Positions 1-64,000 of a stretch of DNA of 64,000 bases are shown piece after piece. The DNA lies in contig JANXYU010000029.1 of the NCBI GenBank assembly GCA_025355855.1, positions 1 through 64,000 on the forward strand, given 5' to 3'. A program made the translations under genes and the position numbers. The stretch comes from Actinomycetota bacterium (GTDB lineage: Bacteria; Actinomycetota; JAHEXW01). Positions within the stretch are counted from its first letter, which is position 1. Each line of letters begins with the position of its first letter. Under the pieces are notes generated by a model. The model was not told the DNA's origin. It did not search any database and saw only the letters and a list, made by a program, of their open reading frames with translations.

Positions 1-318
1 ATAACTGTTATAAAAGAGGTAGCCAACACGTTGCGGGCGCCTAAGACCGAGCCCGTGAGCCGGGCCGGGGACGATCTCTATCTGACCACGGGCCGCGGCC
101 GGGGCAAGCTAAGCGTCTCGATAGCGACCGTTAGCCCCACGTCAGGGTTGATACACGCCGGAATCAACGTCAGCGAGGCTGGGACGCCTATTAACGCTGC
201 CGGCCTGGTCGATTTGGAGATAGATGAGCGAGAGTTCGCGGCTGAGGTAGTTGCCGCTTTTGCAGCTGAGGTAGAGGGAATCGACGAAGCGCGGTTCAAG
301 ACGCGTGCCGTACAGTAG
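1..318 (+). CDS. C-terminal part of a DUF366-like protein (5' truncated by window edge)
   Basis: Frame is open back to base 1 ([10 protein letters not shown] before the TTG at 31). The [31 protein letters not shown] text resembles the DUF366 C-terminus, and it lies next to queE. Confidence 0.5.
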
Positions 319-334
319 GGGGAGATTAAGCAAA

Positions 335-1045
335 ATGGCGATCACCGCGCCCATAATCGAAACGTTTTCCAGCCTGCAGGGCGAGGGCAAGTTCGCCGGC
401 AGTCTGCACATTTTTGTCCGCTTTGCCGGTTGCGACCTCAACTGTAAGTTTTGTGACACTCCGGACGCGCGCGATCCGGAGGCCGGCCGACCTGTGACGG
501 TTGAAGAGCTGATCGGAGAGGTCGAGGGCCTCGAGCCCATGTTTCATCGCATGGTTGCTCTGACCGGCGGCGAACCTCTGACACACGCTGAATTTATCGC
601 CCAGTTTCTGCGTACTTGCCGGCGCGAAGGACGAATCAATCTGCCATATCTTTTAGAAACCAATGGTTGTTTGCCTCAAGAACTGGAAAAGGTCATCGCT
701 TACGTAGATGGCGTCAGTATGGACATCAAGTTGCCGGGGGTTTATGGCGGTCCGGCGCAATGGTTCGAACACGCCGAGTTCTTAAAAATCGCGGCCTTGA
801 AAGACCTGTTCGTTAAGGTACCGGTCGATACCGGCATGCCGGCTGCGGAGTTTATGCAAGCCGTAGACCTAGTCAAATCCGTTAGCCGGGACATCCCGTT
901 CTTTATCCAGCCCGTTACACCCCGGGATACCCTCAAACCGCGCGTTTCAGGCGCGGAATTGATTGACTACGCTCGAGCCGCTTCGCACGAGCTGAAGCAG
1001 GTTTCGGTCATGCCGCAGCTGCATCGGATTTTGGGAATCAAGTAG
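335..1045 (+). CDS. queE: 7-carboxy-7-deazaguanine synthase (radical SAM)
   Basis: FSSLQGEGKFAG and the C-x3-C-x2-C cluster CDLNCKFC. ATG at 335 follows a GGGGGAG RBS; the ORF track start at 305 is upstream of it. Confidence 0.93.
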   Translation: MAITAPIIETFSSLQGEGKFAGSLHIFVRFAGCDLNCKFCDTPDARDPEAGRPVTVEELIGEVEGLEPMFHRMVALTGGEPLTHAEFIAQFLRTCRREGRINLPYLLETNGCLPQELEKVIAYVDGVSMDIKLPGVYGGPAQWFEHAEFLKIAALKDLFVKVPVDTGMPAAEFMQAVDLVKSVSRDIPFFIQPVTPRDTLKPRVSGAELIDYARAASHELKQVSVMPQLHRILGIK

Positions 1046-2070
1046 TGACGCCGCAAGCGTCGAAGACGCATCTGCTGCGCCGGCTGCGCAATGCCGGCTT
1101 CATCTTACTTGGGGTCATTATCGCCGGCACAGTCGGCTATATCTTAATCGAGGGCTGGTCATTTCTCGACGCTCTATACATGACGGTCATCACCATCGCT
1201 ACCGTCGGCTTCGGAGAAGTTCATCCGCTCAGCGTGCCCGGCCGTGTCTTTACAATACTTTTGATCGCGGGCGGCGTCGCCGGGGCCGGCTATACGTTGG
1301 GCCGAGTCGTAGAGTTTATGATTGAGGGCTATTTTAGCGATATTTGGGGAGGTCGCACGATGAGGAAGAAGATCGATCAACTGTCGGGCCATTACATAGT
1401 TTGCGGGTTCGGTCGCGTTGGTGAGCAGGTGGCACGCGAATTTACGCGTACCGGCGCTGAATTTGTCGTTTTGGACAACAATCCGGACGTGCAGAAGTTC
1501 TTAGACGCCGAAGGTGTTCTGTATATCCAAGGCGACGCCGCCGATGAGGAAATCCTGCGGGCCGCCGGCATTGAGCGAGCCAAAGGCCTGGTCAGCGTGG
1601 TGGATAGTGACGCCGACAATGTGTATGTGACACTCACTGCCCGCGCCTTGCGGCCGGATCTGTTCATAATTGCCCGTTCCAACTCCGAGAACTCCGCCTA
1701 CAAACTGAAGCGTGCCGGAGCAAACCGGGTGGTTAGCCCCTATAGCCTGGGCGGGCGGCGGATTGCTTCGATGGTCATCAAGCCTGTGGTCAGCGATTTT
1801 CTGGATACGGTCATGCACGGCGAAAACCTGGAGTTGCAACTGTCTGAGCTTAAGATAGGGCAGGGGAGTCCGCTGGGAAACCACACCGTGAAAGAGGCCG
1901 ATATCAGGCAGAAGAGCGGCGCGATGGTGTTAAGCATCTACCGTGAAGACGGCAAGTTCGAGAACGATCTGCACGGCGACACCCGCATCGGCGAAGGCGA
2001 CAGGTTGATCGTTATCGGAACGCGGGATCAGCTCGACAAACTGGAGGCCATAAACAAGCATGCCGGTTAG
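1045..2070 (+). CDS. Potassium channel with TrkA-N/TrkA-C (RCK) domains
   Basis: Pore motif TIATVGFGE, GFGRVGEQVAREF Rossmann motif and C-terminal TrkA-C region. GTG start overlaps the queE stop. Confidence 0.9.
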   Translation: MTPQASKTHLLRRLRNAGFILLGVIIAGTVGYILIEGWSFLDALYMTVITIATVGFGEVHPLSVPGRVFTILLIAGGVAGAGYTLGRVVEFMIEGYFSDIWGGRTMRKKIDQLSGHYIVCGFGRVGEQVAREFTRTGAEFVVLDNNPDVQKFLDAEGVLYIQGDAADEEILRAAGIERAKGLVSVVDSDADNVYVTLTARALRPDLFIIARSNSENSAYKLKRAGANRVVSPYSLGGRRIASMVIKPVVSDFLDTVMHGENLELQLSELKIGQGSPLGNHTVKEADIRQKSGAMVLSIYREDGKFENDLHGDTRIGEGDRLIVIGTRDQLDKLEAINKHAG

Positions 2071-2587
2071 CGTTAGGATAATACCGCTGGGTAAAATCGA
2101 CTGCGACGTCCTAGAAGAAATCAGCGCCGCCTTGGCAGCCTCTTTCGGCGCCGACGTGACGATAGACGAGGCGCAACCGCACCCCAATTATGCCTTTGCG
2201 GCATGCTATCAACAGTTCAGCGCCCCCAAAGTAATCTACAGACTAGCCACAGACAGCGACGGTGCCTGCACTAAGACGCTCGGCGTAACCGATGTAGATT
2301 TGTTCGCGCCAGAAACCAACTATGTCTTTGGAGAAGCGCAGATGGACGGGGAAGTGGCGATAATCTCTCTCTACCGCTTACAGGAGCTTGATCGGGGGCT
2401 ATTCCTTGAACGGGCCGGGAAAGAAGCGATTCACGAGATCGGTCATACGCTCAATCTGGAACACTGCGACAACGATAGCTGCGTAATGCGTTTTTCCCAC
2501 ACCATAGAGGACACTGACGTGAAATCCGGGGAGTTCTGCGAGAAGTGCCGGGTGACACTCGGCAAGAGCCAGCTCGCCTTGACGTAA
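2060..2587 (+). CDS. Archaemetzincin-family zinc protease (peptidase M54)
   Basis: HEIGHTLNLEHC-x4-C-x-M ... CEKC matches the archaemetzincin signature. Confidence 0.88.
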   Translation: MPVSVRIIPLGKIDCDVLEEISAALAASFGADVTIDEAQPHPNYAFAACYQQFSAPKVIYRLATDSDGACTKTLGVTDVDLFAPETNYVFGEAQMDGEVAIISLYRLQELDRGLFLERAGKEAIHEIGHTLNLEHCDNDSCVMRFSHTIEDTDVKSGEFCEKCRVTLGKSQLALT

Positions 2588-2778
2588 AGCGTTTCAGGTG
2601 GAGATGTATGTAATTTAGCTCCTCGCGAACGTATCACCCTTGTTGCCCAAGCCGGTAATATGTAATGCAATCGCATTGGGCAGGGGGTGCTTTATATAAT
2701 GCGGGGAATGCTATGAAAAGTTGATAGACATCAAACACGCAACTTTACATAACATAGATTATGCGAACTACAACTTAC

Positions 2779-3219
2779 CTAGGCTTTTATCCCGGTAGAG
2801 CCAAAACCGCCGGCGCCGCGCGTCGTGTCCTCCAAATCTTCCGCAATCTCGAACTGAGCCGTTTCAACCGCTTGGATAACCAGCTGCGCGATCTTGTCGC
2901 CCCGTTCGATGTGAAACGCTTCCGTCGGGTCCAGATTGATTAGAATAACCTTTATCTCGCCTCTGTAACCGGAATCTATCAAGCCCGGTCCGTTAACCAC
3001 CCCGATGCCGTGTTTGGCGGCCAAGCCGCTGCGCGGCTGGACAAAGCCCGCGTAGCCGTCCGGTAAGGCGATGGCTAGGCCTGTGGGTACCATCGACCTT
3101 TGGCCTGGCTCCAGCGTCACGTCAGCGGCGCTGCGCAGGTCGCACCCGGCGTCTCCTTGATGCGCGTACACCGGCGCCGGCATCCCCGGGTCGATTAGTT
3201 TGATTTTGATGTCGATCAA
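2779..3219 (-). CDS. dut: dUTP diphosphatase
   Basis: DAGCDLRSA, PRSGLAAKHGIGVVNGPGLIDSGYRGEIKV and GFGSTG motifs. Confidence 0.96.
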   Translation of the reverse strand: MIDIKIKLIDPGMPAPVYAHQGDAGCDLRSAADVTLEPGQRSMVPTGLAIALPDGYAGFVQPRSGLAAKHGIGVVNGPGLIDSGYRGEIKVILINLDPTEAFHIERGDKIAQLVIQAVETAQFEIAEDLEDTTRGAGGFGSTGIKA

Positions 3220-4262
3220 TTTATTGAATCCTCCTCGGGCAGAAAAGCCGAGGCGGCCACCTGATGTTGATTTTTACCGGCTGCTTTAGCGTGGTACAGA
3301 GCCTTATCGGCTTGTTTTAGCAGGTCGGCGCCATCTTCGGCGTGAAAGGGGTAGCTCGCGACGCCGATACTGACTGTGAGACTCGCTTTTTGGCTTGGGC
3401 CGGCCGAAAAGGCAAACTCGGCCGCCGTTTTTATTATGCGCTCGGCGGCGTTTGAACCTCCCGTCACGCCCGTTTCCGGCAGGAGCACCGTGAATTCTTC
3501 GCCTCCGAAGCGGGCCACGATGTCAATGTCTCGGCAGGTGCCGTTGATCAGCGAAGCTAGTTCGCTAAGCGCGTCGTCGCCAGCCAGGTGCCCGAATGAG
3601 TCATTGAATTCCTTGAAGTCATCGATATCGATCATTAAACAAGTAATCTGGTGACCGAATCTCTTAGCCCGTTTGATCTCTGAATCCAGTCGATTTATCA
3701 GGTACCGATGATTGAATATCATCGTCTTGTCGTCGGTCACGCACAGCTGGCGCGCGGTCTCATACAATACCGCGTTACCAAGCGCTTTAGTCAACTGGTT
3801 GACAGTGAGATCCAATACTTCCCCACCCCGGCTAGCCGCGTTTCGATAAGCCTGATTAGTTACGCAAAGGGCGCCATACACTGTCTGGCCGTTGCTTAAC
3901 GGCAGGTAAACGTGATCGTCCTCTTGCATCACGTGGTTTTCGGGCGGTTCAATGAGTGCGTCTAGAGCCGCGACCGCTTTGTTGCGCGTGTCTTGGCTCA
4001 TCCCCTTCGTGTCGGAAACGGCGAATCGCCTGTGATTGGCGTCCCAAACAATCAAGGCGTATTCGTCTAAGGCTAGCGAGTCCTCCATGATTGACTTGGC
4101 CTTACCTTTCAATTCTTCCATTACTACGGTTGAATGAACCTCGTTGACGATGTTCTTGAAGGCGTCGTGGGTGCGAAACTTACGATCAAGCTCTTCCCTT
4201 GTCATGATTAGCTCGTCCCGAAGAAGCTCAATATGAAGATCCTTGTTATGCTCTATAGCCAT
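3216..4262 (-). CDS. GAF-like sensor plus GGDEF diguanylate cyclase
   Basis: RFGGEEFTVLLPETG (GGEEF) with RDID I-site five residues upstream. Confidence 0.93.
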   Translation of the reverse strand: MAIEHNKDLHIELLRDELIMTREELDRKFRTHDAFKNIVNEVHSTVVMEELKGKAKSIMEDSLALDEYALIVWDANHRRFAVSDTKGMSQDTRNKAVAALDALIEPPENHVMQEDDHVYLPLSNGQTVYGALCVTNQAYRNAASRGGEVLDLTVNQLTKALGNAVLYETARQLCVTDDKTMIFNHRYLINRLDSEIKRAKRFGHQITCLMIDIDDFKEFNDSFGHLAGDDALSELASLINGTCRDIDIVARFGGEEFTVLLPETGVTGGSNAAERIIKTAAEFAFSAGPSQKASLTVSIGVASYPFHAEDGADLLKQADKALYHAKAAGKNQHQVAASAFLPEEDSIN

Positions 4263-4284
4263 AATAACCTACCTTGGGAATACC

Positions 4285-4977
4285 TTAACGTAATTTGGTC
4301 GGCACGAACTTATTACATAAGCCGACGGCGTTTTCCAGGTCCTGAATGCGGTAAGGCTTGACCTCAGCCGCCTCCGGCGCTAGGCTCTTGGCCGGATTAA
4401 ATTGTTGCACAACATATTTTATCGCGCCTTCTTTTGCCAGCTCAGATGCTATACTGGGCAGTTGTTCCAGAGCTACGGCCGGCGGGTACGCGGTGGTGCG
4501 AAACTCGTGCTCGACACCAGACCTTAAGATAAGCTTGATGCTTTCCCAGATCGACTCTGGTGCTACGTCGCTTCCCGTTATCGTGCCGTAATCGTTTATG
4601 TGTCCTTTGATATCCATAGCGACTGACGCGATTAAGCCATCGTCAAGCAAAGATGAAAGTATATCAGGATTGCTCCCGTTGGTGTCGAGTTTAACCGGAT
4701 AGCCGAGGGAGCGGATCTCGTCTATCATGGGGCGCAGGGAGGCCGATAGCGTCGGCTCCCCTCCTGTAATCACCACACCGTCGATCCAGCCTTTCTTGCC
4801 GGCCAGGTAGGCGGTAACGTCCTCAAACGGCACCGTCGGCTGCTGGTCCGGACAAAGAACCAGTTCAGGGTTATGGCAAAAGGCGCAGCGGAAATTACAG
4901 CCGCCCAAGAATAGAACGGTTGCCACCTTCCCTTCCCAATCCAGGAGAGTGACCGGCAGATGTCCTTTGACGTTCAT
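4285..4977 (-). CDS. nrdG: Anaerobic ribonucleoside-triphosphate reductase activating protein
   Basis: Radical SAM cluster CNFRCAFCHNPELV; operon context with nrdD. Confidence 0.93.
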   Translation of the reverse strand: MNVKGHLPVTLLDWEGKVATVLFLGGCNFRCAFCHNPELVLCPDQQPTVPFEDVTAYLAGKKGWIDGVVITGGEPTLSASLRPMIDEIRSLGYPVKLDTNGSNPDILSSLLDDGLIASVAMDIKGHINDYGTITGSDVAPESIWESIKLILRSGVEHEFRTTAYPPAVALEQLPSIASELAKEGAIKYVVQQFNPAKSLAPEAAEVKPYRIQDLENAVGLCNKFVPTKLR

Positions 4978-4984
4978 GGCGAAA

Positions 4985-5230
4985 CTAGTGGATTATCCAC
5001 TCGGCCATCTGGCTGCGGCTGGGAACCTCGCCTCGAAAAGCTTTGATCTCTTTGCCTCCGTCGTCGCAAACGACGATCGACGGAGTCGCCATAATGCCGT
5101 AGAAAGCGCCCTCGCTTAAGCCGTCCAAATCGTTTAAGTTGTAGAGCTCGACATTAGGCGCGCCGTCCAGCAGGGCCTTGGCCTCGGGACATTTGGGACA
5201 ATCATCTTTCCAAAACAGTTTTATCTTCAC
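4985..5230 (-). CDS. Glutaredoxin/NrdH-like redoxin
   Basis: CPKC active site near the N-terminus and ATPSIV cis-Pro loop; lies between nrdD and nrdG. Confidence 0.85.
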   Translation of the reverse strand: MKIKLFWKDDCPKCPEAKALLDGAPNVELYNLNDLDGLSEGAFYGIMATPSIVVCDDGGKEIKAFRGEVPSRSQMAEWIIH

Positions 5231-5262
5231 GCTTTCTCCTTTTAATAATTATATTGGCCGGT

Positions 5263-7422
5263 TTAGGCCAGACTTGTCCGCTGACGATCCTGCAGTTCCG
5301 CCGCTTTACCCTTATTCCAGGTCGGAACCTTGGAGTAATAGCCAACGATCCTGGTTATACCGTAAACGTTGTCGGAATCGCAGCGCGGGCAGACTTCCTT
5401 CAGGCCGCGGCTGCTCGTCCGGCAGTCCTCACACACCGTGAACTCAGGCGAAAAAGCGATCTGCTCAGCCTCGGTCTGGGTGAATGTCTTCATGACGAAA
5501 GCTTCAATCGCTTTGGGGTCGGGCTGATTCTCGCCTAGCCAGATGTGGATTATGGCGCCCGCCTCGATCAACGGGTGGAAAAGGCTCTGCTGGCGGACCC
5601 GCTCGATATAGTCTACCGGAGCGTCGGTCGCTAAGTGGACGGAGTTGGTATAGTAGTAGTTGTCGTCCAACAGCGAACCTTTCAACACCTTGGCCGTTTC
5701 CGCCGGAAAATATTTCATGTCCAGCTTAGCGAGCCTATAGGCTGATGACTCGGCTGGTGACTCCTCTAAAACCATCTTGAATCCGTACCGTTCGCTGAGC
5801 TTTTTGCATTCCAGATTCATATAAGCCGTCACTTTGAGACCGAATTTCAAGGCCGCTTCGCTTTCGTGCAGCTGGCTGCCGGTGTGCGATTCCACTAGTT
5901 CATTAAGGCCGATCAAGCCGCAGAGATAGGTCAACCTGTCCATCTTCAGATAAGGTGTACCATCCTGAGTAGCGCTGAACATATACAGCGGTCCTCGCTC
6001 CTTGAGGTCGATGAGCTGGGTAATGAATTCTTTCTTTTGAATGTGCGCCTTGGCCACCAAGTCCATGGCTTTCGATATCTCCTCGAACAGTCTGGCATCG
6101 TCACCACGGGCTTTATAAGCCATCCGCGGTAGGTTGAGAGTTACATTCTGCAAAGCTGAGAAACGCATTTTCTCCGGTGTCTTTGTTTCCCGGATGTCTT
6201 CTTCGCCAAGTTTGAGTTTTAGACGGCAACATTGCGACACGGTAACGCTGTCGCCCCGATCAAAGACAAAGTATGTAATCCCCTGTTTGGCCGCAACGGC
6301 GCAAGCTTGCTCCAGGAACGTCTCGTGGCCGGGTGTCTCGAACAGCTTGTCGTTGATGTGTAAGAGCGGCTTCGGAAAGACAAATGTCTTGCCGGTCACG
6401 TCGCCTTCCATATAGACGTCAAACAAGGCGCGCACAAAGTCGTTGGCTTCCTTTTCGAAATCCTTGTATGTAAGGCAATCCTCAGTCGGCTGATCCAAAT
6501 AAACTATTTCGCCGTCGACCCGGCGCATATAGCGGCCGCCCGGTCCGAGGGCCGGCGTTTCCTCGAAGTGCCGCGGCACGCCGTAGTACAGATTGAAGTC
6601 GGTAAACGTTACCTGGGCGCCGCGGCTGCCGGCTAACTGGTTGAACTCGAAGATCAACATCTGGGCGAGCTGGCGCAAGCGGTCGTATGACAATCCCATC
6701 AACAACGGCGCGAAGAAGACGTTTACAGCTTCCCAACCGACCGCTCCGGCGTAATGTGACTGCAGTGTTGACGCCATCTTAACCATGTGTCCTATAAGGA
6801 CCTCGGGATGCTTGGCGGGCTTAGATATCGAGGTAATGTTCGGCAGGCTCAAGCCGTACCTTTTTATGTATTCCAGAGAATGTCCGCCGCAGTACGGCCG
6901 AACGATAAAACCAAGGTCATGTAGATGAATATCGCCGATCATATGCGCTGAGCTGATGTCCTCGCTAAACACCTTCCGTAAGGCGAACTCTTTCAAGATG
7001 GTTTCGGCCAATGTCAGGTTGATCGATTCCGGGTTGTGCGTCGTGTTGCTGTTTTCCTTGTTGGCGTTGAAGATGATCTGCTCAACGTCGTACATCGGCA
7101 AACCTAGATGGCTGTGTTTTTTGTGCATCATGGGCAGATTGCGTTCTAAAAGCTCGATATCGATCAGCTCACGGATAATACTCGTGGTGACGCGGCGGAA
7201 ATTGCTCTCTAGGATCTTGGTCTCGACCGCCTCCGCCAGCTCTTCGGCCAGCTCGGCACTTGCCCCGGTTTCCAGGACCAAAGAATTGACTATCTTAGCG
7301 CGATCCCACCCGTTTATCTCGGCTTTGCTGGCTGTTGAGACCATCAAAGCGATGTCAGTGGCGTCACCTTCCCGAACCGCACTCTTTATTACGCTGATAC
7401 TGCTTGCCGCTGCACTAGTCAT
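5263..7422 (-). CDS. nrdD: Anaerobic (class III) ribonucleoside-triphosphate reductase
   Basis: 719 aa with C-terminal CEDCRTSSRGLKEVCPRCDSDNVYGITRIVGYYS zinc site and glycyl-radical region. Confidence 0.96.
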   Translation of the reverse strand: MTSAAASSISVIKSAVREGDATDIALMVSTASKAEINGWDRAKIVNSLVLETGASAELAEELAEAVETKILESNFRRVTTSIIRELIDIELLERNLPMMHKKHSHLGLPMYDVEQIIFNANKENSNTTHNPESINLTLAETILKEFALRKVFSEDISSAHMIGDIHLHDLGFIVRPYCGGHSLEYIKRYGLSLPNITSISKPAKHPEVLIGHMVKMASTLQSHYAGAVGWEAVNVFFAPLLMGLSYDRLRQLAQMLIFEFNQLAGSRGAQVTFTDFNLYYGVPRHFEETPALGPGGRYMRRVDGEIVYLDQPTEDCLTYKDFEKEANDFVRALFDVYMEGDVTGKTFVFPKPLLHINDKLFETPGHETFLEQACAVAAKQGITYFVFDRGDSVTVSQCCRLKLKLGEEDIRETKTPEKMRFSALQNVTLNLPRMAYKARGDDARLFEEISKAMDLVAKAHIQKKEFITQLIDLKERGPLYMFSATQDGTPYLKMDRLTYLCGLIGLNELVESHTGSQLHESEAALKFGLKVTAYMNLECKKLSERYGFKMVLEESPAESSAYRLAKLDMKYFPAETAKVLKGSLLDDNYYYTNSVHLATDAPVDYIERVRQQSLFHPLIEAGAIIHIWLGENQPDPKAIEAFVMKTFTQTEAEQIAFSPEFTVCEDCRTSSRGLKEVCPRCDSDNVYGITRIVGYYSKVPTWNKGKAAELQDRQRTSLA

Positions 7423-7439
7423 CTTGTAAAACTCGCCTC

Positions 7440-7922
7440 CTAAAACGCGCCGGCTCTGCCCGAAGCCGAATGGTTATTCTGTACCCTTTCTATTTCCTGG
7501 ACGAATTCGTGCACGTCCTTAAAGTCTTTATAGACCGAAGCGAAGCGAACGTAAGCCACGGTGTCGATCTCCTGCAGGCGCCTCAGCACCATCTCGCCGA
7601 TCTCGTCTGACGGTATTTCTCGTTTAAACTGGTTTCGAATCTCGTTCTCGATATCGGCCACAACCCGTTCCAACACGTCACGCGGCACTTCCCTTTTTAT
7701 GGTGGCTCGCAACAATCCCGCTTGAATCTTGGACGGATTGAATGGTTCTCTCTCGTTGTTCCGCTTGACTACAGTGATCGGAATGTCGTCGATCTTCTCG
7801 AAGGTGGTAAACCGCTTCTCACACTGCAGGCATTCGCGTCGGCGGCGGATGGAATCTCCCTCCTCCGTCGGCCGGGAGTCGATTACTTTACTGTCTGCGT
7901 CACCGCAAAAAGGACATTTCAT
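7440..7922 (-). CDS. nrdR: Transcriptional repressor NrdR
   Basis: MKCPFCGDADSKVIDSRP...RRRRECLQCEKRFTTFE zinc ribbon plus ATP-cone. ATG at 7922 has a GGGAGA RBS; the track start at 7982 would translate through the promoter. Confidence 0.96.
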   Translation of the reverse strand: MKCPFCGDADSKVIDSRPTEEGDSIRRRRECLQCEKRFTTFEKIDDIPITVVKRNNEREPFNPSKIQAGLLRATIKREVPRDVLERVVADIENEIRNQFKREIPSDEIGEMVLRRLQEIDTVAYVRFASVYKDFKDVHEFVQEIERVQNNHSASGRAGAF

Positions 7923-7945
7923 GGTTTCTCCCGCCTGACCTGCAA

Positions 7946-7961
7946 TCACAATATTTAGTGA
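7946..7961. promoter_or_regulatory. NrdR box 2 (TCACAATATTTAGTGA)
   Basis: Palindromic match to the NrdR box pattern (ACACWATATMTWGTGT-like), just upstream of nrdR. Confidence 0.8.
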
Positions 7962-7971
7962 CCGCTTAACT

Positions 7972-8001
7972 ATGATAACCACTAGATATTGTGGTTGTCA
8001 A
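7972..8001 (-). promoter_or_regulatory. nrdR promoter: -35 TTGACA / 18 nt / -10 TATCAT, with NrdR box 1 (7979..7994) in the spacer
   Basis: Minus strand reads TTGACA ACCACAATATCTAGTGGT TATCAT; CCACAATATCTAGTGG is a palindromic NrdR box. Confidence 0.8.
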
Positions 8002-8043
8002 CAGGTTTGTGAATATTTTATCGCGGCCGTTCAGAGGCGTTAG

Positions 8044-8057
8044 CGAACATGTGTTTG
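8044..8057. promoter_or_regulatory. LexA/SOS box (CGAACATGTGTTTG) upstream of lexA
   Basis: Match to CGAACRNRYGTTYG; overlaps a TTGCTT -35 (8055..8060), with TACAGT 18 nt downstream. Confidence 0.82.
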
Positions 8058-8128
8058 CTTATCTAGTTTACCATGTGCTACAGTAATGGCAACATTTATC
8101 TGTCAAGCTCCAATCGGGAGGTCAAGCA

Positions 8129-8755
8129 GTGGAACAAGATAAACTTACCAAACGGCAGAAGGAAATCCTGAAGTTTATAATCGGTGAGGTCAGGTTGCAC
8201 GGTTACCCCCCTTCCGTCCGCGAGATCGGTAGCGCGGTCGGCTTGTCTTCTTCCTCTACGGTTCATGCGCACTTAACAAACCTCGAGCGCAAGGGCTATC
8301 TGAAACGCGGCCAGGCACTCCCTCGCGCTATCGGCGTTCTAAAGGATCAAGGTGGCGGTGTCGCGCACGATAGCGGCCGAGTCCGAGATATCCCTTTATT
8401 GGGCCGGATCGCGGCCGGACAGCCGCTGCTGGCCGAGGAGAACATTGAAGAGTACATCCCTCTGCCGGCTGATTTCGCTGGTGATAGCGAGAGCTTTCTG
8501 CTACAGGTGCAAGGCGAGAGTATGATCGAGGCGGGTATCATGGACGGTGATTATGTTGTCGTCCGCCGGCAAGACGTTGTTGAAAACGGTGAGATCGCCG
8601 CGGTTCTGATGGATGATTCCGCTACCGTCAAGCGTTTCTACAAAGAACGAAATCAGTACCGACTGATGCCTGAGAATCGCACGATGAGTCCGATCATAAC
8701 CAAGGAAGCGGCGGTATTGGGAAAGGTTATCGCGGTCTTAAGACACGTCAACTAG
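8129..8755 (+). CDS. lexA: SOS response repressor LexA
   Basis: wHTH TKRQKEILKFI...PPSVREIG, AAGQP cleavage site, QGESM Ser and TVKRF Lys of the peptidase. Confidence 0.97.
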   Translation: MEQDKLTKRQKEILKFIIGEVRLHGYPPSVREIGSAVGLSSSSTVHAHLTNLERKGYLKRGQALPRAIGVLKDQGGGVAHDSGRVRDIPLLGRIAAGQPLLAEENIEEYIPLPADFAGDSESFLLQVQGESMIEAGIMDGDYVVVRRQDVVENGEIAAVLMDDSATVKRFYKERNQYRLMPENRTMSPIITKEAAVLGKVIAVLRHVN

Positions 8756-9869
8756 CGCGGCCCGCTAGAAGCAAAACCAAACTTTCTAACCCTTCTCCCG
8801 TCTTCGCGGAGACAAAAGCGGCGTCAGGATATGCCAGCCTAAGCCGGTCGATTACGTTTTTGTCGGCGCGGTCTACCTGATTGAAGACTGTCAAGACAGG
8901 TCTATCGGCCGCTCCGATCTCCGCCAGCACCTGTTCTACCGCCTCTATCCGGCTGGGCCAGTCTTGGTCGGCCACGTCAACGATGTTGAGCAGAAGATCG
9001 GCGTCGCGGACGCCGTCAAGTGTCGAGCGAAACGCGGCCACCAACTCGTGCGGCAAGTTCTTTATGAAACCGACCGTGTCACTGAGGACGACATCGTGTC
9101 TAGCCGTAGGTAATGACAGTTTACGCGTCGTGCTGTCGAGAGTCGCAAACAGCTTATCCTCAACGAGCGCGTTGGCTCCAGTCAATTCGTTTAATAGGCT
9201 TGATTTGCCGGCGTTAGTGTATCCTACCAGACAGATCTCGAATATACCCTGGCGCCGTCGGCGTTTGGATTGAGTTTGCCGCACGCGGGCTAGGTGCTCC
9301 AGTTCTTTCTTTAAGTGCCTAATGCGGGCTTGAATGCGGCGCCTGTCAATCTCCAGCTTTTGTTCTCCCTTGCCCCGCCTGGTGCCTATGCCGCCGCCGA
9401 TGCGGGACATTTCGATGCCTCGGCCGCGCAAGCGAGGCAGTCGATACTGGCTTTGGGCGAGCTCGACCTGGATGACGCCTTCGTTGGAGACGGCGTGGCG
9501 CGAGAAGATGTCCAGGATCAGCCCGGTCCGATCGATGACGCGCACGTCAGTGGCGTCCTCCAGGTTCCCCTGCTGGCCTGGCGTGAGACTATCGTTGAAG
9601 ATAATCAGGTCAGCGTTCAAAGACTTAGCTAAGTGGCCCAGTTCCTCGGCTTGACCCGACCCGATAAAGGTTTTCGGGTGAATGGCGTCCCGCCGCTCTA
9701 TCACGGATTCTACGACGATTCCCCCGGCAGTTTCGGCCAAGCGGGCCAACTCGGCCAGCGTAGCGGCGGTTTCCTCTTCACCCGTCCGAGGCAAGCGCAT
9801 GACTACCAGAACGGTTCTTTCTTTAGAGGTGTTGTTTGATTCGATCAAGAGCTTCCTCAAGGCGGTCAT
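8748..9869 (-). CDS. hflX: GTPase HflX
   Basis: GYTNAGKSSLLNELTG, DTVGFI, NQVD; GxGxxRRGKGEQKLEIDRRRI region. Confidence 0.95.
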   Translation of the reverse strand: MTALRKLLIESNNTSKERTVLVVMRLPRTGEEETAATLAELARLAETAGGIVVESVIERRDAIHPKTFIGSGQAEELGHLAKSLNADLIIFNDSLTPGQQGNLEDATDVRVIDRTGLILDIFSRHAVSNEGVIQVELAQSQYRLPRLRGRGIEMSRIGGGIGTRRGKGEQKLEIDRRRIQARIRHLKKELEHLARVRQTQSKRRRRQGIFEICLVGYTNAGKSSLLNELTGANALVEDKLFATLDSTTRKLSLPTARHDVVLSDTVGFIKNLPHELVAAFRSTLDGVRDADLLLNIVDVADQDWPSRIEAVEQVLAEIGAADRPVLTVFNQVDRADKNVIDRLRLAYPDAAFVSAKTGEGLESLVLLLAGRAS

Positions 9870-10977
9870 CCTTAACCGTCAGCGAGATACGTATGTAGCC
9901 CTCACCCTGCGGACCGTAAGCGCTTCCGGGAGGCACAACTACCCCGGCCTCTTCTAACACCATAGTCGCGAACGATTCGGATGTGTGACCATTCGGCACA
10001 GGTACCCACACGAATACCGTACCCTTGGGACGATCTACAGCCAGGCCGATACCGTTTAGCGTGTCAACCACTATGTCTCGGCGACGACGGTATATCTCAA
10101 CCATGTCGGCCACGCAATCCTGCGGCCCGTCCAAAGCCGCGATGCCCGCGTATTGAACGGCGTTGAATATCCCAGAGTCCACATTTGTTTTAACCCGGCT
10201 CATCGCTTCGATCACCTTGGCGTTGCCCGCTACCCAGCCGATGCGCCAACCGGTCATGTTATAGGTCTTACTCAGGCTGTTGAACTCGATAGCGACGTCC
10301 TTGGCGCCCGGCACTTCGAGGATACTGGGAGCCCGATAGCCGTCAAAAGTGATTTCTGAATAGGCGAAGTCGTTGGCGATGACAATGTTGTTGTCTCGTC
10401 CGAAATCGACTGCCTCCTCATATAGACCGGGTTTGGCGATTGCCGCGGTCGGATTGTTGGGATAATTAATAAGAGCCAGGCGAGCGCGATCCAACTCAAT
10501 GGAACTGATCGTCGAGAAGTCCGGATTGAACTCGTTGTCCGCTGTCAGCGGCATAAATCGCGCTTGTCCGCCGGCTAGAATCGCGCCTGTTTGATAGACG
10601 GGATACCCGGGGTCGGGAATCAAAGCCGCGTCACCCTCGTCGAGCAAGGCTAGGAACATATGCGCCAGCCCCTCTTTACTACCGATCAAGGGCAGGATCT
10701 CGGTCTCGGGATCAAGCTCGACGCCGCGCAACTTATAGGACCGGGCGATGGCCTCGCGAAAAGCCGGCATGCCGTAATAAGACGGGTATCGATGATTGGT
10801 CGGATCCTGGGCCGCGACGCATAGCGCGTCGATAACATGTTGGGGCGTGGCCTCGACCGGGTCGCCAATCCCTAAGCTGATGACATCGACTCCAGCCGCT
10901 TTCTTGGCGGCTATCTTGCGGTCTATCTCGGCAAATAGATACGGCGGCAGTTGTTCTATTCTCCGCGTGAATTCCAT
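9823..10977 (-). CDS. dapL: LL-diaminopimelate aminotransferase (class I/II PLP)
   Basis: FTRRIEQLPPYLFAEIDRKIAAKKAAGVDVISLGIGDP, NYPNNPTAA, SLSKTYNMTGWRIG; next to dapF. Confidence 0.88.
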   Translation of the reverse strand: MEFTRRIEQLPPYLFAEIDRKIAAKKAAGVDVISLGIGDPVEATPQHVIDALCVAAQDPTNHRYPSYYGMPAFREAIARSYKLRGVELDPETEILPLIGSKEGLAHMFLALLDEGDAALIPDPGYPVYQTGAILAGGQARFMPLTADNEFNPDFSTISSIELDRARLALINYPNNPTAAIAKPGLYEEAVDFGRDNNIVIANDFAYSEITFDGYRAPSILEVPGAKDVAIEFNSLSKTYNMTGWRIGWVAGNAKVIEAMSRVKTNVDSGIFNAVQYAGIAALDGPQDCVADMVEIYRRRRDIVVDTLNGIGLAVDRPKGTVFVWVPVPNGHTSESFATMVLEEAGVVVPPGSAYGPQGEGYIRISLTVKDDRLEEALDRIKQHL

Positions 10978-11444
10978 ACTTTCACCAACCTTTCATATGT
11001 CTCGTCGAGCGCTTCCGATATAACCCTGGTGTTGTTGAGAACCGGCATAAAATTGGTATCCTGTCGCCAGCGCGGCACAACGTGAACGTGGACGTGATCT
11101 CCGAAGCCGGCACCGGCCGCTTCGCCGATATTCAGGCCGACATTATAGCCGTCCGGCTGGAACGCCAACCGCAGCGCCCTTGTCGCTTGCGTAGTGAGGT
11201 CGATCAACTCGTAAGCTTCATCCCCATTCAAAGCCTCCAGTGAGCCGACGTGCCTGTAAGGCGCAATCAATAGGTGGCCTCCCTGATAGGGATAAAGATT
11301 TAGCATAACAAAAGCCAAGCGGCCGCGCTGAATAATATAGTTCTCTCGGTCATTATCGCTAGCCGGTTTAACGCAAAATATGCAGCCGTCTGTATTGCCG
11401 GCGGCAATATATTTCATTCTCCAGGGAGCCCAAAGAGGTTTCAT
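10956..11444 (-). CDS. HIT-domain hydrolase (AP4A phosphorylase-like)
   Basis: HVHVHVVPRW HIT triad; N-terminal LWAPWRMKYI...GCIFC. Confidence 0.92.
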   Translation of the reverse strand: MKPLWAPWRMKYIAAGNTDGCIFCVKPASDNDRENYIIQRGRLAFVMLNLYPYQGGHLLIAPYRHVGSLEALNGDEAYELIDLTTQATRALRLAFQPDGYNVGLNIGEAAGAGFGDHVHVHVVPRWRQDTNFMPVLNNTRVISEALDETYERLVKVWNSRGE

Positions 11445-12292
11445 GTGACGTTCCCTACTGTTCCCGTAAAGACGAGCTGAGCGTCACCCGTAATAAAAAC
11501 ACGTCCGTTCGCGGCCCATTCTACCGCCAAGTCGCCACCCGGCAGGCTGACCTGTACAATACGATCCGTCAGTCCTATGCGACTGGATGCCGCCACGGCC
11601 GCGGCGGCGCCGGTCCCGCAGGCGGAAGTCTCGCCCGCACCCCTTTCCCACACTCTCAGATTCAAGCTGGAGCGGGATGTGACTTCGGCAAACTCTACAT
11701 TGGTGCGGGCCGGAAAATCTGAGTGGTTTTCAATAAGCGGACCGAAGCGCGCTACCTCGGCTTTGGAAATATTGTCTATAAACGTAACGACGTGCGGATT
11801 ACCCATCGACAAAGCGGTTATATTCAGGGTTGAGCCGTTAACATCGAAAGATTCAAGCACAACCTCGCCGGCCGCTCCGGCCATCGGGACCGCGGCCCGT
11901 TCGAAGTTTGGCGCTCCCAAATCGACTCGGATGGTCTGCGCCACCCCTTCTTTTTCAGTGATTATCTCAACCTTCTTCAGGCCCGCTTTTGTCTCGATCA
12001 TCATCTCCGGCAGGTGAGCCAATCCCTGGTCGAAAGCATACTTGGCGGCACAACGGATGCCGTTACCGCACATCTCGGCTTCAGTTCCGTCGGAATTCAG
12101 AGTGCGCATCCTAAACGCTGCGGTCGCGCTAGGCTGCAGCAACAGAATCCCGTCCGCTCCGACGCCTCGATGTCTATCGCAAATATAGCTGATCTCAGCC
12201 GAGGATAAACTGATTTGGCCGGTCCGGTCATCAATTATGACAAAGTCGTTGCCCAAGGCCTGAGCTTTGGTAAAAGTCAGCGTGGGATTCAT
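11441..12292 (-). CDS. dapF: Diaminopimelate epimerase
   Basis: NSDGTEAEMCGNGIRCAAKY and ERGAGETSACGTGAAAA catalytic cysteine motifs. Confidence 0.97.
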   Translation of the reverse strand: MNPTLTFTKAQALGNDFVIIDDRTGQISLSSAEISYICDRHRGVGADGILLLQPSATAAFRMRTLNSDGTEAEMCGNGIRCAAKYAFDQGLAHLPEMMIETKAGLKKVEIITEKEGVAQTIRVDLGAPNFERAAVPMAGAAGEVVLESFDVNGSTLNITALSMGNPHVVTFIDNISKAEVARFGPLIENHSDFPARTNVEFAEVTSRSSLNLRVWERGAGETSACGTGAAAAVAASSRIGLTDRIVQVSLPGGDLAVEWAANGRVFITGDAQLVFTGTVGNVT

Positions 12293-12297
12293 AATAA

Positions 12298-13257
12298 TCA
12301 GGTAAACGCCTTTCTATAGCGATCGCGGATGATTAATTCTACCTTATCCGCCAGTTCCGCCGCACCTTCACCCGCCCGGCCTTCGACCCATTCTATGCGT
12401 AAATCGGCTTTAAACCAGGTCATCTGGCGCTTGGCATAGTGCCTGGTGGCTAGCCTGATGCGCTCGACAGTTTGCTCTAGGGAAGCCAGTCCCATCAGGT
12501 GGTCTCGTAGCTCGCGGTAGCCTAAGGCCTGCCCCGCGGTCCGGCTGATCGAGCGCCCGCCGTAGAACAAGGTTTCGGCTTCTTTGACCCAGCCCCGCTC
12601 TATCATTTTGATAGTCCGGACATCGATCCGCCGCATTAATTCGTCTTTTGGGTAGGCAATCCCAATCGTGACTGTGTCGTTCACATACCGGCGTTTCTTA
12701 AATGAACCAGCCGCCTCGCTGAACTTGCGCCCGGTAAGTTCATATACTTCCAATGCGCGAATCGTCCGGCGGACATTGTTGGGGTGTATCGACATGGCGG
12801 CTGAGGGATCAACCTCCGCGAGCCTTTTGTGCATTTGATAGGCGCCAAGCTCGTCGGCGTCCATCTGTAGTTTTTGGCGCGTCGCGTTAGTCGCGTCGGT
12901 CGCCGGGAAGGACATATCATCAAGCGCGGCGCTGACATAGAGACCGGTGCCGCCGGTAATCAGCGGTAGGCGGCCGCGGGCCGTAATATCATAGATGGCG
13001 GCCCTCGCCAGCGGCTGGTATTGCGCGGCGCTGAAATCTTCTGTCGGCTCGACGATATTGATCATGTGGTGCGGCACTTGGCGGCGCAGGGCTTCCGGGG
13101 GTTTGGCCGTACCGATATCGAGTCCGCGGTAGACCATCATACTATCCGCCGAGACGATCTCACCATCGAGACGGCGGGCAATGTCTATCGCCACGGCACT
13201 TTTACCGGACGCGGTTGGGCCGACGATGGCGGCGATAATCTGAGCCGGCCTATTCAT
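12298..13257 (-). CDS. miaA: tRNA dimethylallyltransferase
   Basis: GPTASGKSAVAIDIA, SADSMMVYRGLDIGTAKP, PHHMINIVEPTEDFSAAQY. Confidence 0.97.
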   Translation of the reverse strand: MNRPAQIIAAIVGPTASGKSAVAIDIARRLDGEIVSADSMMVYRGLDIGTAKPPEALRRQVPHHMINIVEPTEDFSAAQYQPLARAAIYDITARGRLPLITGGTGLYVSAALDDMSFPATDATNATRQKLQMDADELGAYQMHKRLAEVDPSAAMSIHPNNVRRTIRALEVYELTGRKFSEAAGSFKKRRYVNDTVTIGIAYPKDELMRRIDVRTIKMIERGWVKEAETLFYGGRSISRTAGQALGYRELRDHLMGLASLEQTVERIRLATRHYAKRQMTWFKADLRIEWVEGRAGEGAAELADKVELIIRDRYRKAFT

Positions 13258-13263
13258 ATGCGT

Positions 13264-13770
13264 TTAGAGTCGCCGCTTGACGGTGAAGCGGTATAGGTTG
13301 ACCGGCTCGTCTGGCCCGATCCCGCCTTTTTGCCGGCAAACTGCTATCTGTTCGGCCGGCGTGTCGATTCCCTCAATATCTGGTAGCAACAAACCGCGGC
13401 GTCCGTCGCACTCGACGATGCACCCATAACGTTTCGGATCGAGAGACTCAGGACCCGTGGCCGCCTCAGGCTTGCCCAAAACGTCAACCGAGTATGACAA
13501 TTCGGACAGTTCGGTCGGCTCGACCGGTGAAAAACGAGGATCTTGGGAGGCAGCCAGTATCGCGCTGCTGATTATCTCGGCCGCGGCGCTGGGTTCCGTC
13601 GCACCGATCGTACCGATGCAGCCCCTTAACCGGCCAGCCTCTTTAAGAGAAACAAATACACCGGCCGGCTCCAAAAGCCGCTGGGGAACGTCGGCGGGCA
13701 TCTCGATGCGTTTGCCAGATTGGACGAACGCTTCAACGGCTTGGCGGGCTAGGTCTGCCTCATATTCCAT
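13264..13770 (-). CDS. AMMECR1 domain protein (AmmeMemoRadiSam protein A)
   Basis: GVFVSLKEAGRLRGCIGTI (LRGCIG signature) and SQDPRFSPV. Confidence 0.92.
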   Translation of the reverse strand: MEYEADLARQAVEAFVQSGKRIEMPADVPQRLLEPAGVFVSLKEAGRLRGCIGTIGATEPSAAAEIISSAILAASQDPRFSPVEPTELSELSYSVDVLGKPEAATGPESLDPKRYGCIVECDGRRGLLLPDIEGIDTPAEQIAVCRQKGGIGPDEPVNLYRFTVKRRL

Positions 13771-13771
13771 G

Positions 13772-14485
13772 TCAGTCGAGCGCGTCGCGCAGCTTATTTG
13801 TCAGCAGAGTCTCGCGAAGCTCTTTTGATAATGCGGCTAGATCTTCGAGCGTGTCGACAGCGTGAGCGCGAGCGTCCTCACTGCGCTGCAGCAGTATCGG
13901 CGCGACTATTTGCGTCAAGAAAGAGCTTTCACGCTGCGCGAAGTTTTCGTACATCCTCAGGTGACGGGGTTCCACGCCATGGCGCGCCAGGCTTTTGACA
14001 AGGTGCATGACGCGGACATTACCAGCGTCGAACAGTTTGCCTTTCGGTCCATCGACCGGCTCGACCAGACCGTACGTTACCAATTCGCTAATCTCTCGCG
14101 CGCTTAAGCCGGCGGCTTCTGAGGCCTCATCGGCTGTCATCGTCTTACTTCTATCGGTCAGGTCGTGGGAGACCTCGTTTTTGTCAGAGTGACCGCTGAC
14201 CAGTTCGCTGGCGTTTAGACGTCCACGCGCTACTTCCCGGACCTTCTCGCGGATAACCTTCAGTGGCAGGTACTGTTCCTTTTGCATCGTTAGAATAAGA
14301 CGTAGCGTCTCCGCGTCTGACTCCGTATAGCGCCGGTAACCGCCCTTACTGCGCTTCGGGTTGAGTAAGCCCTCATCCTCCAGATACCTGACCTTGCTTA
14401 TGCTAAGGTCGGGAAATTCTTTGCTCAAGCCGTCTACAACTGCGCCGATACTGAGATAGTCTTTCTTTAGAGTGCGGCTGCCCAC
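13772..14485 (-). CDS. ftsR: MerR-family regulator, FtsR-like
   Basis: LSIGAVVDGLSKEFPDLSISKVRYLEDEGLLNPKRSKGGYRRYTE; located immediately downstream of a GarA-like gene as in Actinobacteria. Confidence 0.8.
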   Translation of the reverse strand: MGSRTLKKDYLSIGAVVDGLSKEFPDLSISKVRYLEDEGLLNPKRSKGGYRRYTESDAETLRLILTMQKEQYLPLKVIREKVREVARGRLNASELVSGHSDKNEVSHDLTDRSKTMTADEASEAAGLSAREISELVTYGLVEPVDGPKGKLFDAGNVRVMHLVKSLARHGVEPRHLRMYENFAQRESSFLTQIVAPILLQRSEDARAHAVDTLEDLAALSKELRETLLTNKLRDALD

Positions 14486-14507
14486 CGTCTCCCCCTTCGC
14501 TTCTAGT

Positions 14508-14987
14508 TTACCGTCGCGCCGCGGCGGTCAAGAATATCATTTTGAACTTACCGATCTGAATCTCGTCTTGATCGTGCAGGTCAGCGCGTTCAACCTCTTG
14601 CCGGTTAACATAGGTGCCGTTCAAGCTGCCGTTATCTTGCAGAATAAAACCTGAATCACCCCGTAAAATGCGAGCGTGTTCCCGGGACACAGTAATGTCC
14701 GATAGAAATATGTCAGCTTCCGGGTGACGGCCGAGCAAGATGCCGTCGCCCTCTATCCGCCGGGTCTCTCCCCTATTTGGACCGTTCTCAATCATTAACA
14801 CGGGAACATCTTCACGGAGGTCATCAAGGCTGAGCGCGACCGTATCGTCTGATTTTTCAACCTCTATCTCGGTCGGCGAATAGATGATCGTCGTGTCCGC
14901 CGGAGAATCTCCCCCTAGCATTGATCCGCAAGAAGCGCAAAATCGCGCCTCGTTTTCGTTGACATGACCGCAGGCTGAACATTTCAT
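14508..14987 (-). CDS. garA: GarA-like FHA protein with N-terminal zinc ribbon
   Basis: CSACGHVNENEARFCASCGSML zinc ribbon; FHA LLGRHPEADIFLSDITVSREHARI...NGSLNGTYVNR...GDEIQIGKFK-like end. Confidence 0.85.
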   Translation of the reverse strand: MKCSACGHVNENEARFCASCGSMLGGDSPADTTIIYSPTEIEVEKSDDTVALSLDDLREDVPVLMIENGPNRGETRRIEGDGILLGRHPEADIFLSDITVSREHARILRGDSGFILQDNGSLNGTYVNRQEVERADLHDQDEIQIGKFKMIFLTAAARR

Positions 14988-14990
14988 AGT

Positions 14991-15260
14991 CTATTCCTCA
15001 AATTTAAAGTCCCAGGCCGCGAACGCCTTGCGCATTTCCTCATCAATGGCCTTAAGGACCGTCTCGTCTTCCATCACTTTTTCCAGCTGAGTCTCGTTTA
15101 CCCTGTTACGAACGAACGGGTCGTTGAGAATGGCGCTCACTTGTCGCCCCTGATGGAGTTCCCTGATTATGTAGTGGACGACCCGATCCTCAGCTACGTC
15201 GATCGAAGCGTCAGTAAGAATCTTGGCGATCGCCGCTCTTAACCCATGGTCTTTTTCCAT
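14991..15260 (-). CDS. Conserved hypothetical 89-aa protein
   Basis: Intact small ORF with 3-nt spacing to the GarA-like gene; no motif recognised. Confidence 0.7.
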   Translation of the reverse strand: MEKDHGLRAAIAKILTDASIDVAEDRVVHYIIRELHQGRQVSAILNDPFVRNRVNETQLEKVMEDETVLKAIDEEMRKAFAAWDFKFEE

Positions 15261-15355
15261 CAGCGCCTCCGTTACGCATAGACAAAGTTATAGTAAAGGT
15301 TGAGATAATGTCTTCATTATACTCACCCGCACTAATGTCAGGCAAGGGTTTAAGG

Positions 15356-16129
15356 TTAGTGACTATCAACCAGTTCGCCCGCTGTGACCAGCGTATATCC
15401 CTTTGCGTGCAAATAGTCGATCAGACCGGAAAGAACGGCGACGGTTTTATCTCTTTTTCCGCCAGCGTTATTGACCAAGGCTCCACCGTCGTGAAATAAG
15501 ATAACCGCGCCGGGGCGAACGAAATGCCGGACCCGCCAGGCGATCATCGGTGCGCTCAAGACACTCCAATCGGCGGCGCTGACCGACCATAAGACTATGC
15601 GGTAGCCCCGTGCCAGCAGGGCCTGCCGGACGGTGTTATTAAAGAGGCCCCGCGGCGGTCTAAACAGAACCGGCTTTATGCCTGTCGCGTCAAGGACGGC
15701 TTGATGTCCGCGGTCTATCTCGTCGGCCAATGCCGCCGCTTTTAGAAATATCATATTGACGTGGCTATACGTGTGATTGCCGACCTCGTGTCCTTCGGCC
15801 GTGACGCGGCGCGCTATATCGGTATGCTTGGCGGCCATCTGCCCTGTTAAAAAGAAAGTGGCTTTGACGTTCTTAGCGGCCAGAATGTCCAGTATCGCGG
15901 GGGTGTAGGCGGCGCTTGGTCCGTCGTCGAAAGTTAGAGCGGCTAGCCGCCTTTTTTGCCCGGCGCCGTGACGGAAAACGCCTACCTGCAAGCCGAAGCC
16001 ATGGTATTCATAGTAGCTGGATATGGCTACAATTATAGCGATGACCAGGAGGCTGGAAATGGCTGCGAGAGTAAATACCATATGTGGCGCAAATGTCCTA
16101 GAAAAGTTCTTCGTCCGTTGTCGTGTCAC
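15356..16129 (-). CDS. Membrane-anchored polysaccharide deacetylase (NodB domain)
   Basis: N-terminal TM; LAALTFDDGPSAAYTPAIL, GHEVGNHTYSHVN, FRPPRG. Confidence 0.95.
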   Translation of the reverse strand: MTRQRTKNFSRTFAPHMVFTLAAISSLLVIAIIVAISSYYEYHGFGLQVGVFRHGAGQKRRLAALTFDDGPSAAYTPAILDILAAKNVKATFFLTGQMAAKHTDIARRVTAEGHEVGNHTYSHVNMIFLKAAALADEIDRGHQAVLDATGIKPVLFRPPRGLFNNTVRQALLARGYRIVLWSVSAADWSVLSAPMIAWRVRHFVRPGAVILFHDGGALVNNAGGKRDKTVAVLSGLIDYLHAKGYTLVTAGELVDSH

Positions 16130-16394
16130 CTAAGGACGACTCTTTAGTCAATATCTCGCCCAAGCGCACAATATCTTCCTTGCTGAATAGGCGCTCACCG
16201 CGTTGTTGCTTTCCTTTAAGTCGGTCGACAAGCTCGGCGCGCAGAACATCGATCTTTCCGTGCAGAATACGGCGCCGATAGGAGACCCGTTCCTCTTCAG
16301 CTCTCAGCTTTTCCAGTGTTTGTTTTAATTCCGCGTCCGGCATACCGGATAGCTCTTTAGCCAGATCGGCGCGTTGCTTCTCGTCATTGTCCAT
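16098..16394 (-). CDS. RsiG-like small protein (putative c-di-GMP-responsive anti-sigma factor)
   Basis: 98-aa helical protein with EERVSYRRRILHGKIDVLRAELV, matching E-x3-S-x2-R-x3-[Q>H]-x3-D. Confidence 0.75.
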   Translation of the reverse strand: MDNDEKQRADLAKELSGMPDAELKQTLEKLRAEEERVSYRRRILHGKIDVLRAELVDRLKGKQQRGERLFSKEDIVRLGEILTKESSLGDTTTDEELF

Positions 16395-16465
16395 GCTTTT
16401 TTACGCCTTTCCCTTTAGATTCGTGCTAATCGCTCTTTTCGGCTCCCTGTCTGTTGTATTGTATC

Positions 16466-16957
16466 CTACGACGAAAAGCGCTGTAAACCAAGAGCCACGG
16501 CGGTTTCGACAACCGAAAGCGCGGTTTCGGCGCCTTTGTTCCCCTTATCGCCGCCGGCTCGCGCTTCAGCCTGGGCGTAGGTATCGGTCGTCAATACTCC
16601 GAATCCGACCGGCACCCCGGTATCCAGGCTGACGCGCAGTAACCCTTGCGCAGCCGCGGCGGATACGTAGTCAAAATGCGGCGTCTCTCCCCTAATGACC
16701 GCACCCAGCGCGATTATTCCATCGTATTGCCCGGTGTCGGCCAACGATTTTGCCAGAAGCGGCAACTCGAAACACCCGGGAACCCGGTAGACTTCCGTAG
16801 CTCGCGCGGCTGCCCCGGCGCGACTCAGCGCTTTCAGCGCCCCGGCCAGCAGTTGGTCTGTAATAGTAGCATTAAAGCGGGCGGCGACCACGGCCAAACG
16901 CATGCCGGAAGCGTCCGGCAACCCATCATCGCGAAATAGCTCTTTGTCTTCGGCCAT
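16466..16957 (-). CDS. ribH: 6,7-dimethyl-8-ribityllumazine synthase
   Basis: VVAARFNATITDQLLAGA, ALGAVIRGETPHFDYV, PVGFGVLTTDT. Confidence 0.97.
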   Translation of the reverse strand: MAEDKELFRDDGLPDASGMRLAVVAARFNATITDQLLAGALKALSRAGAAARATEVYRVPGCFELPLLAKSLADTGQYDGIIALGAVIRGETPHFDYVSAAAAQGLLRVSLDTGVPVGFGVLTTDTYAQAEARAGGDKGNKGAETALSVVETAVALGLQRFSS

Positions 16958-16971
16958 CTTTATCCCGCCTC

Positions 16972-18186
16972 CTATATGGTCAAGTCGTCGTCAAGCAGGT
17001 CATGACCAAGTTTAATTTTCTTTGTCTTCAGGTATTGGACGTTACCCGCTTGCGCTTTGACGCGCAGAGGTATCCGCTTTGTAACCTTTAGCCCGTATCC
17101 CTCCAGCCCGACTATTTTTCGCGGGTTGTTGGTCATCAAATGGATTGTGGTCAATCCCAGGTCGGCCAGTATCTGGGCACCGATGCCGTACGTTCTGAGG
17201 TCGGGCGCAAAACCTAGATCAAGGTTCGCCTCAACGGTATCGCGGCCTTGTTCCTGCAGTTCATAGGCCTTAAGTTTGTTTAGCAGACCAATTCCTCTGC
17301 CCTCTTCGGCCATATATAGAAGAACCCCGGAGCCTTCACGTTCGATCATTGCCAGTGCCGTTTCCAATTGCTCACCGCAATCACAGCGCAATGATTTCAT
17401 AACGTCCCCGGTCAAGCATTCGGAATGAACGCGCACCAGTACGTCTTTTCGGCCGGCTACGTCGCCTTTTACCAGGGCAACGTGCGCTTTATCATCCGGC
17501 AGAGAACGGTAAGCGACCGCCCTGAAATGGCCAAAGCGGGTCGGCATGTCGACCTCGGCTTCCCGTTCGATCAATCGCTCTGTCCGGCGTCTGTATTCTA
17601 TTAGATCCGCGACCGTTATCATTTTTAGACCATGTTCAGTCGCGACTTTCTGCAATTCCGGCACCCGTGCCATAGTGCCGTCTTCCTGCATAATCTCGCA
17701 AATAACACCCGCCGGATACAACCCGGCCAGTCTGGCCAGGTCAACCGCGGCTTCCGTATGTCCGGCCCGGGCCAGCACGCCTCCTTCGCGGGCGCGCAAC
17801 GGAAATACATGGCCGGGGCGGCTGATGTCTTCAGGTTTTGTCGCCTGTTCAACTACCGTTTTGACGGTCACGGCGCGGTCACGGGCCGAGATCCCGGTTG
17901 TTATCTTGCCTTTGGCTCCGATGCTAACGTGGAAGGCTGTTTGCTGCTCACTTGTATTGTCCGCGACCATAACGGGGATCTTCAGCTCGTCCAAACGCGC
18001 CCCTGTCATGGGCAGACAGATCAGCCCGCGACCGTAGCGCGCCATGAAATTAATCGCCGCGGCTGTTATCTTGGCCGCCGCCATAACGAAATCTCCTTCG
18101 TTCTCGCGATCCTCATCATCTGTGACTATAACCATGCGCCCGTGTTTTATATCGTCGAGCGCCGCTTCGATTGTCGCGAAACTCAC
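16972..18186 (-). CDS. ribBA: Bifunctional DHBP synthase / GTP cyclohydrolase II
   Basis: [55 protein letters not shown]. Confidence 0.97.
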
Positions 18187-18767
18187 GGATTCCTCCTTAT
18201 GTACCTGGCTAGCATATCGACCTCTATGTTCACGGGAGAGCCCTCGCTTTTGGCCCCAAGTGTCGTCACGGCCAAAGTATGCGGAATCAACGAAACCGTA
18301 AAACCGGTCTCGTTAACGTCGACGACGGTCAGGCTGATGCCGTCTATCGCGACGCTGCCTTTAGGCGCGATAAATTCTAACAACGCCGGCTCCATCGCAA
18401 AACCCAAAATCACGGCGTTCTGTTCAGACACGCTGGACACGATTCGGCCGGCGCAATCGACATGGCCGCTGACGAAATGTCCGCCTAGACGGTCGCCAAC
18501 CCGCAACGCCATCTCCAGATTGACCGGGTCGCCAGGTTGCAGGTCGCCCAGATCGGTTTTACGCAGCGTCTCGGGCATGACATCGGCTGTGAATGTGTCC
18601 GGGGCGTCGCCGGTCACTGTGAGACAAACGCCGTTCACCGCAATGCTGTCGCCGATCTTTACGTCATTGAGCCAGTCCTCGGCTCTAATCACGAGACGCG
18701 GCGAGGCGCCTACATCTATTTCTACAACGCGCCCTAGTTTCTCTATGATTCCAGAAAACATGTCCAT
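18183..18767 (-). CDS. ribE: Riboflavin synthase alpha subunit
   Basis: [10 protein letters not shown]...[13 protein letters not shown]...[10 protein letters not shown]...DGISLTV duplicated barrels. Confidence 0.97.
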
Positions 18768-18788
18768 TCCTCCCGATGACGCGTTCCC

Positions 18789-19907
18789 TTAGGTTTGTGG
18801 GTACGCTTCGATCATGATGTCTTCGCCAACGGTTTGGCATGTTTCAAAGCGCAGTCCGCGAGCGTCTTTAATGTCTTCGACGCCGACTCCGCCGTAAAAG
18901 CCAAGTGCCGCCGTGCCGCCAATGAGCTTAGGCGCAATGAAGAATACGTACTTGTCGACTAAGCCTTCGGTGATGAAGGCCGTTGTCAACGCGGCTCCGC
19001 CCTCGACCATTATCGAGACCATACCGCGTTGCCCCAATTCGCGCAGAAGCCGCTGCAGGTCGATGCGCTCACCGTGACGCGGCACAACCATGATCTCAGC
19101 TCCCGCCGCGCTCAGTTTCTGAGACGCGTCCAGACTCATCAAATCGGTCGTGGCGATAATCGTCGTCTGCTCAGGCGCTCCCTGAATGACTAAAGCGCTT
19201 GCCGGTATCCTGCCTTTTCCATCAACAACGACGCGAACAGGCTGGTGTCCATTGTAGCCGTCCAGGCGAACGTCAAGCCGCGGATCGTCTGCCAGCACCG
19301 TGCCGATTCCGGTTAAAACGACATCGTTAACGCTTCTTAAGGTATGGACCCGGTTCCTCGCCGGCTCTCCGGTAATCCAGCGCGAGCTGCCTGTTTTAGT
19401 GGCGATGCGGCCGTCTAGGCTCATCGCTGTCTTAAGGGTCACAAAAGGCAAACCGCTGGTAATATACTTGTTATACGCCTCGTTCAACCTCTTGGCCTCA
19501 TCCGTCAGCGGGCCTTCCTCAACGGTCACTCCAGCGGCCCGCAAGGCCAGCACCCCTCGTCCGCTCACCGCCGGATTCGGGTCGAGAGTGCCGAAGATAA
19601 CGCGGTTGATCCCGGCTTTAACAATTGCGTCCGTGCAAGGCGGTGTTCTTCCGTGAGTATTGCAGGGTTCTAAACTGACGTACATCGTGCCGCCGTAAGC
19701 CGCTTGTCCCGCCGCCTGCAAGGCATTAACCTCGGCATGCGGTCCGCCCGCATACTGATGCCAACCCTCGCCCACGATACCGCCCGATTGAACGATAACG
19801 GCCCCGACCGCCGGATTCGGGCTTGTTTGCCCTAGTCCGCGGCCGCCAAGTTCGATCGCGCGCTGCATGAATCGATCGTGTTCTGCCAAGACTCTCTCCC
19901 TATTCAA
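18789..19907 (-). CDS. ribD: Bifunctional pyrimidine deaminase/reductase
   Basis: PHAEVNAL, SLEPCNTHGRTPPC deaminase; KTAMSLDGRIATKTGSSRWITG reductase. Confidence 0.97.
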   Translation of the reverse strand: MNRERVLAEHDRFMQRAIELGGRGLGQTSPNPAVGAVIVQSGGIVGEGWHQYAGGPHAEVNALQAAGQAAYGGTMYVSLEPCNTHGRTPPCTDAIVKAGINRVIFGTLDPNPAVSGRGVLALRAAGVTVEEGPLTDEAKRLNEAYNKYITSGLPFVTLKTAMSLDGRIATKTGSSRWITGEPARNRVHTLRSVNDVVLTGIGTVLADDPRLDVRLDGYNGHQPVRVVVDGKGRIPASALVIQGAPEQTTIIATTDLMSLDASQKLSAAGAEIMVVPRHGERIDLQRLLRELGQRGMVSIMVEGGAALTTAFITEGLVDKYVFFIAPKLIGGTAALGFYGGVGVEDIKDARGLRFETCQTVGEDIMIEAYPQT

Positions 19908-19982
19908 ACAAAAAACGCCCGATGCCAGTGCATCAAGCGCCGCGTCCCAAACGTTCGTGTTCGCTAAATAGTTATTAGACGG

Positions 19983-20118
19983 CGCCCTCTTTCATCCGGA
20001 CTATACCGTCGGCTCCGGCTTATATCGGAATCTACTCCGATCTAAGAATCGGAGCTCGCGGGCTGTCCACCGTTGTGGGTTACCGCCGGTCGGGAATCTC
20101 ACCCTGCCCTGAAGGCTG
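19983..20118 (-). ncRNA. FMN riboswitch (RFN element)
   Basis: Minus strand AGGGCAGGGTGAGATTCCCGACCGGCGGTAACCCACAACGG...GGACAGCCCGCGAGC...CCGACGGTATAGTCCGGATGAAAGAGGGCG, upstream of ribD. Confidence 0.95.
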
Positions 20119-20134
20119 TGTGTGAATTATATCA

Positions 20135-20836
20135 TCAATCGTCGCGACTGCGAAGAATCAGGTATAGGAGCGTGACCACAGCGGACGCGGCGGCCGCCAC
20201 ATATGTTAGCGCCGCGGCGCTCAATACCCGGCGCGTGGGCTGGTATTCGTCGCCGGTGATGATACCGCTGTCGGCCAGTTGGGCCATCGCTCGGCGGCTG
20301 GCGTTGAACTCAACAGGCAATGTGACAATTTGAAACAAGACCGCTATGGCAAAAATGACTATCCCGATATTCATGATCAGATAACCTACCGAGGAATGAA
20401 ACCAACCCACGACCAGCAGGCCGACGAAAAACATCGGAATCGCCATCTGGCTGCCGAAATTTGCGGCCGGTACTAGGCCGGCTCGCAGGCGCATCGGCCA
20501 GTAGCCGCGGGCGTCCTGCATCGCGTGGCCCGCTTCATGGGCCGCGACACCCAGCGCCGCTAACGACAAGCCATCATATACATCGGGTGACAAGTGGAGA
20601 ATGCGCGCCCGGGGATCGTAGTTGTCGCTCAAATTACCTTGGACCTTATCAATCGCGACATCTTGAAGGTTATTGCTGTCCAACAACCGGCGGCTCGCTT
20701 GCGCGCCTGTCAGACCGGAAAGGGGCGCCACCTGGGAATACTTACGAAACGCTGACTTCACCCTGTACTGCGCAAAGAGGGTAAAGATTAAAACTGGCGC
20801 CATTAGTATCAGGTAAAGAGGGTCAAAGAAAAACAT
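20135..20836 (-). CDS. Membrane zinc metallopeptidase (YugP/Zn_peptidase_2 type)
   Basis: AAHEAGHAMQDARGY, several TM segments, FNASRRAM. Confidence 0.92.
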   Translation of the reverse strand: MFFFDPLYLILMAPVLIFTLFAQYRVKSAFRKYSQVAPLSGLTGAQASRRLLDSNNLQDVAIDKVQGNLSDNYDPRARILHLSPDVYDGLSLAALGVAAHEAGHAMQDARGYWPMRLRAGLVPAANFGSQMAIPMFFVGLLVVGWFHSSVGYLIMNIGIVIFAIAVLFQIVTLPVEFNASRRAMAQLADSGIITGDEYQPTRRVLSAAALTYVAAAASAVVTLLYLILRSRDD

Positions 20837-20840
20837 AGGT

Positions 20841-21770
20841 TTATTCTACCACTGCTCCCGGCCGAGGCCGGTAGCCTCGATTGAACTCCGCCCCTGTTAA
20901 TCGGGCACGGCCCGCCGGCTGCAATTCGAGTAATAGTAAAGCGCCTGAACCGCAAGCAATCACGGGTCCGGCTGCGGTTAGTTCAACAATCGTGCCGGGG
21001 GTTGCCGGCTCCGCCAGCGGCCGAGCGGCCGCGCGCCAGACTTTGATCCGACCGCCTGCGAACATGAAATATGCTCCCGGATTCGGATTAAGACCGCGCA
21101 CGAGGTTCTTAAGATTAATGGCGTCACCCGCCCAGTTTAACTTGGCTTCGGCTTTGTCGATTTTGGACGCGTACGTCGCGCCGTCCGATTGGGGCCGCCA
21201 AACCGCTTGGCCGCTTTCAATCAGGTCAAGTGCATCCAATAGCAATTCCGCTCCTACCAGGCTGAGTTTGCCGAACATGTCGCCGGCCGTGTCATCCGCC
21301 TCGATTGGTAGCGTAGCCGTTAGCAGGGTTTCACCGGTATCAACCTCCGGTGCGACCTTAACAATCGTCACTCCGGTTTCGGTGTCGCCGTTGATCACCG
21401 CTCTTTGAATGGGCGCCGCCCCGCGATAGCGAGGCAAAATCGAGCCGTGAATGTTTATCGCTCCGAACCGCGGTTCTGTCCATGCCCAAGACGGCAGTAT
21501 GCGCCCATAGGCGGCGACTACCACCAATTCCGGTTGATAGGACATAAATCTGTCTTGGGCCGCCTGATCGCGTAGGGATTCCGGCTGCCAGACCGTCACG
21601 CCGCCAGCCGCGGCAGCAGTATGCACCGGGGTAGGAATCATCTTAAGACCACGTCCGCTTGGCCGGTCGGGCTGGCTGATTGCGACCACGAGTTCGTGGC
21701 GGCTCTCCAGGAGAGCCAGTAACGGCGGGACGGCGAAAGCGCCCGTACCCATATAGGCGAGCCGGATTAT
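20841..21770 (-). CDS. fmt: Methionyl-tRNA formyltransferase (start proposed at AUA 21770)
   Basis: GAINIHGSILPRYRGAAPIQRAVINGDTETGVTI. First ATG (21752) cuts off the conserved IIRLAY-MGTGAFA N-terminus. Confidence 0.93.
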   Translation of the reverse strand: MIRLAYMGTGAFAVPPLLALLESRHELVVAISQPDRPSGRGLKMIPTPVHTAAAAGGVTVWQPESLRDQAAQDRFMSYQPELVVVAAYGRILPSWAWTEPRFGAINIHGSILPRYRGAAPIQRAVINGDTETGVTIVKVAPEVDTGETLLTATLPIEADDTAGDMFGKLSLVGAELLLDALDLIESGQAVWRPQSDGATYASKIDKAEAKLNWAGDAINLKNLVRGLNPNPGAYFMFAGGRIKVWRAAARPLAEPATPGTIVELTAAGPVIACGSGALLLLELQPAGRARLTGAEFNRGYRPRPGAVVE

Positions 21771-22258
21771 CCTCTGTCCTCTCGAATCATTTCGTGGATA
21801 AGGCGGCGCCGTTCTTCTTCGGTTGTGCGGTCAACAATCATCACGCCGTTCAAGTGATCAATCTCATGTTGAAAAAGCCTAGCCAACAAGCCTTCGGCAT
21901 CTATCTCTTGGATTGCGCCAAGCTCGTCGAACGCCTTGATCTTTACGGCCGCGCGACGACGTACAGTTACCTCGCCGCCGGGGATACTTAAACAGCCTTC
22001 CGTATCTTCCTCCATTTCAGGGCTTTCCCACACTACTTGCGGATTGAGCATGACGCGCAGGCCCTCGCCCATATCGTAAACAAAGATACGCTTTAGGATG
22101 CCGACCTGGGGCGCGGCTAAGCCTAAGCCCTTCGCCTCGCGCAAGGTATCGGTCATATCGTTGATTATCGTCTTCAGCTCAGCCGAATCGATATCCCCTT
22201 CCGGAACCGGATATCTTAACACCGGATCGCCCAATTTATGAATCGACAGAACCATCAC
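21767..22258 (-). CDS. def: Peptide deformylase
   Basis: GLGLAAPQVG, EGCLSIPG, QHEIDHLNG. Confidence 0.97.
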   Translation of the reverse strand: MMVLSIHKLGDPVLRYPVPEGDIDSAELKTIINDMTDTLREAKGLGLAAPQVGILKRIFVYDMGEGLRVMLNPQVVWESPEMEEDTEGCLSIPGGEVTVRRRAAVKIKAFDELGAIQEIDAEGLLARLFQHEIDHLNGVMIVDRTTEEERRRLIHEMIREDRG

Positions 22259-22279
22259 TAACCTCCTCTGATAAGCATA

Positions 22280-24571
22280 TCAGAGGAGACTCATCGGGTC
22301 GACGTCATAGGTCAGGGCAGGCCCGTCGCGGCCGTCGCGCGGCACTAGGCTCCCATAAACGTCGCGTAAGAAGCGTTTGACCGCCGGGTCTCCGTCGGTC
22401 TTCAGCAAGATGTGCCAACGGTAACGGTTTTTCAGCCGGCTCAGCGGTGCCGGAGCCGGTCCCAGCAGTTCTTTAACGCTGGGCAGCAGGCCGTCCCCCA
22501 TCTTGTCTCGCACCAGGTCGGCAGCCCTGTTTGCCAGCGCAATAGCCGCGTCTTCGTCAGTGGCTGATATCCCGATATTGATCAGTTCAGAGAATGGAGG
22601 ATAATCCAACGCGTCTCGCAGCGTCACTTCGTGTTCATAGAAGGTGTCGTAGTCGCCGGTCAGTAGGGCTTGAATCGCATAGTTGTCTGGGTTATACGTT
22701 TGAACTAATACTTTGCCCGACGACGCCCCTCGCCCGGCCCTACCTCCCACCTGCATCATCAATTGAAAAGTTCGCTCGCCAGCTCGAAAATCAGGCAGGT
22801 TCAAAGCTGTATCAGCGTTTATTATGCCCACGAGCGTAACGTCTGGGAAGTCAAGGCCTTTTGCAATCATTTGCGTGCCTAATAGAATTCCCCCCGTCTG
22901 GGCTCGAAAGGCGACCAGCTTTGTTCGGTGCGCGTCTTTGGCGGTTGTTGTGTCTGAATCCATCCGTGTTAGCGGCGTGTCCGGGTAGAGTTCTTTGAGT
23001 TCGGATTCGACACGTTCCGTGCCCGCGCCGAAAAAGCCGATCCCGCGTCCCCCGCACTCCGGACAGACCGATGGAGCCGGTTCGGTGAAGCCGCAATGAT
23101 GACACATCAGGGCTCTCTCGCGGCTGTGATAGGTCAAAGACACGTTGCAGCGAACGCAATTTATGACATGACCGCAATCACGGCAGATAATAAAATTGGC
23201 GAAACCGCGACGATTAAGAAACAAGATAGCTTTGTCGCCGCGCCTTATCGTCTCACTCAGTTCGTCCAGTAAACGCGTGCTGAAAAAACCAGACTCACCG
23301 ACGCGCTCGGCGGACTTCATGTCCACTATCTCCACAGTGGGCATCGGCCGGTCTTCAATGCGCTTTGTCAGTTTGACCAGGCGGTACTCGGACTTGTCCG
23401 CATGGTAGCGGCTCTCGACAGAGGGGGTGGCGCTCCCCATTATGACGCCGGCCCTAGACAATTCCGCTCGCTTTATCGCGACCTCGCGAGCGTGATAGCG
23501 TGGCGTGCGGTCTTGTTTGTAGCTAGGCTCGTGCTCCTCATCAATGACGATCAGACCAAGGTTTTCGACCGGCGCCCAGACAGCCGAGCGCGCCCCCACG
23601 ACAACCGAGTAGCTGCCGTCGCGAATACGCCGCCACTGGTCGTACCGCTCGCCCAGACCTAGCCCGCTATGGAGAACGGCAACTTTTCCCCCGAACCGTG
23701 TTCGGAAGCGGCTAACCGTTTGCGGTGTCAGCGCGATTTCGGGAACGAGAGCGATGGCCGTCTGACCCCGTTCCAGAACACGTTCAATGGCGCGCAGATA
23801 GATCTCTGTTTTGCCACTGCCGGTCACACCTTGCAAGAGAAACGGACGGCCACCCGAGTCGGACCCGGTTATGGCCGTCAAGGCCTGCTGTTGTTCCGCA
23901 GTAAGCTGCAGATCTAGCGGCAGCTCTTCGGGATATGTAAAGTCCGGTTCGCGGTAGGTGTCTTCCATATATAAAGCCACCAGTCCCTTGGCGGCGAGAG
24001 CCCGCAGCGTAGCTGACGAGGCTCCGGTGAATGCCGCTACCCGATGAGCCGGCAACGGGCCGTCGGCCAGAGCTCGCAACGCTGCCGCCTGCCGCGGCGC
24101 GCGGCTTAATTCTAAAGCCGCTTGCAGCGCTTCGTCCGCCGTTATCATAAGCCTGGCATATCTCTCTTTTTTAATGTTTACTTGAGGTTGAGATATTGAG
24201 TACCGGGGTTCTTTGTCGGCAGCCGACGTCTCCTGCCGCAACCGGCGACTTCGGCCGGGCGGCAACATCAGTCGGATTACATCAGACACCGAGCAGATAT
24301 ATTTTTCGGCGGTCCAGATGGCCAGGGAAGCCATGGTTTCGTCAAAAGCGCGCGGTTCGGCCAAAACTGCCTTGATCAATTGATGTTTAGATCGGGACGG
24401 TTGGGCTAGAACTTCGATCACGTAGCCGAGCCGAGGCGTTTTTCCGAAAGGCACGACGACCGTGGCGCCGACTTGGGCGCTTTCGATCAATGTCTCTGGA
24501 ATCTCATACTCAAAAGGCCGGTCGATACCTTTGGCCGAAATATCTATGATTACTGACGCGTAGCCAGACAT
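22280..24571 (-). CDS. priA: Primosomal replication protein N' (helicase)
   Basis: LLQGVTGSGKTEIYLRAI, IDEEHEPSYKQ, CxxC zinc cluster CRDCGHVINCVRCN, GTQMIAKGLDFPDVTLVGI. Confidence 0.97.
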   Translation of the reverse strand: MSGYASVIIDISAKGIDRPFEYEIPETLIESAQVGATVVVPFGKTPRLGYVIEVLAQPSRSKHQLIKAVLAEPRAFDETMASLAIWTAEKYICSVSDVIRLMLPPGRSRRLRQETSAADKEPRYSISQPQVNIKKERYARLMITADEALQAALELSRAPRQAAALRALADGPLPAHRVAAFTGASSATLRALAAKGLVALYMEDTYREPDFTYPEELPLDLQLTAEQQQALTAITGSDSGGRPFLLQGVTGSGKTEIYLRAIERVLERGQTAIALVPEIALTPQTVSRFRTRFGGKVAVLHSGLGLGERYDQWRRIRDGSYSVVVGARSAVWAPVENLGLIVIDEEHEPSYKQDRTPRYHAREVAIKRAELSRAGVIMGSATPSVESRYHADKSEYRLVKLTKRIEDRPMPTVEIVDMKSAERVGESGFFSTRLLDELSETIRRGDKAILFLNRRGFANFIICRDCGHVINCVRCNVSLTYHSRERALMCHHCGFTEPAPSVCPECGGRGIGFFGAGTERVESELKELYPDTPLTRMDSDTTTAKDAHRTKLVAFRAQTGGILLGTQMIAKGLDFPDVTLVGIINADTALNLPDFRAGERTFQLMMQVGGRAGRGASSGKVLVQTYNPDNYAIQALLTGDYDTFYEHEVTLRDALDYPPFSELINIGISATDEDAAIALANRAADLVRDKMGDGLLPSVKELLGPAPAPLSRLKNRYRWHILLKTDGDPAVKRFLRDVYGSLVPRDGRDGPALTYDVDPMSLL

Positions 24572-24621
24572 TTAGGCCCTTTCGACCTTAAAGATTCAAG
24601 GATTGACTCCGTCTAACGAAG

Positions 24622-24699
24622 TGGTCGGGCGGGCGGGATTCGAACCCGCGGCCTCTAGACCCCCAGTCTAGTGCGCTAACCAAGCTGCGCTACCGCCCG
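24622..24699 (-). tRNA. tRNA-Pro (GGG)
   Basis: Minus strand CGGGCGGTAGCGCAGCTTGGTTAGCGCACTAGACTGGGGGTCTAGAGGCCGCGGGTTCGAATCCCGCCCGCCCGACCA; cloverleaf, loop CTGGGGG, encoded CCA. Confidence 0.95.
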
Positions 24700-24753
24700 A
24701 CGCTTAAGTTTTACATTATAGCTATCGGGGCGATGAAACGCCAAAATGAGCGG

Positions 24754-26367
24754 TCAATCGAATTTGTAGCCCTCTCTAAATATTTGTACGCAAGCGTCAA
24801 CGACGGTCTCGTCATACAGGCTTCCCCGCCCCGCTTTGATTTCGGTTATCGCTTCATCGCAGCCAAGCATAGCCCGGTAGGGCCGGTTACTGCACATCGA
24901 CTCGACGACATCGGCCACGGCCAATATCCTTGCCTCCAGGCAGATTTCGCCGTTCTTCAGACCTTGGGGGTAACCGCTGCCGTCGATTCTTTCGTGATGT
25001 TGCAGTACGGCCTTGGCGATCGGCCACGGAAAATCGATCTTCTCCAAAATGTCCGCCCCAAACCGGGAGTGGGTTTGCACCATCCCGAACTCTATGTCGG
25101 TGAGTCCCGTCGGCTTTACCAGTATCTCGGACGGGACGTATATCTTGCCGATGTCATGCACCATGGCCGCGATCCGGACCCCCTCTATCCGCTCCTCGCT
25201 AAAACCCAGTAACCGCGAGATGGCTGTAGCTAACGTGACCACACGTTCTTGATGACCTGCCGTGTAGGGGTCCTTTTTCTCCGCAGTCACGGCCAAAGCG
25301 CTAACTGTCTCTTGAACCATGCGGCGCAGTTGAAGCAGACTTTCGCGCAACGCCGCATCGGCGATATCACGGGCCCGCGCTATGTCTAGCTTCTGAATCG
25401 CCAATGTTATCTGTTTGGCGACGGACCCGGTGAACTCCAATTCATCCTTTGTCCAGTCGCGCCGTTGTGTTACTTGGTTAAAAACCAGCGAATAAAATTT
25501 CTGGTCTTCATAAAAGAACGGATACCAAAGCAGACTTTTGATGCCCATGCTGCCGTGCAACAGTTCCGAAGAACTGTCTCCTACCAGTACCGAGTTGACT
25601 TCGTTATAATGGCTGACCAAAGGCTGCCGTTTCTTCCAAAGACTGACAGCGCCGCGCAAAAAGACATCAAGCGGAAAATCGTTCCTGGTTGATTTAGCGG
25701 TCTTGGATTTAGGATTTAGCCACTCACTTAGGCCCTCGATTATTTCCTTGTTGAAATCGACCCGGTAAATCAACACGCGATCGATTCCGAGAGTTTCACC
25801 GACAGTCTCGACCATCTGCTGCAACAATCCCTGCCGGTCCTCGGTAGCGATGATAGCCTCAGCTAGAGCGCTGACGCTTTTTGCGTACCCGAGACGTTGT
25901 TTCAGCTCCGCCTCGCTTCTCGCAATGGCGATCTCGGCGACCTTGCGGTCGGTTATATCGCGCGAGAAACCAATAACGCCTCGGACCTTTCCCGCGCCAT
26001 CTTTTACCGGAACCAAGCGCGTACTCAGCCAGATATTCTGCGCTCCGAAAGCGGACCAGTCTTCACACAACACTGTTTCGCCATTACCAAAAACACGTTG
26101 CAAGCTCTTAAGCTGATGTTCGGCCGCTTGCGGCGGGAATAGGTCGGAAATGGATTGACCCATGATCATCTCCGGACTGCCGCCCAGCTGGCTGGCGCCA
26201 TAGGTGTTGACGTAAACAACACGCATATCTGTATCAATAATGTAGATACTATCCTCGGCCGCCTCGGCTATCAAACGATAGTCGGCCTGAATATCGCGCG
26301 TGGCTCTTTCCTTTTTTGTTTTGGTTCCGGCCATCTTAAGAGTCAGCTCCCACGAACAATTGAGCAT
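24754..26367 (-). CDS. PAS-GAF-HD-GYP c-di-GMP phosphodiesterase
   Basis: PAS YRLIAEAAEDSIYIIDTDMRV; HDIGKIYVPSEIL and HHERIDGSGYP. Confidence 0.93.
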   Translation of the reverse strand: MLNCSWELTLKMAGTKTKKERATRDIQADYRLIAEAAEDSIYIIDTDMRVVYVNTYGASQLGGSPEMIMGQSISDLFPPQAAEHQLKSLQRVFGNGETVLCEDWSAFGAQNIWLSTRLVPVKDGAGKVRGVIGFSRDITDRKVAEIAIARSEAELKQRLGYAKSVSALAEAIIATEDRQGLLQQMVETVGETLGIDRVLIYRVDFNKEIIEGLSEWLNPKSKTAKSTRNDFPLDVFLRGAVSLWKKRQPLVSHYNEVNSVLVGDSSSELLHGSMGIKSLLWYPFFYEDQKFYSLVFNQVTQRRDWTKDELEFTGSVAKQITLAIQKLDIARARDIADAALRESLLQLRRMVQETVSALAVTAEKKDPYTAGHQERVVTLATAISRLLGFSEERIEGVRIAAMVHDIGKIYVPSEILVKPTGLTDIEFGMVQTHSRFGADILEKIDFPWPIAKAVLQHHERIDGSGYPQGLKNGEICLEARILAVADVVESMCSNRPYRAMLGCDEAITEIKAGRGSLYDETVVDACVQIFREGYKFD

Positions 26368-26439
26368 TGGTTCTCGCTAACAAGTCTACACCAATGCCGC
26401 TTACTCTTTAAGCCGTAAATGTATTAGCATTGCCTTATG

Positions 26440-26640
26440 ACTAGCAATCGGTCATCTTGGAACCCACCAAAACGCCGAACGGTCATCCTGGGATTCGACC
26501 ATTAAGTTGAATCGCAGGAACTGAGACGAATCCCACTATCCAGCTAAAATCGTGCGTGGTAGGTCAGTAAACGATAACGCTCTACGTCATTGCGAGGCGC
26601 TCACGAAGTGAGCAACGAAGCAAACTCCGAAAAAACCTTG
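26440..26640. repeat. Degenerate REP-like intergenic repeats
   Basis: ctctacgtcattgcgaggcgctcacgaagtgagcaacgaagcaaactc has an internal GCTCAC-GAA-GTGAGC hairpin; flanked by gtcatcctgggattcgacc-like units. Confidence 0.65.
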
Positions 26641-26679
26641 AAACCTCTCCTCTCCTCGTGCTACACTATCCTTCCAATA

Positions 26680-26693
26680 CGAACACATGTTCG
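26680..26693. promoter_or_regulatory. LexA/SOS box (CGAACACATGTTCG)
   Basis: Near-perfect SOS consensus, just downstream of TTGAAA-18-TACACT and upstream of the 26712 ORF. Confidence 0.88.
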
Positions 26694-26711
26694 CTACTTA
26701 CGAGGCACTTT

Positions 26712-26963
26712 ATGATCGAGGAAATCAAAGAAACCATACGGGTTAAAGCCATCTTCACCGACGGCCGCCTGCGGCCTGAGGCCTTCGTTTGGCGGCGGCG
26801 CGTCTATGGGGTCAAAGATATTCACGGCGCCTACGACAACCGTCTGGGCCGGGCTAAACAACTGCACTATGCGGTCGGTTGCGGCAACGATGACGTCTAT
26901 GAGATCGCCCTGGACACGGATAAAATGGAGTGGCGTCTTGACAGGATTCATACCCCGGGATAG
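26712..26963 (+). CDS. SOS-controlled small protein of unknown function upstream of dinB
   Basis: MIEEIKETIRVKAIFTDGRLRPEAFVWRRRVYGVKDIH...MEWRLDRIHTPG; ATG 19 nt after the SOS box, overlaps dinB. Confidence 0.8.
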   Translation: MIEEIKETIRVKAIFTDGRLRPEAFVWRRRVYGVKDIHGAYDNRLGRAKQLHYAVGCGNDDVYEIALDTDKMEWRLDRIHTPG

Positions 26964-28221
26964 CGCGGCCGTCGACTCTCCCCCGCTCGCGACCGCTTCT
27001 GATATTATTCACTTGGATATGGACGCCTATTTCGCGTCTGTCGAGCAACGCGACATGCCTCTTTATCGCGGCCGCCCCCTGGTCGTCTGCCACACGGACG
27101 ACCCGAACTCTCTCCGCGGCGTGGTTTCTGCGGCCTCTTACGAGGCCCGGACCTATGGGGTCAAGGCCGGCGTTTCCGTACTGGAGGCGAAAAAGGTGCT
27201 CAAAAACGCCATCTTCATCGCCGGCAACTACGACAAATATCTCCACACCACCCGCCAGATCAAGGATATCTGCCGGCGCTACTCCGATGTCGTCGAGGTT
27301 TATTCCGTCGACGAGCTGTTTATCGACGCGTCCAAAGTCAAACATCTTTTCGGCGGGACCGCTCGCGTCGCTCTGGAAATCAAACGAGCCATTCAAAACG
27401 AGCTCAACCTGACAGCGTCCGTTGGTGTCGGCCCCAACAAACTGGTGGCCAAAATGGCGTCGGAACTCAACAAACCCGACGGCTTCACCGTCATCGAACC
27501 GCAGGATCTGCCCGACGTATTCGCGTCTTTGCCCGTCGGAGACATCGTCGGCGTCGGCCGGCGGATGAAACGTCATTTCGACGCCATCGGGGTCAAAACG
27601 ATCGGCGATCTGTCGCGCGTCCCGGTATCTTATCTGACGGCCAAATTCGGCGTAGTGGGAGCGGCCCTGCACAACGCGTCGCTGGGCATAGACGGTTCAG
27701 TCGTAGCGGGACGCCAGGCCAGGGAGATAGTCAAATCCTTTGGCCACACCAATGCTCTCAGCGGGGGCTTATCAGACAAGCGCGAACTAAAAAGGTTGCT
27801 TCTGGGGCTTACGGAAGGCGTAGCGCGACGGATGCGCCGAGAGGGCTATTACGGCCGAGCCATAACGCTTCGCCTATCGCTAGCCCGCATGTTCTCAATT
27901 TCCCGTTCTAAAACCACCGCATATTTCACCCAGGAAGCTAAGGATATTTACCCCATCGCCGTCGCCCTGTTCGACCGGGAAAGCGAGCTTGTCGAGCAAT
28001 ATCCGCCGTCTTTGATCGGCGTCTCAGTCAGCCGTCTGATAAGAACGGAAGACGGCATCCAGCTGTCGGTTTTCGACCTAATCGAAAGAAAGAACAAGGA
28101 GCTTACCGGTGCAGTTGACGCCGTCCGGGATAAATTCGGGGAAAGAGCAGTTTTCCGGGCCTCGCTCGACACCTGGAAACGGCAACACCATACCGTCCCC
28201 CGGCTGGAGGTTGCTAAGTAA
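26938..28221 (+). CDS. dinB: Y-family DNA polymerase (Pol IV/DinB)
   Basis: IIHLDMDAYFASVEQRD, YSVDELFID, SVGVGPNKLVAKMAS. TTG at 26938 has a GGAG RBS; the track start at 26806 lies inside the upstream gene. Confidence 0.94.
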   Translation: MTGFIPRDSAAVDSPPLATASDIIHLDMDAYFASVEQRDMPLYRGRPLVVCHTDDPNSLRGVVSAASYEARTYGVKAGVSVLEAKKVLKNAIFIAGNYDKYLHTTRQIKDICRRYSDVVEVYSVDELFIDASKVKHLFGGTARVALEIKRAIQNELNLTASVGVGPNKLVAKMASELNKPDGFTVIEPQDLPDVFASLPVGDIVGVGRRMKRHFDAIGVKTIGDLSRVPVSYLTAKFGVVGAALHNASLGIDGSVVAGRQAREIVKSFGHTNALSGGLSDKRELKRLLLGLTEGVARRMRREGYYGRAITLRLSLARMFSISRSKTTAYFTQEAKDIYPIAVALFDRESELVEQYPPSLIGVSVSRLIRTEDGIQLSVFDLIERKNKELTGAVDAVRDKFGERAVFRASLDTWKRQHHTVPRLEVAK

Positions 28222-30619
28222 CTAGTTTGAACCCTTTCTTAAATATCGTAGCGGCCGCATCGGCCACAACGGGGTCGTAGAGCCGTCCTCGATTCTTCTT
28301 GATCTCAGCCAGCGCGTCCTCTACCGTAAGAGCGGGACGGTAAGGTCGGTGGCTCGCCATTGCTTCTATCACGTCGGCGACGGCGAGAATGCGCGCTTCC
28401 AGCCGGATGTCGTCGCCTTTTAGACCTTGCGGATAACCTGACCCGTCCATTCGTTCGTGATGCTGCAGCGCGATGTCGGCGACCGGCCAGGGGAAGTCTA
28501 TCTCGTTTAACACTTCGTAACTATAGCGCGGGTGAACCTTGATCATCCGGAATTCCAGGTCGGTCAACGCGCCCGGTTTGCTTAGTATCTCCGCCGGCAC
28601 ATATATCTTACCGACGTCATGCAATGTCGCAGCTATACGCAGGCCCTGTCGCGTATCCTCACTCAATTTCATCTCCTCGGCGATAGCCAAGGCTATTTGA
28701 ACTACTTGACGCTCGTGGCCGACTGTATACGGATCTTTATGCTCGGCCAAGGTGGCAATCGCCTTAACCGAGTCCTCCATTGCTTTGTTTATCTGCCGGT
28801 AGCTTTGTTTAAGTTCTTTTTGACGTTCCATTCCGCCTAAAGCGAACGAGATGTTGCCTGCGACTCTATCCAAGAGTCGTACCTCTTCCTCGTCTCACAA
28901 ACCCGGGTCGCCGCTAAAAGCGATAAGCGCCCCCACCGCCGCTCCGTTGATAACCAGCGGAAAGGCTCCGGATATCGCGAAACCGGCTCGCGCGTTCATC
29001 TCTCGCCAGGCCGGGGTAACCTTAGAATCACGCATGTCTATGCAAATCACGTTCTTAGCCTTCTCCATAAGGTCACCTAGCATCGGGTTGTCCGGGGTCA
29101 AATGCTCTAGATACTTATCTAGCGATTGCTTGAAATCCGCCGGTTTGCCAAGCCAGGTGTATGTTTTTAGCTTGTCTTTGTCTTTCATCAGTATAGCGGC
29201 CCAGGAATAGTCGGCGTTTTCAACCAATATTCTGCAGACGGCTTGACTCAATCTTTTGCGATCATGTATGCGCAACGTGTTCTCACTGATCTCGCCCAGA
29301 ACCGTATACATCGTCAAGGAACGATCAAGTTTTTTATAGCTGTCTATAAGTTCTTCTTGCCGCTTGACTAGATCGTTCTCATATTGTTTCTTGTCAGTGA
29401 TCTCGATTGTATAGACGCGCATGCCGCCGGGCTCATCAGATGGAACGATTGATTCCGCGAAGAAACTCTCGCCCACCTTAACCTCCCGGTAGAGGGCGGC
29501 CCTAGTGCGGTTGCTGGCCATTGAAGTCATTAAGGTTCTATAGTCCGCGGGTTTAAACAGATCGTATTTGCCGTCCTGTCCAGCCTGTTGCAGTTTTTGT
29601 GTAGCGGCGCTGTTGTTGAATATGAGCGCACCCGTTTGATCGAATTCAACTATCGGGCTGGGGTTCTGGCGCGGGAAGGACGCCGCATGCTCCAGCTCCA
29701 TTGTCCGGTAGGCGACAGCCTGAGTCAGATAGCGCTGCCTGTCCAACACCCCGGTCACGATAATAGACAGCAGCAGTACGATTATCGTGCCCCCAGCCAA
29801 CATGCTTATCTGACGGTTGGCGACAGACGCGGCCCAACCGCCCTTCGGAACGGCCGCGACCTCCCAATAACCGCCTGGCACATATACCTTATAGACGACC
29901 GGGTCAGCCCCGAACACATCGGCTTTTTGATAAAGAACATCTCCGCTCTTGGTGCGTAAGGCGACGTTAAGCGACGTCGATTTGTTATCCAGACCTGTCT
30001 CTTTAATCAATTGGGATACGTTAAAGACGATCTGGGTGGTGGCGTAGAAACTGCCGTCCGGGTTAAATAGCGGTTCTCTGGCGACAAAACCGCTGCCGCC
30101 TTGCAATAACTCATAAGGACCGCCGACAATCGTCTTTTTAGTTGCGATACCTCTCTTGATGTCGTTTTGGACCGCGACCCTTTTGTCATGCAAGAGGTCG
30201 GCTCCGATTGCCGCTTCGTTGCCTTCACGCGGATAAACGTAGGTAATTATGGCGTTCGGTGCAATCTCAACCGCGCGAATCCCCGGATCGCGCGACACCA
30301 ACCCTCGGGCAAACGAATCAAACTCGTTTGTCAGCTCGCTCGGAGTGTGGCTAATAAGGAGAAACGCCGTAAGACCGTTCAGTTGCCCTAAACGCTCGCT
30401 GAGCTGCAACTCGAGAACGTCCTTATATGACGCCAAATCCTGGGCGACATGTTGCCTTGATTCCTCCAGCAGACGCGCTTGGTATTCACGGTATGCTATG
30501 AGCGAGGGTACGGCGAGAACGAGAAAGACAATTGAGAATATTACCAATAGCCGCGCCGCGTACGCCGGCTTCGGGACCCGATACTTAGAGGTTGTTTTCG
30601 GAGCGGTTGTCCGCGTCAC
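28214..30619 (-). pseudogene. CHASE-PAS-GAF-HD-GYP sensor split by an in-frame UGA at 28895..28897 (ORFs 28895..30619 and 28214..28873)
   Basis: Upstream ORF ends ...ALIAFSGDPGL*; the same frame continues DEEEVRLLDRVAGNISFALGG...HDVGKIYVPAEIL...HHERMDGSGYP. Confidence 0.75.
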
Positions 30620-30635
30620 GTGCGCCTTCCTTAGA

Positions 30636-31148
30636 TCAGTAAGGCTTGCCCTCTAGAATACGTTTGCCCAGGCGTTCGGCCCAAGCTTTTATGGCGGCCG
30701 GATCGCGATAGTCGCCTAGCGGCGCCTTGCTTTGCTTGACTGACCAGCGCAGCACCATGCTCAGCTTGTCGGGATCGCGCACCCCGCCAAAGATTCCTAG
30801 GTCCCACGGGCGTTGCTCAAAGCGCAGTTTATTCAAAACGGCCGCGACATGTTTGCGGTTCTCATCGGTAGGCTCGGCCATCAGCATGCTCAGCGCGAAG
30901 AACGCGGCCGGTTTGCCGCGCATGTCGTCTCGCCACTTCTCCATAAATTCGGCGGCTTCGGGCAAAACGTCCTCTCCCTTGACGGCTGTCCCCAGCACTA
31001 CGAAGTCATAATTGCTTAAATTGTCTACATCCCCGGCCGCCTTGGTGTCAACCTTCAAGCCGAGACCCTTAAGACCTTCGGCCACTGTCTCAGCGGCTTC
31101 CTTTGTATACCCGTGCCTGCTGGCGTACGCGACTAACACGTTTTCCAT
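30636..31148 (-). CDS. Flavodoxin-domain protein
   Basis: VLVAYASRHGYTKEAAETVAEGL FMN loop, DFVVLGTAV. Confidence 0.92.
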   Translation of the reverse strand: MENVLVAYASRHGYTKEAAETVAEGLKGLGLKVDTKAAGDVDNLSNYDFVVLGTAVKGEDVLPEAAEFMEKWRDDMRGKPAAFFALSMLMAEPTDENRKHVAAVLNKLRFEQRPWDLGIFGGVRDPDKLSMVLRWSVKQSKAPLGDYRDPAAIKAWAERLGKRILEGKPY

Positions 31149-31177
31149 AGAGTTCCCTTTCCTTAGTCTATGCCGGA

Positions 31178-32155
31178 TTAATTGACATTCTTGTTGTACA
31201 GGTCACGCGCTTCTTTCTCCAACTTATCCGCTTCGGCAAATTTTGCTTTGAACTCATCTTCATATTTCTTAATCGACTTTTCGAACCAAGTACTAAAGTC
31301 GCCTGTCGCTCCGACAGAATCCGCCGCTGACGACGCGTCTTGCAGCTTCGTCGTCAACTCGTTTTGCAGGGTGGTCATCGTGGCCAGATCTTGCGCCTGC
31401 GCGGCTTGCAGGAAACTGCGCATGACCGGCATTACCGCTCGGAATTTCTCGCTAACAGTAATCATGTCGGCGATATCCTGAGAATCTATCGATTCGTTAG
31501 CAGTCTTGAGCGCCGTTTCCGCGGCCGCGAGGGACGCGTCCGCTTCGTCCACCTTGGCTAGCGCGCCGGCATAATCAGCGGAGCCCATTGAGGCCGTAAC
31601 CTCATCAATGACGGCAAACCCCGTCGTCATTCGGTCTACTCCGTCGATGACGTAGGCCAGCGAACCGACCATTTTTCGACTCTCGGAGAACGCTTTCATT
31701 AGCGATTCTAAGCCGGCGCGCGCGGCCGCGTCACGGCGTGTAAGTGTATCTATGTAAGACTTCTCCCAATCCGGCAGCCTGAGTCTAGCTGCGCTGGCCA
31801 GATCTTTATCCGCCGCGTCTAACAAGTCGATGTCTTCTTGGGCTGTGCTTTCCAGTTTTGTAACCTCGTCTTTGAAGTTTTGCATAGACGCGGTCGAGGT
31901 GTCTTTGTTTAGTGCTGCCCCTAAAGTCGAAGCGGAAGTGTTCATTCCTGTACCGGAATCGACAACGGTCGCGTAGTTTTTATTGGCCGCGTCAATTAGT
32001 TTTTTGGCCGCCGCTGTCTGATATGAGCCAGGCCCCAGGCCGAAATACCAGCCAAGTCCACCGGTTGCGCAGCAGCACAACAATAGGACTAGCAATACGC
32101 CGACAGTTATCCCGATTTTCGTGCCCGTTTTCACTTCGCCCTCCTTGTCTTCCAC
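31178..32155 (-). CDS. Hypothetical membrane-anchored helical protein
   Basis: N-terminal TM IGITVGVLLVLLLCCCATGGLGWYFG followed by Ala-rich helical domain. Confidence 0.75.
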   Translation of the reverse strand: MEDKEGEVKTGTKIGITVGVLLVLLLCCCATGGLGWYFGLGPGSYQTAAAKKLIDAANKNYATVVDSGTGMNTSASTLGAALNKDTSTASMQNFKDEVTKLESTAQEDIDLLDAADKDLASAARLRLPDWEKSYIDTLTRRDAAARAGLESLMKAFSESRKMVGSLAYVIDGVDRMTTGFAVIDEVTASMGSADYAGALAKVDEADASLAAAETALKTANESIDSQDIADMITVSEKFRAVMPVMRSFLQAAQAQDLATMTTLQNELTTKLQDASSAADSVGATGDFSTWFEKSIKKYEDEFKAKFAEADKLEKEARDLYNKNVN

Positions 32156-32169
32156 CTCTGATTTGTCGC

Positions 32170-33108
32170 CTACATTTTAGCATAGAAGACCTCGTTTACC
32201 CGCACGAACGCGTTAATTGACGGAGCCAGTAAACCGCCTTGCGACCGGTAGCGAGAGAGCGCGGCTATTTTTCGCGCCTCATCTGCCCAAGGCAGATCAA
32301 GGGTGAACGCGCGGCATTTTATTAAGCCGTGCTCCAGCGGCGATATTGAGCCCGCCGGGTCAAGCCAAGGAGGCCAAGGCCACAAGCAACCGTGATGGGT
32401 AATGTAGGTAAAAGCGGCTCCCCTGTAGCGCAGACTACGCAGAACTCGGCCCGTAAAGAGCGCTGTGGCCCAATGGTCATGATGTTGATCGGCTAGGTCG
32501 GGATAAATCACTACCGTGGGTTGAAAGGCCTTGACTGCGGCAGTCAAGTCGCTCTCCAGTGACCGGCCGGTGTACGGCGCGCCGGGGCGCCAGGCATAGC
32601 CGTTATTCTCAACCGCTACCCTGCCGTTAGCGCCCACATGGGTCGCATACCGATTGCGGTCCCATAGGGAATTCGTGGCGCCGTCCGGATAGCATAAAAA
32701 TACCATTGAGGTCAATGGCAATCCTAGGTCGCCCGCGGCTTGCAGCGCCTCGCGATGACGCAGTTTACCTAGGCTTAGGTAGGCGGCGGCGTCCGGTCGC
32801 CGCCCCCGATTCAAGAAACGCGCCGCCGAGGGATTGGCATCCCCATCGTTTATCCAAAGTACCTCGACGGCGTCAGCGACTCGCCCGGCGCGCAGGATGA
32901 CGCCCGCGCACGCCAATGATTCGTCATCGGGATGAGGCGAAATGACCATAACGCGCTGGCCGCGCAGATTCGGAAAGGGAGTTGTGGCGGTTGGTGCGAG
33001 ATTAGCATCTATGGCTTGACGCGCTGCAAGAATTACGATTGCGGCAGTAATGACAGACAGATAGACGACTAGCCCTCTTTTGGCGGCCTGGCGGTTGGAC
33101 GCGGTCAT
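32170..33108 (-). CDS. PIG-L/LmbE-type deacetylase
   Basis: VMVISPHPDDESLACAGVILR and DQHHDH; N-terminal TM. Confidence 0.93.
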   Translation of the reverse strand: MTASNRQAAKRGLVVYLSVITAAIVILAARQAIDANLAPTATTPFPNLRGQRVMVISPHPDDESLACAGVILRAGRVADAVEVLWINDGDANPSAARFLNRGRRPDAAAYLSLGKLRHREALQAAGDLGLPLTSMVFLCYPDGATNSLWDRNRYATHVGANGRVAVENNGYAWRPGAPYTGRSLESDLTAAVKAFQPTVVIYPDLADQHHDHWATALFTGRVLRSLRYRGAAFTYITHHGCLWPWPPWLDPAGSISPLEHGLIKCRAFTLDLPWADEARKIAALSRYRSQGGLLAPSINAFVRVNEVFYAKM

Positions 33109-33114
33109 CGCTGA

Positions 33115-34017
33115 TTATGGGGTAAAGACGACTACCCGGTTACGTCCGCTCTCCTTGGCTTGATACATGGCTTTGTCACCCTGTCCCAGCACTGTGTCGG
33201 GCACCGCGCTCCCGTCAATAGGGGCAACACCGATGCTTAAGGTAAGATTGAAATCCCAATCCCCGTCTCGATAACCGTCCACCTCTTGACGCATCCGTTC
33301 CGCTACCAGCAATGCCTCATCTATGCCCTGGCCCTCCAGCAGCGCGGCAAACTCGTCTCCGCCGACGCGGCCCAGCATGTCCTCTTTCCTAATCCAGCGC
33401 GTAAGCGCGACTGTTAGATCACAGAGGGTATTGTCACCAACTTCATGCCCGAATGTGTCGTTGACCTTCTTGAAATAATCAACGTCAATAAATAGCAGGG
33501 AGCTTACTCGTCCGCGCGCCGCGCGCGCCACCGCTCGCTCCAGCGCTTCCTGCAAAGCACGCCGGTTGGCGACGCCGGTCAAGGGATCGTGGGCCGCCAT
33601 GAACGCCATACTCTCGGTGTATTCTTTGGTCTCAGTAACGTCATAACATGACCCAACGTACCCGCCAAACGACCCGTTCAGCGCTTCGTAAGGCCGCCCG
33701 AAATCCTTTATCCAGCGATAAACGCCGTCATACCTGCGCAACCTATACTCCATGTCGAAAGGTTCACGCTTTGCAAAAGCATCCACATAAGTCTGAAAAC
33801 ACCTATCCAGATCATCCGAATGGACTCCCTCGGCCCAGCCGTCACCTAGCTCTCGTTCTAATGTTCGGCCGGTAAACTCTAGCCAGGCCTTGTTAAAATA
33901 GTCACACTTGCCGTCAAGTCCGCTGCGCCATATCAAAGCCGGAAAATCGTCAAACATCTTTAGCGCGAGCTCACACTCGTCGTTATTGACCGGTCGTTTG
34001 TCGCTCGCGTCAGTCAT
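33115..34017 (-). CDS. PAS-GGDEF diguanylate cyclase
   Basis: PAS/PAC region, GRVGGDEFAALL with RKED I-site. Confidence 0.94.
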   Translation of the reverse strand: MTDASDKRPVNNDECELALKMFDDFPALIWRSGLDGKCDYFNKAWLEFTGRTLERELGDGWAEGVHSDDLDRCFQTYVDAFAKREPFDMEYRLRRYDGVYRWIKDFGRPYEALNGSFGGYVGSCYDVTETKEYTESMAFMAAHDPLTGVANRRALQEALERAVARAARGRVSSLLFIDVDYFKKVNDTFGHEVGDNTLCDLTVALTRWIRKEDMLGRVGGDEFAALLEGQGIDEALLVAERMRQEVDGYRDGDWDFNLTLSIGVAPIDGSAVPDTVLGQGDKAMYQAKESGRNRVVVFTP

Positions 34018-34969
34018 CTATCGTCTCCACCTTGTCGAGCTTTAGGCTTATCTTGTTTAACCTTCGGTCGGCTTCGTCGTATTTGCCCGCGGCGTTCTTT
34101 AAATGAGTTCCCAAGGTTTCGAAGTCGCCAGCGAACCGTCCGACGTCGCCCCTGACGCGGCTGATAAGATCGACGATCTCAGCGGCTCGTTCTTCGACTT
34201 TCAAACCCCTCAGACCTAACATAACGGTCTGCAGGTAAGCGAAGGTCGTGCTGGGCGAAACGGGGATCACTTTGCGACCGACGGCGTAATCAGCCGCATT
34301 ACTGCCGGTGGCGTCGTCGCGTGCGATAACCTCATAATAGATGCTCTCTGTCGGTAGATACATTAAAGCGAAATCATATGTGTTTTCGTCAGGCAGGATG
34401 TATTTTTCGGCTATAGCATCGGCGTGTTTTTTCACGTCCGACGCGAACTGGCGGCGCCATTTAGCTTTCTGGTCATCCCCCGCCGCGTCCACCATCTTGC
34501 GAAAACTCTCCAGCGGAAACTTGGCATCGACTGGCACCAAACGGTCGCCCAGGCGAATAACGGCGTCAACCGTCGCGCCGGATTTAAAACTGTACTGGAA
34601 TGAGCAGTTCCCGGGCAAGATCTGAGTCAGCACTTCTTGCAAGAGAACTTCACCAAGGATGCCGCGCATCTTCGGCGGTTTTAGAACATCCTGCAAAGCG
34701 GAAATGTCTTGACCTACCTCCAGAATGCGTCGGCTGGCTGCTCCCAATTCGCCTAAATGAAGCTGGACTCCGGACAGCGTCTGATTGGCGCCGTCCAGTC
34801 TGGTGTCTATGCGCCCTGTCGTCTCCATAAGCTGCTTGTTCATTGCGTTCAATCGGTCGGCTATTTCGAGCCGGAGCTTTTGACTCTGTCGCCCCACGGC
34901 ACCTATGGCGACGACCAGCCCAACCACCACGATGACCAGCAAAACAGTAATTAACGTTTCCATGGGCAT
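34010..34969 (-). CDS. rmuC: DNA recombination protein RmuC
   Basis: MRGILGEVLLQEVLTQILP, VPVDAKFPLESF, ALMYLPTESIYYEV. Confidence 0.94.
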   Translation of the reverse strand: MPMETLITVLLVIVVVGLVVAIGAVGRQSQKLRLEIADRLNAMNKQLMETTGRIDTRLDGANQTLSGVQLHLGELGAASRRILEVGQDISALQDVLKPPKMRGILGEVLLQEVLTQILPGNCSFQYSFKSGATVDAVIRLGDRLVPVDAKFPLESFRKMVDAAGDDQKAKWRRQFASDVKKHADAIAEKYILPDENTYDFALMYLPTESIYYEVIARDDATGSNAADYAVGRKVIPVSPSTTFAYLQTVMLGLRGLKVEERAAEIVDLISRVRGDVGRFAGDFETLGTHLKNAAGKYDEADRRLNKISLKLDKVETIDD

Positions 34970-34975
34970 AGTATA

Positions 34976-35599
34976 CTATGCGCTTTCCCGGCACGGCGCG
35001 AAAGATAAACGGTGTACCGGAGACGGACCATGAGTTCGTAAGGCTTTGAGATGTCCCGCGCTGCCGTAGCCCTTGTGCCCCGCAAACCCGTATTCCGGGT
35101 ACGTTCCCGCCAATTCAATCATTATGCGGTCGCGGCTGACCTTCGCGATGATAGACGCCGCTGCAATGGATGGGTGCGTTTCTTCACCGTTTGCTACGCC
35201 ATGCCAGGGCAGGCCGAATGCGGGATTTTCGTACCAGTCGGCAAGCACACAATCAGGCTGATCAGCCAGCGCCGTCACGGCTTGCTCGAGCGCGTTGATA
35301 TTGGCTTGCTGGATACCGACCCGATCAATATCGGCCGGGCTAATGGCGGCGACAGCCAGGGCCACCGCTTTTTCGGCAATCAATATATACCAAGTGTCGC
35401 GTTGCGCGGGAGTGAGTTTCTTACTGTCCTTTACGCCCTTAAGAGCTTTGTTTACAGGTAGAATCACCGCCGCGGCGACGATAGGTCCAGCCAAAGCGCC
35501 ACGTCCCGCTTCATCGGTTCCGGCCACCAGATGATAACCCCGAGCGACTAGCCAGCGTTTTAGTTCAGAGGGAGCAGCCTTAATACGGGACGCGGGCAT
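34976..35599 (-). CDS. rnhB: Ribonuclease HII
   Basis: GTDEAGRGALAGPIVAAAVIL, DSKKLTPAQR, IAAASIIAKVSRDR. Confidence 0.96.
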   Translation of the reverse strand: MPASRIKAAPSELKRWLVARGYHLVAGTDEAGRGALAGPIVAAAVILPVNKALKGVKDSKKLTPAQRDTWYILIAEKAVALAVAAISPADIDRVGIQQANINALEQAVTALADQPDCVLADWYENPAFGLPWHGVANGEETHPSIAAASIIAKVSRDRIMIELAGTYPEYGFAGHKGYGSAGHLKALRTHGPSPVHRLSFAPCRESA

Positions 35600-36116
35600 G
35601 GCTGAGGGGCCACCATATGACCATAACCTTGCCTAGAATATCCGACTTCTCAACCGGCCCGAACCTCCGGCTGTCTTGGCTAACCGTTCGATTGTCACCC
35701 ATGACAAAATATTCTCCCGCGCCGATGCGGATGGGACCGATCGTATCAACCGACCTGTCTCTGGCGATATAGGGTTCGGAAATCTTTTTGTCGTTAACAT
35801 AGACTACGCCGTTGCGCATCTCAAACGTGTCGTTAGGACCCGCGATTATGCGCTTTATAAAATCATCCTGGCTTCCCATTGGGTCGATGAGGATCACGAT
35901 GTCGCCGCGCTTGGGGTCGGTGACTTTATAAACAAGGCGGTTTATGAATACCCTGTCATTCTCGAAAAAGTTAGGCTCCATAGAATGTTGCCTGATGACA
36001 AAGTTACCGAAGACAAAATTCTGTAGCAGATACGCTAGCGCGAAAGCGACAACGAAAATAATCGCGTATTCGATTACAACGGAAATTAAACTGCGCTCGG
36101 ATCCGCCTTCAGCCAT
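35580..36116 (-). CDS. lepB: Signal peptidase I
   Basis: IRQHSMEPNFFENDRVFINRLVY, KRGDIVIL, KRIIAGPNDT, GEYFVMGDNR. Confidence 0.96.
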   Translation of the reverse strand: MAEGGSERSLISVVIEYAIIFVVAFALAYLLQNFVFGNFVIRQHSMEPNFFENDRVFINRLVYKVTDPKRGDIVILIDPMGSQDDFIKRIIAGPNDTFEMRNGVVYVNDKKISEPYIARDRSVDTIGPIRIGAGEYFVMGDNRTVSQDSRRFGPVEKSDILGKVMVIWWPLSHARVPY

Positions 36117-36119
36117 TAT

Positions 36120-36800
36120 TTAAGCGGGCTTCTCGTCTTCGGGCTTTGCTTCGGCGACACTTGCGTCTTCGGCGACCGGAGCGTCATCGGCCACGCTCGC
36201 GTCATCGGAGCCAACGTCCGCAACCGTTTCTTCAGCGGCAGGCGCTTCTTCATTGGCCACCGCCGGCGTCGTTTCCTCGGAACGCTCTACGTCATTGCGC
36301 GGAGTCTCCTTTTCAGAAACGCTCACGTCAGCACGAGGAGTCTGTTCTTCAGACTCAGTGGTGATCTCCGCCTCCGTCTCGACAACCTCGTCTAAGCCTA
36401 AGCGTTTGCGCTCGCTGTCGGAATGTGCGATCTCCTCGCTAACTGGAATGCCGCCATCGACAAACATCTCTTTGACGCGGGCTTTCTTACCAACCCGTTC
36501 GCGCAGGTAGTAGAGCTTGGCGCGTCGCACCGTGCCGCGCGCTTTAATCTCGATCTTGGCCAGCATCGGGCTATGCGTCGGAAATGTACGCTCGGTGCCT
36601 ACGCCGAAACTTATCTTGCGGACAGTGAACGTTTCTTGCAGGCCGCTGCCCTGTCTTTTGATCACCGTACCCTGAAATACCTGGATGCGTTCACGCTCTC
36701 CCTCAACCACCCGGACGTGCACCTTTACGGTATCGCCCGCCTTGAAATCGGGAATGTTCTTGCGCAGATACTCACTTTCAAACGCTTCGATCTTGCCCAT
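36120..36800 (-). CDS. rplS: 50S ribosomal protein L19 with long acidic C-terminal extension
   Basis: [31 protein letters not shown]...[19 protein letters not shown] followed by a ~110-aa acidic tail. Confidence 0.95.
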
Positions 36801-37594
36801 TAATCCTTCTCTCCCCTTCGCTCTTTCTCGCATTCTTGCAACAGCCTCTCGGCCAGCTGTGTTTCTTCTTTGGTCAGGTTCGCCCGCCGCAACAGATCGG
36901 GCCGGCGCCGCGCGGTAGCGATTATCGCTTGGTCGCGACGCCATCTAGAGATTTTACCATGATTCCCGCTTAAAAGAACATCCGGAACCGACCGCTCGTT
37001 AAATATCTGCGGCCGAGTATACTGCGGGTATTCCAGCAGACCGTCTTCAAAAGATTCTTCGACTAACGAGGCCGAATCGCCCAAGACGCCCGGCAGCAGC
37101 CGGGTTACCGCGTCCGCAATAACGGCGGCCGCGGGCTCTCCGCCGCTCAAAACGTAATCGCCGATCGATATCTCATCCGTGGCCAGCTCGTGTATCCGCT
37201 CGTCCAAGCCCTCATAGTGACCGCAAACCAAAACCAACCGCTTGGCTTGGGCCAGGTCGCCAGCCAACGATTGGTCAAAGACGCGGCCGCGGGGCGTAAG
37301 AATCACCAATCTGCTATCACGCGGTCCTGTAGCCGCGCCGGCCATGGCTTTGGCGATCGCCAATGAGACTGGCTCCGGCTTCATCACCATCCCCGGACCG
37401 CCCCCGAAAGGACAATCGTCCACCGTGCGATGCGCGTCGTTCGTAAAGTCACGGATATCGGTGACAATAAAATCGAGCAAACCCTTATCCGCCGCGACAC
37501 GCCCAACGCCCTCAGCGCAAAAATCAGCAAAATAGCCGGGAAATATTGTTAGGACTTCAATCCGGTAGGGCGAACTCCCGTGCTGCTGCTTCAT
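36800..37594 (-). CDS. trmD: tRNA (guanine-N1)-methyltransferase
   Basis: [50 protein letters not shown]. Confidence 0.97.
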
Positions 37595-37836
37595 AATTCA
37601 AGCAACCCCGGCAGCGGCTCAATAACCATCTTGCCTGCTTCCAAGTCTATATCCTTTACGACCTGGTGAATCGCGGGCAACAGAAACTCGGCGCCGTTTT
37701 CGCCACGGACGGAATAGACATCATTGGCGCCGGTAAACATGACCCTGGCAATCCGACCAAGCAATCGGCCGTCTGTCGTTTCCACGGTCAAACCTATAAT
37801 CTCGTCGCAATCGTATTCAGATACGCCCGCGCCCAT
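37591..37836 (-). CDS. rimM: RimM PRC-barrel domain only
   Basis: [69 protein letters not shown]; in the rpsP-khpA-rimM-trmD order, 81 aa. Confidence 0.83.
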
Positions 37837-38085
37837 TTACTTATCGTCGATTTCAATATTGATATCGACATCTCCGCCGGCGGCGGCCCGCAGTATGGTG
37901 CGCAGAGCCGAAGCGACTCTGCCTTTCTTCCCGATCACGCGGCCCATATCGTCAGTCGCGACCTGAACGTGGAGGGTTAATCCTTGCCCCTGCTCGCTCG
38001 TTGTTACTTGAACCTCTTCCTTAGCATTAGCAACGGCCGTGACTAGCGTTTGCGCCAGCTGCTGCAGCCTGTCTTGATTCTCCAT
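37837..38085 (-). CDS. khpA: KH-domain RNA-binding protein
   Basis: DDMGRVIGKKGRVASALRTILRAAA (GKKG KH loop). Confidence 0.94.
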   Translation of the reverse strand: MENQDRLQQLAQTLVTAVANAKEEVQVTTSEQGQGLTLHVQVATDDMGRVIGKKGRVASALRTILRAAAGGDVDINIEIDDK

Positions 38086-38385
38086 CTAGACTGCCTTTTT
38101 CGCGATTTTGATAGCGGCCTTCTTTGGTGTGTCTTCGATCGCGCCTGCTATCGTCAGTAGTTTCTTGACTGTGTTCGTTGGTTGCGCTCCCTGGCCAAGC
38201 CAGGCCTTCGCTTTGGCCACGTCTATCTCGACAACCGAAGGTTCGGTCTTCGGATCGTAAAACCCTATGCTTTCGATAAAGCGCCCGTCGCGCGGCATCC
38301 TGGAATCGGCGACGACGACGCGATATGATGGAAGTTTTTTTCTCCCTGTCCTGGTCAACCTAATTTTTACTGCCAAACTGTGCAC
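38086..38385 (-). CDS. rpsP: 30S ribosomal protein S16
   Basis: [41 protein letters not shown]. Confidence 0.97.
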
Positions 38386-38415
38386 CTCCTTTGTGGTCTC
38401 TTTAGTAACCTGAAT

Positions 38416-39744
38416 TTATCCTGGAAAACCAGCCGGCCAACCTCGTTTCTTCGATTTACCCTGGGCTGATTTGACCATCTTGCGCATGGCTTCAAATTGT
38501 TTAAGCAGGCCGTTGACCTCTGTAACCGTCGTTCCGCTCCCGCGGGCTATGCGAGCCCGCCGGCTACCGTCGATCAATCGCGGCGTTTGACGCTCTTGGC
38601 TGGTCATAGACTGAATTATCGCTTTTGTCCGGCCCAACCCCGATTCTTCCACTTCCGCCCCGCGCAACTCCTTGGGCAGCATGTGGCTTGGCAGCATGCT
38701 AATCATATCATTGAGCCCGCCCATCTTGCTTATCTGTTCCAATTGCGACAAGAAATCATCCAGGGTGAAGGCCTCCCGTTCCAGCTTCTCAGCTAAGGCC
38801 CGCGCCTCGGATTCGTCAACGGCTGACTCGGCTCGTTCGATCAGGCTAATAACGTCGCCCATTCCAAGTATTCGGGCAGCCATCCTGTCGGGATGAAAAA
38901 CCTCGAAGTCTTGCGGTTTTTCACCGGTTGAAACAAACATGATCGGCTTACCCGTGACCTGTTTAATCGATAACGCCGCGCCGCCGCGAGCGTCGCCGTC
39001 GAGTTTCGTCAAGATGACGCCATCAAAGTCCAGAGCGTCGTCGAACGCGCTCGCTTGATTAACCGCGTCCTGTCCGATCATGGCGTCCGCCACGAACAAG
39101 ATGTGCCCGGGCGTGACCGCCGTCTTTAGAGCGACTATTTCTCGCATAAGCTCATCGTCTATATGCAAACGGCCGGCCGTGTCGACTATAACAACGTCGT
39201 GCGGCGTCGCGGATTCGGCTTGGACTGCCGCTGACGCGATGTCTACGGCCGTTTGGCCAGGTTCGCCTCGCCAAACATCTACCCCCAACTCAGCGCCGAG
39301 ACTAACCAATTGATCTTGCGCCGCCGGACGATAGGTGTCGGCCGCCACAAGCAAAGTCTTCTTGCCTTCCCGCCTAAGATAGAGCGCCAGCTTGGCGGCC
39401 GCTGTTGTCTTACCACAGCCCTGCAATCCGGCCAATATGATGACATCCGGCCTCTTGCCGATCCTGAGAGGCACGGCTGATTCTCCCATTACGCGAGCCA
39501 GTTCGTCACGCAACACCTTGACAACCTGTTGACCTGGCGTAAGACTCTTCAAAACCGACTCGCCCAGCGCGAGACTTTTGACGTCGGCCACAATTTCCTT
39601 GACGACCTTGAAGTTGACGTCGGCTTCCAACAGCGCTAAACGAATCTGTCGGCTCGCTTCCGCGACATCCTTTTCATCGATGCGGCCCCGGCCGCGAATT
39701 CCGGCCAATATATCAGTGAATCGTCCGGCTAATGTGTCAAACAT
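38416..39744 (-). CDS. ffh: Signal recognition particle protein Ffh
   Basis: GLQGCGKTTAAAKLAL, DTAGRLHID, TKLDGDARGGAALS, Met-rich M domain. Confidence 0.98.
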   Translation of the reverse strand: MFDTLAGRFTDILAGIRGRGRIDEKDVAEASRQIRLALLEADVNFKVVKEIVADVKSLALGESVLKSLTPGQQVVKVLRDELARVMGESAVPLRIGKRPDVIILAGLQGCGKTTAAAKLALYLRREGKKTLLVAADTYRPAAQDQLVSLGAELGVDVWRGEPGQTAVDIASAAVQAESATPHDVVIVDTAGRLHIDDELMREIVALKTAVTPGHILFVADAMIGQDAVNQASAFDDALDFDGVILTKLDGDARGGAALSIKQVTGKPIMFVSTGEKPQDFEVFHPDRMAARILGMGDVISLIERAESAVDESEARALAEKLEREAFTLDDFLSQLEQISKMGGLNDMISMLPSHMLPKELRGAEVEESGLGRTKAIIQSMTSQERQTPRLIDGSRRARIARGSGTTVTEVNGLLKQFEAMRKMVKSAQGKSKKRGWPAGFPG

Positions 39745-39763
39745 GAGCCTGCTCCCCTATACC

Positions 39764-39808
39764 CATAAAAAAAGACCCCGCTAAGAGTCTTTTGCGCAGG
39801 TCTTTAAG
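39764..39808 (-). terminator. Rho-independent terminator downstream of ftsY
   Basis: Minus strand AAAGACCTGCGC...GCGGGGTCTTTTTTT between ftsY and ffh. Confidence 0.75.
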
Positions 39809-39840
39809 TGTTTCTATTCTAAAGAGTTTCTCGACGCGTG

Positions 39841-40767
39841 TCAATCCAGCAAGGCCGCCGCGAAATCGTCAGAATCGAAGTCGACCAGGTCCGTTTCAGT
39901 CTCGCCGGTACCCAACATGACTACCGGCAAGCCGGTCGCGCGCGCTACCGCAACCACGATTCCGCCCTTCGCAGTGCCGTCCAGTTTAGTAAGAATCAAT
40001 CCGTCCAAGCCAATCCTATCAGCAAAGGCGCTCGCTTGCGCCACGCCGTTTTGTCCAGTCGTGGCGTCCATTACCAACCACGAAAGCAAGCGAGCTTCCG
40101 GCAGCTCTCTTTCGATTACCCCCTTGACCTTTTTCAGTTCTTCCATTAGAGGCGTCTTTGTCTGCAGACGGCCCGCAGTATCGATGATAAGATAATCGGC
40201 TCCCCTGGCCGTAGCGGCTGCGGCAGCGTCATAGGCGACCGCGGCGCTATCACCGCCGCGCGTATGCTTGACGAGATAAGCGCCGGTTCTGGCGGCCCAA
40301 ACCGCAACTTGTTCGATGGCGGCCGCTCGGAAGGTGTCGGCCGCCGCGATAATCACGGTACCCCCCGCGTCGGCAAACCGGCGGGCGAGTTTTCCGGCCG
40401 TAGTCGTCTTGCCCGTTCCATTAACACCGACCAGGAGGATTACGGTCAGCGAGGAGTTGCCGTCATCAGATAAAGTCTGTGCGGGGACCAATTCGGCAGC
40501 AATGGCGGCTTGCAGCATTGTCTTAAGCTCAGCGGAATCAGCGGGTGGATGTCGAAGCGACTCGCGTCGGAGATGTTCGATTATCTCCAACGCGGCCGGT
40601 AGGCCCATGTCCGCGCTGATCAACACCTCTTCCAGCTCGTCCCACGTGCTTTCGTCAAAGACTCCTCGGCCAAGGACCTTGTTTACCGGTGCCGCGATAG
40701 ATGCGCGGGTCTTGGCCATCGCGCCTCTGACCCGGTTCAACCAACCGCCGGCCGGCACGACGCTCAT
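39841..40767 (-). CDS. ftsY: Signal recognition particle receptor FtsY
   Basis: GVNGTGKTTTAGKLAR, DTFRAAAIEQ, DTAGRLQ, TKLDGTAKGG. Confidence 0.97.
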   Translation of the reverse strand: MSVVPAGGWLNRVRGAMAKTRASIAAPVNKVLGRGVFDESTWDELEEVLISADMGLPAALEIIEHLRRESLRHPPADSAELKTMLQAAIAAELVPAQTLSDDGNSSLTVILLVGVNGTGKTTTAGKLARRFADAGGTVIIAAADTFRAAAIEQVAVWAARTGAYLVKHTRGGDSAAVAYDAAAAATARGADYLIIDTAGRLQTKTPLMEELKKVKGVIERELPEARLLSWLVMDATTGQNGVAQASAFADRIGLDGLILTKLDGTAKGGIVVAVARATGLPVVMLGTGETETDLVDFDSDDFAAALLD

Positions 40768-43673
40768 TAGACCGTTGCTTCTTCCAATTTCTGCGACAGA
40801 ACCTTGGACACTCCGTCCTTTTGCATGGTCACGCCGTATAAGATATCAGCTACTTCCATCGTACGTCTCTGATGGGTAACGATCAGGAATTGGGCCTGAT
40901 TTTTGAATCTCTTAATCAGAGCGACAAATCGCTGCAGGTTGACATCGTCCAAGGCCACGTCGGCTTCATCTAAAAGGTAGAATGGGGCCGGGTTTATCTG
41001 GAACAAACCGAAGAGCAATGCCAATGCAGTCATAGCGCTTTCTCCCCCGCTCAGAAGCGACACTTTCTTCAGACGCCGCCCGCTTGGTTGGGCTTCGATC
41101 TCAATACCTGTGGCCATTATGTCATCCGGGTCGGTCAAAATAAGCTGGGCTTTGCCGTCGGGGAACATGTTTTTAAACACTTCTTGAAACGATTCGTTAA
41201 CCCGGTTGAATATCTCCAGGAACTTCTCGCTCATCTGCGTGTCCATTAGCCCGATGACCTTATGCAAACTGCGCTCACTGCGCCGTAGGTCTTGTGTTTG
41301 TGTTTCCAGATGTTCCTGCCGTTCCTGTACTTCCGCAAATTCCTCCGCCGCGATCGGGTTGATCGGCCCCATATAGTCGATTTTCGCTCGCGCGTCGCGC
41401 ATCACGCTTAACAGTTCTTCTTTCACTCGCGGCTCTGGATAAGCCTTAACGGCCGCGGCCGGGGTCAAAGAGAACTCAGCCTCCAGTTGGTCGATTAAAG
41501 CGCTGATCTTAGGTTCAAGCTGTGCCTCGGAAATCTCTTCCCGGTGACGGTCGTTTTCAATCAAGGCTATCTGCTTGTCGACCTCGGCCAACTGACGTCT
41601 GGTGCCCGAAAGTTCCTCGCGCGTTTGCCGTTCGGTCGTCCTAGACCGGGCAATCTCCTCTTCCGTCATTGTTTCGTAACGGTTGATCACTGTCGTCAGG
41701 CGCTGGATGAGCTGGCGGACATTCGCTAGCGTCTCCGCTTCAGCGCGCATCATCGCCCCGTCCACAGGCGCCTCTTCCGACCGCGCGGCCACTCTCACGC
41801 CGGCCGCTTGGCTGCGTTGACGCAAAACACGTTCGCGCTCTTCCATGACCTGAAGTTGTATCTTCCTGGCAGCGACTTCTTTTACCCAAGGCGCCAATGC
41901 ATAGTCTCGCTTTGCTTGAGCCGCCATCGCGGTGCCTTGCGCTTTTTCGGCTGCCGCGCGTTGCTTGTCGAGGGCGACGATTTCAGTCCGTAGGTCTTCC
42001 AGGCGGCGCTGCCTCACCAAAATGTCTTCCGTGCCGCGCGCGCGCGGCGTCGCCAGACCACCGTTTATTGTTTCTCCGGCCGCGGTGAGAAACACCGCGC
42101 CGTCAAACTCTGCCTTGGCGGCGTGTTTCAAAGCGACATCGAGGTCTTCTGCCAGAAAAGCGGCGCCAAAGAGCGCCTCATAGATGCGTTCATCCAGCCC
42201 TTTCGCCTTAACGAAAACGGTAAAACACGTTAATCCCGGGACGCTCTCGGCGCCGCTAACTGGCGCCGGCGCTAAAGCGCCGATATATATAGCCGGCCAT
42301 TCGCCGCCTGATTCTATAATGCGGCGCGCCGAGGCAACGTCTCGCCCCACCAAGGCAGAAAGACGGCGGCCGAGCAGTTTCTCAACGGCAGCTTCCTGCC
42401 CGCTTTCTATTTCAATAAGATCCCACAAATAGCCGCTTATGCCAGCCGGCCATGCTTTCTTCGCCGGGGTGCTCTCGTCGGCCAGCTGCGCCAAAAAGGC
42501 TTCCTCGGCCTGAACTTTAGCCGTAACAATCCGAGCTGCCGCTTCCAGCCTGGCGCTATCTTCCTGAGCCGCTGCGGTAGTCAAGGTGATCGGGTTCTGC
42601 TCATCCGCGCGGGCCAAGGCTTTCTCCGCGTCCGCCAAAAGGGTCGCTAGATTGTTTTTCTCCTCTAATAAGGCGGTCAGCTCGGCCGCCAGCCCCGCCG
42701 CCTCGTCAACAAAACGCTCACCAACCAGGCGCAAATTATTTTCTTTCTCGCGCAAAACGCCGACGCGTCCGCGCAATCGCTCGGCGTTAGTAGCTAATGA
42801 AAAGCGTCTGTCTTTCAATGACTCAAGCCGAGCCAGCGTTTCCGTTAACAGGGTTTCCAACCGAGCAATTTGTTCCCGGCCTGCTGCGGCAGTTGCGGCA
42901 GTAGTCACGAGGCGCTTGTCGGCCGCTTCGGCTTCCATTTTTTGCCGGTCCCGAATCTTAGTTAAATCGGCTAGTTCCCGGACAATATACTCAGCTTCGG
43001 CAGTGCGCAGCGTGTCGACCAGACTTTTGTGATCCTTGGCGACTTTCGCCTGTGTTTCCAGTGGCTTCAGCTGCCTTCTGATCTCGGCCAATATGTCTCT
43101 AACCCGAACGAGGTTTCTCTCTGTCGCGGCCAGCTTTCTTAACGCCTTTTCTTTTCGTCTTTTGTATTTGGCCAGGCCAGCCGCTTCTTCGATCAATACG
43201 CGGCGTTCATCGGGACGGCTGTTCAGGATAGAGTCAAGGCGACCTTGTCCGATAATGCTGTACATCTCGCGGCCCATATTTGTATGGACGAGTAGTTCGT
43301 TGATGTCAGCCAGACGGCACGCCGAGCCATTAAGAAGGTACTCGCTCTCGCCAGATTTATATAGACGCCGGGTAAACGCGACTTCGCCGTAATCAATCGG
43401 AAAAACACGGCTGCCGTTGTCGAAAGTGAGAGTCACTTCGGATACACCCATCGGTGATTTCTGGGCACTGCCGGCGAAGATCACATCTTGCATTTTTGTC
43501 GAGCGTAAAGAACGAGCGCTTTGTTCGCCCGTGACCCAGAGGAAGGCGTCCACGATGTTGCTTTTACCGCTGCCGTTCGGCCCGACGATTACTGTTGTTC
43601 CGGGTTCAAAGTTCAGATCGCTTTTGGCGGCGAACGACTTGAACCCTTTCATTGTGAGTGATTTTAGATACAT
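40767..43673 (-). CDS. smc: Chromosome segregation protein SMC (short form, 968 aa)
   Basis: GPNGSGKSNIVDAFLWVTGEQSARSLR; hinge-like PAGISGYLWDLIEIESGQEAAVEKLLG; LLSGGESAMTALALLFG; LDEADVALDD. Confidence 0.95.
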   Translation of the reverse strand: MYLKSLTMKGFKSFAAKSDLNFEPGTTVIVGPNGSGKSNIVDAFLWVTGEQSARSLRSTKMQDVIFAGSAQKSPMGVSEVTLTFDNGSRVFPIDYGEVAFTRRLYKSGESEYLLNGSACRLADINELLVHTNMGREMYSIIGQGRLDSILNSRPDERRVLIEEAAGLAKYKRRKEKALRKLAATERNLVRVRDILAEIRRQLKPLETQAKVAKDHKSLVDTLRTAEAEYIVRELADLTKIRDRQKMEAEAADKRLVTTAATAAAGREQIARLETLLTETLARLESLKDRRFSLATNAERLRGRVGVLREKENNLRLVGERFVDEAAGLAAELTALLEEKNNLATLLADAEKALARADEQNPITLTTAAAQEDSARLEAAARIVTAKVQAEEAFLAQLADESTPAKKAWPAGISGYLWDLIEIESGQEAAVEKLLGRRLSALVGRDVASARRIIESGGEWPAIYIGALAPAPVSGAESVPGLTCFTVFVKAKGLDERIYEALFGAAFLAEDLDVALKHAAKAEFDGAVFLTAAGETINGGLATPRARGTEDILVRQRRLEDLRTEIVALDKQRAAAEKAQGTAMAAQAKRDYALAPWVKEVAARKIQLQVMEERERVLRQRSQAAGVRVAARSEEAPVDGAMMRAEAETLANVRQLIQRLTTVINRYETMTEEEIARSRTTERQTREELSGTRRQLAEVDKQIALIENDRHREEISEAQLEPKISALIDQLEAEFSLTPAAAVKAYPEPRVKEELLSVMRDARAKIDYMGPINPIAAEEFAEVQERQEHLETQTQDLRRSERSLHKVIGLMDTQMSEKFLEIFNRVNESFQEVFKNMFPDGKAQLILTDPDDIMATGIEIEAQPSGRRLKKVSLLSGGESAMTALALLFGLFQINPAPFYLLDEADVALDDVNLQRFVALIKRFKNQAQFLIVTHQRRTMEVADILYGVTMQKDGVSKVLSQKLEEATV

Positions 43674-43679
43674 TTCTGT

Positions 43680-44456
43680 TTACTTCGCAATTCTGTAACT
43701 CTGCAGCCGCCAGACGTACGCTGCCTGGGTAAAAAGCATCTTCGTTTCACCGGCTTGGCTGCCTACAGCCGCTACGGGGCCGATTCCCGGCGCCCACCAA
43801 ACGTACATCACGGTGCGCTCTGTTTGCTTGCCCGCTCCTACCGGCTCACGAATGGCTCGCACCATAAAACAGTCAAAAAAAGCGCCGGCCGGCGTCAGAA
43901 TCTCGCCTCGCGCTACAACGCTTCTCGTTATCACGTATTTGATGGTTGGTGTATTCTTGGCCGCAATCGTGTCTTTCCAACTATTCCCTATCGTCAAAGG
44001 AAAGACCAGCAATCGCTCGGGATTTGTATATCTTTTGTAGGTCGCCGCGCCCGTTGAGTCCTCAGAACTCTGACCATAGACACTAATTGCCTTGGTCGAC
44101 CGGCCGACAAAATTAAATAGCGGCACCTCGCCTGACTGGACTGAAGGAAATACCTCTTCCGCGTATGCGGCCTCGGGAAATTGCTCGCGGGCCGGTGATT
44201 GGCTTAGCTTCACTAGACGACTCCGAAAGATGGCGTCTCCGCTTTTTTGGGTAAAGTCCCATGGGCCTTGTAAATCAAACGATACCGTCCGAGTCGCTTC
44301 AAGACCGCTGTTTTGATACGCGGCGAATGTCGTTCCTGTAGTAGCTGGGATATCCTCGGCCACCATGACGGTCTTGGGTGACAAAGCACAACCGCCGATT
44401 AAGAGGGAAAGAATAATCAGGCACGGTGCCAATCTGCGCGTAAAAAAGAGTCTCAT
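43680..44456 (-). CDS. Hypothetical lipoprotein
   Basis: Signal with lipobox LLIGGC; no domain recognised. Confidence 0.75.
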   Translation of the reverse strand: MRLFFTRRLAPCLIILSLLIGGCALSPKTVMVAEDIPATTGTTFAAYQNSGLEATRTVSFDLQGPWDFTQKSGDAIFRSRLVKLSQSPAREQFPEAAYAEEVFPSVQSGEVPLFNFVGRSTKAISVYGQSSEDSTGAATYKRYTNPERLLVFPLTIGNSWKDTIAAKNTPTIKYVITRSVVARGEILTPAGAFFDCFMVRAIREPVGAGKQTERTVMYVWWAPGIGPVAAVGSQAGETKMLFTQAAYVWRLQSYRIAK

Positions 44457-44463
44457 GACAGCT

Positions 44464-44979
44464 CTAAAGCTCGGCCAGAACTAGCGTACGACGGGCGGGC
44501 GTTTCGGCGCAGCGGGTGCAATCGATCTGCCAAAAATATATGGCCTTAGGGTGCTTGCCAGACTTAGTTCTGACGTAGCTCAATAGACTCGAGACGGCCG
44601 CCATAACATCGCGGCGGGAACCTGACGATACCTTTGCGATAACGTTCGCACCTGCCAGGCTTGACATCCGCGAACCCATATCCAGGGCTGGTTTATCAAC
44701 CGCAATCCATAAGGAACCCCTAAACAGTGAATCGCGCAACAGGACGACGTTGGGGGTAGCCTCAATCAGACCGGCTGCCGCCAGCTCCCGGCGGGCCTTT
44801 TCTTCCCTTCTTCCCCGTCCGATGGGCAGGTGAAAAAACATCGGCATCTTGGTCGTAAAGAAAGGGGTGTCGTCCCATTGTCTTTCGACGAGATCCCATT
44901 CAACATCGTCGATTACCGGGCAACCGCAAGCAGAAATAGGCAGATCCAAGTTCTCTCCTCTGTCAAATGAGCGCGCCAA
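44464..44979 (-). CDS. Conserved hypothetical protein with CGC and CTRC cysteines
   Basis: Intact 171-aa ORF, adjacent to the lipoprotein; no family recognised. Confidence 0.65.
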   Translation of the reverse strand: MARSFDRGENLDLPISACGCPVIDDVEWDLVERQWDDTPFFTTKMPMFFHLPIGRGRREEKARRELAAAGLIEATPNVVLLRDSLFRGSLWIAVDKPALDMGSRMSSLAGANVIAKVSSGSRRDVMAAVSSLLSYVRTKSGKHPKAIYFWQIDCTRCAETPARRTLVLAEL

Positions 44980-45137
44980 TTTAACCAGATTATCATACCA
45001 TAAACCGAAATTCTCGCTCCTCGCTGGCAGCTATATCTATATCGTTCCATAACTCCTGGTTATTTACATATAGGCTGATAAAGATTAGAATATTAATAGG
45101 ATTTAATCACTCGGACTTAGCATCAGGACGTGAACCA

Positions 45138-45365
45138 TTGTCAAGCATGCCGCAGACAACCATCATGACCGTCGGAGAACTCGCCCTCTATTTGCGCCTG
45201 CATGAACAAACGGTTTATAAGATGGCCAAAGAGGGTCGCGTTCCCGCTTTTAAAGTCGGTAACCGATGGCGCTTCCGCCAGACTGATATCAACGAATGGC
45301 TCCAGTCGCAGCAATTCGGTCAGAAAGACGACCCGACGAACGACGTCCGAGGACTCACCCAATGA
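45138..45365 (+). CDS. Excisionase/MerR-type helix-turn-helix DNA-binding protein
   Basis: MTVGELALYLRLHEQTVYKMAKEGRVPAFKVGNRWRFRQTDINEWL. Confidence 0.9.
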   Translation: MSSMPQTTIMTVGELALYLRLHEQTVYKMAKEGRVPAFKVGNRWRFRQTDINEWLQSQQFGQKDDPTNDVRGLTQ

Positions 45366-47653
45366 CGCCTCTGCGCGCCCCGCTCAATGACCTAAGACAA
45401 CGGGCCTACAATGTCGGCATCGCCAGTAAGATCATTGTCCCTTTCATAGGGCTGGCGCTACTCCTTTCCATAGCAGGCGGCTACGGGACGGCTTTGTGGA
45501 CAACGAAAATAATGGACGACGCAGCCGCGCAGACGTTGACCGCGGCGACGCTGGCCACGGCGCACGCTTTCAAGGACTACGACGATAAGGTTAGAGTATT
45601 TGCCCGTTCGCTGGCCGATACCGACAAGTTGGGCGAAGCCATCACGGCCGGCCAGGTAGACAGTTTCCGGCCTATTTTGCTGACAGGCTCTAATCATTTC
45701 GGTTTGGACTATTTCGAGGTCCTGGATGCCGGAGGCTCAGTTATTCTGGAAAACAACGGTCCTTACGCGAAAGGGACGGCTCTGCAGAGCCATCCTTTGG
45801 TCCAGGCAACGGCTTTGACCGACAACCGGCCAACAGCGATGGTCAAGTACCCGACAGGATACGCGCTTAGCAGTATCGCCATTATAACGAATCACGGACA
45901 GCCTGCCGGGTATATTATCACCGGATTCTTGGTTAACAGTAAACTATTGACCAAGATAAAGCCGGATAGCTTATCACAGGTCGCTGTCTTCAACCACACG
46001 GAACTCGTCGCCGCCAGCAGCACCGGGCCATCACATCAATTATGTTCCAGCAGCGGTTGCCATGACGTCGGATTCGGTAGCTCTCTGGCGGACATCGTGT
46101 CGGTCGCCAGCGTCCGGCCGATCTCGACTCGAATGGACGGACATACATTTTTGATCCGGCATGATGATCTGCCGGTTTTCGGCTCGACAGCCGCCCACCT
46201 GGTCGTGATGATGCCCATGGACGGCGTAGTCGCTACACAGACAACGATCCGGGTGACCATCTTCTTGAGCGCCGCGTTATTGATGGTCTTAGTCACACTC
46301 CTTGGTTTTTTTATCAGTCGAGGCATAGCGCGGCCTGTCCGAGAGCTGTCGATCATTGCCAGGAAAGTCGCGCGCGGCGACTTGACTCCGCGCGCGATCT
46401 ACCCCGGCACCGACGATGAGATCGGTGAGCTAGCGTCGTCTTTCAACAAGATGACCGAGAGCCTGCAGAGATACACGGCTAACCTGCGAAAGCGCCTCTT
46501 GGAACTGTCTGTCCTATATGAATCGGCCATGAGCTCCCGCAGTATCTATAATCTTGAGGAGCTCTTGGACGTTCTCTTGCAGAACGCCGCCAAAGCCATC
46601 AACGCCGACTGCGGCAGTCTTCTGCTCTACGATGACGCCGCCGGCCGGTATGTCGTGCGCGGGGTGTACAAGATTCCCGATACGCTCAAGAATAACGTCT
46701 GTCTTGATCGCTTGACAGGCAATCCGACCTGGATGACCGGCCGTCACACTAACAGCGACCAAGAAGCCGGCACGCTCGCCAAAATATGCCTTTTGGTTAA
46801 CGCGAGAGCCGGCGACGAAGCGCTGCTGGTGACTCCCGACAACGCCGACCCGGCTACCCGTGAGAAATTGCTCAAAACCGGAACCGTCGCTTTAATGAGC
46901 GTTCCAATGGTCATAGGCGGCAAGGTTATCGGCTTGTTAAATCTAGCGCGCAACGGCGACAGCCGGCCCTTTACAGAAGAGGATAAGACGTTCCTAGTCA
47001 CGCTGACTAACCAGGCAGCTGTCAGCCTTAACAACCAGCAACTGATTGCTAACCTGCGCGAATCTTATATTTCGACCGTGCGCGCGTTGGCGGAAGCCAT
47101 CGACGCCAAGGACCACTATACTCAAGGTCATTCTACCCGGGTCGCGCGTTACTCGGTCGCAATTGCTCGTGAGCTTGGCTTGCCGGAAGAAGACATAGAG
47201 GGCATTGAAACCGCGTCCTACCTGCACGATGTGGGCAAGATCGGCATTTCCAACGAAATACTTATGAAGCCGGGCAAGCTGAGCCCGATCGAAATGGACA
47301 TGGTGCGCAATCACCCCCTGATCGGCGCCAAGATCTTGTCACCGATCAAATTCCCCTGGGAGATCGTTCCGATCGTCATTCAGCATCACGAACGTTACAG
47401 CGGAGGCGGTTATCCAAACCAGCTGGCCTATGACGACATCCATATCGGCGCTCGAGTTCTTATCGTTGCCGATTCCTACGAGGCCATGATCAGCGAGCGG
47501 CCCTACCGAGCCGCTTTGAGCCAAGATAAAGCGATTGCTGAATTACGAGCCGGCGCCGGTACCCAATTCGATCCCAAAGTCGTCAAGGCTTTCGTTGATG
47601 TCCTTGAGGCCGGCTTCGACGACAAGACCGAAGCCGAAGACCCCGCCGTTTAA
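45362..47653 (+). CDS. Membrane sensor HAMP-GAF-HD-GYP phosphodiesterase
   Basis: Two TMs, HAMP RPVRELSIIARKVARGDLT, GAF, HDVGKIGISNEIL and HHERYSGGGYP. ATG at 45362 overlaps the upstream TGA (ATGA). Confidence 0.93.
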   Translation: MTPLRAPLNDLRQRAYNVGIASKIIVPFIGLALLLSIAGGYGTALWTTKIMDDAAAQTLTAATLATAHAFKDYDDKVRVFARSLADTDKLGEAITAGQVDSFRPILLTGSNHFGLDYFEVLDAGGSVILENNGPYAKGTALQSHPLVQATALTDNRPTAMVKYPTGYALSSIAIITNHGQPAGYIITGFLVNSKLLTKIKPDSLSQVAVFNHTELVAASSTGPSHQLCSSSGCHDVGFGSSLADIVSVASVRPISTRMDGHTFLIRHDDLPVFGSTAAHLVVMMPMDGVVATQTTIRVTIFLSAALLMVLVTLLGFFISRGIARPVRELSIIARKVARGDLTPRAIYPGTDDEIGELASSFNKMTESLQRYTANLRKRLLELSVLYESAMSSRSIYNLEELLDVLLQNAAKAINADCGSLLLYDDAAGRYVVRGVYKIPDTLKNNVCLDRLTGNPTWMTGRHTNSDQEAGTLAKICLLVNARAGDEALLVTPDNADPATREKLLKTGTVALMSVPMVIGGKVIGLLNLARNGDSRPFTEEDKTFLVTLTNQAAVSLNNQQLIANLRESYISTVRALAEAIDAKDHYTQGHSTRVARYSVAIARELGLPEEDIEGIETASYLHDVGKIGISNEILMKPGKLSPIEMDMVRNHPLIGAKILSPIKFPWEIVPIVIQHHERYSGGGYPNQLAYDDIHIGARVLIVADSYEAMISERPYRAALSQDKAIAELRAGAGTQFDPKVVKAFVDVLEAGFDDKTEAEDPAV

Positions 47654-47678
47654 CAACAAACTACCAACGACTAATAAT

Positions 47679-47712
47679 ATAAAGGCCCCGACCGTTTGGT
47701 CGGGGCCTTTAT
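47679..47712. terminator. Rho-independent (bidirectional) terminator
   Basis: aaaggccccgacc-gttt-ggtcggggccttt perfect hairpin. Confidence 0.92.
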
Positions 47713-47777
47713 ATATACTTACAACCTTACTACCTCTTACGCAGACAACCTCGTCATCAGGTTATCAATCAAAATAA

Positions 47778-48113
47778 CTATGACGATGGAACTGTTACCA
47801 TGCTGCTGCCGTTCCACTTGAAAGGCCCATACCATTTCCAATGGCCATCGCGGTAATGGAGATGTATTTTGCAGTTAATCCCCGCGACGCTACCGTCATA
47901 GTTGCCGTAGTTCCAGCCAAGCGCCGGGCTCCACGAGTAGATACATTGACCCAATTGATAGTACGATCCGCACATGTAGAAGTAGGCAAAACCGGTCGAG
48001 AGATTGTTCTGGCTGCCCGCCATTCTTGTATGCATCGTCGCACCGAATGCAGGCGCCACAAACAGCATCATGATCACGGCGCAAAGACATAGTACGAGTA
48101 AGATTCGTTTCAT
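47778..48113 (-). CDS. Small secreted protein, family A paralog 1
   Basis: MKRILLVLCLCAVIMMLFVAPAFGA signal peptide; C-terminal KIHLHYRDGHWKWYGPFKWNG; RBS AGAAGGAG. Confidence 0.78.
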   Translation of the reverse strand: MKRILLVLCLCAVIMMLFVAPAFGATMHTRMAGSQNNLSTGFAYFYMCGSYYQLGQCIYSWSPALGWNYGNYDGSVAGINCKIHLHYRDGHWKWYGPFKWNGSSMVTVPSS

Positions 48114-48156
48114 AGCATAGCTCCTTCTAGGGATACCCAAAATAGGCTTCTATAGA

Positions 48157-48492
48157 CTATGACCCGGGTACGTTAATAACCTGGCCGTCAAACATGAATG
48201 GGCCGAACCATTTTGTATGGCCATCCTTGTAGTGCAGGTAAATCTTGTACATGAAACCGTGGTTCTGGCTGGCCCAACTTGCTGTACACTTCTTAAGGTA
48301 TTCATCCCAGTGATACGTGCGAGTTCCTTCATTAATCCATTTGTTCGTCTCATTGATGTAGAGTGTTCCCGTCGAACCGCTATTGCTCATATAGGGCATC
48401 CTGGTGGACATAGTTGATGTGGCAAGCGCAGGCGCGGCCAGCAACGCAACAAACATGATGAAAAGTGATACCGTCAGTAACATTCGTCTCAT
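48157..48492 (-). CDS. Small secreted protein, family A paralog 2
   Basis: MRRMLLTVSLFIMFVALLAAPALA signal peptide; C-terminal KIYLHYKDGHTKWFGPFMFDG; RBS AGAAGGAG. Confidence 0.78.
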   Translation of the reverse strand: MRRMLLTVSLFIMFVALLAAPALATSTMSTRMPYMSNSGSTGTLYINETNKWINEGTRTYHWDEYLKKCTASWASQNHGFMYKIYLHYKDGHTKWFGPFMFDGQVINVPGS

Positions 48493-48684
48493 TGGTTAAC
48501 TCCTTCTAAGAATGGCCAAATATGACTATAGTAGACAGATTCACCCCCTCACAGAAATAGACTGGCTCATTCATAGCATTGTGAGATATTTTGGTCAATA
48601 GAAACTTTATTAATATCTGCGCGTCTCTATGTTCTATTGATACAGCGATAAGAGGAGGTGTTCAAATTAAGAGAAGTAGGCAAA

Positions 48685-48726
48685 ATATAAGAGGACCGCA
48701 GTTTGAACTGCAGTCCTCTTATATTT
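48685..48726 (-). terminator. Rho-independent terminator of the rRNA operon
   Basis: ataagaggaccgcag-tttgaa-ctgcagtcctcttat hairpin directly after 5S. Confidence 0.85.
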
Positions 48727-48727
48727 A

Positions 48728-48845
<118 letters not shown>

Positions 48846-48914
48846 ATCTTTGGTTTTCAAATGTGCGCCTTCAAAGCCGCATAGCGGTATTCCATGAATG
48901 TGTCGAAAGAACTC

Positions 48915-51917
<3,003 letters not shown>

Positions 51918-52182
51918 CGAGAGTTCTTAATTTCGGCTATTCATTTCTTACCGCTATGCAGTTTTCAAGGTGCAACGCGGCCTTGCGGCCGCAGCCGTTA
52001 GTAGTGTTCACAACCGCTAACAACTGAAGTTGCGGTTAAGCAACTCGCTTGAGGGCGCTCCCTCAAAACTGAATAGCGCGCTTGAAGAGTCTATGAGTAA
52101 GGGCTCAGTACTGTTGGTGTGCGTCCCTAACACTTACATGTTCGAGACGGTTGACTAGGAGTTATCTTAAATATCTCCCTAG

Positions 52183-53742
<1,560 letters not shown>

Positions 53743-53859
53743 TGTTACAGGTCTTCGATTCATAACCTTACTCATCTAAACTTCGACATATCCCATGTTA
53801 ATAAGATACATCGTGGCGCGCTATTCAGTTTTCAAGGAACAGTCCCGTTCTTAGGGCAT

Positions 53860-53896
53860 AAAAAAACCGCCCCTCAAACTTCTTGAGGCGGTAACC
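53860..53896 (-). terminator. Intrinsic-terminator-like hairpin in the rRNA leader
   Basis: Minus strand ACCGCCTCAAGAAGTTTGAGGGGCGGTTTTTTT between promoter and 16S. Confidence 0.75.
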
Positions 53897-54053
53897 TCCG
53901 TTTCTCCTGCCGCAGCTTTAATCAGCGACCCGAGCAACGCAGACTACATCGCCTCCGTTCTTGCATTTTCAAAATGATAAAAATCGCACCCGGCAAGTCT
54001 TATTAACAAGCCTGTGACTCCTTAATCTGCCATTTTAGTTACTGCCTTAAGAC

Positions 54054-54082
54054 ATACTAACAATCCCGCCGCACTGTGTCAA
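54054..54082 (-). promoter_or_regulatory. rRNA operon promoter
   Basis: TTGACA (54077..54082) - 17 nt - TAGTAT (54054..54059), upstream of 16S. Confidence 0.75.
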
Positions 54083-54149
54083 CTAGGAAGATTCGATCGC
54101 CAGACTTGCCGACGCTTTTGTCTTAAAACCAGTTCAGTAGGGACATTGC

Positions 54150-55385
54150 CTAACTAAGTATAACACGTCCGACGCGCCGTTTGCCGACGGTTAGCAACAT
54201 ACCGTTGACTAGCGCTATCTCGGCATCCTCGGCATCGACCGCTACGCCATCGATCCGTACAGCTCCTTGGCGGACCAAACGCCGCGCTTCGCCTTTACTA
54301 GACGCGAAACCCGCGCTTTCTATTAGGTCGATGATTCTGATGAGGCCGGCCGTTATCAGAGCTTTATCCGGGGTGATTTCTTCCGCCAGCTTAGCCAAAT
54401 CATCGCTGCCGGCGTGACCGACCTTGTGTTTGACGTTGAACGCTTCCTCGGCGGCCAGCGCGGTCGGCCCGTCATAATAGAGAGCGACTATCGTCCTCGC
54501 TAAGCGTCGTTTGGTTTCACCCGGATGCAAGCCGCCGTCCTCCAGCCCCGCCTCGATAAAGGCAATCTCTTTGTCAGAGATATCTGTGACCAGCCGAAAG
54601 TATCTAACTATCAGTTCGTCCGGCAGCGACATAGATTTGCCAAACATATCCTCCGGTGCATCCGTCACCCCGATGTAGTTGCCCAGGCTCTTGCTCATCT
54701 TGTTTAGGCCATCGGTACCTTCCAATAGCGGCATCGTCATAACTACCTGTGCTTCCTGGCCATACTCGCGTTGCATGTCGCGTCCAACGAGAAGATTGAA
54801 CTTTTGATCTGTGCCGCCCAACTCGATATCCGCTTTGACCGCCACCGAATCATACCCTTGGAGCAGCGGGTACATGAACTCTCGCAGGCTGATGGGTTGA
54901 TTGTTTTGATAACGTTGGCAGAAGTCATCGCGTTCCAGCATCCTGGCGACGGTATACGCGCCGGTCAGACGTAACGTGTCAGCCATCGTCATTTTCCCCA
55001 GCCAAAAACTGTTGAATACCACCTCGGTTTGCGCCGGGTTCAAGATCCGCATCAGTTGGTCTACATACGTCGCCGCGTTGTCCTTGACCTCTGATTCCGT
55101 AAGCTGAGGCCGCATCGCCGTACGGCCTGTCGGATCGCCGATCATACCGGTGAAATCGCCTACGATCAAAACAGCCGTATGGCCGAGATCCTGAAACTGA
55201 CGTAACTTGCGCAGAACAACGGTGTGACCTAAATGGATGTCGGGGGCGCTAGGGTCAAGGCCTAGTTTGACGCGTAAAGGCCGGCGGTCTTTGGCGGCGG
55301 CCTTCAATTTGGCCTCTAAGCCGTCCGCGGGGATTATTTCGTCGGCGCCTCGATATATGATGGCAAGTTGTTTAGTGATATCCAC
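54150..55385 (-). CDS. tyrS: Tyrosyl-tRNA synthetase
   Basis: GLDPSAPDIHLGHTVVLRKLRQFQDLGH, KMSKSLGN, C-terminal S4 domain; GTG at 55385 (MDITKQ) preferred over track start 55451. Confidence 0.96.
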   Translation of the reverse strand: MDITKQLAIIYRGADEIIPADGLEAKLKAAAKDRRPLRVKLGLDPSAPDIHLGHTVVLRKLRQFQDLGHTAVLIVGDFTGMIGDPTGRTAMRPQLTESEVKDNAATYVDQLMRILNPAQTEVVFNSFWLGKMTMADTLRLTGAYTVARMLERDDFCQRYQNNQPISLREFMYPLLQGYDSVAVKADIELGGTDQKFNLLVGRDMQREYGQEAQVVMTMPLLEGTDGLNKMSKSLGNYIGVTDAPEDMFGKSMSLPDELIVRYFRLVTDISDKEIAFIEAGLEDGGLHPGETKRRLARTIVALYYDGPTALAAEEAFNVKHKVGHAGSDDLAKLAEEITPDKALITAGLIRIIDLIESAGFASSKGEARRLVRQGAVRIDGVAVDAEDAEIALVNGMLLTVGKRRVGRVILS

Positions 55386-55444
55386 GATGCTTGATTTTAA
55401 CACGAACACGCGAATCATAACTATCCTGATATACTTATGTAGAT

Positions 55445-57517
55445 ATGGCAAAACGCAAACTGACGCATAAATCAGCCAAAGTAAAACGAGTGCTCAAGCG
55501 GGTCGGCATCGGCATCCTTGTCTTTTCTGTCATTGTGGGAGGAGGTTTGGCCGGCATCGCGACGGGATATATGGGCGGGTTGCCCAAACTGAGCGCCTAT
55601 AAAGATCTCGGACGCGACCAGACTTCCAAAATGTACGCAGCCGACGGTACCCTTTTGGCCACCTTGCATGCCGAACAGGATCGCGAGGTCATACCGAGCA
55701 CGGATATCCCAAAATCTTTGCAACAGGCAATTGTTGCCATTGAGGACTCGCGTTTCTATCAGCACAATGGGGTCGACCTGCGCGGTATCTTGCGAGCGAT
55801 CTACGTGAACTGGCGTTATGGTTCCGGTGAAGGCGGTTCTACCCTGACTCAGCAGTACGTCCGTAACAGCTTTATCAAGCCCGAACCGACGATATCTCGC
55901 AAAATAAAGGAAGCGGCTCTCGCCTACCAGCTTGAGCAGCGTTATGCAAAAGACAAAATCCTGGAAATGTACTTGAACACCGTTTACTTTGGTGAGGGCT
56001 GCTATGGAATCGAAGCGGCCGCCCAAACATACTTCGGTAAACACGCCAAAGAACTTACTTTGCCGGAATCGGCTTTGATCGCCGGACTGCCGGGGGCGCC
56101 TAACCTGTTCGATCCTTATGTCAACGCTAAGCTCTGCAAAACGCGGCGTGACCGGGTCTTAACCAAAATGGTCGAACAACACTTTGTGAGTGCCAAAGAC
56201 GCGGCTGCTGCCAAGCAGACACCTATAACGGTAAAGCCGGCCAAACTGCCGACCGAAGCCGCACCTTCAATAGCCCCCTATTTTGTCGAGCACGTTAAGC
56301 TGGCATTGATTGAAAAATATGGGGCCAATATGGTCTACCGCGGCGGCTTGCGTATCTACACGACTCTGGACATGAATATGCAGAAATCGGCTGAGGCGTC
56401 TGTTTTTGGCACGCTCAATGAACCAGGGGACCCCGAGGCGGCCCTGGTTGCGATCGACCCCAAGACAGGGTCCATCAAAGCTCTTGTGGGCGGCCGTGAC
56501 TTTAACACAAACAAATACAACCTGGCGACGCAGGCGCTGCGCAGTCCTGGCTCCGCATTCAAAGTAATGGGCCTAGCCGCGGCTTTGGAAAGCAACATCA
56601 GCCCCAGCCGGACGTATGACGCGTCGGCCCCCAAAACAATTAAGAACGGCGACGAGACTTGGCGGGTTGAGAACTACGAGGGCGGGAGTTTTAGCGGCCA
56701 GATGAGTGTGGCCGAAGCGACCGTCTGGTCGGTTAACGCGGTTTACGCGCAGCTGGCCATGGACGTAAAGGCTAGTAAAATCGCCGAAACCGCCCAGAAG
56801 CTGGGTATCGTGACTCCGGTCCCCAGCTACCCTTCCATTATCTTGGGGGCTTTGCCTGATGGAGCAACGGTTTTGGAAATGGCCAGCGCTTACGCGACGC
56901 TGGCCGACGACGGCGTTTATAACCGCCCCTCAGGCATAGCGAAGTTGACGGATTCGGAAGGCACGGTCATCGAGATGGCCAAGATTCAAGGAAAACAAGC
57001 TGTCAGTCAGAACACAGCCCGGACGGTCAGCAAAATACTCGAACAAGTTATCAGTCGTGGGACCGGGTTTAGGGCCAATATCGGCCGGCCGGCCGCCGGC
57101 AAGACCGGTACCGCAGAATACAAGCAAGACGCGTGGTTCTGCGGCTATACCCCTGATCTAGCCTGCGCCGTTTGGATGGGTTATCCGGAAGGTTCGGTTG
57201 ATATGGGTTATGTTCACGGCTATCCGCCTTACGGCGGCAGCCTGCCGGCTCTCATGTGGCGACAATTCATGAGCGCGGCGCTCACCGACGTAGCGGTTTC
57301 TGATTTTCCGGACGCTGGGAACGTGACTTACATCAACGAGGGAGTAAAAGTTAAAGTCTGCGCTGTCAGCGGACTGCTGGCTACGCCGTACTGCCCAGAC
57401 ACGGTTGATAAATATTTCAGTCCTGGTGACGTACCCAAAGACTACTGTAAAATCCACACTGGTCCGCCCGCTCCGCCTCCCCCGCCCAGCAGCGGCTCAA
57501 CAACCTCTCTGCATTAA
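55445..57517 (+). CDS. Class A penicillin-binding protein (PBP1A family)
   Basis: EDSRFYQHNGVDLRGILRA, GGSTLTQQYVRN transglycosylase; RSPGSAFK (SxxK) and KTGTAEYKQDAWF. Confidence 0.96.
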   Translation: MAKRKLTHKSAKVKRVLKRVGIGILVFSVIVGGGLAGIATGYMGGLPKLSAYKDLGRDQTSKMYAADGTLLATLHAEQDREVIPSTDIPKSLQQAIVAIEDSRFYQHNGVDLRGILRAIYVNWRYGSGEGGSTLTQQYVRNSFIKPEPTISRKIKEAALAYQLEQRYAKDKILEMYLNTVYFGEGCYGIEAAAQTYFGKHAKELTLPESALIAGLPGAPNLFDPYVNAKLCKTRRDRVLTKMVEQHFVSAKDAAAAKQTPITVKPAKLPTEAAPSIAPYFVEHVKLALIEKYGANMVYRGGLRIYTTLDMNMQKSAEASVFGTLNEPGDPEAALVAIDPKTGSIKALVGGRDFNTNKYNLATQALRSPGSAFKVMGLAAALESNISPSRTYDASAPKTIKNGDETWRVENYEGGSFSGQMSVAEATVWSVNAVYAQLAMDVKASKIAETAQKLGIVTPVPSYPSIILGALPDGATVLEMASAYATLADDGVYNRPSGIAKLTDSEGTVIEMAKIQGKQAVSQNTARTVSKILEQVISRGTGFRANIGRPAAGKTGTAEYKQDAWFCGYTPDLACAVWMGYPEGSVDMGYVHGYPPYGGSLPALMWRQFMSAALTDVAVSDFPDAGNVTYINEGVKVKVCAVSGLLATPYCPDTVDKYFSPGDVPKDYCKIHTGPPAPPPPPSSGSTTSLH

Positions 57518-58470
57518 GTCCTTTTTACCCTGATCAAGCCGGAGAAGGCCGCGACGTCGATACCTTTTTTCTCCAACGCGTCCAAGATGAGGTTTAAGCC
57601 GATGCTGTCGCTGGCGATATGGCCGGCTATCACGACATTCAGATGATGTTTGACGGCCTCGTCCCTGGTCTTCTCGCTCATATGCATGCCGACAATGGTT
57701 CCTACTCCGGCATTGACGAGTTTCTCGATTGCTTTTGGCGGTCCGCCGGTGCCCCCGGTCATATCGATAAAGATGGTTCCGGCCCGGCTGTCCGGCCCGC
57801 CAACTACAATCGTGGGCCCTGAACCGGCTTTTGCGGCCGCCTTGTATTCCGGATATGTCTTAAGCCAGTCAACGACGTCCTGCAGTGTGTCAGGTGCTGC
57901 CGCCGCGACGTCCTTCGTCAATAGCGATGTCACCATATTGTCAGCCGGCGTGTGGCAACACATAAAGGGCAAATCGAGCAGCCGCGCCGCGTCAAGGGGA
58001 CGGTCTTTGTTGACCGGCATTATGCCGCGCGCGACTTCTCTCATTCTTTCATCGAGCAGGGCGTCCCCCACGTTGACCGGCACGCCGAAGCCCTGCCACA
58101 AATCGCTTTGCATCGGCATCACGTCCGCTAAACCGGCATACGCCGACGCCTCCGGATGGTGTCCAATCACAAGGTCGATCGTCTGGCCTTTGGCGCGCAA
58201 TCTATCGACGAGCAGCAGTTCCGGCGTTTCAACATCGATTCCGGCGATTACTGAACGCACTTCCAGCTTTTCGTCACCGTACAAAACCCTGGTGTCGGCG
58301 AAGGGATTCGTCAACCGTTCTTTGTCGAACTCATCTTTCAAAGGGGCGGGTAGTTTCTCGAAAGTCTTCTTGGCTTTTGCCAGTTGGCGCTGCGCTGGCA
58401 CCGGGCCGCGCGGATCGTTGTCCAGGCCCATTTGAACGGCTAGCTTGTAAATATCCTTAAGCTTCATCAT
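57514..58470 (-). CDS. NIF3-like metal-binding protein
   Basis: IGHHPEA, CHTPADN, IVGMHMSEK...VVIAGHIASDS. Confidence 0.75.
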   Translation of the reverse strand: MMKLKDIYKLAVQMGLDNDPRGPVPAQRQLAKAKKTFEKLPAPLKDEFDKERLTNPFADTRVLYGDEKLEVRSVIAGIDVETPELLLVDRLRAKGQTIDLVIGHHPEASAYAGLADVMPMQSDLWQGFGVPVNVGDALLDERMREVARGIMPVNKDRPLDAARLLDLPFMCCHTPADNMVTSLLTKDVAAAAPDTLQDVVDWLKTYPEYKAAAKAGSGPTIVVGGPDSRAGTIFIDMTGGTGGPPKAIEKLVNAGVGTIVGMHMSEKTRDEAVKHHLNVVIAGHIASDSIGLNLILDALEKKGIDVAAFSGLIRVKRT

Positions 58471-59658
58471 CTAAACGGCTCCTCCTTTATACAGCTTGAC
58501 GCCGTTGTAAGTGACCGCCTTATAGGGATGCCCGTCTTGCACATATACCTTCGGAACGCGCGAGTTTATGCTTGTCCGACGAGCGGCGATCGTCGCGACA
58601 TCACCAGCGACGATATTGAATAGCTGAGTTACGTCAACATTCGTATGCTGCATCGAAACGCGGCCGACAATCGGTGTAACCTGGCCTTTTATCTCTATCG
58701 GTCCAACGGCTCGGCTGGCCTTCATCCCTAAGCGCGTGAGAAATCGTTTGAGGAAAAACCGCGGTTTGATGGCGATGCTTTCCGGCAGGAGCGTGAAACC
58801 GTCCGAGAAGCCGATTGGCAATGTCGCCAGCACCATGCCCTTTTTGGTTCTCGCTTCAGCCCCGTAACCCACGACTTGAGAACTCTGGTACTCGCGCACA
58901 AACATTACTGTCGATTTAAGCTGCCAAGTTGTTTTAAGGTCAAGCTTCTTTTCCACTGCGGCGGAAGGATACTGGCCATAGATGAGATTGCCGATTCGCA
59001 CCATGTCCATATGCGCCTCCGGCATGTCAAGCGTCGCGGCGCTATTGCAAACGTGTTTAAGTGGAGGGGAATAACCGGCCGCTGCCAGCGCGTCGACCGC
59101 TTTCTGAAACTTGCCAAGCTGTTCGTAACTGTGACGTTTGTCTTTCTCATCGGCCGTCGCAAAGTGGGTATAGACGCCTTCTATCTCAAAATTTCCCATT
59201 TCCTCGATCTTCTTCATAAAAGCGACAGCTTCCTCGGGAAATGCCCCGCCGCGCCCAAAACCCGTCTCGATTTTCAGATGGGCTTTTATATCCTCGCCTA
59301 ACGCATAGGCGCGATGCGACAACATTTCCGCAGTCTTCATTGAGGCCAACGTGACGCTGAGGTCATATTTTATCAATAAGTCGGCTTCTTCTCCGATGCC
59401 GGGGTTGTAGACGAGAATGGGCGCGTCCACACCGCTGCGCCGCAGCTCAACGCCTTCTTCAAGGGTGCTGACACCTAACCATGTAGCGCCGGCCTCGACC
59501 GCCGCTTCAGCGACCTCTACGGCTCCGTGCCCGTAGCCGTCCGCTTTAACCACGGCCATCAGTTTTGTTTCTTCTTTAAGAAGTGACAGAACCTGCCGCA
59601 CGTTGTACTTGATTGCGTCGATGTCAACCTCTACCCAGGTGAGTCCGATATTTCTCAT
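58471..59658 (-). CDS. alr: Alanine racemase
   Basis: AVVKADGYGHGAVEVAEAA PLP lysine; VGRVSMQHTNVDVT. Confidence 0.95.
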   Translation of the reverse strand: MRNIGLTWVEVDIDAIKYNVRQVLSLLKEETKLMAVVKADGYGHGAVEVAEAAVEAGATWLGVSTLEEGVELRRSGVDAPILVYNPGIGEEADLLIKYDLSVTLASMKTAEMLSHRAYALGEDIKAHLKIETGFGRGGAFPEEAVAFMKKIEEMGNFEIEGVYTHFATADEKDKRHSYEQLGKFQKAVDALAAAGYSPPLKHVCNSAATLDMPEAHMDMVRIGNLIYGQYPSAAVEKKLDLKTTWQLKSTVMFVREYQSSQVVGYGAEARTKKGMVLATLPIGFSDGFTLLPESIAIKPRFFLKRFLTRLGMKASRAVGPIEIKGQVTPIVGRVSMQHTNVDVTQLFNIVAGDVATIAARRTSINSRVPKVYVQDGHPYKAVTYNGVKLYKGGAV

Positions 59659-59683
59659 GGTACCTCCCGCGCGCTCGCTGTGT

Positions 59684-60745
59684 TTAGCGGCGCAGCATCT
59701 TTCTGAGTCTGGTATAGACCGGCATTCCATAGTCATGCAGCCAGGCGAACAACGGCTGATATACCGTTTGGTATTCGCCGATGTATTTGACGGGATAGGC
59801 CCCGAATCCGGTCTTAAATCTGACTAAGCCGTGCAACGGATGGTCTGGCGACAGGTCGCAAGGCACGCCGCGAAAATCGTAGATCGGGCAGTCCCGTTCT
59901 TTGGCCCATTTTATCATAGCCCATTGGAGGGCATGGTTCGGCATCACATTGCGGTGCTCGTTGCCGGAAGCGCCGTAAACGTACCAGCATTTGTTCGAAA
60001 ACGCCAAAGCAATCGTTCCCGAGATCGGTTTCCCTTCGTAATCGGCGATAAAAAGCCGCAGCATGTCCCTGGCCGCCATGGCTTCATACATCTTTCTAAA
60101 ATATCCGATGTTTCGTATCAAGAAGTCGTCGCGCTTGCCGGTTACCTCGAGCAGTCGGTAAAAATCGTCGATGTCGGCCACGGTCTTGCCCACCCGTATC
60201 TCGACGCCTTTGCGTCCGGCTAAGCGGATATTGTAACGCCATTTCTCAGTCATTCGTCCCAGAACATCGTCGTCCGAACCCGTAACGTCGAGATGCATAA
60301 CGCAGCGAGGTTGAATGCCTTCAAAACCGCCGTCGCCTTCTGCTGTCGACTTGAAGCCGGCCCCTGCCAGGGCTGATTTTAAGTCGTCTCGAGAGTCATC
60401 CCAGGAAGGATCAAGCTTCACAAATATGGCTCGCCGTACCCTCGCCAACTCACGAATCTTCTCCGCAATTTCTTTTACGAGAGCGGCGTTGGCCAAATCG
60501 GCCGCGGGACCGCATGGTATATAGAATATGCAGCGGCCTAAAGCTTTTATCGGCCTCTCTAGCAACTGGAAACCGCCGACTGTTTTGCCGTCCGCCTTAA
60601 TCAAATAGCGATAGGGAATCCAACCACTCCAGGCCTTGACCTCGCCCCACGCATACGACTGAAAGACGTGCGCTTCAAGCTGGGCGGCGACGGCGGCATC
60701 ATATTCCTCTCGCTGGGATTCATTGATTTCTACAAATTCGTACAT
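59684..60745 (-). CDS. FemAB-like peptidoglycan aminoacyltransferase
   Basis: QSYAWGEVKAWSGWIPYRYLI, KWRYNIRLAGRKGVEI, HALQWAMIKWAKERDCPIYDFRGV. Confidence 0.92.
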   Translation of the reverse strand: MYEFVEINESQREEYDAAVAAQLEAHVFQSYAWGEVKAWSGWIPYRYLIKADGKTVGGFQLLERPIKALGRCIFYIPCGPAADLANAALVKEIAEKIRELARVRRAIFVKLDPSWDDSRDDLKSALAGAGFKSTAEGDGGFEGIQPRCVMHLDVTGSDDDVLGRMTEKWRYNIRLAGRKGVEIRVGKTVADIDDFYRLLEVTGKRDDFLIRNIGYFRKMYEAMAARDMLRLFIADYEGKPISGTIALAFSNKCWYVYGASGNEHRNVMPNHALQWAMIKWAKERDCPIYDFRGVPCDLSPDHPLHGLVRFKTGFGAYPVKYIGEYQTVYQPLFAWLHDYGMPVYTRLRKMLRR

Positions 60746-60810
60746 TGTGTCCTTTCGTTACGTCATTTGCCAACGAACAAAGTCAGTGAAAGCAAACTCC
60801 CAGTTCCTTC

Positions 60811-62526
60811 TTACTTCAGCATCTTAAGCATCTCGGCAAGCGGCCGAGTATTGATTATATCTCGGGCTTCTAGCCAAGCGCGCCGCCCGACGGCTACGCC
60901 ATACATCATAAAGGAAAGCTGAGCCGCCATATGCGAGTCTGTTCCCAAAGATAGCACTACGCCGCGCTTCCTAGCTTCCCGCGCGTGATCATCTTTCAAA
61001 TCGAGACGATCAGGAAAAGCATTCACTTCTAGAACAGTTCCTGTCGCGGCAGCTCCGTCCATAAGAGCCTCGATATCGACGTTATATGGATTACGCTTAC
61101 CGATAATGCGCCCCGTCGGGTGTGCGATTATTTGAATATATTTGTTTTCCATTGCCCGCCGAAGGCGGAGCATTATCTTCTCGCGCGGCTGCGCGAAACC
61201 ACCATGGATAGCACCGAGCCTGATATCAAATTCTCGCAATAGTTCCGGGCCGTAGTCGACATCTCCATTGTTGTCGATATTCAGTTCTACACCGTTGAGC
61301 ACAGTAATCCCCGCCACCTCTTTGTTCACCTCGTCGATCACGCGGCGGCGAGCGGCGATGTCGGCGCGGGTCATTCCGCCGGCGATCTTCAGTTTCTCCG
61401 CGTGATCCGTCAAGGCGAGATACTCATAACCGATCTCGCGCGCGGCCTCCGCCATCTCTTTCACGCCGTTTAGACCGTCGCTCCAGTTAGAATGGGCGTG
61501 CAACTCGCCTTGTACGTCATCCAGCGTGACCACAACCGGCAGGGTGCGGGCCGCCGCCGCGTCTATCTCGCCGTGATCCTCTCTTAGTTCGGGATCTATA
61601 TAATCAAGGCCCATCGCTGCGTAGATCTCGTGCTCAGTAGCACCGCCGATACGGTTGCCGGTTTTGACGTCGAATATCCCGTATTCGCTGATCTTGAGAC
61701 CCTGTCGTTTGGCCAAATCACGCAAACGGATATTATGATCTTTGGAACCGGTAAAATACTGCAACGCGCTGCCGTATTCGGCAGGTGAGACGACGCGCAG
61801 ATCAACCTGCAGGCCGACGGGCGTTAAGATACTAGCTTTCGTGTCACCCGCCGCCAGCACGCGTGCCACGCCAGGGCCCGCGATGAATTTTGAGGTCACG
61901 GCCGACGGATCCGCAGCGGCCGCGATAATGTCTATGTCCCCTATCGTTTCTTTCATACGGCGCAGTGAGCCGGCAAAATCCGCTGTCTCTACGCCGGCCT
62001 CTGCCCGCAGGGTTTCCACAAGACGCGAAGCCAGCGGATAAGCCTCGTGCAACAGCATCCGACCCTGGCCGGCGCGAACAAGTTCAATGCCGTTTATTAT
62101 GTTTGCTTCGGTTTTAGCGCTCATCCCCGGCAGGGTACGAATTCGCTGAGCTCGAGCCGCCTCCAGCAGTTCGTCGATAGTTGTAACGTGGAGCTCGTCA
62201 AAGAGAAGTTTTGCTTTCCGGGGACCTAGCCCAGGAACGCGCATCAGTTCAAGAACGCGTGGTGAAACTTGCTCTTTAAGCTCGTCATAATACGCCATCT
62301 TGCCCGTGTCGACGAGCTCGGTAATGCGTTCGGCTAGGCTTGCTCCAACCCCAGACAGTTCTGTAAGACGGCCCGCGCGCGCCAGAGCGTTAACGTCCTT
62401 CGTAGAAGTTCGGACGCTTTCCGCCGCACGGTGATGCGCGCGCACCCGAAATAGATTCTCGCCGATTATCTCGAGCGTGTCGCCGATATCGTCCAGCACC
62501 TGCGCGACGTCTTTGTTACTAAGCAT
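60811..62526 (-). CDS. polX: DNA polymerase/3'-5' exonuclease PolX (with PHP domain)
   Basis: HhH GVGASLAERI and GLGPRKAK; GDIDIIAAA polymerase; PHP ELHAHSNWSDG...LTDHAEKL. Confidence 0.95.
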   Translation of the reverse strand: MLSNKDVAQVLDDIGDTLEIIGENLFRVRAHHRAAESVRTSTKDVNALARAGRLTELSGVGASLAERITELVDTGKMAYYDELKEQVSPRVLELMRVPGLGPRKAKLLFDELHVTTIDELLEAARAQRIRTLPGMSAKTEANIINGIELVRAGQGRMLLHEAYPLASRLVETLRAEAGVETADFAGSLRRMKETIGDIDIIAAAADPSAVTSKFIAGPGVARVLAAGDTKASILTPVGLQVDLRVVSPAEYGSALQYFTGSKDHNIRLRDLAKRQGLKISEYGIFDVKTGNRIGGATEHEIYAAMGLDYIDPELREDHGEIDAAAARTLPVVVTLDDVQGELHAHSNWSDGLNGVKEMAEAAREIGYEYLALTDHAEKLKIAGGMTRADIAARRRVIDEVNKEVAGITVLNGVELNIDNNGDVDYGPELLREFDIRLGAIHGGFAQPREKIMLRLRRAMENKYIQIIAHPTGRIIGKRNPYNVDIEALMDGAAATGTVLEVNAFPDRLDLKDDHAREARKRGVVLSLGTDSHMAAQLSFMMYGVAVGRRAWLEARDIINTRPLAEMLKMLK

Positions 62527-62531
62527 GTTTA

Positions 62532-63932
62532 TCAGGCGCCGGGTGACGGGTCGTTCCCGCGCGCTGCGATAAGTCCTCGGGCAGCGGTAATCTGCGATTT
62601 AAGTTGCTTAGGCGCCACTCCGCCCGCGCTTTCGCGGCGTTCAACGCTCCGCTTCACTCTGATCACATCCAGTACGTCGCGTTCGAACAGCGGTGAGAAA
62701 TCTTTATATTCTTCTAAGGTCACGTCGGTTAGACGTTTATTCTTCCGCACGCATATTTTGACGATGTTGCCCACGATCGTGTGCGCGGCGCTAAACGGTA
62801 TACCTTTGACGGCCAAATAGTCCGCGAGGTCAGTCGCGGTAATAAAATCATCATCGGCTGCTTTGCTCATGCGAGCGGCGTCAAACGTCAGCGTCCGCAC
62901 GACGCCGGCCATGATGCGTAAACATTTTTTCAAAGTGTCGGCGGCGTCAAACAGGGCCTCTTTGTCTTCCTGAAGATCCTTGTTATAGGCCAGCGGCAGG
63001 CCTTTCATTACGGTCAGCATGGCCATCAGGTCGCCTGTCACCCGTCCCGTCTTACCGCGCACGAGTTCAGCCGCATCGGGGTTCTTTTTTTGAGGCATAA
63101 TGCTTGACCCCGTCGAAAATGATTCCGACATTCGAGCGAAACCGAACTCGCGCGAGGTCCACAAGATAAGCTCCTCGGCAAAGCGGCTCAGATGAGTCAT
63201 TGTAATCGCCGCATCCGCCATAAATTCTAGAACGAAATCCCTGTCCGCGACGCCATCCAGGCTGTTGGCAGAGACTTTTGAGAAACCAAGCTCCTTGGCT
63301 ACCAGGTCGCGGTCAATAGGAAATGTCGTGCCCGCCAAAGCGCCCGATCCTAGACTTAGAATGTCAACACGCGTTCGACAATCGATAAAGCGCGCCGCGT
63401 CCCGGTCCAACATAAAGACATACGACATCAAGTGATGCCCGAGCGTGATTGGTTGCGCCTTTTGCATATGTGTATAACCGGGCATGATCGCTCCGCCCTC
63501 GCTCTCCGCTCGGTCGGTCAAGGCCGCCATAAGATCAGCGATAAGCATGGCAACTTGATCGATATCGCTCATGACATAGAGCCGCAAATCGGTAACAGCC
63601 TGGTCGTTACGGCTGCGCCCAGTGCGCAGTTTTCCCGCCGTCTCACCGATCTTTTCTCCCAGGCCGCGCTCAACCGCTGTATGAATATCTTCGTCACTTG
63701 GCGAAAAGGTGAACTTACCCTTATCCATATCGGTTAATATCTCTTTTAGCCCCTTGGTTATCGCCTTGGCGTCCTCCGCTGAAATGATCCCGGTCTTGCC
63801 CAGCATCATTGCGTGGGCCCGGCTAACGGCAATGTCTTCGCGATATAGTCGTCGGTCGAACGAGAGCGACGCGTTGAACTCCTCCATTATCTCAACCGGT
63901 TCAGTTTCGAAACGTCCGCCCCATAACTTCAA
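62532..63932 (-). CDS. argH: Argininosuccinate lyase
   Basis: LKLWGGRF, GSSIMPQKKNPDAAELVRGK; TTG at 63932 overlaps the argG stop (TTGA). Confidence 0.97.
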   Translation of the reverse strand: MKLWGGRFETEPVEIMEEFNASLSFDRRLYREDIAVSRAHAMMLGKTGIISAEDAKAITKGLKEILTDMDKGKFTFSPSDEDIHTAVERGLGEKIGETAGKLRTGRSRNDQAVTDLRLYVMSDIDQVAMLIADLMAALTDRAESEGGAIMPGYTHMQKAQPITLGHHLMSYVFMLDRDAARFIDCRTRVDILSLGSGALAGTTFPIDRDLVAKELGFSKVSANSLDGVADRDFVLEFMADAAITMTHLSRFAEELILWTSREFGFARMSESFSTGSSIMPQKKNPDAAELVRGKTGRVTGDLMAMLTVMKGLPLAYNKDLQEDKEALFDAADTLKKCLRIMAGVVRTLTFDAARMSKAADDDFITATDLADYLAVKGIPFSAAHTIVGNIVKICVRKNKRLTDVTLEEYKDFSPLFERDVLDVIRVKRSVERRESAGGVAPKQLKSQITAARGLIAARGNDPSPGA

Positions 63933-64000
63933 ATCATTCGCTCCCCTCGTTTGTGCTTTTTGGCCCATTCAGTTAACGGCAATCCCCAAAGCTCGATAAA
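63929..64000 (-). CDS. argG: Argininosuccinate synthase, 3' end only
   Basis: Minus-strand frame FIELWGLPLTEWAKKHKRGERMI*; argG-like C-terminus next to argH; truncated by window edge. Confidence 0.6.
   Translation of the reverse strand, partial: FIELWGLPLTEWAKKHKRGERMI

What the first reader, a model, noticed from the sequence alone, without database searches (positions are those of the whole stretch)
16098..16394. Single-motif RsiG-like anti-sigma candidate, potentially c-di-GMP-gated, outside Streptomyces
Seen: a 98-aa, all-helical ORF with ...AEEERVSYRRRILHGKIDVLRAELVDRL, which fits E-x3-S-x2-R-x3-Q-x3-D except that Q is H. Established: this motif binds c-di-GMP in RsiG, the anti-sigma of the FliA-like sigma WhiG in Streptomyces. 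Streptomyces RsiG carries two motifs, whereas a Rubrobacter RsiG carries one and works as a homodimer. Inference: this protein is an ancestral-type one-motif RsiG with a Q-to-H ligand change, in a lineage not necessarily known for sporulation. It overlaps a membrane polysaccharide deacetylase gene, suggesting an envelope or development output. No sigma factor is in the window, so the partner must be elsewhere.
Basis: partly seen in the sequence, partly recalled or inferred. Interest (0 to 1): 0.75.

Follow-up and report, generated by a model that had tools for sequence, protein, structure and literature searches.

The report
Single-motif RsiG, partner of WhiG
The small gene encodes an ordinary, probably working copy of a known bacterial switch protein (RsiG) that uses the signal molecule c-di-GMP to hold back a transcription factor (WhiG), in a little-known groundwater-related actinobacterium where the switch probably controls pili rather than spores.

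Summary
The ORF and the motif are real. The 98-aa protein scores 62 bits against Pfam RsiG (cut-off 27), and its best solved relatives are Rubrobacter and Streptomyces RsiG. Its partner is in the same genome: a WhiG that passes NCBI's WhiG model and lies beside rpsB-tsf. The genome also has 13 GGDEF domains, HD-GYP proteins in the window and type IV pilus genes, but no detected flagellin. Across 61 genomes RsiG never occurs without WhiG. So "RsiG" is supported.

The "novel" parts are not. Histidine at the glutamine position is common, and Conexibacter RsiG with histidine was shown to bind c-di-GMP. Single-motif homodimeric RsiG is published, and the deacetylase overlap is restricted to this family. 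Most likely output: a conserved WhiG-type promoter lies before the aroE-pilB pilus operon.

Not in the papers I could search: all 29 single-motif loci examined, from 12 families, lie upstream of a GarA-like FHA gene, with the cell-division regulator ftsR next wherever the held DNA reaches; none of 24 twin-motif loci do. Single-motif RsiG also extends beyond the two classes published. Verdict: new member of a known kind, moderate interest. Binding, dimerisation and sigma inhibition are inferred, not shown.

The parts
16098..16394 (-). rsiG: single-motif anti-sigma factor for WhiG, 98 aa
   Evidence: Pfam PF22802 62 bits vs cut-off 27; PDB hits 7lq4, 7lq2, 7lq3, 6pfj; AlphaFold2 helices 2-15, 20-64, 72-87
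16248..16295 (-). c-di-GMP motif E34-x3-S38-x2-R41-x3-H45-x3-D49
   Evidence: E, S, R and D invariant in 29 single-motif RsiGs; position 45 is H in 20 and Q in 9
15356..16129 (-). membrane polysaccharide deacetylase between rsiG and the garA-like gene; a lineage insertion, not part of the conserved cluster
   Evidence: PF01522 127 bits; next to rsiG only in families f1 and f2; ATG at 16081 is an alternative start
14991..15260 (-). 89-aa all-helical protein of unknown function, often between rsiG and the FHA gene
   Evidence: no Pfam or NCBIfam match; homologues at the same place in f1, f2, f18, f21 and Ca. Aquicultor; AlphaFold2 pLDDT 81 without a PDB fold match
14508..14987 (-). GarA/OdhI-like FHA protein with N-terminal zinc ribbon; conserved neighbour of single-motif rsiG
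   Evidence: FHA PF00498; best PDB matches GarA and OdhI at 1e-24 to 2e-23; below NCBI's OdhI cut-off
13772..14485 (-). ftsR: MerR-family regulator; conserved neighbour of single-motif rsiG
   Evidence: NCBIfam NF050798 FtsR 220.5 bits vs cut-off 150; PDB Rv1828 at 1e-12
3216..4262 (-). diguanylate cyclase candidate, GGEEF intact
   Evidence: PF00990 153 bits; motif
33115..34017 (-). PAS-GGDEF diguanylate cyclase candidate, GGDEF intact
   Evidence: PF00990 141.6 bits; motif
28214..28831 (-). HD-GYP-type phosphodiesterase candidate
   Evidence: PF13487 157.6 bits
24754..26334 (-). PAS-GAF-HD-GYP-type phosphodiesterase candidate
   Evidence: PF13487 128.6 bits

Best explanation
The ORF is rsiG, a single-motif anti-sigma factor. 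[quoted passage not shown] Each copy offers one motif (E34, S38, R41, H45, D49), so the dimer grips two c-di-GMP molecules and clamps the genome's single WhiG, keeping it off RNA polymerase. When c-di-GMP falls, as the balance of 13 GGDEF proteins and HD-GYP phosphodiesterases shifts, WhiG is released. Its likeliest target is the aroE-pilB1-pilB2-pilT-pilC-pilin operon, because a WhiG-type promoter lies in front of it; the genome shows no flagellin. Shown here: family membership, invariant ligand residues, presence of the WhiG partner and c-di-GMP enzymes, co-occurrence, and the conserved promoter-like site. Inferred from relatives: dimerisation, c-di-GMP binding, WhiG binding and pilus control.
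For: Pfam RsiG over cut-off and solved RsiG relatives. WhiG at C13:61677-62459 between xerC and rpsB-tsf: 368 bits against NCBI's WhiG equivalog model, cut-off 343; best PDB match S. venezuelae WhiG at 7e-94. The WhiG residues that touch c-di-GMP, K57, G61 and R62 in S. venezuelae, are present as K40, G44 and R45. Ligand residues invariant in 29 relatives. In 61 genomes: both 45, RsiG only 0, WhiG only 2, neither 14, Fisher 5e-12 (related genomes, so nominal). 13 GGDEF domains, no EAL, two HD-GYP-type proteins in the window. TAAA-N15-GCCGATAC before aroE-pilB, kept in a sister species. Such sites at three pilus genes of three families against 0.05 expected, 0 of 500 permuted patterns reach as many. 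No flagellin. Rubrobacter precedent: PMC8325347.
Against: No binding, dimer or expression data. The monomer model has no PDB fold match, as one long helix is uninformative. The ends of RsiG, which grip sigma in Rubrobacter, are poorly conserved. The pilus promoter site has one mismatch, its TAA is also the stop codon of the gene upstream, and G002 keeps only a two-mismatch site. Genome-wide the consensus is only mildly commoner than its reversed control (220 against 138), and most one-mismatch sites are inside genes. The site before the C3 GGDEF gene has spacing 16, not 15. The genome is 91% complete, so a flagellin could be missing.
Confidence: 0.85

Rival explanations
1. RsiG and WhiG form the c-di-GMP switch, but its main output is not pili: it controls other genes such as the division cluster at mraZ, a GGDEF gene, or secreted envelope proteins.
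For: A one-mismatch site before mraZ is also kept in the sister species; a site with spacing 16 lies before the best-scoring GGDEF gene on C3; a site lies before a large secreted protein. rsiG sits near ftsR, a regulator of ftsZ in Corynebacterium (PMC6683498).
Against: The mraZ site lacks the leading G of the -10 element and overlaps a plausible housekeeping -10. Only the pilus sites were found again in other families and exceed permuted controls.
Confidence: 0.25
2. The RsiG fold and WhiG partnership are kept, but this protein no longer responds to c-di-GMP and is a constitutive or differently gated anti-sigma factor.
For: Ligand affinity cannot be read from sequence; published single-motif RsiGs bind c-di-GMP alone only at 12-25 uM (PMC8325347).
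Against: All four of E, S, R and D are invariant and the fifth position is H, shown to work in Conexibacter; the c-di-GMP contacts on WhiG are kept; GGDEF enzymes are abundant.
Confidence: 0.07
3. The resemblance is a chance match of a charged helical protein.
For: Short, charged helix; one motif only.
Against: 62 bits against a curated cut-off of 27, specific RsiG hits in the PDB, conserved synteny and co-occurrence with WhiG.
Confidence: 0.01

Closest known systems
Rubrobacter radiotolerans RsiG (PDB 7lq4, 7lq2, 7lq3; PMC8325347)
   Same: One motif, small helical protein, WhiG in the same genome, type IV pilus operon with a WhiG-type promoter; locus L021 (RsiG identical to the structure over the 46 aligned residues) also has FHA and ftsR-like neighbours
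   Different: H instead of Q in the motif; longer linker after the coiled coil; deacetylase gene inserted after rsiG; different deep-branching lineage
Conexibacter woesei RsiG (PMC8325347)
   Same: One motif with H at the Q position; c-di-GMP binding measured
   Different: Class Thermoleophilia; its sequence was not compared here
Streptomyces venezuelae RsiG (AmfC; PDB 6pfj, 6pfv)
   Same: Same family and motif; partner WhiG
   Different: Two motifs in one chain acting as a monomer; controls sporulation; no FHA or ftsR-like neighbour in any of the twin-motif loci examined
odhI/garA-ftsR cluster of Actinobacteria (PMC6683498)
   Same: FHA gene followed by ftsR
   Different: rsiG does not appear in what I read of that paper; here rsiG lies upstream of the pair in all single-motif loci examined

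Membership tests
RsiG (Pfam PF22802) | Score over the curated family cut-off | tested here: met
   62.1-62.4 bits against 27
RsiG (Pfam PF22802) | c-di-GMP motif E-x3-S-x2-R-x3-[Q/H]-x3-D | tested here: met
   Residues 34-49; Q/H accepted by PMC8325347
RsiG (Pfam PF22802) | Cognate WhiG sigma in the genome | tested here: met
   NF004935 WhiG 368 bits vs 343, TIGR02479 283 vs 189.6
RsiG (Pfam PF22802) | Binds c-di-GMP | not testable with these tools
   Needs purified protein
RsiG (Pfam PF22802) | Binds and inhibits WhiG in a c-di-GMP-dependent way | not testable with these tools
   Needs purified proteins or two-hybrid
Single-motif (homodimeric) RsiG | One motif in one short chain | tested here: met
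   98 aa, one match; twin-motif genomes give two matches
Single-motif (homodimeric) RsiG | Antiparallel homodimer | not testable with these tools
   Only monomers can be folded here; the monomer has the long motif helix
Single-motif (homodimeric) RsiG | Glycine-rich linkers joining coiled coil and ends | tested here: inconclusive
   Gly66 is conserved in 27 of 29, but after the helix the window protein has only G61 and G66
Rubrobacter-type pilus switch | WhiG-type promoters in the type IV pilus cluster | tested here: met
   One-mismatch site before aroE-pilB, kept in G018; 3 observed vs 0.05 expected over families. Promoter activity itself not tested

The most novel reading that the evidence does not exclude
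In the single-motif lineages rsiG belongs to one ancient cluster with a GarA/OdhI-like FHA protein, ftsR and sometimes an 89-aa helical protein, so that c-di-GMP gating of WhiG is tied to kinase-controlled metabolism and to cell division; the link was lost in the twin-motif lineages.
Probability: 0.25. Interest if true: 0.5.

Novelty: new member of a known kind. Interest (0 to 1): 0.33.

Why it matters
[quoted passage not shown] The strict rsiG-garA-ftsR gene order gives a simple marker of single-motif RsiG and a testable hint that the switch is, or was, coupled to metabolism and division.

Tried and rejected
Q-to-H as a new ligand change: rejected, H is the majority residue and binding by an H-type RsiG is published. 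Deacetylase overlap as functional link: rejected as lineage-specific. A WhiG-type site before rsiG itself (16436-16463, two mismatches, spacing 16): rejected, not kept in L100. Genome-wide counting of WhiG sites: too noisy, mostly inside genes. Fold search with the RsiG monomer and with the 89-aa protein: no meaningful match. G002 site TAAAGATGCTATCGCATCTGCCGATAC: resembles the pilus site but is inside a gene, before what looks like a prephenate dehydrogenase. Naming the class: not possible; nearest named records are MAG nzgw113 and Ca. Aquicultor secundus.

Full report
Observation. The ORF at 16098-16394 on the minus strand is present as described: 98 aa from ATG, with residues 34-49 EERVSYRRRILHGKID. 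The pattern E-x3-S-x2-R-x3-[QH]-x3-D is found once in 49,302 six-frame residues of the window. The family match is well beyond chance: Pfam PF22802 RsiG 62 bits, cut-off 27; solved relatives are Rubrobacter RsiG (7lq4, 7lq2, 7lq3; about 3e-8) and Streptomyces RsiG (6pfj; 5e-7). AlphaFold2 on 29 relatives gives helices 2-15, 20-64 and 72-87, with the motif in the long helix.

Partner and signal. The genome (1.34 Mb, 91% complete) holds one sigma factor over the FliA/WhiG cut-off, on contig C13 in an xerC-whiG-rpsB-tsf order. It passes NCBI's WhiG equivalog model (368 bits, cut-off 343), and its best solved match is Streptomyces WhiG (7e-94). The residues by which Streptomyces WhiG touches c-di-GMP (K57, G61, R62) are present as K40, G44 and R45. 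c-di-GMP can be made: 13 GGDEF domains, two of them in the window with intact GG[DE]EF. There is no EAL domain, but HD-GYP-type proteins are present, two in the window. In 61 genomes of the phylum RsiG never occurs without WhiG: both 45, WhiG only 2, neither 14 (Fisher 5e-12, nominal because the genomes are related).

What is not new. PMC8325347 describes single-motif RsiG, its homodimer, its WhiG complex and its likely control of pili in Rubrobacter. It also reports that Q is often H in the first motif and that Conexibacter RsiG with H binds c-di-GMP (Kd 25 uM). In my 29 single-motif proteins position 45 is H in 20 and Q in 9, while E34, S38, R41 and D49 never vary. The Q-to-H change is therefore ordinary.

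Distribution. In 397 genomes drawn across the phylum 248 have an RsiG match. Among the 53 loci fetched and read, 29 single-motif loci come from 12 families; Ca. Aquicultor secundus is a further case. The paper found single-motif RsiG only in Rubrobacteria and Thermoleophilia, 5 of 135, so the type is broader than published. The nearest named records are MAG nzgw113 (89% identity) and Ca. Aquicultor secundus (48%; class Aquicultoria). The class of the window organism itself is not established.

Gene neighbourhood. The deacetylase lies next to rsiG only in this family and in the one other family of the same order, without overlap in the latter. The conserved neighbours are others. All 29 single-motif loci have an FHA gene downstream, and a MerR-type gene follows wherever the held DNA reaches far enough; in the window it does. 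None of the 24 twin-motif loci has either within 1.5 kb (Fisher 2e-15 on 28 and 24, nominal). One of the 29, L034, is counted as single-motif from its single family match and short frame, since the strict pattern was not found in it. The FHA protein is GarA/OdhI-like, though below NCBI's OdhI cut-off, and the MerR protein is FtsR (220 bits, cut-off 150). The garA/odhI-ftsR order is known (PMC6683498), but PMC8325347 mentions neither FHA nor MerR, and no held paper combines RsiG with FHA domain or OdhI. Locus L021, whose RsiG is identical to the Rubrobacter structure over the 46 aligned residues, has the same order. A small 89-aa helical protein of unknown function sits between rsiG and the FHA gene in several families.

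Output. The genome has type IV pilus genes but no detected flagellin. On C21 a site TAAA-N15-GCCGATAC lies before aroE-pilB; pilB carries an MshEN domain, which binds c-di-GMP in other bacteria (own knowledge). The site is kept in the sister species G018, where the operon continues pilB2-pilT-pilC; in G000 the operon is split over contigs C21 and C32, which I join by this comparison. Sites with at most one mismatch occur before three pilus genes of three families among 75 upstream segments, against 0.05 for permuted patterns (0 of 500 reach 3). Caveats: the TAA of the site is also a stop codon, and G002 has only a two-mismatch site. A site before mraZ is also kept but lacks the leading G and may be a housekeeping promoter.

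Mechanism and verdict. The best explanation is the Rubrobacter mechanism: an RsiG dimer holds two c-di-GMP molecules and WhiG, and WhiG is freed when c-di-GMP falls, most likely to transcribe pilus genes. Membership is shown by sequence; dimerisation, ligand binding and sigma inhibition are inferred. The finding is a new member of a known kind. The strict rsiG-garA-ftsR order is the part a specialist may not know.

Noticed in passing
window 13772-16394 and L017-L057 single-motif loci, L101:7022-8935: Single-motif rsiG is always followed by a GarA-like FHA gene and, where the DNA reaches, an ftsR-like gene (29 of 29 loci, 12 families); no twin-motif locus (24) shows this.
   Followed up: partly
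window 14991-15260: 89-aa all-helical protein without any family match, conserved between rsiG and the FHA gene in several families.
   Followed up: partly
L101:3847-6632: In Ca. Aquicultor two genes that look like the glycine cleavage gcvP subunits lie directly upstream of rsiG.
   Followed up: no
G000 contig C3:2516-13133 (L112): Four GGDEF domains in about 11 kb; a WhiG-type site with spacing 16 precedes the last of these genes.
   Followed up: partly
G000 C21:113543-113569 (L115:5544-5570): Conserved WhiG-like site before mraZ of the division and cell-wall cluster, also in the sister species.
   Followed up: partly
G030 and G056 (family f22): WhiG over the cut-off but no RsiG match: WhiG without this anti-sigma factor, or with a divergent one.
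   Followed up: no
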